39,806 bases of DNA, taken from assembly GCF_016786325.1 (NCBI RefSeq), contig NZ_JADWYU010000102.1, positions 76,643-116,448 on the forward strand, written 5' to 3'. This DNA is from Frankia nepalensis (GTDB taxonomy: Bacteria; Actinomycetota; Actinomycetes; Frankiales; Frankiaceae). A program made the translations under genes and the position numbers. Position 1 is the stretch's first letter. The number at the start of each line of letters is the position of its first letter. The notes under the pieces were generated by a model that was not told where the DNA came from, did not search any database, and saw only the letters and a list, made by a program, of their open reading frames with translations. Of this stretch, positions 1 through 39,806 are shown piece after piece.

Positions 1-1
1 C

Positions 2-448
2 GGGGGCGGGGGCGCGGGGGGGGCGGGCGCGGGGCCGGCGACGGAACCCGTGACCGGTGTGGACCGGGCCCGGCAGCGCGCGGTCGTCGAGGCGTTCTTC
101 GCCGCCGCCCGCGGCGGCGACTTCGAAGGGCTGCTCGCCGTCCTCGACCCCGACGTCGTGCTGCGCGCCGACATCGGCACTCTCGCGACACCGGCGGGCG
201 TGGCCGCGGCCGCCGGCGTGCGCCGTGGCGCCCACCAGGTCGCGAGAAACGCGCTCATGTTCGCCAACCCGGCCTCCGTGCTCCATCCGGCGCTGGTCAA
301 CGGCACCACCGGGGTCGTCGTCACCGTCGACGGCCGACCGGCGGCCGTCATGGCGTTCACGGTCACCGGCGGCCGGATCACCGAGATCGACGCGTGGTCC
401 GGCCAGGACCGGCTGCGCCACCTGGACCTGCCCGTCCTCGGCGACTGA
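2..448 (+). CDS. C-terminal part of an ECF41-type (SigJ-like) sigma factor, 5' end outside the window
   Basis: The frame is open from the window edge with no stop, so the GTG at 50 is probably internal and the gene starts upstream. The visible 132 residues from that GTG form a SnoaL/NTF2-like fold. The stretch VEAFFAAARGGDFEGLLAVL, then DPDVVLRAD, PALVNGTTGVVV and VMAFTVTGGRITEID, is the pattern of the C-terminal extension of ECF41 sigma factors, which tunes sigma activity and replaces an anti-sigma factor. Sigma regions 2 and 4 are not in the window. The residues before 50 are Gly/Ala-rich and look like a linker. A free-standing SnoaL-like protein starting at 50 is the alternative. Confidence 0.68.
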   Translation, partial: GGGGAGGAGAGPATEPVTGVDRARQRAVVEAFFAAARGGDFEGLLAVLDPDVVLRADIGTLATPAGVAAAAGVRRGAHQVARNALMFANPASVLHPALVNGTTGVVVTVDGRPAAVMAFTVTGGRITEIDAWSGQDRLRHLDLPVLGD

Positions 449-464
449 GCGGCCCGGGTGCCGG

Positions 465-528
465 TCGGCCGGTCAGACCGGCCGAGTCGTGTGTCGAGCT
501 ACTCGGCCGGTCCGAGTTCCCGGACCGG
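465..528. terminator. two hairpins between convergent genes
   Basis: TCGGCCGGTC (465-474) pairs with GACCGGCCGA (476-485), and CCGGTCCG (507-514) pairs with CGGACCGG (521-528) around a 6-nt loop. They lie between the convergent sigma-factor tail and the TetR gene. There is no T-run, as is usual in high-GC actinobacteria, so a bidirectional terminator is inferred from position and stem strength. Confidence 0.45.
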
Positions 529-626
529 TATTCGTGGTCGTCACTGGCGGTGGTGCCGCTGGTTCGGTGGCGCCGCGCGCGGAAGCGGCCCGGGTTCGAT
601 CGCCGCCCTGGTCTCGGGCGCGTGGC

Positions 627-1265
627 TCAGCCGGCGGCGGTCGTCGGCGTGCCGTACCTGGCGGTCATGGTCAGTACGGCCTCGTCGACGACCCGCGCCA
701 TCGACGCCTCGTCGGGTGCCCAGCGCGGGAGCAGCATCCGGGGCCAGAAGACATGGTTGGAGATCATCCCGAGGAACTGGGTGGTGGCCAGTTCCGTGTC
801 CTCCAGCGTGGCCGTGCCTGCCGCGTGCTCGGCGTCCAGGTAGCGGCGGACCGAGTCGAAGTAGGGCATCTTGCCGCGGCTGAAGTGGGTTTCGCCCAGC
901 TCGGGGAACCGGGGCAGTTCGGCGATGACGATCCGGAAGAGGGCCGCCATCCCGGGGCGGGTGAGCAGGGCGACATAGCGACGGCCGATCGTCGTCAGGC
1001 CCTGGCGCAGGTCGCCGGTCGGCGGATGCAGCTCGCTTTCGTCCTCGACCTTCCAGGACTCGGTCACGATCGCGTCGAACAGCGCCGCCTTGGTCGGGAA
1101 CTGCTTGAACAGCGTCGCCTTCGACACCCCGGCCGCCTCGGCGATCTTGGCCAGCGAGGTGCCGTCATACCCGGAGTCGAGGAACAGCCGGGTGGCGGCC
1201 TCGGTGATGGCCGCCCGTTTCTGCTCGGCGACGCGCCGGTGGTAGGCCGAGGGCTCCGTGGGCAT
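627..1265 (-). CDS. TetR/AcrR family transcriptional regulator
   Basis: A 212-residue protein with an N-terminal TetR helix-turn-helix at about residues 36-60 (TSLAKIAEAAGVSKATLF, then KQFPTKAALFDAIV). A helical ligand-binding domain follows, containing FLGMISNHVFWPRML near the C-terminus. The ATG at 1265 is chosen because an upstream extension would run through the palindromic operators. It is divergent from the SDR gene at 1373, and the shared 107-bp intergenic region holds two matching inverted repeats, so it probably represses itself and the SDR gene. The ligand is unknown; local regulation of the dehydrogenase is inference. Confidence 0.92.
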   Translation of the reverse strand: MPTEPSAYHRRVAEQKRAAITEAATRLFLDSGYDGTSLAKIAEAAGVSKATLFKQFPTKAALFDAIVTESWKVEDESELHPPTGDLRQGLTTIGRRYVALLTRPGMAALFRIVIAELPRFPELGETHFSRGKMPYFDSVRRYLDAEHAAGTATLEDTELATTQFLGMISNHVFWPRMLLPRWAPDEASMARVVDEAVLTMTARYGTPTTAAG

Positions 1266-1285
1266 GACGGCAGCATATGCGAGGC

Positions 1286-1344
1286 GAGTCACTTGACTCA
1301 CCATCCGTCGGACACCTAGCGTGCGATGGCGAGTCAACCGACTC
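1286..1344. promoter_or_regulatory. paired TetR operators and SDR promoter
   Basis: GAGTCACTTGACTC (1286-1299) and GAGTCAACCGACTC (1331-1344) are two palindromes 45 bp apart, each preceded by C and followed by ACC. The first contains TTGACT (1293-1298), a good -35 for the SDR gene; TAGCGT (1317-1322) lies 18 nt downstream as a -10. The second palindrome then falls just after the expected transcription start. The layout fits a repressor covering both promoter and start. The likely binder is the adjacent TetR protein (inference). Confidence 0.6.
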
Positions 1345-1372
1345 ACCACGTGCTCGCGGAAGGAACCACGTC

Positions 1373-2158
1373 ATGGGACGCTTCGACGGCCAGACCGTCC
1401 TCGTCACCGGGGGCACCGGAGGGCAGGGCGCCAGCCACGTCCGGGCCTACCACGAGGAGGGAGCGAACGTCGTCATCGCCGACATCGCGCAAGGACCCGG
1501 CCGCGCACTCGCCACGGAGCTCGGCGGGCGGGCCCTGTTCGTCCGCCTGGACGTCACCGACGAGCAGGCCTGGGCGGGCGCGGTCGCCGAGACCGAGCGG
1601 CGCTTCGGCCCGATCGCGGTGCTGGTCAACAACGCCGGCGCGCAGAACCCCGCCGTGCCGATCGAGGGCACCGAGCGCCGGGTCTGGGACCGGATCCTCG
1701 GCATCAACCTCACCGGCACGTTCCTGGGAATCAAGGCCGTGGCGCCGTCGATGCGCCGCAACGGCGGCGGGGTGATCGTCAACATCGCGTCCACGATGGG
1801 GCACGGCGGCACGCCGCTCTACGCGCCCTACGTCGCCAGCAAGTGGGCGGTGCGGGGCCTGACCAGGACCGCCGCGCTGGAACTCGGCCGCGACGGTATC
1901 CGGGTCAACGCGATCCACCCGGGCGTCATCTCCACGCCGCTGATCAACGAACCGACCGTCCCGGGCCAGGCACCCATCGCGGACTTCTACTCGCCCGATC
2001 CCTACGCCATCCCCCGGCTCGGCGACCCGGCCGACATCACGCGTCTTCTCCTCTTCGTCACCTCGGCGGACGCGTCCTTCGCCACGGGCTCGGAGTTCGT
2101 CGTGGACGGCGGGCTCCTCCTCGGCCCCGCCCTGCGGCCCGACGCCCAGGCCGCCTGA
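1373..2158 (+). CDS. short-chain dehydrogenase/reductase (classical SDR)
   Basis: A 261-residue NAD(P)-dependent oxidoreductase of classical SDR length. The Rossmann cofactor loop is TGGTGGQG at 12-19, a variant of TGxxxGxG. NNAG is at 86-89, the catalytic Ser at 140 (IAST), and the YxxxK motif is Tyr153/Lys157 (YVASK). The C-terminus carries the usual GSEFVVDGG. The ATG at 1373 follows an AGGA at 1361-1364. It resembles 3-alpha/20-beta-hydroxysteroid and 3-oxoacyl dehydrogenases, but the substrate cannot be read from sequence. It is divergent from, and probably controlled by, the TetR gene. Confidence 0.93.
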   Translation: MGRFDGQTVLVTGGTGGQGASHVRAYHEEGANVVIADIAQGPGRALATELGGRALFVRLDVTDEQAWAGAVAETERRFGPIAVLVNNAGAQNPAVPIEGTERRVWDRILGINLTGTFLGIKAVAPSMRRNGGGVIVNIASTMGHGGTPLYAPYVASKWAVRGLTRTAALELGRDGIRVNAIHPGVISTPLINEPTVPGQAPIADFYSPDPYAIPRLGDPADITRLLLFVTSADASFATGSEFVVDGGLLLGPALRPDAQAA

Positions 2159-2200
2159 CCCAGGTCGGCCCGGCTTCGCGCGGGTCGCGGTGATGGCGAA

Positions 2201-2222
2201 GCCGGCCGTGATCCTGGCCGGC
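2201..2222 (+). terminator. hairpin after the SDR gene
   Basis: GCCGGCC (2201-2207) pairs with GGCCGGC (2216-2222) over an 8-nt loop, 43 nt after the SDR stop. There is no T-tract. It may be a terminator of the rho-independent-like type common in actinobacteria. Confidence 0.35.
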
Positions 2223-2436
2223 CCGCGCCGGCCAGACCGAGCGTCCCGCCGCCCTGCGCCTCGGCGGGTGGTCGGGCCGCCGGCACTGGCGCGCCTGGAC
2301 CGTCGGCCGCCCTGGCCGCCGCGGCGTGGACAGCGCGGACCGACCTTCTGTAGCGTCCCAAACACTGAAGGGAGTGGCTGTCGGCTCGGCTGTCGCGGCT
2401 GGCGACGACTCCGCGTGGCCCGATGAAGGAGGAACG

Positions 2437-2904
2437 ATGACCCGCCGGCCTCCGGTACCTCCGTTCACCAGGGACAGCGCGATCGAGAAGGTGCGGCTCG
2501 CGGAGGACGCGTGGAACACCCGGGACCCCGGGAAGGTCGCGCTCGGCTACACCGTCGACAGCCGGTGGCGTAACCGGGCCGAGTTCGTCCACGGCCGCGA
2601 CGAGATCGTCGCGTTCCTCACCCGGAAATGGGCCCGGGAGCTCGACTACCGGCTCATCAAGGAGCTGTGGGCCTTCGACGGCGACCGCGTCGCCGTCCGC
2701 TTCGCCTACGAGTGGCACGACGACTCGGGCACCTGGTACCGCTCCTACGGCAACGAGAACTGGGAGTTCGACGGCGACGGGTTGATGCGCGTGCGCCATG
2801 CCAGCATCAACGACCTCCCGATCCGCCCGCAGGACCGCGCCTACCACTGGCCGCCCGGCCGCCGCCCCGACGACCATCCCAGCCTCGGCGACCTGGGCTT
2901 CTGA
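2437..2904 (+). CDS. DUF1348 family protein (NTF2-like fold)
   Basis: A 155-residue cytosolic protein matching the DUF1348 family over its full length. Conserved stretches include [63 protein letters not shown] and HASINDLPI. The start is fixed by a strong AAGGAGGA (2426-2433) three bases before the ATG. The family has a nuclear-transport-factor-2-like barrel and no firmly assigned reaction. It stands alone between the SDR gene and the secreted-protein gene. Confidence 0.92.
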
Positions 2905-2976
2905 CCGGGTCGGGGCAGGCCGGAGGCGCGGCGCCCTCCGCGCGCCGGCCCGCCTCCGGCCCGAGCCGGCGCCGGG

Positions 2977-3480
2977 TCAGCGCACGGAGACCTTCGCCCC
3001 CTGCCAGCCCAGGGCTGCGCTCGGCGTCGCCAGCGGCTTCGACCCCTTGCGGAACGTGACCGTCACCGTGTTCCCCGCCGCGGTCGAGCCCTTGGCCCCC
3101 ACGACAACCCGCACGGTGCCGAGGTTTGCGGGCCGGTTCGCGTTCGCCGCCGCCAGCGCGGTGATATCCAGCGTCGTCCCGACCGGCACCGTCACCGTCA
3201 TGTGGGTCACCCTGCCTCCGGTCAGCGGGTAGACACCGACGACGGCGCCCGTCGTGACGTTGCGGACCAGCACGGCCCGCGCCCCCGCCGGCACCGACGC
3301 CGCCGCGATCGCGATGTCCACCCGCACCTGCTGACGAGCCGGGCTCGACTGCGCGACGACGGCCGGCTTGTGCGCCGTCGACCCGACGGCGGCGCTGGCG
3401 GGCAGCGCCGCCGCGCCGACGACCGTCGCTCCCGCCACCACGACGGAAACCGAACGGAGCACATTCTTGGAAACACCCAC
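2977..3480 (-). CDS. small secreted protein of unknown function
   Basis: A 167-residue protein with a Sec-type signal peptide: Lys/Arg near the start (SKNVLRS), a hydrophobic core (VSVVVAGATVVGAAAL) and a likely cleavage after PASAA at about residue 31. The mature part is rich in Val, Thr and Ala with an all-beta look and no cysteines. It starts with GTG at 3480 behind AGGAG in the leader. I do not recognise the family. It is downstream of a long untranslated stretch that may carry a leader structure. An exported surface or matrix protein is a guess. Confidence 0.7.
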   Translation of the reverse strand: MGVSKNVLRSVSVVVAGATVVGAAALPASAAVGSTAHKPAVVAQSSPARQQVRVDIAIAAASVPAGARAVLVRNVTTGAVVGVYPLTGGRVTHMTVTVPVGTTLDITALAAANANRPANLGTVRVVVGAKGSTAAGNTVTVTFRKGSKPLATPSAALGWQGAKVSVR

Positions 3481-3602
3481 GGGACTTCTCCTAGGTCTAC
3501 GGACGGAAAAACAAAGCCCGGTTCTTCGGACTCCTTTCCGCGGCCGGCCCGGGAGGTTCCGCTGACCTGTTTTCCCAGCTCAGCCGCGTAGTCGTCACGC
3601 TA
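3481..3602 (-). promoter_or_regulatory. possible promoter and structured leader of the secreted-protein gene
   Basis: Reading the minus strand, TAGCGT (3602-3597) could be a -10, giving a leader of roughly 110 nt before the GTG at 3480. The leader contains a hairpin at 3584-3561: GCTGA pairs with TCAGC, with inner CTG/CAG and a GGAAAA loop. A purine-rich segment and the AGGAG ribosome site follow. A cis-acting RNA is possible, but I could not match it to a known riboswitch class. Confidence 0.3.
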
Positions 3603-3986
3603 GTTCCGTCCCCTGTGCCAAACCCGTGGTAATCCTGTGCACGCATGAGGGGAACCTGTGAATGACATGTGCCGTACGCGTTCGAACCATCCCGCAGCGC
3701 CCGGGCGGCGCAAGATGATGGAACAAGGCTGAGGCAACGCGACCGCCGGGACGTGCCTAGGATCAGGAGCCGGCCAGGACAGCGCCGTCAGCCAGCGCCC
3801 GGGCCGAAGCGGGGCGCAAGGACGGCTGTACCCGCCACCCGCCGTACGTGGTTAGGACAGCGAAGCCAGCGCTCTGGGCTCCACTGGACGTCTCTTCGGC
3901 GTCCGGCGGTCGGGCCTCCCTTGACCAGGCCCGCCGGCAGCAAGTAGCACCGGGTCGAAGATCACGGCTGAGCGCTGCCCATGCTG
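3603..3986. other. intergenic stretch without a recognisable gene
   Basis: About 380 bp between the leader of the secreted-protein gene and the 3' end of the kinase-like gene. Short open frames exist, but none shows family features, a convincing ribosome site or consistent codon bias. I see no RNA gene in it. Confidence 0.5.
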
Positions 3987-4841
3987 TCAGGCAGAGAGCG
4001 CCGCAAGCCGGCGAAAGTCGGCGGCCGCGGGCCGACCCGTGGGGTCGGGGTTCATCCCAGCGGTAAGTAGGTCAGCGAGTTCTGGCCATCCGGCCAGGTC
4101 CCCGCGGACATCGCCGGTCGGGCCGCCAGCGAGGACACGGTGGAGATCGGCTACGGACGCGGTGGCGCGGTCGAGGCCGACGGCCGCGTAGTCCACGGGA
4201 AGACGGTCGGCCGCGAGGTAGAAGAGGACCGCGCTGAGCGTGTACACCTCGGCGGCCTCGGTGAGCGGCACGCCGGCGTCAGCCGGCGTGACGGCGAGGG
4301 TCGCCGCGAGCTCCGGCGCGGCGAAGTGCGCCATTCCGCCCCGGTATGGACAGGGCGGCGTGCGCAGGTCACCGGCAGGAGGGTGCGCGATCCCGAAGTC
4401 GATCAGCTGGGCGGCGCCGAGACCCTCGTGATGGGCGTGGCGGGGCTGCAGATCGCCGTGACGCCAGCCGACGGCGTGCAGGTCGGCGACCGCCGCCGCG
4501 AGCTCGCTGGCCGCGGCCAGCGCCCGAGGGCGGGCAGCGGGGTCCGCGCGCCCAGCGGCGAACAGCTCGCTGGTCGTCGGCCCGGTCAACCATCGCAGCG
4601 CAAGCCATCCCTCGCCGGCGGCCAGCAGATAGCCCGGGTAGAGCTCGGCCAGTGCGGTCAGTACCGCGGCCTCCCGGCCGGCCGCCGGTCCGGTCTTGAG
4701 GGCGAGCTGTCCGTGGGTGTGCTCGACGTGGTAGACCGCCGCGCCGCGTCGGCGGTCGGTGACCGGTGCCGCCGACCGGATGCCGCATCCGAGGGCGGCC
4801 TCGAGTGCGCGCAGGGTTTCCTCCACGCCCTCAGGATGCAC
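3987..4841 (-). CDS. protein kinase-like (Ser/Thr kinase or aminoglycoside-phosphotransferase fold) protein
   Basis: A 284-residue protein with most of a kinase core: LALKTG with the ATP-binding Lys at 49, the catalytic-loop equivalent HGDLQPRH with Asp130, IDFG with the metal-binding Asp at 148, and FAAPEL (APE-like) at 174-179. The loop Asn is replaced by His137. The N-lobe is short and has no clear glycine-rich loop. The GTG start lies 9 nt after the DUF6875-like gene, so it is the third gene of a compact operon. The substrate is unknown. It could phosphorylate the small protein encoded first in the operon or a small molecule; both are inference. Confidence 0.8.
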   Translation of the reverse strand: MHPEGVEETLRALEAALGCGIRSAAPVTDRRRGAAVYHVEHTHGQLALKTGPAAGREAAVLTALAELYPGYLLAAGEGWLALRWLTGPTTSELFAAGRADPAARPRALAAASELAAAVADLHAVGWRHGDLQPRHAHHEGLGAAQLIDFGIAHPPAGDLRTPPCPYRGGMAHFAAPELAATLAVTPADAGVPLTEAAEVYTLSAVLFYLAADRLPVDYAAVGLDRATASVADLHRVLAGGPTGDVRGDLAGWPELADLLTAGMNPDPTGRPAAADFRRLAALSA

Positions 4842-4850
4842 CGCGCATGG

Positions 4851-5498
4851 TCAGCCTCTGGCGGCGCGGAGTTGGCGTGTCGCCCAAGCCGTCAGCTGGG
4901 GCCAGGCGTCAAGGGTGGCTGCCGCGGTCACCGGGGTGCCGCCAAGGCCCGGCACCTGGTCGAAGACCGGCAAGCCGTCGTCGTGAGCCGCGGCGAGTTG
5001 CTCGGCGATCCCCGGGGTGGTGTCGGCCACCAGTCGAGGATCACGGGTCGCCATCGCCGGGCGTACCGAGAAGAAGGCCGCCGGCGGTGAAGGAATTGCC
5101 CGGCCGAACCGGTCGGTGGAGTCCTCTCCCGGCCAGAATTTTCCGATCATGAGGCCGGTTGAGGCGAAAAGCGCTTTGATGATCCAGTGTGGCCAGGCCA
5201 GCAGGTCGACCCACAGGGTGGGCGGGGCGTCGCCGAGCACGGCGATGTTCTCGCAGACCAGCCGGCCCGCGCTGGCGCGTGCGGTGCGTACGCGTTCGGC
5301 CGCCTCCAGGACCAGGCCAGACAGCGCCGGGACGATCTGGTCATCGACGGGCGGGGCCGCGAGGTAGCAGCGCCACACCAGCGTCTCGGCGGCGCGGGCC
5401 GGTGCCAGAAACGGGCAGTGGACGGCGACCGTGTCGAGATAGCCGGACAGGTCCAGCTCGGTGACGCGCGGGTCATGGGGAGCAAGTGGATGCAACAT
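4851..5498 (-). CDS. DUF6875-like protein
   Basis: A 215-residue protein with CPF at 28-30, a central GLMIGKFWPG (115-124) and then IPSPPAAFFSVRPAMATRD. That order (CPF ... GLMIGxFxPG ... SPxP ... R.M...D) is the pattern I associate with DUF6875; the assignment is from memory. The reaction is unknown. The start is the ATG at 5498 because GGAGG (5510-5506) lies 7 nt upstream; an earlier ATG overlaps that ribosome site. It is the middle gene of the operon, separated from the first gene by a strong hairpin and from the kinase-like gene by 9 nt. Confidence 0.7.
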   Translation of the reverse strand: MLHPLAPHDPRVTELDLSGYLDTVAVHCPFLAPARAAETLVWRCYLAAPPVDDQIVPALSGLVLEAAERVRTARASAGRLVCENIAVLGDAPPTLWVDLLAWPHWIIKALFASTGLMIGKFWPGEDSTDRFGRAIPSPPAAFFSVRPAMATRDPRLVADTTPGIAEQLAAAHDDGLPVFDQVPGLGGTPVTAAATLDAWPQLTAWATRQLRAARG

Positions 5499-5516
5499 CA
5501 GCGAACCTCCCTGCAT

Positions 5517-5563
5517 CCTCGGTGGCCGCCCCCAGAGGGGGTCGCTGGGAACCGCCACCGAGG
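5517..5563 (-). promoter_or_regulatory. attenuator-like stem-loop inside the operon
   Basis: CCTCGGTGGC (5517-5526) pairs perfectly with GCCACCGAGG (5554-5563), and a second stem CCCCC (5529-5533)/GGGGG (5537-5541) sits inside. It starts 11 nt after the stop of the 140-residue gene and ends just before the GGAGG of the DUF6875-like gene, with no T-run. It is therefore placed to stop part of transcription or stabilise the upstream message, so the first gene would be expressed more than the next two (inference). Confidence 0.5.
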
Positions 5564-5574
5564 GCCGTGGTGTT

Positions 5575-5997
5575 TCAGCAGCCGGCGCGCGTGTCCGCCG
5601 GAGGTCGGGGCGCGGGCAGGCCGGGCTTGCAGTCCCAGGAGGCGATGACCTGCCCGGCGGCCCGGTAGGCGTCGCGGGCGTCGACGTCGAGGACGCCCGC
5701 GGCGTCGGTGAACCACACGTCGGGCAGCGGGCCGTACGCCTCCTCGTAGGCGCCGACCCATTCGACCAGACCGGTGCCGACCGCGGGAAGGTGCTCGACC
5801 GGCCCTCCCGCGTATTCGGCGGCCAGGGCGGTGTAGCCGGCCGGGTCCTCCTTGAGGAGACGGTGCCAGGCCGCGTCCATGTAGCCGGAGAACATCGGGG
5901 TCTCCTCGCCGCCCGCGGCCCTGGCGGCCGCCACCGCGAAGTACCGGCCAAGCTCAACGAGGGGATCAGCGGACTGGGTGGACTGAATGGTGGCCAT
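5575..5997 (-). CDS. 140-residue protein with Cys-containing C-terminal tail; possible modified-peptide precursor
   Basis: A helical protein with MDAAWHRLLKEDPAGYTAL (from about 40), VEHLPAVGTG, and YEEAYGPLPDVWF at about 84-96. This pattern (D..WH...DP..Y ... H.P ... Y....G.LP.VWF) recalls small bacterial 'glycine-rich domain-containing' proteins. The tail after ASWD is CKPGLPAPRPPADTRAGC, Pro/Arg-rich with Cys123 and the last residue Cys140. The ATG at 5997 follows GGGAG. It is first in an operon with DUF6875-like and kinase-like genes and is followed by an attenuator-like hairpin. That arrangement resembles a RiPP precursor and its enzymes, but no known RiPP class is matched. Confidence 0.72.
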   Translation of the reverse strand: MATIQSTQSADPLVELGRYFAVAAARAAGGEETPMFSGYMDAAWHRLLKEDPAGYTALAAEYAGGPVEHLPAVGTGLVEWVGAYEEAYGPLPDVWFTDAAGVLDVDARDAYRAAGQVIASWDCKPGLPAPRPPADTRAGC

Positions 5998-6086
5998 CAA
6001 GGCTCCCTTTTCCGGGGACGCGGCGCGTCCAGATGCCTCCATCCCACCGGCCTCCACCCACCCGGAACAGCCTTCGAGCACCATCA

Positions 6087-6117
6087 GCACAGGTCTGTGC
6101 GGATCACGCAAATCCGC
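6087..6117. promoter_or_regulatory. two inverted repeats in the divergent XRE/operon promoter region
   Basis: GCACAG (6087-6092) and CTGTGC (6095-6100) form a 14-bp palindrome. Overlapping it, GCGGAT (6099-6104) and ATCCGC (6112-6117) form a second inverted repeat with a 7-nt spacer. They lie between the divergent starts at 5997 and 6185. They are plausible operators for the XRE regulator; no binding data can be read from sequence. Confidence 0.4.
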
Positions 6118-6184
6118 TAGGTCCACCCCTACCGATCGGCTACCCTCCGCACATCAGAAGATCACAATTGGTACGGGTACGGAC

Positions 6185-7465
6185 GTGTTGCCTCACGACA
6201 CCGTGCAGGACCCCGGTGCCGTCGTGCGCCGCGCCCGCAAGGCGCGCGGCCTGACCCAGGGCCAGCTTGGCGACCTGGTCGGCTGCGCAGCGTCCACGGT
6301 GTCACGCTGGGAGACCGGGGTCATCCGCCTCGACCTGGAGACCCGGCGCCGCCTCGCCGACCTGCTCGCGATCCCGCTCCAGCACCTGGGCCTCGACGCG
6401 AGCTCCCCGACTGCCAGGTCGATCACCGCTAGGGTTGGCGGGATCATCCCCGGGTCGAGGGAGGACCACCAGGTGCTGCTGCGCCGCCACCTGCTCGCCG
6501 CCGTACCCGCCGGCTTCCTGGGAGCATCAGCCGGCCTGCCGGCCCACAGTCTGACCGACCAGATCACGATCAGCCTGGAGCAGGCGCTGCTCATCCCGCC
6601 TGGCGACCTGCGGCCCGTCCCGCTGCCGGTCCTGCGCCGCATGCTCGCAGACGCGCAGTCCGACTTCGCCGCCGCCGCCTATCAACGCCTCGGCGAACGG
6701 CTACCCAAACTCCTCGCCCTCGCGCAGACCACGGCCGCCACCGAGCCGCCCCCAGCTGGGGCCCTCTACGCAGACGCCGCAGCGCTCGCCGCGCACCTCG
6801 GTATCAAGACCGGAGTGGACCATCTCGCCTGGGTCGCGGCCGACCGGGCCGTCACCGCCGCCCGGCCGTCCGGCGACCCTGTCGCGCTGGCCGAGGCGAC
6901 CCGGATGCTGGTCATCCTCGCCCGCCGTGCCGGCCGCCGCGACCGTGCCCTCACCCTCGCCGTCGACGCCGCCGACGCCCTGTCGCCACATCTGGTGGCC
7001 GACCCTCGGGCCGGCCGGCTGCATGCCCGGCTGCTGTGCACCGCCGGCTACACTGCGGCTGGCGCCGGCGATCGGGACGCCGCGGGGGTGCTGCTTGGCG
7101 AGGCCGCCGCCCGCGCGGAAGCCGGCACGCCGGAGGCGACACAGATCGCGCTCTACCAGGTCTCGGCCGCGCTCGCGCTCGGCGACGCCGGCCATGCCCT
7201 CACCCACGCCCGCGGCGTCACCCCCGCGGCGGGCCTCACGCCGGAACGCGCCGGCCGCTACTGGGTCGACGTCGCCCTGGCTCTCGCCCAGCTGCGCCAA
7301 CCGGCCAACGCCTGGGAGGCGCTGCGCCGGGCCGAAGCCGCCGCCCCCGAGGAGGTTCGCGCTCGGCCCGTGGTCCGCGACCTCGCCAGTGACCTGCTGG
7401 CCGCCCCCGGTGCCCGCCCAGCCGGGCTGCGGGCCTTCGCCACCCGGGTCGGCATCACCAGCTGA
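6185..7465 (+). CDS. XRE family regulator with a TPR-like helical C-terminus
   Basis: A 426-residue cytosolic regulator. An HTH_XRE domain is at about residues 12-66 (VRRARKARGLTQGQLGDLV, STVSRWETG, LADLLAIPLQHLGL). It is followed by about 350 residues of Ala/Leu/Arg-rich helices with TPR character, typical of actinobacterial XRE regulators. The start is uncertain: GTG at 6185, TTG at 6188 and GTG at 6203 are in frame and none has a good ribosome site, so a leaderless mRNA is possible. It is divergent from the three-gene operon at 3987-5997, with inverted repeats between. Control of that operon is the simplest reading (inference). Confidence 0.85.
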   Translation: MLPHDTVQDPGAVVRRARKARGLTQGQLGDLVGCAASTVSRWETGVIRLDLETRRRLADLLAIPLQHLGLDASSPTARSITARVGGIIPGSREDHQVLLRRHLLAAVPAGFLGASAGLPAHSLTDQITISLEQALLIPPGDLRPVPLPVLRRMLADAQSDFAAAAYQRLGERLPKLLALAQTTAATEPPPAGALYADAAALAAHLGIKTGVDHLAWVAADRAVTAARPSGDPVALAEATRMLVILARRAGRRDRALTLAVDAADALSPHLVADPRAGRLHARLLCTAGYTAAGAGDRDAAGVLLGEAAARAEAGTPEATQIALYQVSAALALGDAGHALTHARGVTPAAGLTPERAGRYWVDVALALAQLRQPANAWEALRRAEAAAPEEVRARPVVRDLASDLLAAPGARPAGLRAFATRVGITS

Positions 7466-7538
7466 GACGCCTGACCGGGCGCGGAAGCGCCGATCAGGTG
7501 CCTCGTCTAGAGGCTGGACGATCCCGTTCCGACGTTCT

Positions 7539-8519
7539 TCAGGGGCCGAAACGGCGGCCGTACTCGGACGGGGACAGGCCGGTCTCTCGCCGCATCAGGG
7601 CGCGCAGGGTGGCGGCGCTGCCCAGGCCGCTGCGGCGGGCGACGACCTCGACGCGGGACTCGCCCCGCTCGATCAGCCGGCAGGCCAGGGCGAGGCGCTC
7701 CCCGGTCAGCCAGGCCAGCGGGGTCGTGCCCAGCTGCGCGCGGAACCGGCGGTGCAGCGTCGCCGGGCTGACCGCGGCCCGCGCCGCGAGGTCCGCCACC
7801 GCGAGCGGCCGGTCGAGCCGCCGCTGCGCCCAGGCCAGAACGGGGGCGAGCGAGGTGTCCGGAACGTCGGGCACCGGGCGCTCGATGAACTGCCGCTGCC
7901 CGCCGTCCCGGTTCGCGGCGAACACCAGCCGCCGGCTGACCGCGTTCGCGATCTCGGCCCCGTGGTCGCGGCGGACGATGTGCAGCCCCAGGTCGAGGGC
8001 CGCCGCGCTGCCCGCCGCGGTGAGGATGTCGCCGTCGTCGACGAACAGCACGTCCTGTTCGAGCCGCACCGCCGGGAAACGGGCCCGGAAGGACGCCGCC
8101 CACATCCAGTGGGCCGTCGCCCGCCGACCGGTGAGCACCCCCGCCTCGGCGAGGGTGAACGCGCCGCTGCAGAACCCGACCAGCCGCGCGCCGCGCGCGT
8201 GCGCCCGCCGGACGGCGTCGAGCACCGCCGGGCGGCGGGGAACCTCGACGTCCGGCCGGTTCGGGACGATCAGGGTGTCCGCCGCGTCGGCCGCCGCGAG
8301 GCCGGCGACCCCGGTGAGGGTGAACAAGCCGTCCCGCATCCGCGTGCCCGGCTCCGGTGAGCAGAGGGAGAAGTCGTACAGGTCGCGGCCGAGCTCGGGA
8401 CGGCGCAGGCCGAAGACCTCGATGGCGCAGCTGAGCTCGAACGGGTTCGAGTTCTCGTCCACGATCACGACCACCCGGTGCGGCGCCGCCGGGCCCGGCT
8501 GCGAGGAACCTTGCGACAT
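7539..8519 (-). CDS. GlxA-like AraC family regulator (DJ-1/PfpI domain plus AraC HTH)
   Basis: A 326-residue protein. Residues about 15-185 form a DJ-1/PfpI (class I glutamine amidotransferase-like) domain with the elbow GFCSGAF and Cys117; residues about 220-326 form an AraC double HTH (LAVADLAARAAVSPATLHRR, TGLSPSEYGRRFG). In this family the first domain is usually a sensor rather than an enzyme. It is divergent from a cupin gene only 51 bp away, which it may control. The inducer is not deducible. Confidence 0.94.
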   Translation of the reverse strand: MSQGSSQPGPAAPHRVVVIVDENSNPFELSCAIEVFGLRRPELGRDLYDFSLCSPEPGTRMRDGLFTLTGVAGLAAADAADTLIVPNRPDVEVPRRPAVLDAVRRAHARGARLVGFCSGAFTLAEAGVLTGRRATAHWMWAASFRARFPAVRLEQDVLFVDDGDILTAAGSAAALDLGLHIVRRDHGAEIANAVSRRLVFAANRDGGQRQFIERPVPDVPDTSLAPVLAWAQRRLDRPLAVADLAARAAVSPATLHRRFRAQLGTTPLAWLTGERLALACRLIERGESRVEVVARRSGLGSAATLRALMRRETGLSPSEYGRRFGP

Positions 8520-8570
8520 GTGCGATTCCTAGCACTTCCGAGGGCCCCCGCGGGCCGGGACGATCCCCCC

Positions 8571-8966
8571 ATGGCCCGCGAACCCATCAGCCTCGACACC
8601 GCCCTGGCCTCGTTCGACGCGCTGTGGAGCCCACGCATCGTCACCCAGGTCAACGACTACGACGTCCGCGTCGCCAAGGTCGCCGGCGAGCACCTCTGGC
8701 ACGTCCACGACGACACCGACGAGTTCTTCCTCGTCCTCGCCGGGGAGCTGTACATCGACCTGCGCGAGCCGGCCGGGGAACGTACCGTCCGGCTGCCCCA
8801 GGGCGCGGTCTTCACCGTCCCGCGGCGCACCGAGCACCGGCCGTCGGCGCCCGCCGGCGCCTCGATCCTGCTGTTCGAGCCCACCGGCACCTCGACGGTC
8901 GGCGACCGCCACGACGAGATCCCCGACCACGTCGACGCCACCACCGGGCACCCCCTCGGCTCCTGA
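8571..8966 (+). CDS. cupin domain protein
   Basis: A 131-residue single-domain cupin. Metal-binding motif 1 is GEHLWHVHDDTDEFFLVLAG (two His and one Glu); motif 2 is LPQGAVFTVPRRTEHRP, ending in the last metal His. The ATG at 8571 places it 51 bp from the divergent GlxA-like regulator. Small cupins of this kind are oxygenases, isomerases or binding proteins; the substrate is unknown. Confidence 0.9.
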   Translation: MAREPISLDTALASFDALWSPRIVTQVNDYDVRVAKVAGEHLWHVHDDTDEFFLVLAGELYIDLREPAGERTVRLPQGAVFTVPRRTEHRPSAPAGASILLFEPTGTSTVGDRHDEIPDHVDATTGHPLGS

Positions 8967-9029
8967 CGACCGGCCCACGGGCCACCGTCACGATCGTCAT
9001 CTGACAGGACCCGCCTGATTCCTGCGGGC

Positions 9030-9057
9030 TTGACGTATGCCGATATCGGCATACGAT
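9030..9057 (+). promoter_or_regulatory. ArsR operator palindrome overlapping a leaderless promoter
   Basis: A perfect 22-bp palindrome spans 9034-9055 (arm CGTATGCCGAT). TTGACG (9030-9035) is a -35 and TACGAT (9052-9057) a -10 with a 16-nt spacer, so the palindrome fills the promoter spacer. Transcription would begin at about 9064-9065, at the ATG at 9065, giving a leaderless mRNA. The obvious binder is the ArsR protein encoded next (autoregulation, inference). Confidence 0.62.
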
Positions 9058-9064
9058 GGTGCCC

Positions 9065-9406
9065 ATGGCACGAGCAGCGACGACGTCGGACGTCTTCAAC
9101 GCGATCGCCGAGCCGCAGCGCAGGCAGATCCTGGTGCTGCTGCGGGCGGGTGAGCGGCCGGTGACCGAGTTGGCCCAGGAGCTGGGGATGACCCAGCCGG
9201 GGGCGTCCAAGCACCTGCGGGTGCTCCGGGAGGTCGGGCTGGTGCGGGACCGCAAGGCAGGCAAGCAGCGCCTGTACGGCCTTGACGCCCGCGGGCTGCG
9301 ACCGGTCCACGAGTGGACCGGCGGGTTCGAGCGGTTCTGGAACGAGAGCTTCGACCGGCTGGACGCCTACGTGCAGGACCTCAAGCAGACACGGCAGGAG
9401 GAATGA
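9065..9406 (+). CDS. ArsR family (winged-helix) transcriptional regulator
   Basis: A 113-residue repressor of the type encoded upstream of SRPBCC/AHSA1 genes. It opens with DVFNAIAEPQRRQILVLL; the winged helix includes VTELAQELGMTQPGASKHL and a C-terminal FERFWNESFDRLDAYVQ helix. It has no CxC metal site. The ATG at 9065 is preferred over the in-frame ATG at 9056, because 9056 lies inside the -10 element and the predicted transcript begins at about 9065. It leads a tight operon with the SRPBCC and reductase genes. Confidence 0.93.
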   Translation: MARAATTSDVFNAIAEPQRRQILVLLRAGERPVTELAQELGMTQPGASKHLRVLREVGLVRDRKAGKQRLYGLDARGLRPVHEWTGGFERFWNESFDRLDAYVQDLKQTRQEE

Positions 9407-9409
9407 CCG

Positions 9410-9916
9410 ATGGCGCAGGCAGGGCAACAAACGCGGGCGGAGCCGGCGACGGCCGACCGGGAGATCGTGATCTCCCGGGTCATCGACGCCCCACGGGAGC
9501 TGGTGTTCGAGGCGTTCACCGAGGTGCGGCACCTGTCGCGGTGGTGGGGACCGGAGGGGTTCACCACCACCACGCGGTCCTTCGAGTTCCGCGTCGGCGG
9601 GGAGTGGGACTTCGTGATGCACGGGCCGGACGGGACGGACTACCAGGAGTGGATCTCCTGGACCGAGATCACCCCGCCGGAGCGGATCGCGCTGCGCCAC
9701 GGTGAGTCCCGCGGCGACCCGAACGCCTTCGAGTCGGTCCTCACGTTCGCGCCCGACGGGGCGGCGACCCGGATCGAGATGCGCACGGTGTTCCCCACCA
9801 AGGAGCTGCGCGACGAGGCGGTCGAGAAGTACCACGCGATCGAGGGCGGCCAGCAGACCCTGGGCAACCTGGCTGCCTACGTCACCGAGACCGTTCGGAA
9901 GGAAGTTGAGGACTGA
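9410..9916 (+). CDS. SRPBCC/AHSA1 (START-like) domain protein
   Basis: A 168-residue hydrophobic-cavity protein. The family hallmarks are IVISRVIDAPRELVFEAFT, LSRWWGPEGFT, FRVGGEWDFVMHGPDG and a C-terminal GGQQTLGNLAAYV helix. An AGGAGGA overlapping the end of the ArsR gene gives a clear ribosome site. Its stop overlaps the next ATG (TGATG), so translation is coupled. The ArsR-AHSA1-DHFR-like set is a common actinobacterial module whose physiological role is not established. Confidence 0.94.
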   Translation: MAQAGQQTRAEPATADREIVISRVIDAPRELVFEAFTEVRHLSRWWGPEGFTTTTRSFEFRVGGEWDFVMHGPDGTDYQEWISWTEITPPERIALRHGESRGDPNAFESVLTFAPDGAATRIEMRTVFPTKELRDEAVEKYHAIEGGQQTLGNLAAYVTETVRKEVED

Positions 9917-10536
9917 TGGCCGGGAAGGTGTTCTTCAGCGTGTCGATGTCGCTGGACGGTTTCATCGCGCCCGAGTCCCTCGGGGACCTGATGGGGCAGC
10001 AGTGGATGGAACTGCAGCAGTGGGCCTTCCCGCTGCGGTTCTTCCGGGAGAACCTGAAGCTCGGCGAGGGCGGCGAGGAGGGCCGCGACAACGACATCGC
10101 GCGGGAGACGTTCGAGCGCACCGGCGCGAGCGTCATGGGCAAGCGCATGTTCGACGCCGGCGAGCAGATGTGGCCGGAGGATGCGCCGTTCCACACACCG
10201 GTCTTCGTCGTGACGCACGAGAAGCGTGACCCCTGGGAACGGCCGGGCGGGACCACCTTCCACTTCGTCAACGACGGCATCGAGACCGCGCTCGACCAGG
10301 CCCGCGAGGCCGCCGGCGACCGCGACGTCCGCATCGCGGGCGGCGGCGCGACGATCCTGGAATACGTGAACGCCGGCCTGATCGACGAGTTCACGATCGC
10401 GCTCGCACCCGTGCTGTTCGGCTCCGGAATCCGCCTGTTCGAGGGCGTGGACGCGGGCCGCGTGGCCCTGGAACCGGTCCGCGCGGAACCGACGCAGCGC
10501 GTGACCCACCTGACCTACGCGGTCCGGGAGCGGTAA
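9916..10536 (+). CDS. dihydrofolate reductase family protein (RibD C-terminal-like)
   Basis: A 206-residue protein of the RibD-C/DHFR-like reductase family: VFFSVSMSLDGFIA at the start, GASVMGKRMFD in the middle, and IAGGGATILEYVNAGLIDEF, then IALAPVLFGSGIRLFEG. These are NADPH-dependent reductase folds; most stand-alone members have no known substrate and should not be assumed to be true folate reductases. It is the last gene of the ArsR operon, overlapping the SRPBCC gene by one base. Confidence 0.94.
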   Translation: MAGKVFFSVSMSLDGFIAPESLGDLMGQQWMELQQWAFPLRFFRENLKLGEGGEEGRDNDIARETFERTGASVMGKRMFDAGEQMWPEDAPFHTPVFVVTHEKRDPWERPGGTTFHFVNDGIETALDQAREAAGDRDVRIAGGGATILEYVNAGLIDEFTIALAPVLFGSGIRLFEGVDAGRVALEPVRAEPTQRVTHLTYAVRER

Positions 10537-10543
10537 CCGGCTC

Positions 10544-10568
10544 GACCTCAGCGCTCCCCGCCGAGGTC
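10544..10568 (+). terminator. hairpin after the ArsR operon
   Basis: GACCTC (10544-10549) pairs with GAGGTC (10563-10568) over a 13-nt loop, 8 nt after the reductase stop. There is no T-tract. Confidence 0.35.
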
Positions 10569-10592
10569 AGCAGCACGGTGAGATCCTCCGAA

Positions 10593-10700
10593 GTCGGCCA
10601 GGAGGACGGGCAGCCAGGCAGACACCGAGGACTTCGCCATACGGTGATCGTCGCCAGTCTTTCTCGCGGGTTCAAGGCCCGCGAGCCGGCGAGAGCGAGG
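10593..10700 (-). pseudogene. 5' fragment of a copy of the hypothetical gene at 38,699-39,226
   Basis: These 108 bases align without gaps to 39110-39217 with eight differences by my count. Read on the minus strand they encode RRLAGLEPARKTGDDHRMAK and then SSVSAWLPVLLADF, matching the N-terminal part of the gene at 38,699-39,226. Homology stops at 10593. It ends 2 bp from the stop of the cyclo-ligase-like gene. It looks like the remnant of a duplicated or rearranged gene. Confidence 0.62.
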
Positions 10701-10701
10701 A

Positions 10702-11499
10702 TCAGGGCGAGCGCCGCTCGCGTGGCCGGAGCGCGGCCAGCAACGGGATCGCGGCGATCTTTTCCTCGGTCAGCTCGTCCCAGCGGACCGAGGCGGCCGT
10801 CCGCGCCGGCCGTCGGGAACGGCAGTCAAGCACCTCGGCCGGCGTGACGACCAGGTCCAGGCCGACGTCGTGCCCGAGCGTCGGGATGACGCCGGCCGCG
10901 CGGAGCTGCAGGTCATGGACCGTCGTCACGACGGCCGTGTCCGGTCCGACCAGGCCGGCCTCGCCGGCCAGCGCGAACTCCAGGTCCGCGAAGCCACCGC
11001 CCTTGCCGAGCCGGGCGCCGTCACGGCCGGCGGCGACACAGCCGGTGACGACGAGGTCCACGGCGGTCAGTTCCTCCACCGACACCCGGCGCGCCGACGC
11101 CGACGCGCCCTTGATCGAGGCGGCCCTGCGCGGGGTGTCGGCGAGGTGGTCCGGGTCGAGCACGAAGAACGGCGCCGGGTCGGCCAGCCTCGGCACCGCC
11201 ATGTAGACCAGCTTCCCGTCCTCCAGGGCGCGCTGGCGCACCGGCCACTGCGCGGCGTCGGGATTCGCCTTGACCGTGCGGGCACGCCGCCACTGCGGTG
11301 TCGCGCGCAGCCGCTCGGCGGCCCGTTCCGCGCCGACGAAGTTGGGGATGCGGCCCACGGCGCCGGGGAAGCGGGCCACCTTCGCGGCCACCATCGCCGA
11401 CCACACCTCGTCGCGCAGTGCCGCCTTCGCCGCGAGCACCTGCGCGGGGCCGCCCGCGTCGTGGTCGTGCCGCGGCGGCCGGCGAAACCCCGCCGTCAT
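10702..11499 (-). CDS. 5-formyltetrahydrofolate cyclo-ligase-like protein (MTHFS domain)
   Basis: A 265-residue protein with the MTHFS fold. The motif GARLGKGGGFADLEFAL matches the ATP/folate-binding GYGGGYYDR-type loop of the family, and AAKALRDE-type residues lie near the start. The length and Asp/Leu-rich middle fit the COG0212 'cyclo-ligase-like' branch rather than short FolD-linked enzymes, so the true substrate may differ from 5-formyl-THF. It starts with ATG at 11499 and is divergent from ung, with 133 bp between. Confidence 0.85.
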   Translation of the reverse strand: MTAGFRRPPRHDHDAGGPAQVLAAKAALRDEVWSAMVAAKVARFPGAVGRIPNFVGAERAAERLRATPQWRRARTVKANPDAAQWPVRQRALEDGKLVYMAVPRLADPAPFFVLDPDHLADTPRRAASIKGASASARRVSVEELTAVDLVVTGCVAAGRDGARLGKGGGFADLEFALAGEAGLVGPDTAVVTTVHDLQLRAAGVIPTLGHDVGLDLVVTPAEVLDCRSRRPARTAASVRWDELTEEKIAAIPLLAALRPRERRSP

Positions 11500-11632
11500 G
11501 CCAGGTCCTCGCCCCCGTGCCCGCGCCGTGTCATGCGGCCAGCATGCCGTGTGGTCCTGGACGCTTCGGGAGCGGGCCCGCCGCCGCGCCGCCCGGCCGG
11601 GTTGTCACAGCCGCCCAGTAGGGTGATCAACC

Positions 11633-12310
11633 ATGTCAGCGCAACCACTACCGGAACTCGTCGAACCAGGCTGGGCCGCGGCCCTGGAGCCGGTGGCCGA
11701 GCGGATCACGGCCATGGGTGACTTCCTGCGCGCGGAGATCGCGGACGGCCGCCGCTACCTTCCCGCCGGACCGAACGTCCTGCGGGCCTTCCAGCAGCCC
11801 TTCGACGAGGTACGGGTGCTGATCGTCGGGCAGGACCCCTACCCGGCACCGGGAATGGCCATCGGCTACAGCTTCGCCGTCGCCCCCGAGGTGAAGAACC
11901 TGCCCGGCAGCCTGGTGAACATCTTCCAGGAACTGCGCGCGGACCTCGACGTGCCCCAGCCCTCGAACGGCGACCTGACGCCGTGGACGCGCCAGGGTGT
12001 GCTGCTGCTCAACAGGGCGCTGACGACGGCGCCGGGCAAGCCCGGCTCGCACCGGGGCAAGGGCTGGGAGCAGATCACCGAGCAGGCGATCCGGGCCCTG
12101 GCCGCCCGGGGCAAGCCCCTGGTCGCGATCCTGTGGGGCGCCGACGCGCGCAGCCTGAAGCCCTTCCTCGACGGGACACCGACGATCGAGTCGGCCCACC
12201 CGTCGCCGCGCTCCGCGGACCGGGGCTTCTTCGGTTCCCGCCCGTTCAGCCGCGCCAACGACCTGCTCCTCCAGCAGGGTGCCCAGCCCGTCGACTGGCG
12301 CCTCCCGTAG
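11633..12310 (+). CDS. ung: uracil-DNA glycosylase, family 1
   Basis: A 225-residue base-excision repair enzyme that removes uracil from DNA. Motifs are in order: GQDPYP at 66-71 with catalytic Asp68, GYSFAV, LLLN at 124-127 with the uracil-reading Asn, and [21 protein letters not shown] at 189-209 with catalytic His189 and the minor-groove loop. Pro replaces the usual His after GQDPY. The length is typical. It stands alone, with a convergent gene beyond its 3' end. Confidence 0.97.
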
Positions 12311-12377
12311 CCAGGACGGACCTTCGGGCGCCCGCTGGCCCGGCCGGCCGACGACGGATAGGCGGCGCCCTACCCGC

Positions 12378-12394
12378 CCTCGGCCGGCCCGAGG
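12378..12394 (+). terminator. hairpin downstream of ung
   Basis: CCTCGG (12378-12383) pairs with CCGAGG (12389-12394) around CCGGC, 68 nt after the ung stop in the convergent intergenic region. This is a weak assignment. Confidence 0.28.
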
Positions 12395-12477
12395 ACACCT
12401 TCCCGCCTCGGCCGGCACAGTACTGGCCTCCTTCTGGCAGGGGCCATGGCCACCAGTCACCAAACCTCGGGCGTTAC

Positions 12478-12507
12478 GGAGACCGAGACAAACCGTGGCG
12501 AGGTGAC
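12478..12507. repeat. solitary sequence resembling the transposon inverted repeat
   Basis: GGAGACCGAGACAAACCGTG (12478-12497) matches the outer 21 bp of the inverted repeats at 23053 and 29672 with two mismatches (counting the following G). No transposase lies beside it. It may be the scar of a lost or partial element; chance similarity cannot be excluded. Confidence 0.35.
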
Positions 12508-12514
12508 AGAGCGC

Positions 12515-13492
12515 CTACGGCTGGGTCCACTCGGTGGGACGGTCGACTCCTGGTGGCAAAGCGGTGTCCGCGTTTCCCTTGGCTTCTGCCACCTGTTCGG
12601 AGGTCACCACCGCGGGCCCGTGCCAGGGGCTCTCGCCGTCCAATCTGGCACCGGTGAGGTCCACGCCATGAAGGTTGGCGTGGGTGAGGTCCGTCCAGCA
12701 GAGGTCGGCTTCGGTCAGGTCCGCGTCCGCCAGCCAGACGCCAGTGAGGTTCGCCGAGTGCAGCCGGGCTCCGGAGAGGTTCGTTCCCAGGAGGGTGGAG
12801 CCCGCGAGGTTGGTCCTGCTCAGCCGCGCACCGGAGAGGTTGGCCCCATCGAGCCTGCTGGCGGGCAGGTGCGCATCGGCGAGATCCGCGCGTGGGATTC
12901 CTTCCCGCGTCGGCAGGCGTCCCAGCACGCTGAGCGCGGTCTGCACATCGGTCGCGGGTGGTCGATCCTGTGCGGGAATCGGCGGTGGGGGTGTCCCGGC
13001 CGGGTCCGACTCCGGTGGACGGGCGTGTTCGCGGACGAACGCGGACAGGACCTCGACGACGATGCGGTGGTCGGCCGGCGAGTCGACCGCGATGCGTTCG
13101 AGGGCGTACAGGCCGCCCAGGCGCACGTCGAGGGTGTCCGAGCCGAGCAGGCTGATCGCGGTCGCGTAGAACTCGCGCACGTGGGTGTTCGCGTTCGCCG
13201 CCCGCTCCCGCACGTCCGCGGCCTCGTTCGCGCGCTTCGTCTCGGCGTTCGCCTGCCGTGTCTCGTCCAATGCGATCAGGCCACCCGCCACCGCCGTCAA
13301 CGCCGCGGTCGCGGTGAGCAGCCCGCCCTGCAGCGTGGCCCGGGCTTCGGCGTCGCCGGCCGCCGGGTACATCCAGGCTGGCAGATGCCAGATCGCGACC
13401 ACCGCCGCGACCGCGCCCAGCCCCGCCAGCCCTGCCACCGTCAGCAGCCACCGCCGTCCAGAACGACGCGCGTCTCCTCTGTTATCGCTCAT
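12515..13492 (-). CDS. membrane-anchored pentapeptide-repeat protein
   Basis: A 325-residue protein. Two hydrophobic segments lie near the N-terminus (about 14-35 and 57-76), followed by a charged helical stretch (ALDETRQANAETKRANEAA) and a conserved middle with LLGSDTLDVRLGGLYALERIA. About 17 pentapeptide repeats of the A(D/N)LxG type occupy residues 200-288, forming a right-handed beta helix. This membrane plus pentapeptide layout is common in actinobacteria; the function is unknown. The ATG at 13492 is supported by the polar start before the first helix. Confidence 0.88.
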   Translation of the reverse strand: MSDNRGDARRSGRRWLLTVAGLAGLGAVAAVVAIWHLPAWMYPAAGDAEARATLQGGLLTATAALTAVAGGLIALDETRQANAETKRANEAADVRERAANANTHVREFYATAISLLGSDTLDVRLGGLYALERIAVDSPADHRIVVEVLSAFVREHARPPESDPAGTPPPPIPAQDRPPATDVQTALSVLGRLPTREGIPRADLADAHLPASRLDGANLSGARLSRTNLAGSTLLGTNLSGARLHSANLTGVWLADADLTEADLCWTDLTHANLHGVDLTGARLDGESPWHGPAVVTSEQVAEAKGNADTALPPGVDRPTEWTQP

Positions 13493-13557
13493 GAATGTGT
13501 GGCGGTCCTCGTGCTGGTGTGGCGTCGGCGGCCTTGATCATATCTCTGTGGTTCCGC

Positions 13558-13655
13558 ACGGAAATCGCGCGCACTGTCGCTTTCCTGCCAGTGACGAGGC
13601 CAGCTTCCTCCACGGCGTGATCTTCAACGTGGACGGCGGTCGCAGCGCCGTCTGA
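13558..13655 (+). pseudogene. C-terminal remnant of a short-chain dehydrogenase
   Basis: The bases encode EIARTVAFL and, after one missing base, SDEASFLHGVIFNVDGGRSAV and a stop. This is the classical SDR C-terminus (EIA..V.FLASDEASF..G....VDGG). Nothing upstream continues the fold, so only about 30 codons remain, with a one-base frameshift at about 13582. Confidence 0.62.
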
Positions 13656-13705
13656 CGGTTTGTAACCCGGGCCCGCTTCCTGCGTCTCGCAGTGGTGTGG
13701 GTGGA

Positions 13706-14536
13706 TCAGAAGGCGGTTCGGTCGAGCCAGGTGTCGAGTACCTTCGGATCGCCGGAGATCGCCAGCCGAGTATTGTCGGCGGATATCCGGCGCAGTGCCA
13801 GCAGATACAGATCGACCGCGGCACCGGAGACGGTCACCGTGGCCGCCGCGGGTACCCCGGTCCACGCGACGGTGCCGCCGCTACGAGTGACGGACCAGAT
13901 CGCGTCGCTGTCGGTCGCGGTCAATGTCAGGGTGTTCCCGTCCTCCAACGGTGTTTCGAACCAGGGCGATCCGATCGCGATCAGGTCCAGCAGTTCGGAC
14001 AGGCCGTCGGTGGCGATCGCGGGTGCCATGACCACCTCGCGGCCGAGCGCCAGCAGCGCGTCGGCGCGGTGCCCGGTGCTTTCGTGCAGCCGTCGCCGGA
14101 TCCACCATTCCGCCGGTCGCGGCACTCCGAACGGGGTCCACACCGGTACATCGGAACCGGTCGCGCCGACCGCGGTGATGATCTGGCGGGCGCTGTCGCG
14201 CAACCACTCGGCCGCGGCCTGCTGCTCGCGTGGCCGCCGCACGTCCGGGACCCCGGCGAAGTCGATGTTCTCGGTGCTCCGGCGGGTCACCAGCGTCGCG
14301 GTCCAGCGGTGCGCGCCGCCGACGTGGGCGACCAGAGTGGCCAGAGTCCAGCCCGGGCAGGTCGGGACGGGCGTGGTGGGATCGCAGTCGCGATAGAGAT
14401 CGGCCAGCAGATCGGTCTCGGTCAGCAGCGCCTCCCGCGCCGCCTCCGAATCCAGAGAAGTCACGATCTCGACGGTAGAAGGCCTGACCTTCACGGGCGA
14501 GGACTCGCTGATGGCGACGCTGCCGCTCTCGGCCAT
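13706..14536 (-). CDS. maleylpyruvate isomerase family mycothiol-dependent enzyme
   Basis: A 276-residue protein of the DinB/MDMPI group. The N-terminal bundle carries TPVPTCPGWTLATLVAHVGG, AHRW and later RRRLHESTGHRADALLAL, giving the His/Glu/His-type metal ligands of the family. The C-terminal domain is an MDMPI-C-like beta sheet ending in LYLLALRR. Such enzymes use mycothiol as thiol cofactor, which fits an actinobacterium; the actual substrate is unknown. The ATG at 14536 is given, but an internal GTG at 14464 is closer to where homology should begin. Neither has a strong ribosome site. Confidence 0.82.
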   Translation of the reverse strand: MAESGSVAISESSPVKVRPSTVEIVTSLDSEAAREALLTETDLLADLYRDCDPTTPVPTCPGWTLATLVAHVGGAHRWTATLVTRRSTENIDFAGVPDVRRPREQQAAAEWLRDSARQIITAVGATGSDVPVWTPFGVPRPAEWWIRRRLHESTGHRADALLALGREVVMAPAIATDGLSELLDLIAIGSPWFETPLEDGNTLTLTATDSDAIWSVTRSGGTVAWTGVPAAATVTVSGAAVDLYLLALRRISADNTRLAISGDPKVLDTWLDRTAF

Positions 14537-14577
14537 CGCTTACCAGGACTTCTCGTTCCACTGTTCCTTGGGTGCCG

Positions 14578-15186
14578 TTACCAGGCCCGGCCCTCCGGCA
14601 GGCGGTCCAGGCCGGGCGCGGAAAGGTGCAGGACCTGGTAGCGCTCGGTCGCCTCCTCGTCCGCGGTCGCGGAGTCCCACCACAGGACGAACCGAGCCAG
14701 CTGCCAGTGATGCGGGTCGAACGCCAGCGCGGCGGTGTGCACGTCGTCGCGGCGAGCAAACTCGCGAAGCTCGGCGAGCTCCCGTTCGATCCCCTCCGCC
14801 AGCTCCGGCCCGGCGGGATCCGGTCCGGAGCCGGGGGCCGCGATCGGGACGAGGCGACGCGAGGCCGCCCTGGGAAACGCCACACGACCGGGGCCCGCGT
14901 GGCAGGCGATGCCCGTCCAGTGCCGCACCACCGGACGCCCGAAATCCCGGACGATGTTGTGGAACCCGCCGTCGCCGACCAGGAACCGGGCCATCGCGCC
15001 GGCGTCGTTCCACAGGTAGAAGGGCGCGTACTGGTTGACCGGCGAGCCGTCGACCCCGCGTTCGCGGATGACGTACGCCTTCAGCCCCAGCCCGGCGCGG
15101 TCGTCGAGGAGATGGCCCCCCTTGGCCACCCGCCGGTGGATGATCGTCATGTCGTAGTCGGCGGGCAGGGTGAGCTCGTACTGCAT
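14578..15186 (-). CDS. DUF4865 family protein
   Basis: A 202-residue protein matching DUF4865: MQYELTLPADYDMTIIHRRV, GLGLKAYVIRERG, NQYAPFYLWND, FHNIVRDFGRPVVRHWTG. The family adopts an ABM-like (antibiotic monooxygenase-like) dimeric barrel by expectation, with no assigned reaction. The ATG at 15186 starts the homology; its ribosome site is poor. It follows the Nudix gene by 67 nt on the same strand. Confidence 0.83.
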   Translation of the reverse strand: MQYELTLPADYDMTIIHRRVAKGGHLLDDRAGLGLKAYVIRERGVDGSPVNQYAPFYLWNDAGAMARFLVGDGGFHNIVRDFGRPVVRHWTGIACHAGPGRVAFPRAASRRLVPIAAPGSGPDPAGPELAEGIERELAELREFARRDDVHTAALAFDPHHWQLARFVLWWDSATADEEATERYQVLHLSAPGLDRLPEGRAW

Positions 15187-15253
15187 GGCATACACGCGGG
15201 ATGCCGCCTTCCGCTGGAGGGGCAGGAGCGCCGACGGGCCGGTCCGAGACCGG

Positions 15254-15736
15254 TCAGGACCTGGCGGGCGCCGGGCCGGCCGCCCGATGGCGCAGGAACC
15301 TTTCCACGATCTCCCGGTCGAGGTCGTAGGACAGCAGGGCCGTGGCCGCGGCGGGTGGCAGCCAGCGCAGCTCGTCGACCTCCTCGTTCGGCGTGAACAC
15401 GCCCCCGGTCGCCCGCAGCGCCCAGTAGCGCACGACCTTGCCGGCCACGGCCCCGTGCCGGCGCACCTGGTAGGCCACGTCGCCGAGGGGCGCGCCGACC
15501 TCGACCTGAAGACCGGTCTCCTCGTCGACCTCCCGGACGGCCGCCGCCAGCCACGTCTCGCCGTCGTCGACCTTGCCCTTGGGCAGCGACCAGTCGTCAT
15601 ACCTGGGCCGGTGCACCAGCACGATCTCGGTGCCCCCACCCGCCGCCGGCCGCCACACGACCCCACCGGCCGCCCGCACCACGGCGCCGCCCACGGCGCC
15701 GACCGCGCCGACCTCGTCCGGTGCTGCCTCGCTCAT
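15254..15736 (-). CDS. Nudix hydrolase (MutT1-like)
   Basis: A 160-residue diphosphohydrolase. The Nudix box is complete: GKVDDGETWLAAAVREVDEE followed by TGL, preceded by the substrate-loop PRYDDWSLPKG. This combination is typical of actinobacterial MutT1-type enzymes, which hydrolyse 8-oxo-dGTP or dinucleoside polyphosphates; it lacks the C-terminal phosphatase domain of mycobacterial MutT1. The ATG at 15736 is fixed by GGAGGA 5 nt upstream, which discards a longer reading. Confidence 0.92.
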   Translation of the reverse strand: MSEAAPDEVGAVGAVGGAVVRAAGGVVWRPAAGGGTEIVLVHRPRYDDWSLPKGKVDDGETWLAAAVREVDEETGLQVEVGAPLGDVAYQVRRHGAVAGKVVRYWALRATGGVFTPNEEVDELRWLPPAAATALLSYDLDREIVERFLRHRAAGPAPARS

Positions 15737-15907
15737 CGAGACTCCTCCTGTCCGAGCTTCCACCCACGCACCCACGGCCACCCAGGTCGACGTGACCGCG
15801 GTCATGGCCCCAAGCGGGTGGTGCGTGGTGGTCCGGAGCCATCCTCGCCGAGACCCCGGCGCGAGGTGTTGACCTCAAGCGCCCCTGAGGTTCCAGAGTG
15901 TCCGGTC

Positions 15908-16807
15908 ATGGAGCGTTCCCACCCGCGTGACCGGGTCGTCGTCCTCGGCCCCGGCGGAGTCGTCGGCACGGCCTGGACGATCGGGCTCGCCCATGGGCTG
16001 CGCGAGCACGGGGTCGACCTCGCCGAGGCCGACCTCCTGATCGGCACCTCGGCGGGCGCGATCGTCGGCGCCATGCTCGCCACTGGCCAGGATCTCGCCC
16101 GCCACCAAGCGGTCCGGACCACCGACGGGCCGGCGGACCCTTCCGGGGTGCCGGCCACCGCGAGGGCGCCGGGGGATTGGCCCCCGGCGGGTGGAGGCCG
16201 GCTCGCGGCGGTGCTCAGCCTGCTCGGCGACGCCGATCTGGCGCCGGCCGAAGCCCGACGCCGGATCGGGCACCTCGCGGTGGAGGCCGAGGCGAACGGC
16301 GAGACCATCAGCGCGCGGACGCATGTCACGCGGATCGAAGCCCTCGTCGGCGCGCGGACCTGGCCGGAACGCGACCTGCTCATCCCGGTGGTCGACGTCG
16401 ACACCGGCGAACCCAGGGTCTGGGACCGCCACGGCGAAGCGCCGTTGCCGGCCGTCGTCGCGGCGAGCTGCGCCATGCCCGCGGTCTTCCCACCCGTCAC
16501 GATCGGCGGGCGGCGGTACATGGACGGCGCCCTGGGGTCGGGCAGCAACGTCGACCTCGCCCCCGACGCCCGCGCGCTGATCGTCATCGAGCCGTTGGCG
16601 CACCTGTTCGGTGTGGGCACGCCGTCCGGTGGCGGAAGGGTCGCGATCGCCCCTGACGCGGCCGCGCTGCGGGTCTTCGGTTCCGACCTGCACACCCTGG
16701 CGACCTGGGCGCCCGCCTACGCGGCCGGAGCCCGCCAGGCCACCGAGACGGCCGAGACGATCCGCGCGGTCTGGGAACACCCCGCGGCCTCGTCACAGCC
16801 GCGCTGA
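15908..16807 (+). CDS. patatin-like phospholipase family protein
   Basis: A 299-residue Ser-Asp dyad hydrolase. The oxyanion loop is GPGGVVG (14-20), the nucleophile elbow is GTSAG with Ser48, and the Asp is in MDGALGSG (Asp206). Full-length patatin domains of this kind hydrolyse acyl esters of lipids. No signal peptide is seen, so it is probably cytosolic or peripheral. It is divergent from the Nudix gene and followed by a strong hairpin. Confidence 0.93.
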   Translation: MERSHPRDRVVVLGPGGVVGTAWTIGLAHGLREHGVDLAEADLLIGTSAGAIVGAMLATGQDLARHQAVRTTDGPADPSGVPATARAPGDWPPAGGGRLAAVLSLLGDADLAPAEARRRIGHLAVEAEANGETISARTHVTRIEALVGARTWPERDLLIPVVDVDTGEPRVWDRHGEAPLPAVVAASCAMPAVFPPVTIGGRRYMDGALGSGSNVDLAPDARALIVIEPLAHLFGVGTPSGGGRVAIAPDAAALRVFGSDLHTLATWAPAYAAGARQATETAETIRAVWEHPAASSQPR

Positions 16808-16841
16808 GGCAGCAGCGGCGTTCGCGAGACCGGCAGGCGTG

Positions 16842-16872
16842 AGCCCGGACAGCGGGACAGGCTGTCCGGGCT
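16842..16872 (+). terminator. strong hairpin after the patatin gene
   Basis: AGCCCGGACAG (16842-16852) pairs perfectly with CTGTCCGGGCT (16862-16872) over a 9-nt loop, 35 nt after the stop. There is no T-run. Confidence 0.6.
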
Positions 16873-17043
16873 GTCCGGTCCCAGCCGGCCACGAGAACTG
16901 GCCAATGCCGTGAGCTGGGACTTCCCAGGGCCGGTGGGATCTCGAGACGGGTGGGCGTCCCACCGAAGATGAGAAATCCGGCGAAGGGCTTCGCCAGGCC
17001 CCTTAGCCTGGGGCGGACGGTGTCAAACGCCCAGGGGAGCACC

Positions 17044-17895
17044 ATGCGCACATTGACCAGCCAGGGCGAGCAGGCGGTCGCGGATCTGTCCGCCAAGTAC
17101 GGCGTGAGCACCGACGCGGTGCGCGCCATGCTGGAGGCGGTCCGGCTGGGCAACGGCACCATGGCGCAGTTTTCCCACCCCGAGTTCGGCGGCGGCGGGC
17201 AGTGGATGGCGAGCGGCATGACGATGGTCGCCGACATGTTCAACGACGACCTGCGGGCGACGGTCAGCGGCCTCGCGCGCGAGCTGTCGAGCCTGCTGGC
17301 ATCCACCCCCGTCTACACACCCGCGCCCGGCCCGGCCGCTACGGGCACGCCCGGGCCGGTCCACCAGGCGAACCAGGACACCTGGTGGCCAGGCGAGCTG
17401 GGACGGCCCAGTTCGAGCGGCGGCCAGAACGACACCCGCTACGCGGTGTTCCCCCAGGTCAGGCGGCTGGCCGTGCGGAGCGGCGGCGGGCCCGTCCGCG
17501 TCCACGACACGCTCGACCACGCCATCCACGGCGTGCAACAACAGCAGGGCGGCCCGCCCGGCACACTGTCGTTCACCAGCCAGCACGGCACGTTCACCAT
17601 CGAAAGCCTGCCCTTGGTGAGCCCGGCGGCCCCCACGACACCACCCGCCCCCGAGCCCGCCGCGGCGACTGCCGCGGACGCTGGTCCTGCCGCTCCGCCC
17701 GCACCCGCGCGGTCGACCGCGCCCCCCGAGCAGGCGCCCGTGCCACCCGCCCCGCCCTCGCGGACCGCGCCGCCCGCGACCGACACCGACGCGGTCCTGG
17801 CGACCCTCGACCGGCTCGGCGACCTGCACCAACGCGGCATCCTCACCGACGAGGAGTTCGCCGCGAAAAAGGCCGAACTCCTCGCCCGCCTGTAG
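17044..17895 (+). CDS. SHOCT domain-containing protein
   Basis: A 283-residue protein. The N-terminal third is conserved-looking (LTSQGEQAVADLSAKYGVST, FSHPEFGGGGQWM). Residues about 190-250 are a Pro/Ala-rich linker. The last 35 residues form a SHOCT domain (LATLDRLGDLHQRGILTDEE, FAAKKAELLARL). SHOCT domains are short helical oligomerisation modules at protein ends; the catalytic role, if any, is unknown. The ATG at 17044 follows AGGGGAG. The Pro/Ala linker explains the very biased base composition here. Confidence 0.87.
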   Translation: MRTLTSQGEQAVADLSAKYGVSTDAVRAMLEAVRLGNGTMAQFSHPEFGGGGQWMASGMTMVADMFNDDLRATVSGLARELSSLLASTPVYTPAPGPAATGTPGPVHQANQDTWWPGELGRPSSSGGQNDTRYAVFPQVRRLAVRSGGGPVRVHDTLDHAIHGVQQQQGGPPGTLSFTSQHGTFTIESLPLVSPAAPTTPPAPEPAAATAADAGPAAPPAPARSTAPPEQAPVPPAPPSRTAPPATDTDAVLATLDRLGDLHQRGILTDEEFAAKKAELLARL

Positions 17896-17972
17896 CCCAC
17901 GGCGCGGGCCGAGGACCACCAGGAACGGCGGCTGGCGAAGCCCCTGAGAAAAAACCTGAATAGTTACGAGAA

Positions 17973-18002
17973 GGGTTGGGGCTTCTGGCGGCTCCTGATC
18001 AG
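17973..18002. repeat. 30-bp dispersed repeat, copy 1
   Basis: GGGTTGGGGCTTCTGGCGGC and ten further bases recur at 29707-29736 with a single C/T difference. Each copy lies about 65-105 bp beyond the 3' end of a minus-strand gene of doubtful origin (18068 here, 29841 there). Confidence 0.55.
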
Positions 18003-18067
18003 AAGAAGGTGGGTGGGCAGGCTTCGCCGGGCGTGTCGTGCGCGTCATCCACGCGCGCCGCACGGTC

Positions 18068-18559
18068 TTACTGGGAGAACGCGTATGTGCGGACGGGGTC
18101 GAGGTGCAGTTCGTAGGGCGTGTAGCAGTCGGCCGCGAGGGTCGCGACCGGAGCACCGCAGGGGCAGGCTCGGTTGAGTCCTGCGTCGCCTGCCGGTCCG
18201 CAGCAGCCCGTACTGTTCTCCCAGTTGGGCAGTGGTTGAAGGTCGGCGGCGTCGTCGGGGTGCACCAGCACTGTGTTCCGGCTGCCCGCCGAGATGACGA
18301 AGGCTCCTTCATAGACGACCAGATGCCCGCGGGACTGAGCTAGCTTCGGGTTCCCCTGATCGTCCTGTACGACATAAGGAGCTCCCCAGGGCTCGGGGTC
18401 GATCGCGTAGTGGCCCCGCGGGATGGTGGAAGGTGCCCGTCCTGTCTCCTTGTCCCGGTTCCGGTCGCGCTCGACGTCTGAGACGTCAGGGACAGCGACA
18501 AGCTCCACCAGTTCCGGCGTAATCGCGGTGCCGCACCTGGAACAGAGGAAAACGGTCAT
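18068..18559 (-). CDS. hypothetical protein with zinc-ribbon-like cysteines
   Basis: A 163-residue protein opening MTVFLCSRCGTAITPELVEL, with a CxxC at 6-9. A central PRGHYAIDPEPWGAPYVVQ follows, then TGCCGPAG and CPCGAPVATLAADCYTPYEL near the end. I recall this as a conserved hypothetical family in Streptomyces-type actinobacteria; a structural zinc site is inferred from the cysteine pairs. The ATG at 18559 sits 6 bases after a TATAAC that could be a -10, so transcription may be leaderless. It lies immediately downstream of, and in frame with, a truncated sigma-factor sequence, so automatic calling could wrongly fuse the two. Confidence 0.76.
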   Translation of the reverse strand: MTVFLCSRCGTAITPELVELVAVPDVSDVERDRNRDKETGRAPSTIPRGHYAIDPEPWGAPYVVQDDQGNPKLAQSRGHLVVYEGAFVISAGSRNTVLVHPDDAADLQPLPNWENSTGCCGPAGDAGLNRACPCGAPVATLAADCYTPYELHLDPVRTYAFSQ

Positions 18560-18574
18560 CCCCTCGTTATAGGG

Positions 18575-18898
18575 CTCAGGGCCGGTGACCCGGGCGCGCA
18601 GCCGACGCCAGCGGCTGACGGCCGCGTTGGCCAGCGCGCGGCGGACGTAGGCCTCCGGGTTGCCGCCGGCGATCCGGGGCCGGTGGCGGTAGGTCCGCTC
18701 GAACGCGCCCTGCAGCAGGTCCTCGCCCGCCGCCCAGTCGCCGCCGACGAGCAGGACCGCGCTGCGCAGCAGCCGGTCGGCTGTCTGGGCCATGAAGGCC
18801 TCGAACGCCTGCCTGTCCGCGGCTCCGTCGCCCGGTCCGCCCTCGGCGTGTCTGCCTTCGGCACGTCTGTGCTCCGCGCGTCCGCGCTCTGCGCACAC
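18575..18898 (-). pseudogene. N-terminal remnant of an ECF (SigE-like) sigma factor
   Basis: [40 protein letters not shown] and PEAYVRRALANAAVSRWRRL are sigma region 2 and the linker start of SigE-type ECF factors. Homology stops after RLRAR at about 18590, exactly where the zinc-ribbon gene begins, and region 4 is missing. A functional sigma factor is therefore unlikely. The stretch 18899-19128 shows no other gene. Confidence 0.62.
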
Positions 18899-19128
18899 CC
18901 TGCCTCCCGCCGGTCGGGTTGCTCCCGGATCCCAAACGCGCCAGGTTCTTCCCGCTATGCGTGAAAGGGTGTTCTAGCGGCTCCGGTCCCGTTCGGGCTG
19001 CCGTGGCAGAAGGACCGGCCGCGGATGGAGTACCTGTCAAGCAACGCCCCCCGGGCGCCCGGGCCCTCGGCGCGGCCCAGGGCGGTCGGCAGGCTTGCGG
19101 CGCTACGGAAACTCGAGGAGGAGACACT

Positions 19129-20523
19129 GTGCGCGAAGGCCGCGGTCGCCGTGCGACCATCGCCGCGATCGCGCGGAACCCCGCGGCGCCAGCCGAGGTA
19201 TTGGTCAGGCTGCTTTGTGAGGAAGCAGCCGCGGCCTGGAACATGATCGCCTGGCGTGCCCTGCCGGATGAAGTGATCGCCGCCATCGTGGCCCATCCTG
19301 ACCACCGGCTCCGGGAGACGTTCGCTGACAACGTCGCCGTCCCAGCCGAACAGCGCGCCCGCCTCGTGGACGATCCTGATCCCCGGGTCCGGCGTTCCCT
19401 GGCCATCGGCCCCGACTGGTTCCGGGTTCCCGTACCGCCGCTGCCAGAGCCCACACAGCGGCGCCTCCTTGCCGACCCGGATCCGCTGGTCCGACGCGGC
19501 GCAGCCTTCTGCCGCCACACGGCCCCTCACCTGGTGGCCGCGCTTGCCGATCATGAGGACGCGGACCTTCGGCAGGCAGCTTGTTCCCGGTGGTCGCTCC
19601 TGTCCGGGGACACTCGCAACCGCCTGCTCCAAGACTCCGACGACAAGGTGCGAACCGCGGCCACGATGCAGGCCTGTCGCGACGACGCCGCCTACGCCGA
19701 CCTTCTGCTTGACGGAGACATCGACCGCTACAGCAGGTGGGACGTCATTCGGCGAGGAGCCCTGAGTCGAACCACCGCCGAACGGATTGCGAGAAGCTCC
19801 GATGAGGAGGATCGGCGTGAACTGGCTTCCAACCTCAACGTGCCTTTCGAGCTCATCTGGACCCTGGCGGACGACGAAGCGCACGACGTTCGGCTGGCGG
19901 TATCAGTACGACCGGAACTGACCGAGAGCGAACGCACCGCCATCGACATCTCCATCCGGCCGAGCGACCGCCTCAACCCGGTTGAATGGGTCCTTCTCTG
20001 CGAAGATCCGAACGTCTTGCGCCAGTGCGCCGGGTCAGCCAACACGCTGCTGCGCCGCAGCGCCGCCTACAACCGAAACCTACCGGACGACGCCGTCGAG
20101 CTGCTGTCTCATGACGACGACTACCCGGTTCGGCTCCTGCTATGCGAGAACCAGCCGACAGTCGCGGGCGAGGTTGTGCTCCAGACGTACCTGGAATGCA
20201 ATGTCATCTCGAAAGGTGATCTGTTGTACCATCCGAACTTCCCGCGTGCTGGCAACGGACACCGCTTCGCCGATGCCCCGGACCCCAAGAGACGCTGGCT
20301 GGTGGGACTCGATCCCGACGCGCCAGTCGATTCCGTCGTCCGGCTGCTGGACGACCCCGACAGCGACGTACGCGGCATGGCGGCCGCGCATCCCGCCCTG
20401 CCCGTCGATCGCATTCTCGAAGGATGCGAGAACCCAGAGATCGCGGCCCACGCACTGAGCAATCCAAGCCTTCCCGCGGAGGCCATGCACCGATACCTGG
20501 ATGAAGCCGGCATTCCTCGCTGA
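19129..20523 (+). CDS. HEAT/leucine-rich-variant repeat protein
   Basis: A 464-residue all-helical repeat protein. Units carry the pattern L(L/V)xDPDxxVRRxxA: [84 protein letters not shown]. Such alpha-solenoids bind proteins or nucleic acids. Similar proteins are common in Streptomyces with no assigned role. The GTG at 19129 is chosen because GAGGAGGAG (19115-19123) lies just upstream. No signal peptide or membrane segment is present. It stands alone. Confidence 0.83.
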
Positions 20524-20709
20524 GGTCGGCGAGTGAACGCCAGCGTGACCGCGAACGCAGCCGCGTCCCGGGGCTTGATCCTCCCGTCCGGCCGGCAGTC
20601 GACGACGACGCCGTGCCGGCGCTCTACGAGGGTGAGCTGAGCGAGTGGCGGTATCGGCCCGCCCCTGGGGTCGCAGCGGCCGCGGGTCGTGGCGTCCTAT
20701 CCTGTCCGG

Positions 20710-21516
20710 ATGCGGGAATCCACGGCGGGTCATGGACGTCCGGTGCGCGGCTTCGAGCTGATCTGCGAGATCGAGCCGCCGACCCGGCCGGACCTGACCC
20801 ACGCCCGCCACCAGATCGGCGTCCTGAGCCCCGTCACCGACGCGTTCCTGATCCCCGACAACCACATCGGACGCGCGACGGTGTCGAGCATCGCCGTCGC
20901 CCACGAGGTGCAGACGATGGGGGGACGCAGCATCGCCTGCGTGAACTCCCGCGACCGTAACCTGCTCGGTTTCCGCCGCGACCTGCTCACCGCCGCGGCC
21001 TACGGCGTCGAGGAGTTCCTGTTCGTCCACGGCGACAAACCCACCGCCGGGAACCGGACCAGCGACCTGACCGTGCGCGCGATGATGGACGAGGCCCGCG
21101 CGGCCAGCGAGGATCCGGTCTTCGCGGACATGCCGGCGTTCCGGGTCGGCGCCGCGGCCGGCCTACGTCCACTGCCCACATGGAAACGAGCGGCCGACTT
21201 CCTGTTCGTACAGGTCAGCTACTCGGTGGACGCCCTGCTGCGCTGGCGCGACGCCCATCCGGTCGAACTGCCGATCTACGCCGGCGTCATGGTTCTGGCC
21301 AGCGCCGGGATGGCGCGGCGCCTCGCCGTGACCATCCCCGACATCGACATCCCCGACGACCTCGTCCAGGCAGTCGAACGGGACCAGGCGGCCGGGGTCG
21401 AAGCGGCCTGCGACCAGGTGCTACGGCTACGCGACAGCGGCGCCTTCGCCGGTGTACACCTCGTCCCGGTCAGCCGCTACCGCCAGGTCGCCGCCCGACT
21501 CGAGGACCTTCTCTGA
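20710..21516 (+). CDS. methylenetetrahydrofolate reductase-like protein (MetF family)
   Basis: A 268-residue TIM-barrel protein of the MTHFR family: FELICEIEPPTRPDLTHARH at the start, SSIAVAHEVQ, EEFLFVHGDKPTAGNR (the FAD-binding GD.P stretch) and DFLFVQVSYSVDALLRW. It is about 20-30 residues shorter than standard MetF (290-300), so cofactor and activity need proof; a C1-pathway branch enzyme is possible. The ATG at 20710 begins about 7 nt after TATCCT (20698-20703), consistent with a leaderless transcript. An in-frame GTG at 20689 is less likely. Confidence 0.87.
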   Translation: MRESTAGHGRPVRGFELICEIEPPTRPDLTHARHQIGVLSPVTDAFLIPDNHIGRATVSSIAVAHEVQTMGGRSIACVNSRDRNLLGFRRDLLTAAAYGVEEFLFVHGDKPTAGNRTSDLTVRAMMDEARAASEDPVFADMPAFRVGAAAGLRPLPTWKRAADFLFVQVSYSVDALLRWRDAHPVELPIYAGVMVLASAGMARRLAVTIPDIDIPDDLVQAVERDQAAGVEAACDQVLRLRDSGAFAGVHLVPVSRYRQVAARLEDLL

Positions 21517-21796
21517 CCACCCGAGCCGTCCGGTGCCGCCCGCACTGCCGTCACATCTCTTGACGTGCTCTGTCCCGGCCAACCTGGAGCCGGTCCCGGG
21601 AGACGCCGGTGGTTCGGCCGAATAGCGGCGGCGAGTTCACGCTGGCCGCGTTGCGTGCCCCTTCCATGCCTACAGGCGGTTCGTAGAAGGAGGCTCAGGA
21701 TGGATCCGGTCGGTATCGCGGCCCTCGCGGCGACCGTCGGCCACGCATCGCAGCCGGGTTGGGGTCCGCCGCGACCCGGAAGTCGAGGTGCCCGAT

Positions 21797-22063
21797 CTAC
21801 GGGGCCTGGGGACAGGTCGCCAGGATGGAACTGGCCATGTAGTAGTAGTTGAACCACTCGGGGTGGGCAAGCGGGTTCGGGGCGTTCTGGATCCTGTTGT
21901 ACCAGTACTGCTGGGCGACGGCCGCGGCCCAGCAGTTTCCCGCGGCATTCGCGGTGGACGCCGTGCCCACCACAGTCGCGCCGCCGACACCGCAGGTAAT
22001 GGCCGCCGCGACCAGGCCAGCGGCAAGACGCCGCCTGGCCGGACGAACCGGCATTCGCATCAT
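21797..22063 (-). CDS. small secreted aromatic-rich protein
   Basis: An 88-residue precursor with an Arg-rich start (MPVRPARRRL), a hydrophobic core and a likely cleavage at ANA|A near residue 40. The mature peptide of about 48 residues has two Cys (NCW and ATC), presumably one disulfide, and many aromatics (QQYWYNRI, EWFNYYYMA). GGAAAG precedes the ATG at 22063; in-frame ATGs at 22060 and 22054 are alternatives. I do not recognise the family. The flanking gaps 21517-21796 and 22064-22355 show no gene. Confidence 0.6.
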   Translation of the reverse strand: MMRMPVRPARRRLAAGLVAAAITCGVGGATVVGTASTANAAGNCWAAAVAQQYWYNRIQNAPNPLAHPEWFNYYYMASSILATCPQAP

Positions 22064-22355
22064 GATCTGCTTTCCGTCCATTCCGAGTCGGGTTGTCCAA
22101 CCTTCATGGAAATCGAAACAAGCAGCCATGTGAGAAACCGTTTGAGCGACGGGTGAACTCGGGGTCGGCAACCTTACACACGCCCCAAGGATCGCCTCCC
22201 ACCGAGTCGGACATCCTGTCTCACGATCAACCCGAGGCCACCGGCATCGCACCGCGCTGCCGGGGGACACCCGTCGCGGGCAGGAGGGTCACGGTCACGC
22301 GGATGACAGCGCCGCCGCCTTGGCCGGACCTGCGACCGCCTCGACACTCGACGTC

Positions 22356-22889
22356 ATGCCGGTTTCCTGGGCGAAGAACGCGAACCGCACGGCGGTGGTC
22401 GCCGGCTGTGTCGTGCTGTGGCTCGCCCTCGTCACGGTGTTGCTGGCATTCGGAGCCGGTGGGGCGATGGAGATCGCGAAGATCCACGGGCTGCGTCAGG
22501 ACGGCGTCGTCACCACGGGCGTCGTCGAGTCGAGCAGGCACAGCCGCCAAAACTCCACCGCGACCGTCCGGTACCACGTCGCGGGCGTCGAGTACACCGA
22601 ATCAGTCGTCGGCAGTCACTCGGTGGGCAGGACGGTCGCGATGGTCTACGACCCGGACCGTCCGAGCGTCGCCACCAGCCGGGACGAACTGGGCGGTAAG
22701 AATCTCGCCTTGCACTACCTCACCGCCGTCGTGATGTCCGGCCTAGGTCTCGCCGCGCTGCTGCTCGGGCTCGTCTGGCTAGTCCCCGCGGGCTCGCGAG
22801 GAGACCGGCGGGCCCGCCGCATGCGCCAGCTGGCCAAACGCAGACAGCGGCTGATGCGCAGGTCAACCCGGCCCGGGTCGGCGAACTAA
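22356..22889 (+). CDS. DUF3592-like membrane protein
   Basis: A 177-residue protein with two membrane helices (about 14-37 and 126-148) around an extracytoplasmic beta domain: GVVTTGVVESSRHSRQNSTA, VRYHVAGVEYTESVVG, VAMVYDPDRPSVA. This is the DUF3592 layout. The C-terminus is a basic cytoplasmic tail (RRARRMRQLAKRRQRLMRR). The start is uncertain (ATG 22356 or TTG 22320) because no ribosome site is clear. Function unknown. Confidence 0.77.
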   Translation: MPVSWAKNANRTAVVAGCVVLWLALVTVLLAFGAGGAMEIAKIHGLRQDGVVTTGVVESSRHSRQNSTATVRYHVAGVEYTESVVGSHSVGRTVAMVYDPDRPSVATSRDELGGKNLALHYLTAVVMSGLGLAALLLGLVWLVPAGSRGDRRARRMRQLAKRRQRLMRRSTRPGSAN

Positions 22890-22901
22890 AGCGGCCTCGG
22901 G

Positions 22902-22936
22902 GATCAATCGAACCGGGGCTATCGGCGAGATTGATC
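22902..22936 (+). terminator. inverted repeat after the DUF3592-like gene
   Basis: GATCAATC (22902-22909) and GATTGATC (22929-22936) are perfect inverted repeats with a 19-nt loop, 12 nt after the stop. They could be a terminator or a protein-binding site. Confidence 0.35.
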
Positions 22937-23052
22937 ATGAAGGTGGGGGCTGACGTCACGCCGCGCACCTTCCGCGCGGGGGTTCGGCGGATGGCTTGCT
23001 GATCCGGAGTCAGCGCCCCGGCTACCCTGCGCCGGGTGCCGGTTGAGTTCTT

Positions 23053-23078
23053 GGAGACCGGGACAAAGTGTGGGAGGC
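23053..23078 (+). repeat. left terminal inverted repeat of the transposon
   Basis: A 26-bp repeat beginning GGAGACCGGGACAAAG, matching the right end in inverted orientation with one T/C difference. TTCTT precedes it. Confidence 0.75.
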
Positions 23079-23148
23079 AACGCCGCGCCCGTGATCGGCT
23101 ACAGGTGCGGTGGCCGGTCGGCGCGGGACGGTCCGGTCCGCTGACCCG

Positions 23149-23358
23149 TTACAGGCTCAACGCGGCGGCTAGGGTGGTGATGGCCGCGAAGCTGAGCATG
23201 CAGACGGCGACGAAGGTACGGCCGCCGGCCCGGATGGCACTGGTGGTGCTGGCGCCGTCTGCGTGGGTTAGCCAGGCGGCAACAAGCGCAGCGGCTAGGC
23301 CGACGGCGAAGATCAGCGCGAAGGCGAGGAGGAGAAGCACGACGAGGTGGACGGACAT
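23149..23358 (-). CDS. small two-helix membrane protein
   Basis: A 69-residue protein: helix 1 at about 4-29 (LVVLLLLAFALIFAVGLAAA), a short polar loop with GASTTSAIRAGGRTF, and helix 2 at about 49-68. AAGGAAG lies 7 nt before the ATG at 23358. It aligns with the 66-residue protein at 27350-27550 (LVA(A/G)(W/Y)L ... GG..F ... TTL), so the element carries two related copies facing opposite ways. The function is unknown. Confidence 0.7.
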   Translation of the reverse strand: MSVHLVVLLLLAFALIFAVGLAAALVAAWLTHADGASTTSAIRAGGRTFVAVCMLSFAAITTLAAALSL

Positions 23359-23483
23359 GTGGCGCTTCCTTGCGGGCAGAGTGAACAGCCCCTCGCTGAA
23401 GGGGTTCCGCCCGCACGCCGTAATCGGCCCCGTGCGATGAACCGGCATCGCTGCTACTAGTCGTCAGGTTAGCTGGAACCTGG

Positions 23484-23942
23484 TCAAAGCGGGACGGACG
23501 ACACGCCGCGGCCGTCGGGGCCGACTGGTACGGCTTTGAGCGCAGCGAGGACGCGCGGCCGAGTGATCTGCCTGTGGTGCCCACAGGACCCGCATTCGAG
23601 GTGCACCTTGTCGACCCCGGTCGTGGGGTCGGTGGTCCACTGCGGAACGTACGAGACCGGCCCATGGGGCAGCCCGTCTTCGACACGGGCTTGATGACGT
23701 CCCCACCCTTGAACGCACACCCCGTCGCCGGTCTGCTCGATGTCGTGTGCGAGTTGCTCGGGATCGGTGTAGCGGAGAAACCGCGCCAGCCGTCGTTCGC
23801 CCCGGCCGGCGCGGTGACATGGCCTGCAGACGATGTCGATCGCCTGGATGCAGTCAGCAGGGGTGATCTGCCCACCGCGACCGGCGGCCAACGCGGCTGG
23901 GGTGAAATGACGGCGGTCTTGCCTGCGCGTTCGCCGGCTCAC
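23484..23942 (-). CDS. hypothetical protein with two CxxC motifs
   Basis: A 152-residue protein with CRPCHRAG at about 39-46 and CGSCGHHRQ at about 116-124, spaced as a possible zinc-binding pair. The middle part (RRLARFLRYTDPEQLAHDIE) is helical. Its GTG start overlaps the resolvase stop (GTGA), so the two are translationally coupled and the frame is probably genuine. I do not recognise the family. As transposon cargo it may be a DNA-binding accessory protein (inference). Confidence 0.66.
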   Translation of the reverse strand: MSRRTRRQDRRHFTPAALAAGRGGQITPADCIQAIDIVCRPCHRAGRGERRLARFLRYTDPEQLAHDIEQTGDGVCVQGWGRHQARVEDGLPHGPVSYVPQWTTDPTTGVDKVHLECGSCGHHRQITRPRVLAALKAVPVGPDGRGVSSVPL

Positions 23943-24540
23943 CGGCTACCCCTGACAACCACCTTCGCATCGGCGACGGTCATGGCAGCAACTGCGGCGA
24001 GGTGGCGGTAGATGGTGGGGCGGGTGACGCCGAACTCGTCGGCGATCTGTTGGACGGTGTAGTCGCCGGAGTCGTACATCTCCCGTGCGAGCTGCACCTG
24101 GCGGGGTCCGAGCTTGGGTTTCTGCCCGCCGGTGCGGCCACGGGCGCGGGCGGCCGCGAGGCCGTCCATCGTGCGCTCGGACATCAGCGCGTGCTCGAAC
24201 TCGGCGATCGCGCCGAGGATCTGGAAGAACATCCGGCCGACGGCGTGGAGGTGTCGATGCCCTGGTCGAGCACGACCAGGGCGACGCTGCGGGCCTGCAG
24301 GTCGGCGGACAGTTCGAGTAGGTGCTCGAGGGAGCGGCCGAGCCGGTCGAGTTTGGTGATGACGAGCTGGTCGCCCGTGCGGTTCGCCGACAGCAGCGCC
24401 TTGTCGAGCTCGGGACGGCGGGCGAACTTGCCGGAGGCTTTGTCGATGAAGATCTCGTCGCAGCCGGCCGCTTGGAGGGCGTCGTGTTGGGCTTCGGGGT
24501 GCTGGTCGCGGGTGGAGACCCGTCCGTAGCCGACGCGCAT
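23939..24540 (-). pseudogene. serine resolvase/invertase with a frameshift
   Basis: The N-terminal half MRVGYGRVSTRDQHPEAQ (catalytic Ser9) through KLDRLGRSLEHLLELSADLQ and DQGIDTSTP is in one frame. The rest (GRMFFQILGAIAEFEHALMS, ERT, then the HTH QQIADEFGVTRPTIYRHL) continues in another. One base appears to be missing at about 24238-24246, where PVGRMFF is expected. The intact length would be about 200 residues, normal for Tn3-type resolvases. A sequencing error or a real disabling mutation would both explain this. The gene belongs to the minus-strand cargo unit. Confidence 0.82.
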
Positions 24541-24631
24541 GATCGGATCGTAACGCGAACGAGGGTGTGCGTGACATAGCCGCGTACACGGCTTGTGTTA
24601 CACCGGCGACCTGTGGAAACGCGTTGTGGAT

Positions 24632-27172
24632 CTATGTGTCTCGTGAACGTTCGTTACCGGGCGGTCGGGCGCGCTCTTGCCACCAGGCCAGTGCATTCTG
24701 GCTGGTAAGTGTGTCGGGGTGGTCGGGGCCGAGTACCCGCAGCTGATCAGCCAGCAGTCCTTGGACGATCGCAGCGGCGCCGGCTGGATCGCCCGCCCGC
24801 CCCTGCCAGTTGGCCATCTCGTATCGGACGCGCTGGGTCGCGGGGTCGTCGAGACCCAGCACTCGCAAAGACTCGGCGAGCAGTTCCTGGAGAGTGGCAA
24901 TGGCGCCGGCTGGATCGCCCGCCTCCCCCTGCCATCGGGCGAGGTAACGCCAGGTGGCCAGGGTGGTCGGATGGTCGGGGCCTAGTGCTTGCAAAGACTC
25001 GGCGAGCAGTTCTTTGAGAGTGGCAGCGGCGCCGGCTGGATCGCCCGCGTGCCCCCGGCAGTGGGCCATCTGGTGTCGGACGGCCAGGGTGTCGGGGTGG
25101 TCGGGGCCCAGCACTCGAACGAAATCGGGGATCAACTCTTCCAAGGCGGTGGCGGCGCCAGCCGCGTCCCCGGCATGCGCTTGCCACCAGGCCAGTTTGG
25201 CCCGGTGGACCAGGGTGCTGCGGTCGTCGGGGCCCAGCACTCGAACGAAATCGGGGATCGACTCTTCCAAGGCGGTGGCGGCGCTAGCCGCATCCCCCGC
25301 CCTCCCCTGCGAGCTGGCGAGGTTGCCCTGCGCCACCAGGGTGTTGGGATGGTCGGGGCCCAGCACTCGAACGAAATCGGGGATCAACTCCTCCAGGGCG
25401 GCAACAACAGCGTCGGCTGGATCCCCCGCCTCCCCCCGCCAATAGGCAGTCTCGTGTCGGGCGGCCAGGGTGTCGGGGTGGTCGGGGCCGAGCCGGTGGG
25501 AGGCGGCTGTGGCCAGGTGGAGGAAGTGGTTGGCGGCGGCTGTACCAAGACCAGCCTTGCTGAGGCTTCTGCCTGCGCGGAACAGCACGGTGTGCCCGTG
25601 GGGGTGCCATAGCGCGTCGGGAGCGTATGCGTAGAGCGCGTCGGTGTTGGCGCGCAGGGCTTGGGCGAGTGTGGTGTCGCGCTCCACCTCGGGCCAGGCA
25701 GACACGAGGGCGTCGGCCGCAGCGCGCACCAGGGTGTGCTGCCGGTCGGGGGGGAGCGGCTCGCGGGTCGCGCGTTGGATCAGCTGGTGGACGCGGACGG
25801 CCTGGTGCGGGCTGGCCGGGGTGTAGTCGACGAGGCTGAGCATGTGTAGGCAAGCGAGCGCGTCACGGATGTGCTCCGCGTCGACCGGGCGGGGATCGGC
25901 GGCGGTTTGACCGGCGGGCACGCGACGGTCGGTCAGGTAGGCCAGCGCCGGGACGCTGGTGAGCACCGTTTCGGGGATCCCGTTGGGATCCAGGACCGCG
26001 GCAAGTTCGAGCAGCGGGCTCGCGAGGCCGACTGGACGGTACTGGTTCGCTCGCTCGATCGACAGGGACCAGGCGGCGGCCACGGCGACGGGGTGGTCGT
26101 CGGGCAGGCTGTGGGGGGCCAGGTCGGCCAGGGTCCGGGTGCGGTCGGCGAGCCGGGCGCGGTAGGCCGCGCAGTCCAGGTGACGGGAGTCGAGGATGTA
26201 GGCGGCCGCTTGGGCCAGCGCGAGCGGCAGGTACCCCAGATCTTCGGCGAGCCCGGCGATCTCGGCGGGCTCGCTGGGCTGGCTGTGGCCGGCGAGGGCT
26301 GCGGTGAGGTAGGCGGTGGCCTCGTCTGGGGTGAACAGGCCCACGTCGACCCGGCGGCGGCGATCACCGGTCAGGGCGGCGTCCTGGCGGCGGGTCGTGA
26401 CCAGTACCCGCCCGCCCGGCCGGTCTGGGGGCCATAGCCCGGCTAGGTCGTCCGGGTCGGCGAGGTCGTCGAGGACGATCAGCCATCGCCGGTCGGTGCT
26501 GGCCAGCCAGGCCAGCAGCGCGTCCGCGGACGCGGCCGGATCCGACCGGTCGGCACCTGCGACTTCGGCCGCGGCGGTGGCGTAGGCGGTCTGGATCGCG
26601 TCGCGGCTGGCCGCAGTCACCCACATCAGCAGATCCACCGACCCGGCGTCCCAGACCTGGTGGGCGTAGTCGGCGGCGAGCTGGGTCTTGCCGACCCCGC
26701 CCATCCCGGCCAGCACCTGGCACAGCACCGCCGTCCCGCCGTCACCGACCGCGTCCTTCAGCAGATCGACCGCGGCCCGGTGTTGGAAGCGGGCCGCCCG
26801 CCGAGGCACCACTCCCACCCGGCGCGGCGGCGCGGAGTCCTTCCCAACCCTTGTGCGTGTGTCCCCTCGAGGGCGAGCGTCGGTGGTCCTCTCCAGGTCA
26901 CGGTGACGCTCATGGACGGCCGCTAGTTCCCGGATCTCGGCCAGGGCAAAGTCGGCCGCGCCCTCGTTGGCGGCACAGGCCCGCACCCACAGTTCGATCT
27001 TCTCGTCCGGCGGCGGGTCGACGATCTTGGCGTTGCGGATCGCGTTGAGGTGGCTGACGCTGTACCCGCACCGCTCGGCGAGCTGCTTATCGGTCAGGCC
27101 CGCGCTGTCACGCAGCTGGCCCAGGATCCCGCAGATCTCCCGGACCTCAAGACTCGGCTCGCTCGCCGCCAT
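24632..27172 (-). CDS. STAND (NLR-like) protein: XRE HTH, NB-ARC ATPase and TPR repeats
   Basis: An 846-residue protein. Residues 11-70 form an XRE-like HTH (LTDKQLAERCGYSVSHLNAI). The NB-ARC ATPase has Walker A GMGGVGKT (156-163), Walker B LIVLDD (231-236), sensor VLVTTRR (256-262), GYLPLAL (313-319) and a winged-helix VHQLIQ. From about 560 on it carries TPR-like 42-residue units with the kinesin-light-chain/TPR_10 signature LGPDHPDTL. STAND proteins are ATP-driven sensors or scaffolds; relatives act in development and in phage defence. It has no recognisable effector domain other than the HTH. The ATG at 27172 follows a G-rich ribosome site. It is the largest cargo gene of the transposon. 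Confidence 0.92.
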   Translation of the reverse strand: MAASEPSLEVREICGILGQLRDSAGLTDKQLAERCGYSVSHLNAIRNAKIVDPPPDEKIELWVRACAANEGAADFALAEIRELAAVHERHRDLERTTDARPRGDTRTRVGKDSAPPRRVGVVPRRAARFQHRAAVDLLKDAVGDGGTAVLCQVLAGMGGVGKTQLAADYAHQVWDAGSVDLLMWVTAASRDAIQTAYATAAAEVAGADRSDPAASADALLAWLASTDRRWLIVLDDLADPDDLAGLWPPDRPGGRVLVTTRRQDAALTGDRRRRVDVGLFTPDEATAYLTAALAGHSQPSEPAEIAGLAEDLGYLPLALAQAAAYILDSRHLDCAAYRARLADRTRTLADLAPHSLPDDHPVAVAAAWSLSIERANQYRPVGLASPLLELAAVLDPNGIPETVLTSVPALAYLTDRRVPAGQTAADPRPVDAEHIRDALACLHMLSLVDYTPASPHQAVRVHQLIQRATREPLPPDRQHTLVRAAADALVSAWPEVERDTTLAQALRANTDALYAYAPDALWHPHGHTVLFRAGRSLSKAGLGTAAANHFLHLATAASHRLGPDHPDTLAARHETAYWRGEAGDPADAVVAALEELIPDFVRVLGPDHPNTLVAQGNLASSQGRAGDAASAATALEESIPDFVRVLGPDDRSTLVHRAKLAWWQAHAGDAAGAATALEELIPDFVRVLGPDHPDTLAVRHQMAHCRGHAGDPAGAAATLKELLAESLQALGPDHPTTLATWRYLARWQGEAGDPAGAIATLQELLAESLRVLGLDDPATQRVRYEMANWQGRAGDPAGAAAIVQGLLADQLRVLGPDHPDTLTSQNALAWWQERARPPGNERSRDT
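24734..25492 (-). repeat. tandem repeats of about 126 bp encoding TPR units
   Basis: Six complete units (one of 43 codons, five of 42) and a partial seventh, each beginning LGPDHP or a close variant. Some blocks are nearly identical in DNA: the stretch encoding EE(L/S)IPDFVRVLGPD recurs three times. This indicates recent duplication or gene conversion within the array. Confidence 0.78.
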
Positions 27173-27349
27173 GGAACCCCCCGTTCCTGTTCCGGTGCTC
27201 TTCCGGCACCGGAACCACCGGACAGTCTGCCCCAGCAGCCCACCGAGCCGGTCGTTCCGGTCACGTTCCGGCGCAACGAAAAGCCCGTTCCGGGTGCCCC
27301 AGCGTGAGGGCTGTCGCCGATCCGGGCGGCTGGTCTGAAGGAGCACCGG

Positions 27350-27550
27350 ATGTACACCGACCCGATGACGGTCAAGATCCTCGTGGTGGCACTGTGCGTC
27401 ACCGCGTCCGTGTGCGTGGCGCTGGTCGCCGGCTACCTCGAGCGGCGCGCCGGCGCCCACCCGGCGGCCGCGGTCCAGCGCGGCGGGACCGCGTTCGCCG
27501 GCGCCCTCGCCCTGCAGCTTCTTGTCCTCACCACCCTCGGTGCGCTGTGA
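27350..27550 (+). CDS. small two-helix membrane protein, relative of the one at 23,149
   Basis: A 66-residue protein with helices at about 8-28 (ILVVALCVTASVCVALVAGY) and 46-65, and a loop ERRAGAHPAAAVQRGG. AAGGAG lies 7 nt before the ATG at 27350. It shares the LVA..L, GG..F and TTL pattern with the 69-residue peptide near the left end. It is divergent from the STAND gene (178 bp) and followed by the pRiA4b ORF-3 gene. Function unknown. Confidence 0.72.
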   Translation: MYTDPMTVKILVVALCVTASVCVALVAGYLERRAGAHPAAAVQRGGTAFAGALALQLLVLTTLGAL

Positions 27551-27578
27551 CTTCCGCGGGTCGGGATAATGGCGAGCC

Positions 27579-28202
27579 GTGGCCTCGGATGCGCAGGCTC
27601 CAGCGCCGTCGTCCGTGTACCAGCTGCGGGTAGTGCTCGCGGGGATCAGCCCGCTGATCTGGCGGCGCCTGCTCGTCACCGACCAGACGAGCGTCGCCGA
27701 GCATCTGCACCGGTTCACCATCCACGGCGTCGGCTACGGGATCGCTCGGCCCGGGACCGCCGGCTTCGCCCACGATGCCCGCCGGGTGCTGCTGGCGGAC
27801 TTCGGCTTCCGGGTCGGGGAGCGGTTTGTCTACGAGTACGACTTTTTCGACGCCTGGCGCCACGACCTGCGGGTGGAGAAGATCCTGCCCGCTGACCCGG
27901 GCCGGCGATATCCGGTCTGTGTTGACGGCGCCCGCACCGCGCCGCCGGAGGACTGCGGCGGGCCGGCGGCGTTCCTGGCGCTGCGCCAGACCTACTCGAC
28001 CTACGCGGTCGCGACCCGGATGGCCGACCTGCTCGCCCCGCTGCTTACCGCGGACGGCGACGACCTGGTGGGCGAGCACCTCGCAGGGCGCCGCGAGGAA
28101 CTCGCCACCCTGCTGGCCTGGAGCCGGATCGACCACTTCGACCGGGCTGCGGTCAACCACGCCCTGCACACCGACCCTGCCCTGGGAGGCAGCCCGCCAT
28201 GA
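27579..28202 (+). CDS. plasmid pRiA4b ORF-3 family protein
   Basis: A 207-residue protein opening with the family signature YQLRVVLAGISPLIWRRLLV, followed by HRFTIHGVGYG, FRVGERFVYEYDFFDAWRHD and CVDGARTAPPEDCGGPAAFL (IGWxxxHLYxF is degenerate here). Members accompany IS elements, including IS1096, where a relative was named TnpR; biochemical function is unproven. The GTG at 27579 is used. Its stop overlaps the ATG at 28199 (ATGA), which begins the transposase reading frame, so the two are coupled. Confidence 0.88.
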   Translation: MASDAQAPAPSSVYQLRVVLAGISPLIWRRLLVTDQTSVAEHLHRFTIHGVGYGIARPGTAGFAHDARRVLLADFGFRVGERFVYEYDFFDAWRHDLRVEKILPADPGRRYPVCVDGARTAPPEDCGGPAAFLALRQTYSTYAVATRMADLLAPLLTADGDDLVGEHLAGRREELATLLAWSRIDHFDRAAVNHALHTDPALGGSPP

Positions 28203-28234
28203 AGGTCACGGTTCAGGTCGTCGTCGACCGTTAG
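28199..28234 (+). other. upstream transposase start followed by an in-frame amber codon
   Basis: ATG at 28199 encodes MKVTVQVVVDR, then TAG at 28232-28234, and the same frame continues as DGTAPAVYEVGVLERQDL into the transposase. The 11 residues look like the family N-terminus. The amber codon may be a disabling mutation, or it may be read through or bypassed by the GTG start at 28268. Confidence 0.6.
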
Positions 28235-28267
28235 GACGGCACCGCCCCCGCCGTCTACGAGGTTGGC

Positions 28268-29647
28268 GTGCTCGAGCGCCAGGACCTCACGGCGGCGAGT
28301 GCCGGGCTGCGGGTGGCCGAGGCCCATCAGGTCCTCGCCAGCGTCCAGCAGCACCTGCTCACCGCCCAGGTCGCCACCGCGCTCGCCGACCAGGCGCTCT
28401 GCGACAGCTGCGGCCGGCCGTACCGGCACAAGGACAGCCGCACGATTGTGCTGCGCTCCCTGTTTGGCACCCTGCAGCTAACGAGTCCGCGCTGGTGGCG
28501 CTGCCCCTGCACCGGGCAGACGGGCACGTTCAGTCCGCTGGCGACCCTGTTGTCCGAGCGCGCGACGCCGGAGCTGGTGCGCTGGGAGGCGACCTACGCA
28601 GCGCACACCTCCTACGACGCCGCCGCCGAGCTGCTCGGCCAGGCGTTTCCGCTGGGCCGGACCCTGCACGCCGCCGCCGTGCGCCGCCACACCGAACACG
28701 TCGCCGAACGTCTCGACGGTGAGCTCGGCGACGAGCGGTTCAGCTTCGTCGACACCTGCCCCGCGGACTGGGCAGAGCTGCCTCGCCCTGATCTGCCGCT
28801 GGTGGTCGGCATCGACGGGGGCTACGTCCACTCCAGCAAGCAGACCTCCCGCCGCGACGGCTGGTTCGAGGTCATTGCCGGCCGCTCCACCCCGACCGGC
28901 GGCGGCCCGGCCAAGTGCTTCGCGTTCGTCCAGACCCACGACCGCAAACCCAAGCGCCGGGTGTACGAGATGCTGCGCGGCCAGGGGATGGCCGACAACC
29001 AGCAGGTCACGTTCCTCACCGACGGCGGCGAGGACATCCGCGACCTGCCGCTCTACCTCAATCCCCAGGCCGAGCACCTGCTCGACTGGTTCCACATCAC
29101 CATGCGCCTGACCGTGCTCCGCCAGACCGCCAAGAGCCTCCCCAACCCCGCAGGAGACGTCGAGGACGGCCCGGCCTGGACGACCGCCGACCAGGTCGAC
29201 GACGAACTCACCCGGATCAGGTGGCTGCTCTGGCACGGCAACACCTTCCGCGCCCTCCAGCTCGTCGACAGCCTGGCCTTCGACCTCGACTGCTTCGACG
29301 ACCCGGGACCCGAGCGGCAGCAGCTCGCCAAGAGGCTGGCCGAGTTCCGCGGCTACATCGACGCGAACACCGCCCGGATCCCGAACTACGGCGAACGGCG
29401 CCGCTACGGCGAGCGGCGCCGCTGCGGCGAGGCCATCTCCAGCGCGACCGCCGAGTCCGCCGTCAACCAGATCATCAGCAAACGCATGGTCAAGAAACAG
29501 CAGATGCGCTGGACACCCCGCGGCGCCCACCTACTCCTCCAAGTCCGCACCCGCGTCCTCAACGACCAACTCGCCGACGACTTCACCCGCTGGTACCCCA
29601 CCAGCCCTGCCCGAGAAGCCACCGAGCCGATCATGAACGCGGCGTAG
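28268..29647 (+). CDS. ISKra4 family transposase
   Basis: 459 residues from the GTG at 28268. A zinc-finger-like N-terminus (CDSCGRPYRH ... CPCTG) is followed by the catalytic core: VVGIDGGYVHSSK (first Asp), FLTDGGEDIRDLP (second Asp), LDWFHITMRL, and AESAVNQIISKRMVKKQQMR with the Glu, then WTPRGAHLLLQVRTRVLN. This is the ISKra4 pattern, slightly shorter than usual because of the upstream amber codon. The stop TAG (29645-29647) touches the right inverted repeat. An 18-bp duplication lies shortly before the Glu. Confidence 0.9.
   Translation: MLERQDLTAASAGLRVAEAHQVLASVQQHLLTAQVATALADQALCDSCGRPYRHKDSRTIVLRSLFGTLQLTSPRWWRCPCTGQTGTFSPLATLLSERATPELVRWEATYAAHTSYDAAAELLGQAFPLGRTLHAAAVRRHTEHVAERLDGELGDERFSFVDTCPADWAELPRPDLPLVVGIDGGYVHSSKQTSRRDGWFEVIAGRSTPTGGGPAKCFAFVQTHDRKPKRRVYEMLRGQGMADNQQVTFLTDGGEDIRDLPLYLNPQAEHLLDWFHITMRLTVLRQTAKSLPNPAGDVEDGPAWTTADQVDDELTRIRWLLWHGNTFRALQLVDSLAFDLDCFDDPGPERQQLAKRLAEFRGYIDANTARIPNYGERRRYGERRRCGEAISSATAESAVNQIISKRMVKKQQMRWTPRGAHLLLQVRTRVLNDQLADDFTRWYPTSPAREATEPIMNAA
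29387..29422 (+). repeat. 18-bp tandem duplication inside the transposase gene
   Basis: TACGGCGAACGGCGCCGC (29387-29404) is followed at once by the same 18 bases with one A/G change (29405-29422). It encodes YGERRR twice, just before the CGEA ... AESAVNQ segment. The frame is kept. Confidence 0.8.
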
Positions 29648-29672
29648 CCTCCCACGCTTTGTCCCGGTCTCC
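29647..29672 (-). repeat. right terminal inverted repeat of the transposon
   Basis: The reverse complement begins GGAGACCGGGACAAAG, and one base in 26 differs from the left end. TTCTT follows at 29673-29677. Confidence 0.75.
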
Positions 29673-29706
29673 TTCTTAACTGATGAGCAGGCCGAGGGGT
29701 AGAGGA

Positions 29707-29736
29707 GGGTTGGGGCTTCTGGCGGCTCCTGACCAG
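29707..29736. repeat. 30-bp dispersed repeat, copy 2
   Basis: The same 30 bases as 17973-18002 with one C/T difference. It lies outside the transposon's right end and 105 bp beyond the 3' end of the endonuclease gene at 29841. Confidence 0.55.
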
Positions 29737-29840
29737 CGGAAGCGCGCGCGGACCGGCGGGCGGGCAGCTCGGCCGACCTGTCCGGGAAGCAGCCCGGCGG
29801 GACGGGCCTACTTCAGCCAGCACGCCGAGCCAGGTCCGTG

Positions 29841-30473
29841 TCAGAGCAGCCCAGTCGTCGGATTGTCCTTCCAGATGTCATGCTCCGGCTCAGGTTCCGC
29901 ATATCCTCCGAACTCGCTCCAGTACACCTCGTAGTAGTCCAGGATCGTCGCGGGGTTCCGCTGGCGATAACACTCCATGATCGACAGGTCGGACCTTGCC
30001 TCGCTGAGATTGCAGCCTGGACACAGATATCCGCGCACGAGCCCGGTCTCGTGGGAATGGTCAGTGAAGAGACGCCGGGGCTCCCGGCCACAAATCGCGC
30101 AGCGCCCCTGATGGAACTCGCGGAAACGCCGAGCTTCCCAGTACTTCCCCACCTGCTGCTCGGCTAGCCTCTCTGGGTATCCCATCGCGACAAGCCTCGC
30201 GCGGACCTGGTCCCTGCTTGGGATCTCCCATCCCCAGCAGGCAGGAACGCCGGCAGTCAGACACGCTTGCGCCGCTTCCTGGTCAGCGGATGGCACATCC
30301 ACCGGGCGTGCCCACTCGGGCGCCTCGCCAGCCAGCAGTTGCCGCAGTTCCCAGTCCTGCCTGGTGCTGAGAAGCCGGCGGAGCACTTCGCGGCTTACCC
30401 TGGGATTGTCCAGGAGGTAGTCGACTGCCTGGTATTCCAACTCGCGGCGGCGGCGCGCGTCTTCCTCGTTCAT
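29841..30473 (-). CDS. endonuclease VII domain-containing protein (HNH/treble-clef nuclease)
   Basis: A 210-residue protein. The C-terminal half holds the recombination-endonuclease VII zinc/nuclease core: CAICGREPRRLFTDHSHETG followed by LVRGYLCPGCN, with two CxxC pairs and the catalytic DHxH motif. The N-terminal half is charged and helical. T4 endonuclease VII resolves branched DNA; bacterial chromosomal homologues are often phage- or mobile-element-derived. The ATG at 30473 is preferred over a TTG at 30485. It sits between a transposon end and an intergenic gap. Confidence 0.87.
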   Translation of the reverse strand: MNEEDARRRRELEYQAVDYLLDNPRVSREVLRRLLSTRQDWELRQLLAGEAPEWARPVDVPSADQEAAQACLTAGVPACWGWEIPSRDQVRARLVAMGYPERLAEQQVGKYWEARRFREFHQGRCAICGREPRRLFTDHSHETGLVRGYLCPGCNLSEARSDLSIMECYRQRNPATILDYYEVYWSEFGGYAEPEPEHDIWKDNPTTGLL

Positions 30474-30959
30474 ACCGCGTCCCAAGGCGAGAACCTCCAG
30501 TACCGCCGTGTTTCCCGGGAGAGGAGGTAGGCCCAGGCGCGGGCTTCCATTTCTCCCCAGGCTTCAGGAACTTCAAGATGTCCCGTCGCGTCGTTGATGC
30601 CGCTGACCCGACCGGCGGGATGATCGGCGAAATTCTACGCGGACGGCTCGTCGCCCGGGGGTCGCCGGCGCCGCCGCCCTAGCCCGTCGAAGGGCACCGT
30701 CGGGTGGGCGTCCTCCAGCGTCCGTCAGGGGTGAGCCGACTCCCGCTCGGCCGCGACCAGGGCGGCTAGAGCTGCCGGGATGGACGTGGCGTCCACGTCT
30801 GGACGGTAGGAGCCGAATCGCCGGCAGGCCGAGCCGCTTTCTGGTACGGACCACCGGAATACCACGAAACGCGGGGATGCTCGGGTGTCGAAAATCGATC
30901 GATTCTCAACACCCACCAGGTGTCGGCACTCGCTCGAATCGGCCTGCCACACTGCGGGC
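30474..30959. other. intergenic stretch without a confident gene
   Basis: About 490 bp. A minus-strand frame ending at 30725 encodes SGSACRRFGSYRPDVDATSI and AALAALVAAERE, and has codon-like bias. It has no recognised family or good start and may be a remnant. AATCGATCGATT at 30892-30903 is a perfect palindrome near the methyltransferase promoter. Nothing else is supported. Confidence 0.4.
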
Positions 30960-31796
30960 ATGAACGGAAACTCTCCCGATGACGGGCTCGCCGCGAACCG
31001 CGCCCTCTGGGATGCTCGTGCCCAGGCACACGGCACGACCCCCAACGACATGCTCTACGACGTCGATTCGTTCCTGGCGGGCCGGCAGACGCTCTACGGG
31101 ATCGAGTTGGAGCTGGCCGGTGATGTGACCGGCCAGGATGTGCTGCATATGCAGTGCCACTTCGGCATGGACACACTCAACTGGGCTCGTCTGGGTGCCA
31201 GGGTCACCGGTGTCGATTTCTCGTCGACGGCGATCGTCCGGGCACGCGAGCTGGCCGAGCTCGCGGGGCTGACCGCCGATTTCGTCGAGGCGGACACGCA
31301 GAATCTACCGTCCGGCTTGGCGGGCAGGTTCGATCTGGTGATCGCCACCTACGGGGTGCTGTGCTGGATCGGGGACCTTGACGCGTGGATGCGTGGTGCG
31401 GCGATGGCGCTGCGGCCGGGAGGAAGGCTGGTGCTGGTCGACCTGCATCCCGCCTACCAGACCCTGGCCACCTATGAGCCGCTCGTGGCCGACTGGCCCT
31501 ACGGTGGAGGGGAGCCCCAGCGTGAGGTCGTCACGGGCACGTATGCGGACCCGGACCTGCCGATGGCCGCACAGGAGGTGGTCCAGTACCCGCACTCGGT
31601 GGGCGAGATCGTGACAGCGGCCGCCGGATCGGGACTGATCATCGACCGGCTCGGCGAGCACACCGAGGCCCAATTCCCCGGAAGTCGCATCCTGCCCGAA
31701 GGACCCGACGGCACCCGTCGGTTCCCGTTCGGCGACACCTACCTCCCGATCCTCTACTCGCTCCGAGCGAGATCACCCCGAACGGCCACTGCGTAG
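30960..31796 (+). CDS. class I SAM-dependent methyltransferase
   Basis: A 278-residue Rossmann methyltransferase. The motif I region is VLHMQCHFGMDTLNWARLGA (61-80), then VTGVDFSSTAI; later DFVEADTQNLP, FDLVIATYGVLCWI and LRPGGRLVLVDLHP. The QCHxGxDTL variant is typical of a large actinobacterial methyltransferase-11/12/25 subgroup with unknown small-molecule substrates. The ATG at 30960 is used; a longer start would run through the palindrome upstream. The broken peptide deformylase begins 7 bp after its stop. Confidence 0.9.
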   Translation: MNGNSPDDGLAANRALWDARAQAHGTTPNDMLYDVDSFLAGRQTLYGIELELAGDVTGQDVLHMQCHFGMDTLNWARLGARVTGVDFSSTAIVRARELAELAGLTADFVEADTQNLPSGLAGRFDLVIATYGVLCWIGDLDAWMRGAAMALRPGGRLVLVDLHPAYQTLATYEPLVADWPYGGGEPQREVVTGTYADPDLPMAAQEVVQYPHSVGEIVTAAAGSGLIIDRLGEHTEAQFPGSRILPEGPDGTRRFPFGDTYLPILYSLRARSPRTATA

Positions 31797-31802
31797 CCGC
31801 CC

Positions 31803-32020
31803 GCGCGGCACGGTGCCCCGCCCGCGCCCGGCTGGAGGTCGAGCACACGGGCTTGGACGGCGTCCGCACCGTCACCGTGTTCACCGACGCCATGGCCCGC
31901 CTGGTCGGCCACGAGGTCGACCACCTGTACGGGGCTCTCTACACCGCCCGTATGCGCAAGGGCATCCAGCCGATCAGCGTCACCGAGTAGTACAAGGGCA
32001 CCGGCGCCACCTGGACCTAC
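31803..32020 (+). pseudogene. remnant of a peptide deformylase
   Basis: The bases encode RGTVPRP, then in another frame ARLEVEHTGLDGVRTVTVF, TDAMARLVGHEVDHLYG (the HExxH metal motif), LYTARMRKGIQPISVTE, an in-frame TAG and YKGTGATWTYP. The N-terminal half with the GVGLAAPQ and EGCLS motifs is gone. It carries a frameshift, a stop and truncations on both sides, so it is not functional. Confidence 0.66.
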
Positions 32021-32038
32021 CCCCTCCTGACCCGCGGT

Positions 32039-33935
32039 CTTCCTCATTCGGTGCTGGCGCTGATCAAGTCGGTGCCGGGCAACGTCAGCCTGGACTCGAT
32101 GCTCACCGAGATCCGCAAGCTGCGCGCGGTCCGCGCGGTCGAGCTGCCCGACGGCCTGTTCGGCGACGTCGCCCCACGGGTCGTCGCGGCCTGGCGGGCC
32201 CGCGCGGCGGCGGAGTCCCCGTCGCACCTGCGCGACCACCCCGACCCGCTGATGCTGGTGCTGCTCGCGGCGCTACTGCACCACCGGCACGGGGAGATCA
32301 CCGACACGCTCGTCGAACTGCTGATCTCGACGGTGCACCGGATCGGCGCCCGGGCGGACAAGAAGGTCACCGAGGAGCTCGTCAACACGTTCAAGCGGGT
32401 GACCGGCAAGGAGAACATCCTGTTCGCGATCGCCGAGGCGTCGCTCAGCAGCCCCGACGACCCGGTCCGCCAGGTCGTGTATCCGGCTGTTGCCGGCGGG
32501 GAGCAGACGCTGCGGGAGTTGGTGCACGAGTTCAAGACCAAGGGGCCGGTCTATCGGCGGACCGTGCAGACGACGTTGAAGGCCTCGTACTCGAACGACT
32601 ACCGGCGCGGGCTGATCGCGCTGCTCGGTGTGCTGGAGTTCCGGTCGAACAACGACACCCACCGGCCGGTCCTCGACGCCCTCGACCTGAGCCGCCGGTA
32701 CGCCGACAGCCGGCTGACCTACTTCCCGGCCGGGGAGACGGTGCCGACCCACAAGGGGCTACTCGGCGACTGGACCGAGCTGGTGTTCACCGACCCGGCC
32801 AAGGGCCCGCGGCGGGTCGTGCGCGGCGTGTACGAGATCTGCACCTTCCAGGCGCTGCGCGACAGCCTGCGGTGCAAGGAGATCTGGGTCGTCGGCGCGG
32901 AGAAGTGGCGCAACCCCGACGAGGACCTGCCTGCCGACTTCGAGGCGCAGCGCGCCGCGCACTACGCCGCGCTGCGCAAGCCGCTGGACCCGACCGCGTT
33001 CATCGACCAGCTGCGCGAGGAGATGCGCGCCGAACTCGCGGCACTCGACACCGCGCTGCCGAAGCTGGGCTGGCTGGAGATCGCCGAGCGGGGCAAGAAC
33101 GGGCCGATCCGGCTGACCGACCTGGACGCCGCGCCCGAGCCGCGGAACCTGCGCCGACTCAAGGCCGAGGTCCGGACCCGGTGGGGCACCGTTCCGCTGA
33201 TCGACATGCTCAAGGAGGCGGTGCTGCGCACCGGCTGCCTCGCGACCACGGCGGCCGGCCGCGGCGACCTGGCCCCCGAGGTGCTCGCCGAGCGGCTGAT
33301 GCTCGCGATCTACGCCTACGGCACCAACACCGGCATCCGCGCGATCGCCGGCTCCGCGCACAACGGCCACAGCGAAGACGACATCCGCTACGTGCGCCGC
33401 CGCTACCTGACCACCGAACTCGCCCGCACGATCGCCGTCGAGATCGCCAACGCCACCTTCGCCGCCCGGGAGCAGCAGGTCTGGGGCGCCGGGTCGACCG
33501 CCGTGGCCAGCGACTCGACGCACTTCGGCGCGTTCGACCAGAACATCTTCACCGAGTGGCACTCCCGCTACGGCGGCCGCGGCGTCCTGATCTACTGGCA
33601 CGTGGAGCGCAAGAGCATGGCCATCCACTCCCAGCTGATCAGCTGCACCGCCTCCGAGGTCGCCGCGATGGTCGAGGGCGCGATCCGGCACGGCACGGCG
33701 ATGGAGGTCGAGGGCAACTACGTCGACTCCCACGGCCAGTCCGAGATCGGCTTCGGGATCACCCGGCTGCTCGGCTTCGACCTGCTCCCGCGAATCAAAC
33801 GCATCAACAAGGTGCGGCTGTATCGGCCTGCTGCCGGCGAGCCGAACGCCTACCCACGGCTCGCGCCGGCGCTGACCCGGCCGATCCGCTGGGACGTCGT
33901 CGCCGAACAGTACGACCAGATGATCAAATATGCGG
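32039..33935 (+). pseudogene. Tn3 family transposase, truncated at both ends
   Basis: About 630 codons of Tn3-type transposase from LPHSVLALIKSVPGNVSLDS to WDVVAEQYDQMIKYA. It includes the catalytic-core segments YAYGTNTGIRAI, ASDSTHFGAFDQNIFTEWHS, RYGGRGVLIYWHVE and NYVDSHGQSEIGFGITRLLG. Full proteins are near 1000 residues, so roughly 250-300 N-terminal and about 100 C-terminal residues are missing. The frame then runs on through unrelated DNA. No Tn3 terminal repeats or resolvase were seen nearby. Confidence 0.86.
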
Positions 33936-33990
33936 CTGGTGTCCCCCGGCGATGCCGTTTGTTCGGCGCGTGCCGCTTGGGCGTCGACCG

Positions 33991-34443
33991 TCAGTCGTGC
34001 CGTGCGGTGTCCGGGTCGGCCAGGTGCAGGAGGTCGGCGAGGGTGTCGAGGGCACGTTTGGCGCGTTCGACGTCGGTGGGGTCGGTGCTGTTGACGGCCT
34101 CGGTGAGGACGGCGTCGATCTGCGTGGGTGGCCTGTTCGTCATGCGGTGCAGGGTCGCGGCCGTGAGCCGCACCAGGGTCCTGCGGCGGTCCTGGGGGTC
34201 GGTGACGGTCTCGACGACGCCGTTGTCGCGTAGGCGGGCCACGCACACCGATACCTGGCTCTGCGGGAACCTGACGCGCCCGGCGACGTCGTTGATCGAA
34301 CTGTCGGGGTTGTCGGCGATGTCGAACAGGACGGCCCGGGTCGGTGCGCTGAGCTGACGGAACTGACCCTGGGGCATCGCCTGCTCGCCGAGCTTCATCA
34401 GGGCGCGTCCCAGCTGGAAGAGCTCGAAGCCGTCCACGCCCAC
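33991..34443 (-). CDS. MarR family transcriptional regulator
   Basis: A 150-residue winged-helix regulator: LSAPTRAVLFDIADNPDSSI, NDVAGRVRFPQSQVSVCVAR (recognition helix), LRDNGVVETVTDPQDRRRTLV (wing with the DxRR motif). The GTG at 34443 is used; another GTG at 34437 is possible. It is divergent from the Gfo/Idh/MocA-GMC pair across an AT-rich 112-bp region, so it is the likely repressor of both (inference). The truncated Tn3 transposase ends within about 60 bp of its 3' end. Confidence 0.9.
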   Translation of the reverse strand: MGVDGFELFQLGRALMKLGEQAMPQGQFRQLSAPTRAVLFDIADNPDSSINDVAGRVRFPQSQVSVCVARLRDNGVVETVTDPQDRRRTLVRLTAATLHRMTNRPPTQIDAVLTEAVNSTDPTDVERAKRALDTLADLLHLADPDTARHD

Positions 34444-34500
34444 AACTTACATCAAACGATATACATAACTCTTGATACAACTGCCCGGATGGGGTTAGCG
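34444..34500. promoter_or_regulatory. AT-rich promoter/operator between MarR and the oxidoreductase genes
   Basis: A sharp AT-rich island in this GC-rich window. ATCAA (34451-34455) and TTGAT (34472-34476) form an inverted repeat. TTGATA (34472-34477) with TTAGCG (34495-34500), spacer 17, could serve the plus-strand genes. A MarR site is the natural guess. Confidence 0.42.
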
Positions 34501-34555
34501 TCGCCGCGGCGGCATGGGCCGGGCCAGGTCGCAGCAGGACGGGACGGGAGTGGGG

Positions 34556-35548
34556 ATGGTCCGCTGGGGCGTCGTGGGGCCGGGTGAGGTCGCGGCCGGG
34601 TTCGCGCAGGCCATGGAGTCGGTCGCGGACGGAGAGATCGTCGCGGTGGCGTCGCGCTGCATCGAGCGGGCCGTGGCGTTCGGGGACAGGTTCGGTGTCG
34701 CGCGCCGGTACGGCGACTACGCGGCGCTGGGCGCCGACCCGGATGTCGACGTCGTCTACGTGGCGACGCCGGCGTCGCGGCACGAGCGGGACACTCTCGC
34801 TGTCCTGGAGGCGGGCAAGCACGTGCTGTGTGAGAAGCCGTTCGCGATGGACGCCGCGGGGGCCCGCAGGATGGCCGAGCGGGCCCGCGCCCGGGGGCTG
34901 TTCCTGATGGAGGCGATGTGGAGCCGCTTCCTGCCCTCCTACCGCGCGCTGGTCGACGTCCTCGGCAGCGGGCGTATCGGCGAGCCGCTCCTGGTCGAGG
35001 CCGACTTCGGGATGCGGTGGCCGATCCAGCCGGAGCACCGGCTGTTCGACCCGCGCCTCGGTGGCGGCGCCCTGCTTGACCTGGGCGTCTACCCCGTCCA
35101 GCTGTGCTCGCTGGTCCTCGGCCCGCCCGAGCGCGTGGTCGCCGACGGCGTCGTGGGCGCCACCGGCGTCGACGAGCAGGTCGCCGCGGTCCTGCGGCAC
35201 CGAGACGGCGCGCTCGGCGTCGTCAAGACCGCGATACGCACCACCCTGGCCTGCACGGCCCGGATCGCGGGCACCGACGGCTCGATCGACCTTCCGGCGT
35301 TCATGCACTGCCCCGACGCGATCACCGTCACCACCCGCCCCGGCGGCGCCGCGCGGATCGACGCCTCGTACGAGGGCAACGGGCTGCGGTTCGAGATCGC
35401 CGAAGTGCACCGCTGCCTGGCCGAGGGGCTCACCGAGAGCCCGGTGATGACGCTCGACGAGACCCTCTCGATCGCCGCCACCCTCGACGCCATCCGCGCC
35501 CAGGTCCTCGCCGGCGACGCGCGGACCGCCCAGCCGACGCCCCTGTGA
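34556..35548 (+). CDS. Gfo/Idh/MocA family oxidoreductase
   Basis: A 330-residue NAD(P)-dependent dehydrogenase. The N-terminal Rossmann motif is GVVGPGEVAAGF, a variant of GxGxxA. The nucleotide-domain hallmarks are DVDVVYVATPASRHERDTL and HVLCEKPFAMD (EKP). The C-terminal domain has EAMWSRFLPSY, GALLDLGVYPVQL (catalytic-His position replaced by the DxGxY form) and a beta sheet. The family oxidises sugars, inositols or trans-dihydrodiols. The ATG at 34556 follows GGGAG; a farther upstream ATG is less likely. It is 14 bp from the GMC gene and so co-transcribed. Confidence 0.93.
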   Translation: MVRWGVVGPGEVAAGFAQAMESVADGEIVAVASRCIERAVAFGDRFGVARRYGDYAALGADPDVDVVYVATPASRHERDTLAVLEAGKHVLCEKPFAMDAAGARRMAERARARGLFLMEAMWSRFLPSYRALVDVLGSGRIGEPLLVEADFGMRWPIQPEHRLFDPRLGGGALLDLGVYPVQLCSLVLGPPERVVADGVVGATGVDEQVAAVLRHRDGALGVVKTAIRTTLACTARIAGTDGSIDLPAFMHCPDAITVTTRPGGAARIDASYEGNGLRFEIAEVHRCLAEGLTESPVMTLDETLSIAATLDAIRAQVLAGDARTAQPTPL

Positions 35549-35562
35549 CGAAAGGCGCTTCG

Positions 35563-37287
35563 ATGACCCGCTCGCCCCTCGACTTCTACGCCGACCCAGA
35601 CTCCGGTGCCTGGGCCGAACTCGGCTACGACCCCTACGCGGCGGGCCGCCCGCCGCTCGACGTCCCCCTGGCGCAGCGCCCGCCGACGCGGGAACTGCGC
35701 GGCCTGCGCGACCGGTACGACGCGGTCGTGGTCGGCAGCGGGGCCGGCGGCGGCGTCGCCGCGTTCGTGCTCGCGTCCGGCGGCGCGTCGGTGCTCGTGG
35801 TCGAGCGCGGCTCGTGGTTCGGCGCACGCGACCTGGCCGCCGACCACATCCGCAACCACCGGTTCTTCCTCGGCGGCGACCTCGACACGCCCCCCGGGCA
35901 CCCGCGGGCCCTGCCCGACGAGAACACCCCCGGCGGCGAGGTGGCCGTGCAGTACGACGATCTGCGCTACCACCACAACGCGATCACCGTCGGCGGCGGC
36001 ACCCGGTTCTTCGGCGCGCAGGCCTGGCGGTTCCTGCCCGACGACTTCCGCATGGCCTCCCTCTACGGCGTCCCCGACGGATCCGCCCTCGCCGACTGGC
36101 CCATCGGCTACGACGACCTCGAACCCTTCTACGACAAGGTCGAATGGGAACTCGGCGTGGCCGGTCACGCCCACCCCGACGAAGGCCCCCGCACCCGCGA
36201 CTACCCGATGGCCCCGTTCCCCCCGACCATCGCGCACACCGTGCTCCAGACCGGAGCCGAGACGCTTCGCTGGCCCACCGGAGCGGTCCCGCTGCTCCTG
36301 AACACCAAGCCGCGCAACGGCCGCTCGGCATGCATCCGCTGCGGACAATGCGTCGGATTCACCTGCCCCGTCGACGCCCGCAACGGCACCCACAGCACCG
36401 TCCTGCCCCGCGCCCTGGACCTGGGCGCCGACCTGATCACCACCGCGCAGGTCACCCGGATCTCCGACAACGGCGACGTCGAGATCGCCGCCGAGGGCAC
36501 CTCACGCGTCATCCACGCCGGCCGGATCATCCTCGCCGCCGGCGCCGTGGAGACCGCCAGGCTCCTGCACCTGAGCGGACTGGGCAACGACTGGGTCGGC
36601 GACTGCCTCCAAGGACACCTCTACGCCTTCGCGTTCGGCCTGTTCGACGACGACGTCCACGACGGCTACGGCCCCGGCCCCTCCATCGCCACCCGGCACT
36701 TCTCCCACGGCAACGACGGCATCATCGGCGGCGGCCTCCTCGGCCACGACTTCATCAAAATCCCCACCATGCACTACGCCCTCGGCCTACCCCCCGACAT
36801 CGACCGCGCCGGACCCGACACACGCCGCGCCCTGGCCGACACCTACCGCCACACCATCAACATCTGGGCCCCGGTCCAGGAAATACCCACCCGCGACGCC
36901 CGCGTCCGCCTCGCCTCCACCGTCACCGACCACCTCGGACTCCCCGTCGCCCGCCTCGAAGGACTCCAACACCCCGAAGACCTGCGCACCCACGCGTTCC
37001 TGACCGCCCGCGCCGAGGAATGGCTGCGCGCCTCAGGCGCCACCCGCACCTGGACGATGGGCACGACAAAACAAGGGCTGTCCGGTCACCAGCACCAGGC
37101 CGGCACCGCCCGCATGTCCGACTCACCCCGACACGGCGCCACCGACCCACACGGCAAAGTCTGGGGAACCGACCGCGTCTACGTCGCCGACGCCAGCCTC
37201 CACGTCACCAACGGCGGCGCCAACCCCGTCCTGACCATCATGGCCCTCGCCTGGCGAACCGCCACCCACGCCACCACCACCGGATAG
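35563..37287 (+). CDS. GMC family FAD-dependent oxidoreductase
   Basis: A 574-residue flavoprotein. The FAD-binding motif VVVGSGAGGGVAAF starts at about residue 55. The substrate-side GMC segments are TVGGGTRFFGAQAWRF and AARII-type AAGAVETARLL. CIRCGQCVGFTCPVDARNG holds three Cys in a pattern seen in bacterial sugar/glucose-methanol-choline oxidoreductases. The C-terminus has GHQHQAGTARM and the signature NGGANPVLTIMALAWRTA. Members oxidise alcohols or sugars. With the Gfo/Idh/MocA gene it forms a two-gene oxidation unit under MarR control (inference). The ATG at 35563 follows GAAAGG. Confidence 0.94.
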   Translation: MTRSPLDFYADPDSGAWAELGYDPYAAGRPPLDVPLAQRPPTRELRGLRDRYDAVVVGSGAGGGVAAFVLASGGASVLVVERGSWFGARDLAADHIRNHRFFLGGDLDTPPGHPRALPDENTPGGEVAVQYDDLRYHHNAITVGGGTRFFGAQAWRFLPDDFRMASLYGVPDGSALADWPIGYDDLEPFYDKVEWELGVAGHAHPDEGPRTRDYPMAPFPPTIAHTVLQTGAETLRWPTGAVPLLLNTKPRNGRSACIRCGQCVGFTCPVDARNGTHSTVLPRALDLGADLITTAQVTRISDNGDVEIAAEGTSRVIHAGRIILAAGAVETARLLHLSGLGNDWVGDCLQGHLYAFAFGLFDDDVHDGYGPGPSIATRHFSHGNDGIIGGGLLGHDFIKIPTMHYALGLPPDIDRAGPDTRRALADTYRHTINIWAPVQEIPTRDARVRLASTVTDHLGLPVARLEGLQHPEDLRTHAFLTARAEEWLRASGATRTWTMGTTKQGLSGHQHQAGTARMSDSPRHGATDPHGKVWGTDRVYVADASLHVTNGGANPVLTIMALAWRTATHATTTG

Positions 37288-37428
37288 ACACGGCAGCCGA
37301 CGACCCCGGCATGAGCACCCCCTGGCCGCAGCAACCCCACACAGCCGGGCCACGCGCGCTCAGCGTCTGTCGCCGGGGACGAGCAGGTTGGTGATGCCCA
37401 AGACCTCATCCGCGTGCCCGGCGGTATC

Positions 37429-37470
37429 GATCTACCGGATAACAGACCATTATCCGGTAGCTTGATCTAC
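37429..37470. other. candidate recombination core (11-bp arms, 7-bp spacer) upstream of the integrase
   Basis: CTACCGGATAA (37432-37442) and TTATCCGGTAG (37450-37460) are perfect inverted repeats separated by 7 bp (CAGACCA). GATCTAC occurs on both sides in the same orientation (37429-37435 and 37464-37470), and a further TTATCCGG half site lies at 37529-37536. Arms of this length around a 6-8-bp spacer are typical tyrosine-recombinase crossover sites. It is 105 bp before the integrase. An operator for the integrase gene is the alternative. The rest of 37288-37565 shows no gene. Confidence 0.5.
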
Positions 37471-37565
37471 ATTGGGGCCCGTCGGCCAGCGCGAACGGCC
37501 CGGCCGCCGGTACGCGACTCGTGCGCGTTATCCGGCAGGTCGATCGAGACGAAGGAGGCGGCCGG

Positions 37566-38519
37566 GTGGTGGCGACGGTGACCAGGCTCGACGCCCACCG
37601 CGCCGGGAGCCCGGCCGGCGGGCCGACGGTGCACTCCGCCGTCGACGCCTTCCTCGACGCCCCGGCGATCAGGGGCAACCCGAACACGCTGCGCGCCTAC
37701 ATGAACGTGCTCGACCGGGTCGCCGAACTCCTCGGCCCGGACCAGGCGCTCGCCAGCGTCGCCGACGACGACATCGCCGACGCCCTGGGCGAGCTGTGGG
37801 GTGCGGCGAAACCGGCGACATGGAACCGCAACCGCGCCGCGGTCGCCTCCTGGCTCAGCTGGTGCACGACCCGAAGGCACTGGGACGCGCCGGCGATGCC
37901 GGCGGCCGCCGAACGGCGCCGCGAACCCACCGACGACACCAAGGTCGTCTCACGGACCCGGATCGACCGGCTCTGCCGGCGGCGTGACGTCCCGCTGCGG
38001 GAGAAGACGCTGTGGCGGATGCTCTACGAGTCGGCCAGCAGAGCCTCCGCGGTCCTGGCGCTCAACATCGAGGACCTCGATCTGCCGAACAAGCAGGCCC
38101 GCGCCGTCGTCAAGGGCGGCGACACGATGTGGATCACTTGGGGCACCGACACCGCCCATCTGCTGCCCCGGCTGATCGCTGGCCGGACCCGCGGCCCGCT
38201 GTTCCTCTCCGCCCACCGGCCCGGCCCGCATCGCCGCGCGACGACCGACCCGCGCGACCTGTGCCCGGACACCGGCCGGGCCCGGCTCGGCTACGACCGC
38301 GCCCGGATCCTGCTCGGCCAGTACGGCGACGGACTCCGCCTCCACCAACTCCGGCACAGCTCCGCCACCCACCTCGGCGACGCGAACACCTCCGCCAACG
38401 TGATCATGGCCAAGACCGGACACAAGTCGCTGCGCAGCGTGCAGCGCTACGTGAAGCCGGGCCTGGCCGCCGTACATCAGGCCACCGAGGCACTCTCCAG
38501 CCCGCGCCGGCGGGGATAG
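37566..38519 (+). CDS. tyrosine recombinase/integrase
   Basis: A 317-residue recombinase. The N-terminal SAM-like core-binding domain (about 20-115) includes NPNTLRAYMNVLDRVAELLG. The catalytic domain has Arg159 (ESASRAS), a beta-hairpin Lys (VVKGGD, about 183), HQLRHSSA with His260/Arg263, TGHKS with His286, and RYVKPG with nucleophile Tyr295, so the active site is complete. The start is the GTG at 37566 because AAGGAGG (37552-37558) sits 7 nt upstream; a GTG at 37521 is less likely. It has no excisionase neighbour. The inverted repeat upstream is a candidate target. Confidence 0.92.
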   Translation: MVATVTRLDAHRAGSPAGGPTVHSAVDAFLDAPAIRGNPNTLRAYMNVLDRVAELLGPDQALASVADDDIADALGELWGAAKPATWNRNRAAVASWLSWCTTRRHWDAPAMPAAAERRREPTDDTKVVSRTRIDRLCRRRDVPLREKTLWRMLYESASRASAVLALNIEDLDLPNKQARAVVKGGDTMWITWGTDTAHLLPRLIAGRTRGPLFLSAHRPGPHRRATTDPRDLCPDTGRARLGYDRARILLGQYGDGLRLHQLRHSSATHLGDANTSANVIMAKTGHKSLRSVQRYVKPGLAAVHQATEALSSPRRRG

Positions 38520-38698
38520 CTGGCCGCCACCTGGCGCGCCTGCCAGCTAGATCATCGCCGTTTGCGGCTGGTGACACGGTTCTTACCGACACCCCGACCA
38601 GATCCTTCTCGTCGGACCGGGGCCGGGTCGCGCAGCGGCCGTAGCCCGGGCCGGCGGCACCTGGAGCGGTGCACGCGCGCCGCCCGCACCGTGACCGC

Positions 38699-39226
38699 CT
38701 ACGCGAGACGGTCGGCGAGCTGGCCGAACGGGCAGGGCTCGACACCGCGGCCCTCCCAGCGCGGTGTCCCGTCGGGGCCGAGCCGAGGCTCGAGAACGAC
38801 CGTCCGCCCATCGACGGTCACCTCGGGCCAGGTGGTGTTGAGATGGTCCATGACGTGGTCCTGGAGCGTCGAGGCGATCTCGACAGCGAGAGCCTCCGGG
38901 TCGCCCGCGGGGTCGAGGTCCCTCAGGTTCATGGCCCCAGACCGGCCGAATGCCACCTTCAGCACCAACTGGTGGGCGTAGGGATCGGCGGCGACCCCTT
39001 TACGGATGAAGTCTTCGACGGTCGGATCGAGCCCCGCGAGGTCGCCGAGCCGCGCCGGGTCGAAGTCGATCAGCCGCACCTCGAAGTCCGCGACAGGCGT
39101 GCCGGCGAAATCGGCCAGGATGACGGGCAGCCAGGCAGACACCGAGAACTTCGCCACATGGTGATCGTCGCCAGTCTTTGTCCCGGGTTCAAGGCCCGCG
39201 AGCCGGCGAAAGCGAGGTAGGGCCAT
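38699..39226 (-). CDS. conserved hypothetical protein, 5' end duplicated at 10.6 kb
   Basis: Up to 175 residues: VAKFSVSAWLPVILADFAGT, VADFEVRLIDFDPARLGDLA, GLDPTVEDFIRKG, DPYAHQLVLKVAFGRSGAMN and a C-terminal PRWEGRGVEPCPFGQLADR. I do not recognise the family; it is acidic, soluble and without membrane segments. The start is uncertain: ATG 39226, or GTG at 39157, whose counterpart in the partial copy at 10593-10700 is an ATG. The homology to that copy continues upstream of 39157, which slightly favours the longer form. It is convergent with the integrase gene across a 179-bp gap. Confidence 0.6.
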   Translation of the reverse strand: MALPRFRRLAGLEPGTKTGDDHHVAKFSVSAWLPVILADFAGTPVADFEVRLIDFDPARLGDLAGLDPTVEDFIRKGVAADPYAHQLVLKVAFGRSGAMNLRDLDPAGDPEALAVEIASTLQDHVMDHLNTTWPEVTVDGRTVVLEPRLGPDGTPRWEGRGVEPCPFGQLADRLA

Positions 39227-39627
39227 CCCTGCAGCCGGTAACGATCAGCGGTCGTGATCTAGGGAATTCAGGTCGAACACGCGACTCCGTCAGTCTCGGC
39301 CCCCGCTTACCTCCGCTAGCCACGGTCGCGGCGCATCCGGGGCCGCGGCCAGTACTCGCGCCGAGCGGACCGCGCTGAGGCCGCCTCCCAGGACCAACCG
39401 CGCCCGGAAGCGCGCCTGGCCGGCGATCATCCTGCGGCCCACCGGTGAACCCCGCCAACCGGAGCTACTTCGCCGCTCGCGACACGCATCCGAGGTTCTG
39501 TCCCGACCGCCTGATTCCGACGCTCCCAACGCCTCCACGCCCGCGCGAGGCACCTCTCCCCGGCGAATCCTGACACTCGAGAATCAAGCTTATCGCGCGT
39601 CAGGATTTTCGTTGCCAGAATCTGTAG
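39227..39627. other. intergenic stretch without a recognisable gene
   Basis: About 400 bp between the hypothetical gene and the repeat-bearing region near the window end. No frame shows family features. The last 60 bases become AT-richer. Confidence 0.4.
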
Positions 39628-39677
39628 CGTTTCGTGGCTGCGTTACGTTTCTCGTCTGATACGTTTGCGACGTAACG
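39628..39677. promoter_or_regulatory. short direct and inverted repeats upstream of the last gene
   Basis: CGTTT recurs at 39628, 39646 and 39662 in related contexts (CGTTTCGT, CGTTTCTCGT, CGTTTGCGACGT), and CGTTACGT (39641-39648) is the inverted repeat of ACGTAACG (39670-39677). The region is lower in GC than its surroundings. It may be a regulator-binding array or part of a promoter. Confidence 0.35.
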
Positions 39678-39707
39678 GAAGTGGCTGGCTGGAGACGAGG
39701 GGCGCGC

Positions 39708-39806
39708 GTGCGGGCGAAGGCGACACAGGACGACGGCCCGCCGGCCGCGAGGCCCACCGGCGATCACGAGGTCAGGCAGGCCGTCCGCGTCACCCGGGAC
39801 GCGGAC
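39708..39806 (+). CDS. start of an unidentified gene, cut by the window end
   Basis: GTG at 39708 follows GGAGACGAGG and opens a frame that runs to the window end: MRAKATQDDGPPAARPTGDH, then EVRQAVRVTRDAD. The codon bias fits a real gene. Too little is visible to name a family. Confidence 0.42.
   Translation, partial: MRAKATQDDGPPAARPTGDHEVRQAVRVTRDAD

Follow-up and report, generated by a model that had tools for sequence, protein, structure and literature searches.

A co-inherited cassette of a small Trp-[Asp/Asn]-Cys protein, a divergent DUF6875-like protein and a kinase-like protein, with a possible role in tryptophan modification

Three adjacent genes of Frankia nepalensis, which specify a small protein, a DUF6875-like protein and a kinase-like protein, form a real cassette that is co-inherited across two bacterial phyla. 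Our preferred reading, which we hold only tentatively, is that the cassette moves horizontally and has a biosynthetic role (post-translational modification), in which the tryptophan of a Trp-[Asp/Asn]-Cys motif (W[DN]C) on a folded carrier protein may be oxidized. The genes lie within a 39,806-nucleotide stretch of the F. nepalensis genome, referred to here as the window.

A small gene and its two partners are inherited together

An earlier, sequence-only reading of this DNA had reported the three genes, two cysteines in the tail of the small protein, a hairpin and a divergent XRE regulator, and all of these were located in the window, with every open reading frame confirmed (Table 1). The sequence GGAGG precedes the ATG of the DUF6875-like frame, and a scan of five flanking window genes found no transporter, protease or redox partner.

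Table 1. Features of the cassette and its surroundings, in window positions.
Feature	Position	Strand	Basis
Small protein, 140 aa; folded domain ~12-126, loose tail 127-140	5575..5997	-	homologues in 30 further loci
W121 D122 C123 (invariant Trp-Asp-Cys), last predicted strand 118-126	5629..5637	-	W[DN]C in 31/31 loci; strand from AlphaFold2
Strong hairpin between small gene and DUF6875 gene	5517..5563	-	folding energy against shuffles
DUF6875-like protein, 215 aa; probable thiolate-heme oxygenase, AglA-like model	4851..5498	-	profile, alignment, predicted model
Codon of Cys28 (HCPF motif), likely heme ligand	5415..5417	-	aligned with canonical DUF6875 Cys; weakly with YqcI/YcgG Cys
Kinase-like protein, 284 aa; catalytic loop HGDLQPRH, IDFG	3987..4841	-	profile matches
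XRE regulator, 426 aa, divergent; not conserved alongside cassette	6185..7465	+	profile search

The small gene is present in 31 loci (window included), a count in which the Macrococcus and Gulosibacter matches arise by construction because their own sequences were included in the underlying profiles. A DUF6875-like gene lies downstream in 28 of these loci (26 strong matches and two weak ones, from Macrococcus and Gulosibacter; profile coverage of 70% or more, with the gene whole or in two or three pieces), a kinase gene in 27 and a GNAT acetyltransferase gene (PF13302) in 20. Both full partners are found downstream on the same strand in 27 loci, with the order seen in the window in 26 and a different order in Macrococcus (L009). 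Occurrence without the other two genes, which the sequence-only reading would have counted against itself, is confined to a few cases: L010, L018 and L033 have no full partners and L008 has the kinase as a fragment only, leaving four loci without a full kinase gene, three without a full DUF6875 gene and the rest complete. Several cassettes have broken frames, and the DUF6875 gene is split into two or three pieces in L013, L017, L021 and L031. In the 19 of 31 loci where each of the three genes has a readable sequence, the distances among the three proteins are strongly correlated (Mantel r of 0.93, 0.93 and 0.90, each p 0.0002), as they are within 16 Streptomycetaceae (r 0.90-0.93, each p 0.0002). 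That the three genes form a co-inherited unit is upheld by the counts and the correlations alike.

That the genes are chance neighbours, or the small gene a spurious frame, is scarcely credible. A reading of this sort could point to the DUF6875 protein, which occurs in one of the 35 genomes of the order, that of F. nepalensis itself; it is refuted, however, because the arrangement is conserved in order and partners across the two phyla, with the window's small protein 44-50% identical to 18 actinomycete homologues.

With regard to mobility, four Streptomyces cassettes are located close to linear-plasmid ends, with genes annotated as DUF6879 and helix-turn-helix for neighbors (of the DUF5753 type in L005), and a Pycsar-like pair lies some kilobases beyond the cassette in L008. 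Partial DUF6875 or kinase matches were found in plasmid records H11-H14 and L065, in which the small gene was not found, the locus having been inspected for H14 (L064). The unit conserved in Streptomycetaceae has no transporter, protease or redox partner. MFS genes, annotated in L007 and in one case recognized by eye in L013, lie kilobases away and are not shared. RimL-type acetyltransferases can confer immunity to peptide antibiotics, a point of background that we do not count as evidence.

The hairpin and the XRE gene were dropped as defining parts. Within the window, where folding was performed, the 91-nt stretch with the hairpin has an energy of -48.1 kcal/mol, shuffled versions averaging -36.9 (z -3.2), and a terminator scan returned nothing at the hairpin. 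Real as it is in the window, the hairpin does not hold up as a component of the cassette, since in L005-L007 a 4-nt overlap between the small gene and the DUF6875 gene leaves no room for it. The XRE regulator, also suggested to belong to the system, is not shared: its profile matched the window only, among the window and 29 loci.

The small protein is predicted to fold and carries an invariant motif

AlphaFold2 predicts the small protein to be a compact domain (pLDDT 89.3, pTM 0.81; pLDDT of at least 90 at 114 of 140 residues) followed by a loose tail of 14 residues. In our searches the protein matches no Pfam, NCBIfam or PADLOC family and no solved structure. Foldseek comparison of it with PDB and BFVD gave no hit that reached E 0.001, and a second look with VIA against 34 chains gave a single row (Z 2.2). 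Sequence searches of solved structures reached E values of 0.12, 0.13 and 0.46 at best. Its D-x2-WH...H pattern presumably resembles that of GRDP-like proteins (PF07173). A PF07173 search matched none of 149 genomes and was equally silent in the controls, and is therefore no test of the resemblance. Among the 299 genomes of the family to which the Gulosibacter genome belongs, only Gulosibacter's own protein and two wider-domain proteins were found. Genome contigs scanned with the single sequence P0003 gave no confirmed match, viral contigs gave none, and phage records yielded two weak records.

The motif W[DN]C, which was not among the scan patterns used in searching for loci, is present in all 31 and falls in the last strand of the window's predicted model. 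It is missing from three wider-domain relatives (L011, L048 and L049), and no kinase or DUF6875 gene was found within the stretch examined around these. W121 and C123 belong to a series of alternating conserved positions in the predicted strand (V117, A119, W121, C123 and P125), a pattern that packing in a buried core would account for equally well. Conserved positions are spread throughout the folded domain, and of the three proteins the small one evolves most slowly, with identities between the window and Gulosibacter of 44% (small), 26% (kinase) and 16% (DUF6875).

The C-terminus of the window's protein, SWDCKPGLPAPRPPADTRAGC, contains the two cysteines that had suggested a RiPP core. Homologues without the Cys tail would also have told against the sequence-only reading. 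The first tail-region cysteine is kept in all 31 loci, but the second occurs in just two (the window and L013); tails are 7-21 residues long, and Ser or Thr is present in 29 of them at no fixed position, with none in L028 and L030. The expectation that the N-terminal domain would stay conserved while the tail varied was correct in itself, but the reading of the tail as a variable core is not supported: a RiPP precursor is short and unstructured, with a leader and a variable core, and the protein at hand is predicted to be a compact domain and is the slowest-evolving member of its cassette.

The DUF6875-like protein is a probable thiolate-heme oxygenase

Judged by sequence, the DUF6875 proteins of the cassettes form a divergent subfamily. 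The window protein scores 20.1 bits against DUF6875 (PF21780), below the Pfam gathering cut-off of 24.5, and Streptomyces homologues score above it (L005, 29.7 bits; L042, 29.4 bits), compared with 162-206 bits for seven canonical DUF6875 proteins. Alignment of six canonical with 17 cassette members by hhalign gave a probability of 94 and a pairwise E of 1.4e-7, with a Cys and a His-x3-Lys motif aligned. The N-terminal Cys (CP[FY]) is present in every aligned member with a readable N-terminus, including those of Macrococcus and Gulosibacter, whose family matches are weak (8.5 and 13.0 bits with a profile built without them, the highest of 1000 shuffles reaching 6.7). The His of His-x3-Lys is absent from L029, Macrococcus, Gulosibacter and one canonical member.

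DUF6875 heme enzymes reportedly appear under the name "cytochrome P422" in the title of a preprint. The cassette protein is probably a thiolate-heme oxygenase, which would bind heme through Cys28. The five best VIA rows for the model are all AglA (Z 6.2-6.6 over 138-154 residues; next row 4.6), a modest match in that Z is below 8 and that Foldseek ranks SpoVS and an RNase E domain ahead of AglA, which comes sixth (E 0.09). AglA is a heme hydroxylase with Cys44 as thiolate ligand (PMC12866846). The cassette Cys also lines up with that of YqcI, in a profile alignment that is not significant (E 0.43). As for DUF6875 itself, one study (PMC13307353) calls the family heme-binding and L-Trp oxidizing, proposes that a member hydroxylates a Trp-derived intermediate, and reports that deletion of zigI, a DUF6875 gene, alters its pathway as loss of C-7 hydroxylation would.

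The kinase-like protein and the distant members

The kinase fold assigned to the third protein is backed by two profiles, LanL (1.9e-10 over residues 99-279; the best NCBIfam match of the window protein) and PADLOC PD-T4-6 (1.3e-9; kinase domain only), while Pfam Pkinase reaches 16.9 bits against a cut-off of 31.7. LanL is also the best NCBIfam match of the Streptomyces L005 kinase (2.8e-18). In L060 a kinase gene adjoins genes for a canonical DUF6875 protein and argininosuccinate synthase, and the small protein was not found there; L061-L063 are regulator arrays that include related kinases and no DUF6875.

Two distant cassettes have further genes beside them. Downstream in Gulosibacter (L030) are genes for a carbamoyltransferase, a JmjC_2 protein and an ABC transporter, and Macrococcus (L009) has a stand-alone RamC_N lyase domain (1.3e-15), an MFS transporter and a HelD-like gene. 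The Pfam matches (ABC, carbamoyltransferase, JmjC_2 and RamC_N) exceed their cut-offs, and the HelD, MFS and ABC subfamily matches lie below the NCBIfam curated ones (HelD, 315 of 419 bits). We take the transporters and tailoring enzymes of these two relatives as signs of a biosynthetic role.

Discussion

In the mechanism that we tentatively favor, the small protein would be a folded carrier presenting the invariant Trp-[Asp/Asn]-Cys in its last strand, the DUF6875 thiolate-heme oxygenase would oxidize the Trp or join it to the neighboring Cys, and the kinase-like enzyme would then phosphorylate or otherwise act on the modified site. The acetyltransferase or other tailoring enzyme of the relatives, and the transporter of two lineages, could complete or release the product or give immunity. 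The Trp as substrate, the order of steps and the release of a small product are speculative. We think it improbable that the chemistry goes as far as a non-P450 thiolate-heme enzyme oxidizing and cross-linking adjacent Trp and Cys of the folded carrier (to a Trp-Cys thioether or quinone), with the kinase and tailoring enzymes leading to an antibacterial product or a protein-bound cofactor. On that reading the HelD-like gene next to the Macrococcus cassette would suggest RNA polymerase as the target. What survives of the suggestion of a new peptide-modification or signalling system is a co-inherited unit with biosynthetic signs, stripped of tail core, hairpin and XRE gene.

The small protein might instead be a partner (an adaptor, a substrate-holding or a redox-assisting subunit), with the enzymes acting on free tryptophan or another small molecule. 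This is rather unlikely in our estimation, although a folded, slowly evolving protein conserved throughout would suit such a part, as would the gene neighborhood of L060 and the Trp-derived small-molecule pathway in which the published DUF6875 protein works (PMC13307353). It sits less well with the divergence of the cassette DUF6875 proteins from the canonical ones, and with the absence of W[DN]C from the three wider-domain relatives.

A signalling or phage-defence module, composed of a kinase, a heme-binding sensor and an acetyltransferase at plasmid ends, seems to us unlikely. The PD-T4-6 match, the linear-plasmid positions, the Pycsar-like pair and the regulator arrays lend it some color, but that match is limited to the kinase domain, the small and DUF6875 proteins have no PADLOC match, and the transporters and tailoring enzymes of L009 and L030 do not fit. 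Still less do we expect a lanthipeptide-like RiPP, in which the kinase would phosphorylate tail Ser/Thr, a lyase would convert these to dehydro residues and Cys would close a thioether, with the tail as core. LanL as best match in both kinases, the separate RamC_N of Macrococcus next to a tail of CVPIMTTD, and the presence of Ser or Thr in 29 of 31 tails speak for it. Against it, RamC_N had no match in the window's genome (of 14 controls, Deinobacterium chartae had one), a single-sequence profile of the Macrococcus gene found no equivalent downstream of the small gene at any of the 30 other loci, two tails have no Ser/Thr and the second Cys is rare; a lanthionine route in the window was set low.

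Among the papers that our literature searches listed, none describes a cassette of this small protein, DUF6875 and kinase. Its closest kin are the DUF6875 heme enzymes (ZigI of the zigralone cluster), with which it shares the Pfam family (for the Streptomyces members), the CP[FY] Cys and the HxxxK...GxMxGxF region; unlike these, the cassette members are tied to a small folded protein and a kinase-like gene, neither of which occurs in any of six canonical loci in our class survey (~3.5 kb each, ~1.5 kb per side). The thiolate-heme N-hydroxylases AglA and YqcI/YcgG resemble the cassette enzyme in predicted model and aligned N-terminal Cys but not in significant sequence match, and AglA, which works together with a reductase, hydroxylates a small arginine compound on its guanidine group (PMC12866846). 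Class III/IV lanthionine synthetases (LanKC, LanL) have in common the kinase domain and, in Macrococcus, a stand-alone RamC_N, but differ in the lyase missing from the window's genome, the lack of fixed Ser/Thr and a folded protein in place of a short precursor. Cysteine tryptophylquinone sits on the small subunit of quinohemoprotein amine dehydrogenase. Compared by description, that system features Trp and Cys within a protein and an oxygenase that works on it, as envisaged for the cassette (PMC7876137), except that a flavoprotein performs the hydroxylation there.

From actinomycetes to Macrococcus plasmids, the cassette brings the newly recognized DUF6875 heme family together with a kinase-like enzyme and a Trp-Cys motif borne on a protein. 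Should that Trp be the substrate, the cassette would represent a protein-modifying branch of that family and a new route from a folded protein to a ribosomal product.

A conserved, mobile cassette

Three minus-strand genes and an opposite XRE-type gene are present in the window (table below), as the sequence-only reading had described. When plasmid records were searched by tblastn with the small protein, hits came from four Streptomyces plasmids, at 43.7-46.7% identity, and from two Macrococcus/Macrococcoides plasmids at 33%. The DUF6875 gene directly follows the small gene in all four Streptomyces plasmids (L005-L008), and in three a kinase-like gene and then a GNAT acetyltransferase gene come next, the kinase of L008 being reduced to a fragment. 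Scanning one genome per species with a profile added 23 loci, mostly in Streptomyces and Kitasatospora, with one each in Actinacidiphila, Streptacidiphilus and Gulosibacter. Among the 31 loci with the small gene, the window included, DUF6875 (at least 70% of the profile) is encoded in 28, the kinase in 27 and a GNAT protein in 20; both full partners lie downstream of the small gene in 27, and 26 have the window's order. The distances of the three proteins correlate (r 0.90-0.93, p 0.0002; 19 loci). The neighbourhood is thus a real unit, a mobile enzyme cassette. Incomplete cassettes occur at L008, L018, L033, L064 and L065, and those of the linear Streptomyces plasmids L005-L008 all lie within ~11 kb of a plasmid end.

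The cassette is also rare. The DUF6875 family occurs in 7 of 197 genomes surveyed in the class, one of the seven being another cassette (L042, Streptomyces); the DUF6875 protein was absent from all of the order's 34 remaining genomes, and a sample of 395 other genomes from the phylum yielded no convincing small protein. Two weak matches in the phylum sample (L002, L003) were not confirmed by the profile. The literature searched held no description of the cassette.

Features of the window and of three related loci
Locus	Feature	Coordinates	Strand	Remarks
Window	Small protein, 140 residues	5575-5997	-	First in transcription order
Window	DUF6875-like protein, 215 residues	4851-5498	-	Second in transcription order
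Window	Kinase-like protein, 284 residues	3987-4841	-	Third in transcription order
Window	XRE-type gene, 426 residues	6185-7465	+	Divergent from the three cassette genes
Window	Hairpin, ~18 bp, very stable	5517-5563	-	Ahead of DUF6875 ribosome-binding site; not called as terminator
Window	STAND-type regulator, 1029 aa	24632-27721	-	NB-ARC domain, TPRs, HTH domain
Window	Phage-integrase-family recombinase	37521-38519	+	~30 kb from cassette
L030 (Gulosibacter hominis)	Small protein, weak DUF6875-like, kinase and the next three features, in one run	755-6638
L030	Carbamoyltransferase			Downstream of cassette; PF02543 2.7e-35, PF16861 3.7e-42
L030	JmjC_2 protein			Downstream of cassette; 2e-6
L030	ABC transporter			Downstream of cassette; PF00005 1.6e-28
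L009 (Macrococcus plasmid pMP21332_1)	Small protein and kinase, adjoined by the next three features	5465-11374
L009	Stand-alone RamC_N domain, LanKC-type			In cassette; 1.3e-15
L009	MFS gene			In cassette
L009	HelD-like gene			In cassette; 8.3e-94, 315 bits (curated cut-off 419)
L009	GNAT			Opposite strand
L060 (Streptomyces sp. NBC_01116 plasmid)	43-aa ORF, argininosuccinate synthase, kinase (37% to window's)	1938-5442		Canonical DUF6875 gene on other strand

The small protein is unlike a usual RiPP precursor

The small protein matched no family in Pfam, NCBIfam or PADLOC. A W[DN]C motif lies close to its C-terminus at 31 of 31 loci, the 23 scan loci having been found with peptide patterns that left the motif out. 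Three proteins of the wider domain outside cassettes (L011, L048, L049) all lack it, and no kinase or DUF6875 gene lies near them within the stretch examined at each. AlphaFold2 (19 aligned sequences) confidently predicts a compact domain (pLDDT 89.3, pTM 0.81), with a last strand at 118-126 that includes W121 and C123 and a loose tail from residue 127; no solved structure matched the model.

A RiPP core in the tail, as the sequence-only reading implied, was not supported. A second Cys follows the motif in only 2 of 31 loci (the last residue in the window, the penultimate in L013), the tail beyond W[DN]C is 7-21 residues long (40 in the broken L008), and Ser or Thr, found in 29 of 31 tails, is missing from those of L028 and L030; the compact predicted domain points the same way. 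Between the window and Gulosibacter, identity is 44% for the small protein, 26% for the kinase and 16% for DUF6875, making the small protein the most conserved of the three, which is unlike a usual RiPP precursor. What stands of the sequence-only reading is an enzyme cassette, probably biosynthetic in role.

A likely thiolate-heme enzyme and its candidate substrate

The window's DUF6875 protein scores 20.1 bits, just under the Pfam cut-off of 24.5. In a 2026 paper (PMC13307353), deletion of the DUF6875 gene zigI is reported to give a product without a methoxy group, which the authors ascribe to lost C-7 hydroxylation of a Trp-derived intermediate; work cited there names the family as heme-binding, L-tryptophan-oxidising enzymes. 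The window model (pLDDT 87.1) resembles AglA, reported as a sandwich-fold heme hydroxylase with thiolate ligand Cys44 (PMC12866846): AglA fills the five top VIA-align rows (Z 6.2-6.6 over 138-154 residues; next 4.6), and ranks only sixth in Foldseek (E 0.09). Profile comparison relates cassette to canonical DUF6875 (probability 94, E 1.4e-7), and the two align at the conserved Cys of an HCPF motif. This Cys aligns with that of YqcI/YcgG with some support for canonical DUF6875 (probability 55, E 1.2e-4); for cassette DUF6875 it also aligns, but the alignment is unsupported (E 0.43). Because of the published family chemistry, the AglA match, the profile relation and the aligned Cys, the cassette protein is likely to be a thiolate-heme enzyme.

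Most likely, this enzyme would oxidise a substrate that the small protein either binds or itself contains. W121 is the first candidate, since this Trp is invariant, as is the Cys two positions away, and the family has reported Trp chemistry. W121 and C123 might, however, be conserved simply as protein core, as they occupy alternating positions of the predicted strand along with other conserved positions. The main rival makes the small protein a helper and a free amino acid the substrate. It draws on L060, where argininosuccinate synthase, kinase and canonical DUF6875 genes occur and the small gene was not found, favouring a kinase-DUF6875 link that can do without the small protein; L060 is possibly a second kind of DUF6875-kinase locus. 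Defence or signalling is a less likely role.

Kinase profiles recognise the third protein, and within NCBIfam its strongest hit is to the kinase portion of LanL (1.9e-10); kinase-fold cyclases are reported from lanthipeptide loci (PMC12291118). Across five aligned sequences of the third protein, the Lys, the Asp of HxD and the Asp of IDFG do not vary. Kinases of the window, L012-L015, L032, L034 and Gulosibacter carry HGD[LI]QPxH, and the other Streptomyces-type loci read carry HADVQPTN. In the former group His replaces the usual metal-binding Asn, and phosphoryl transfer is therefore an assumption.

Distant members

DUF6875 is weak by sequence in Gulosibacter (13.0 bits) and Macrococcus (8.5), the best of 1000 shuffles scoring 6.7. 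The genes of the Gulosibacter run resemble a compact cluster for biosynthesis. Since HelD-type proteins are reported to shield RNA polymerase against rifampicin or to rescue it from the drug (PMC12802891, PMC10719064), the HelD-like gene beside the Macrococcus cassette might, by analogy, serve self-protection, a lead from one lineage only. L010, on a plasmid related to that of L009, has a shortened DUF6875-like gene and neither the kinase nor the RamC_N gene.
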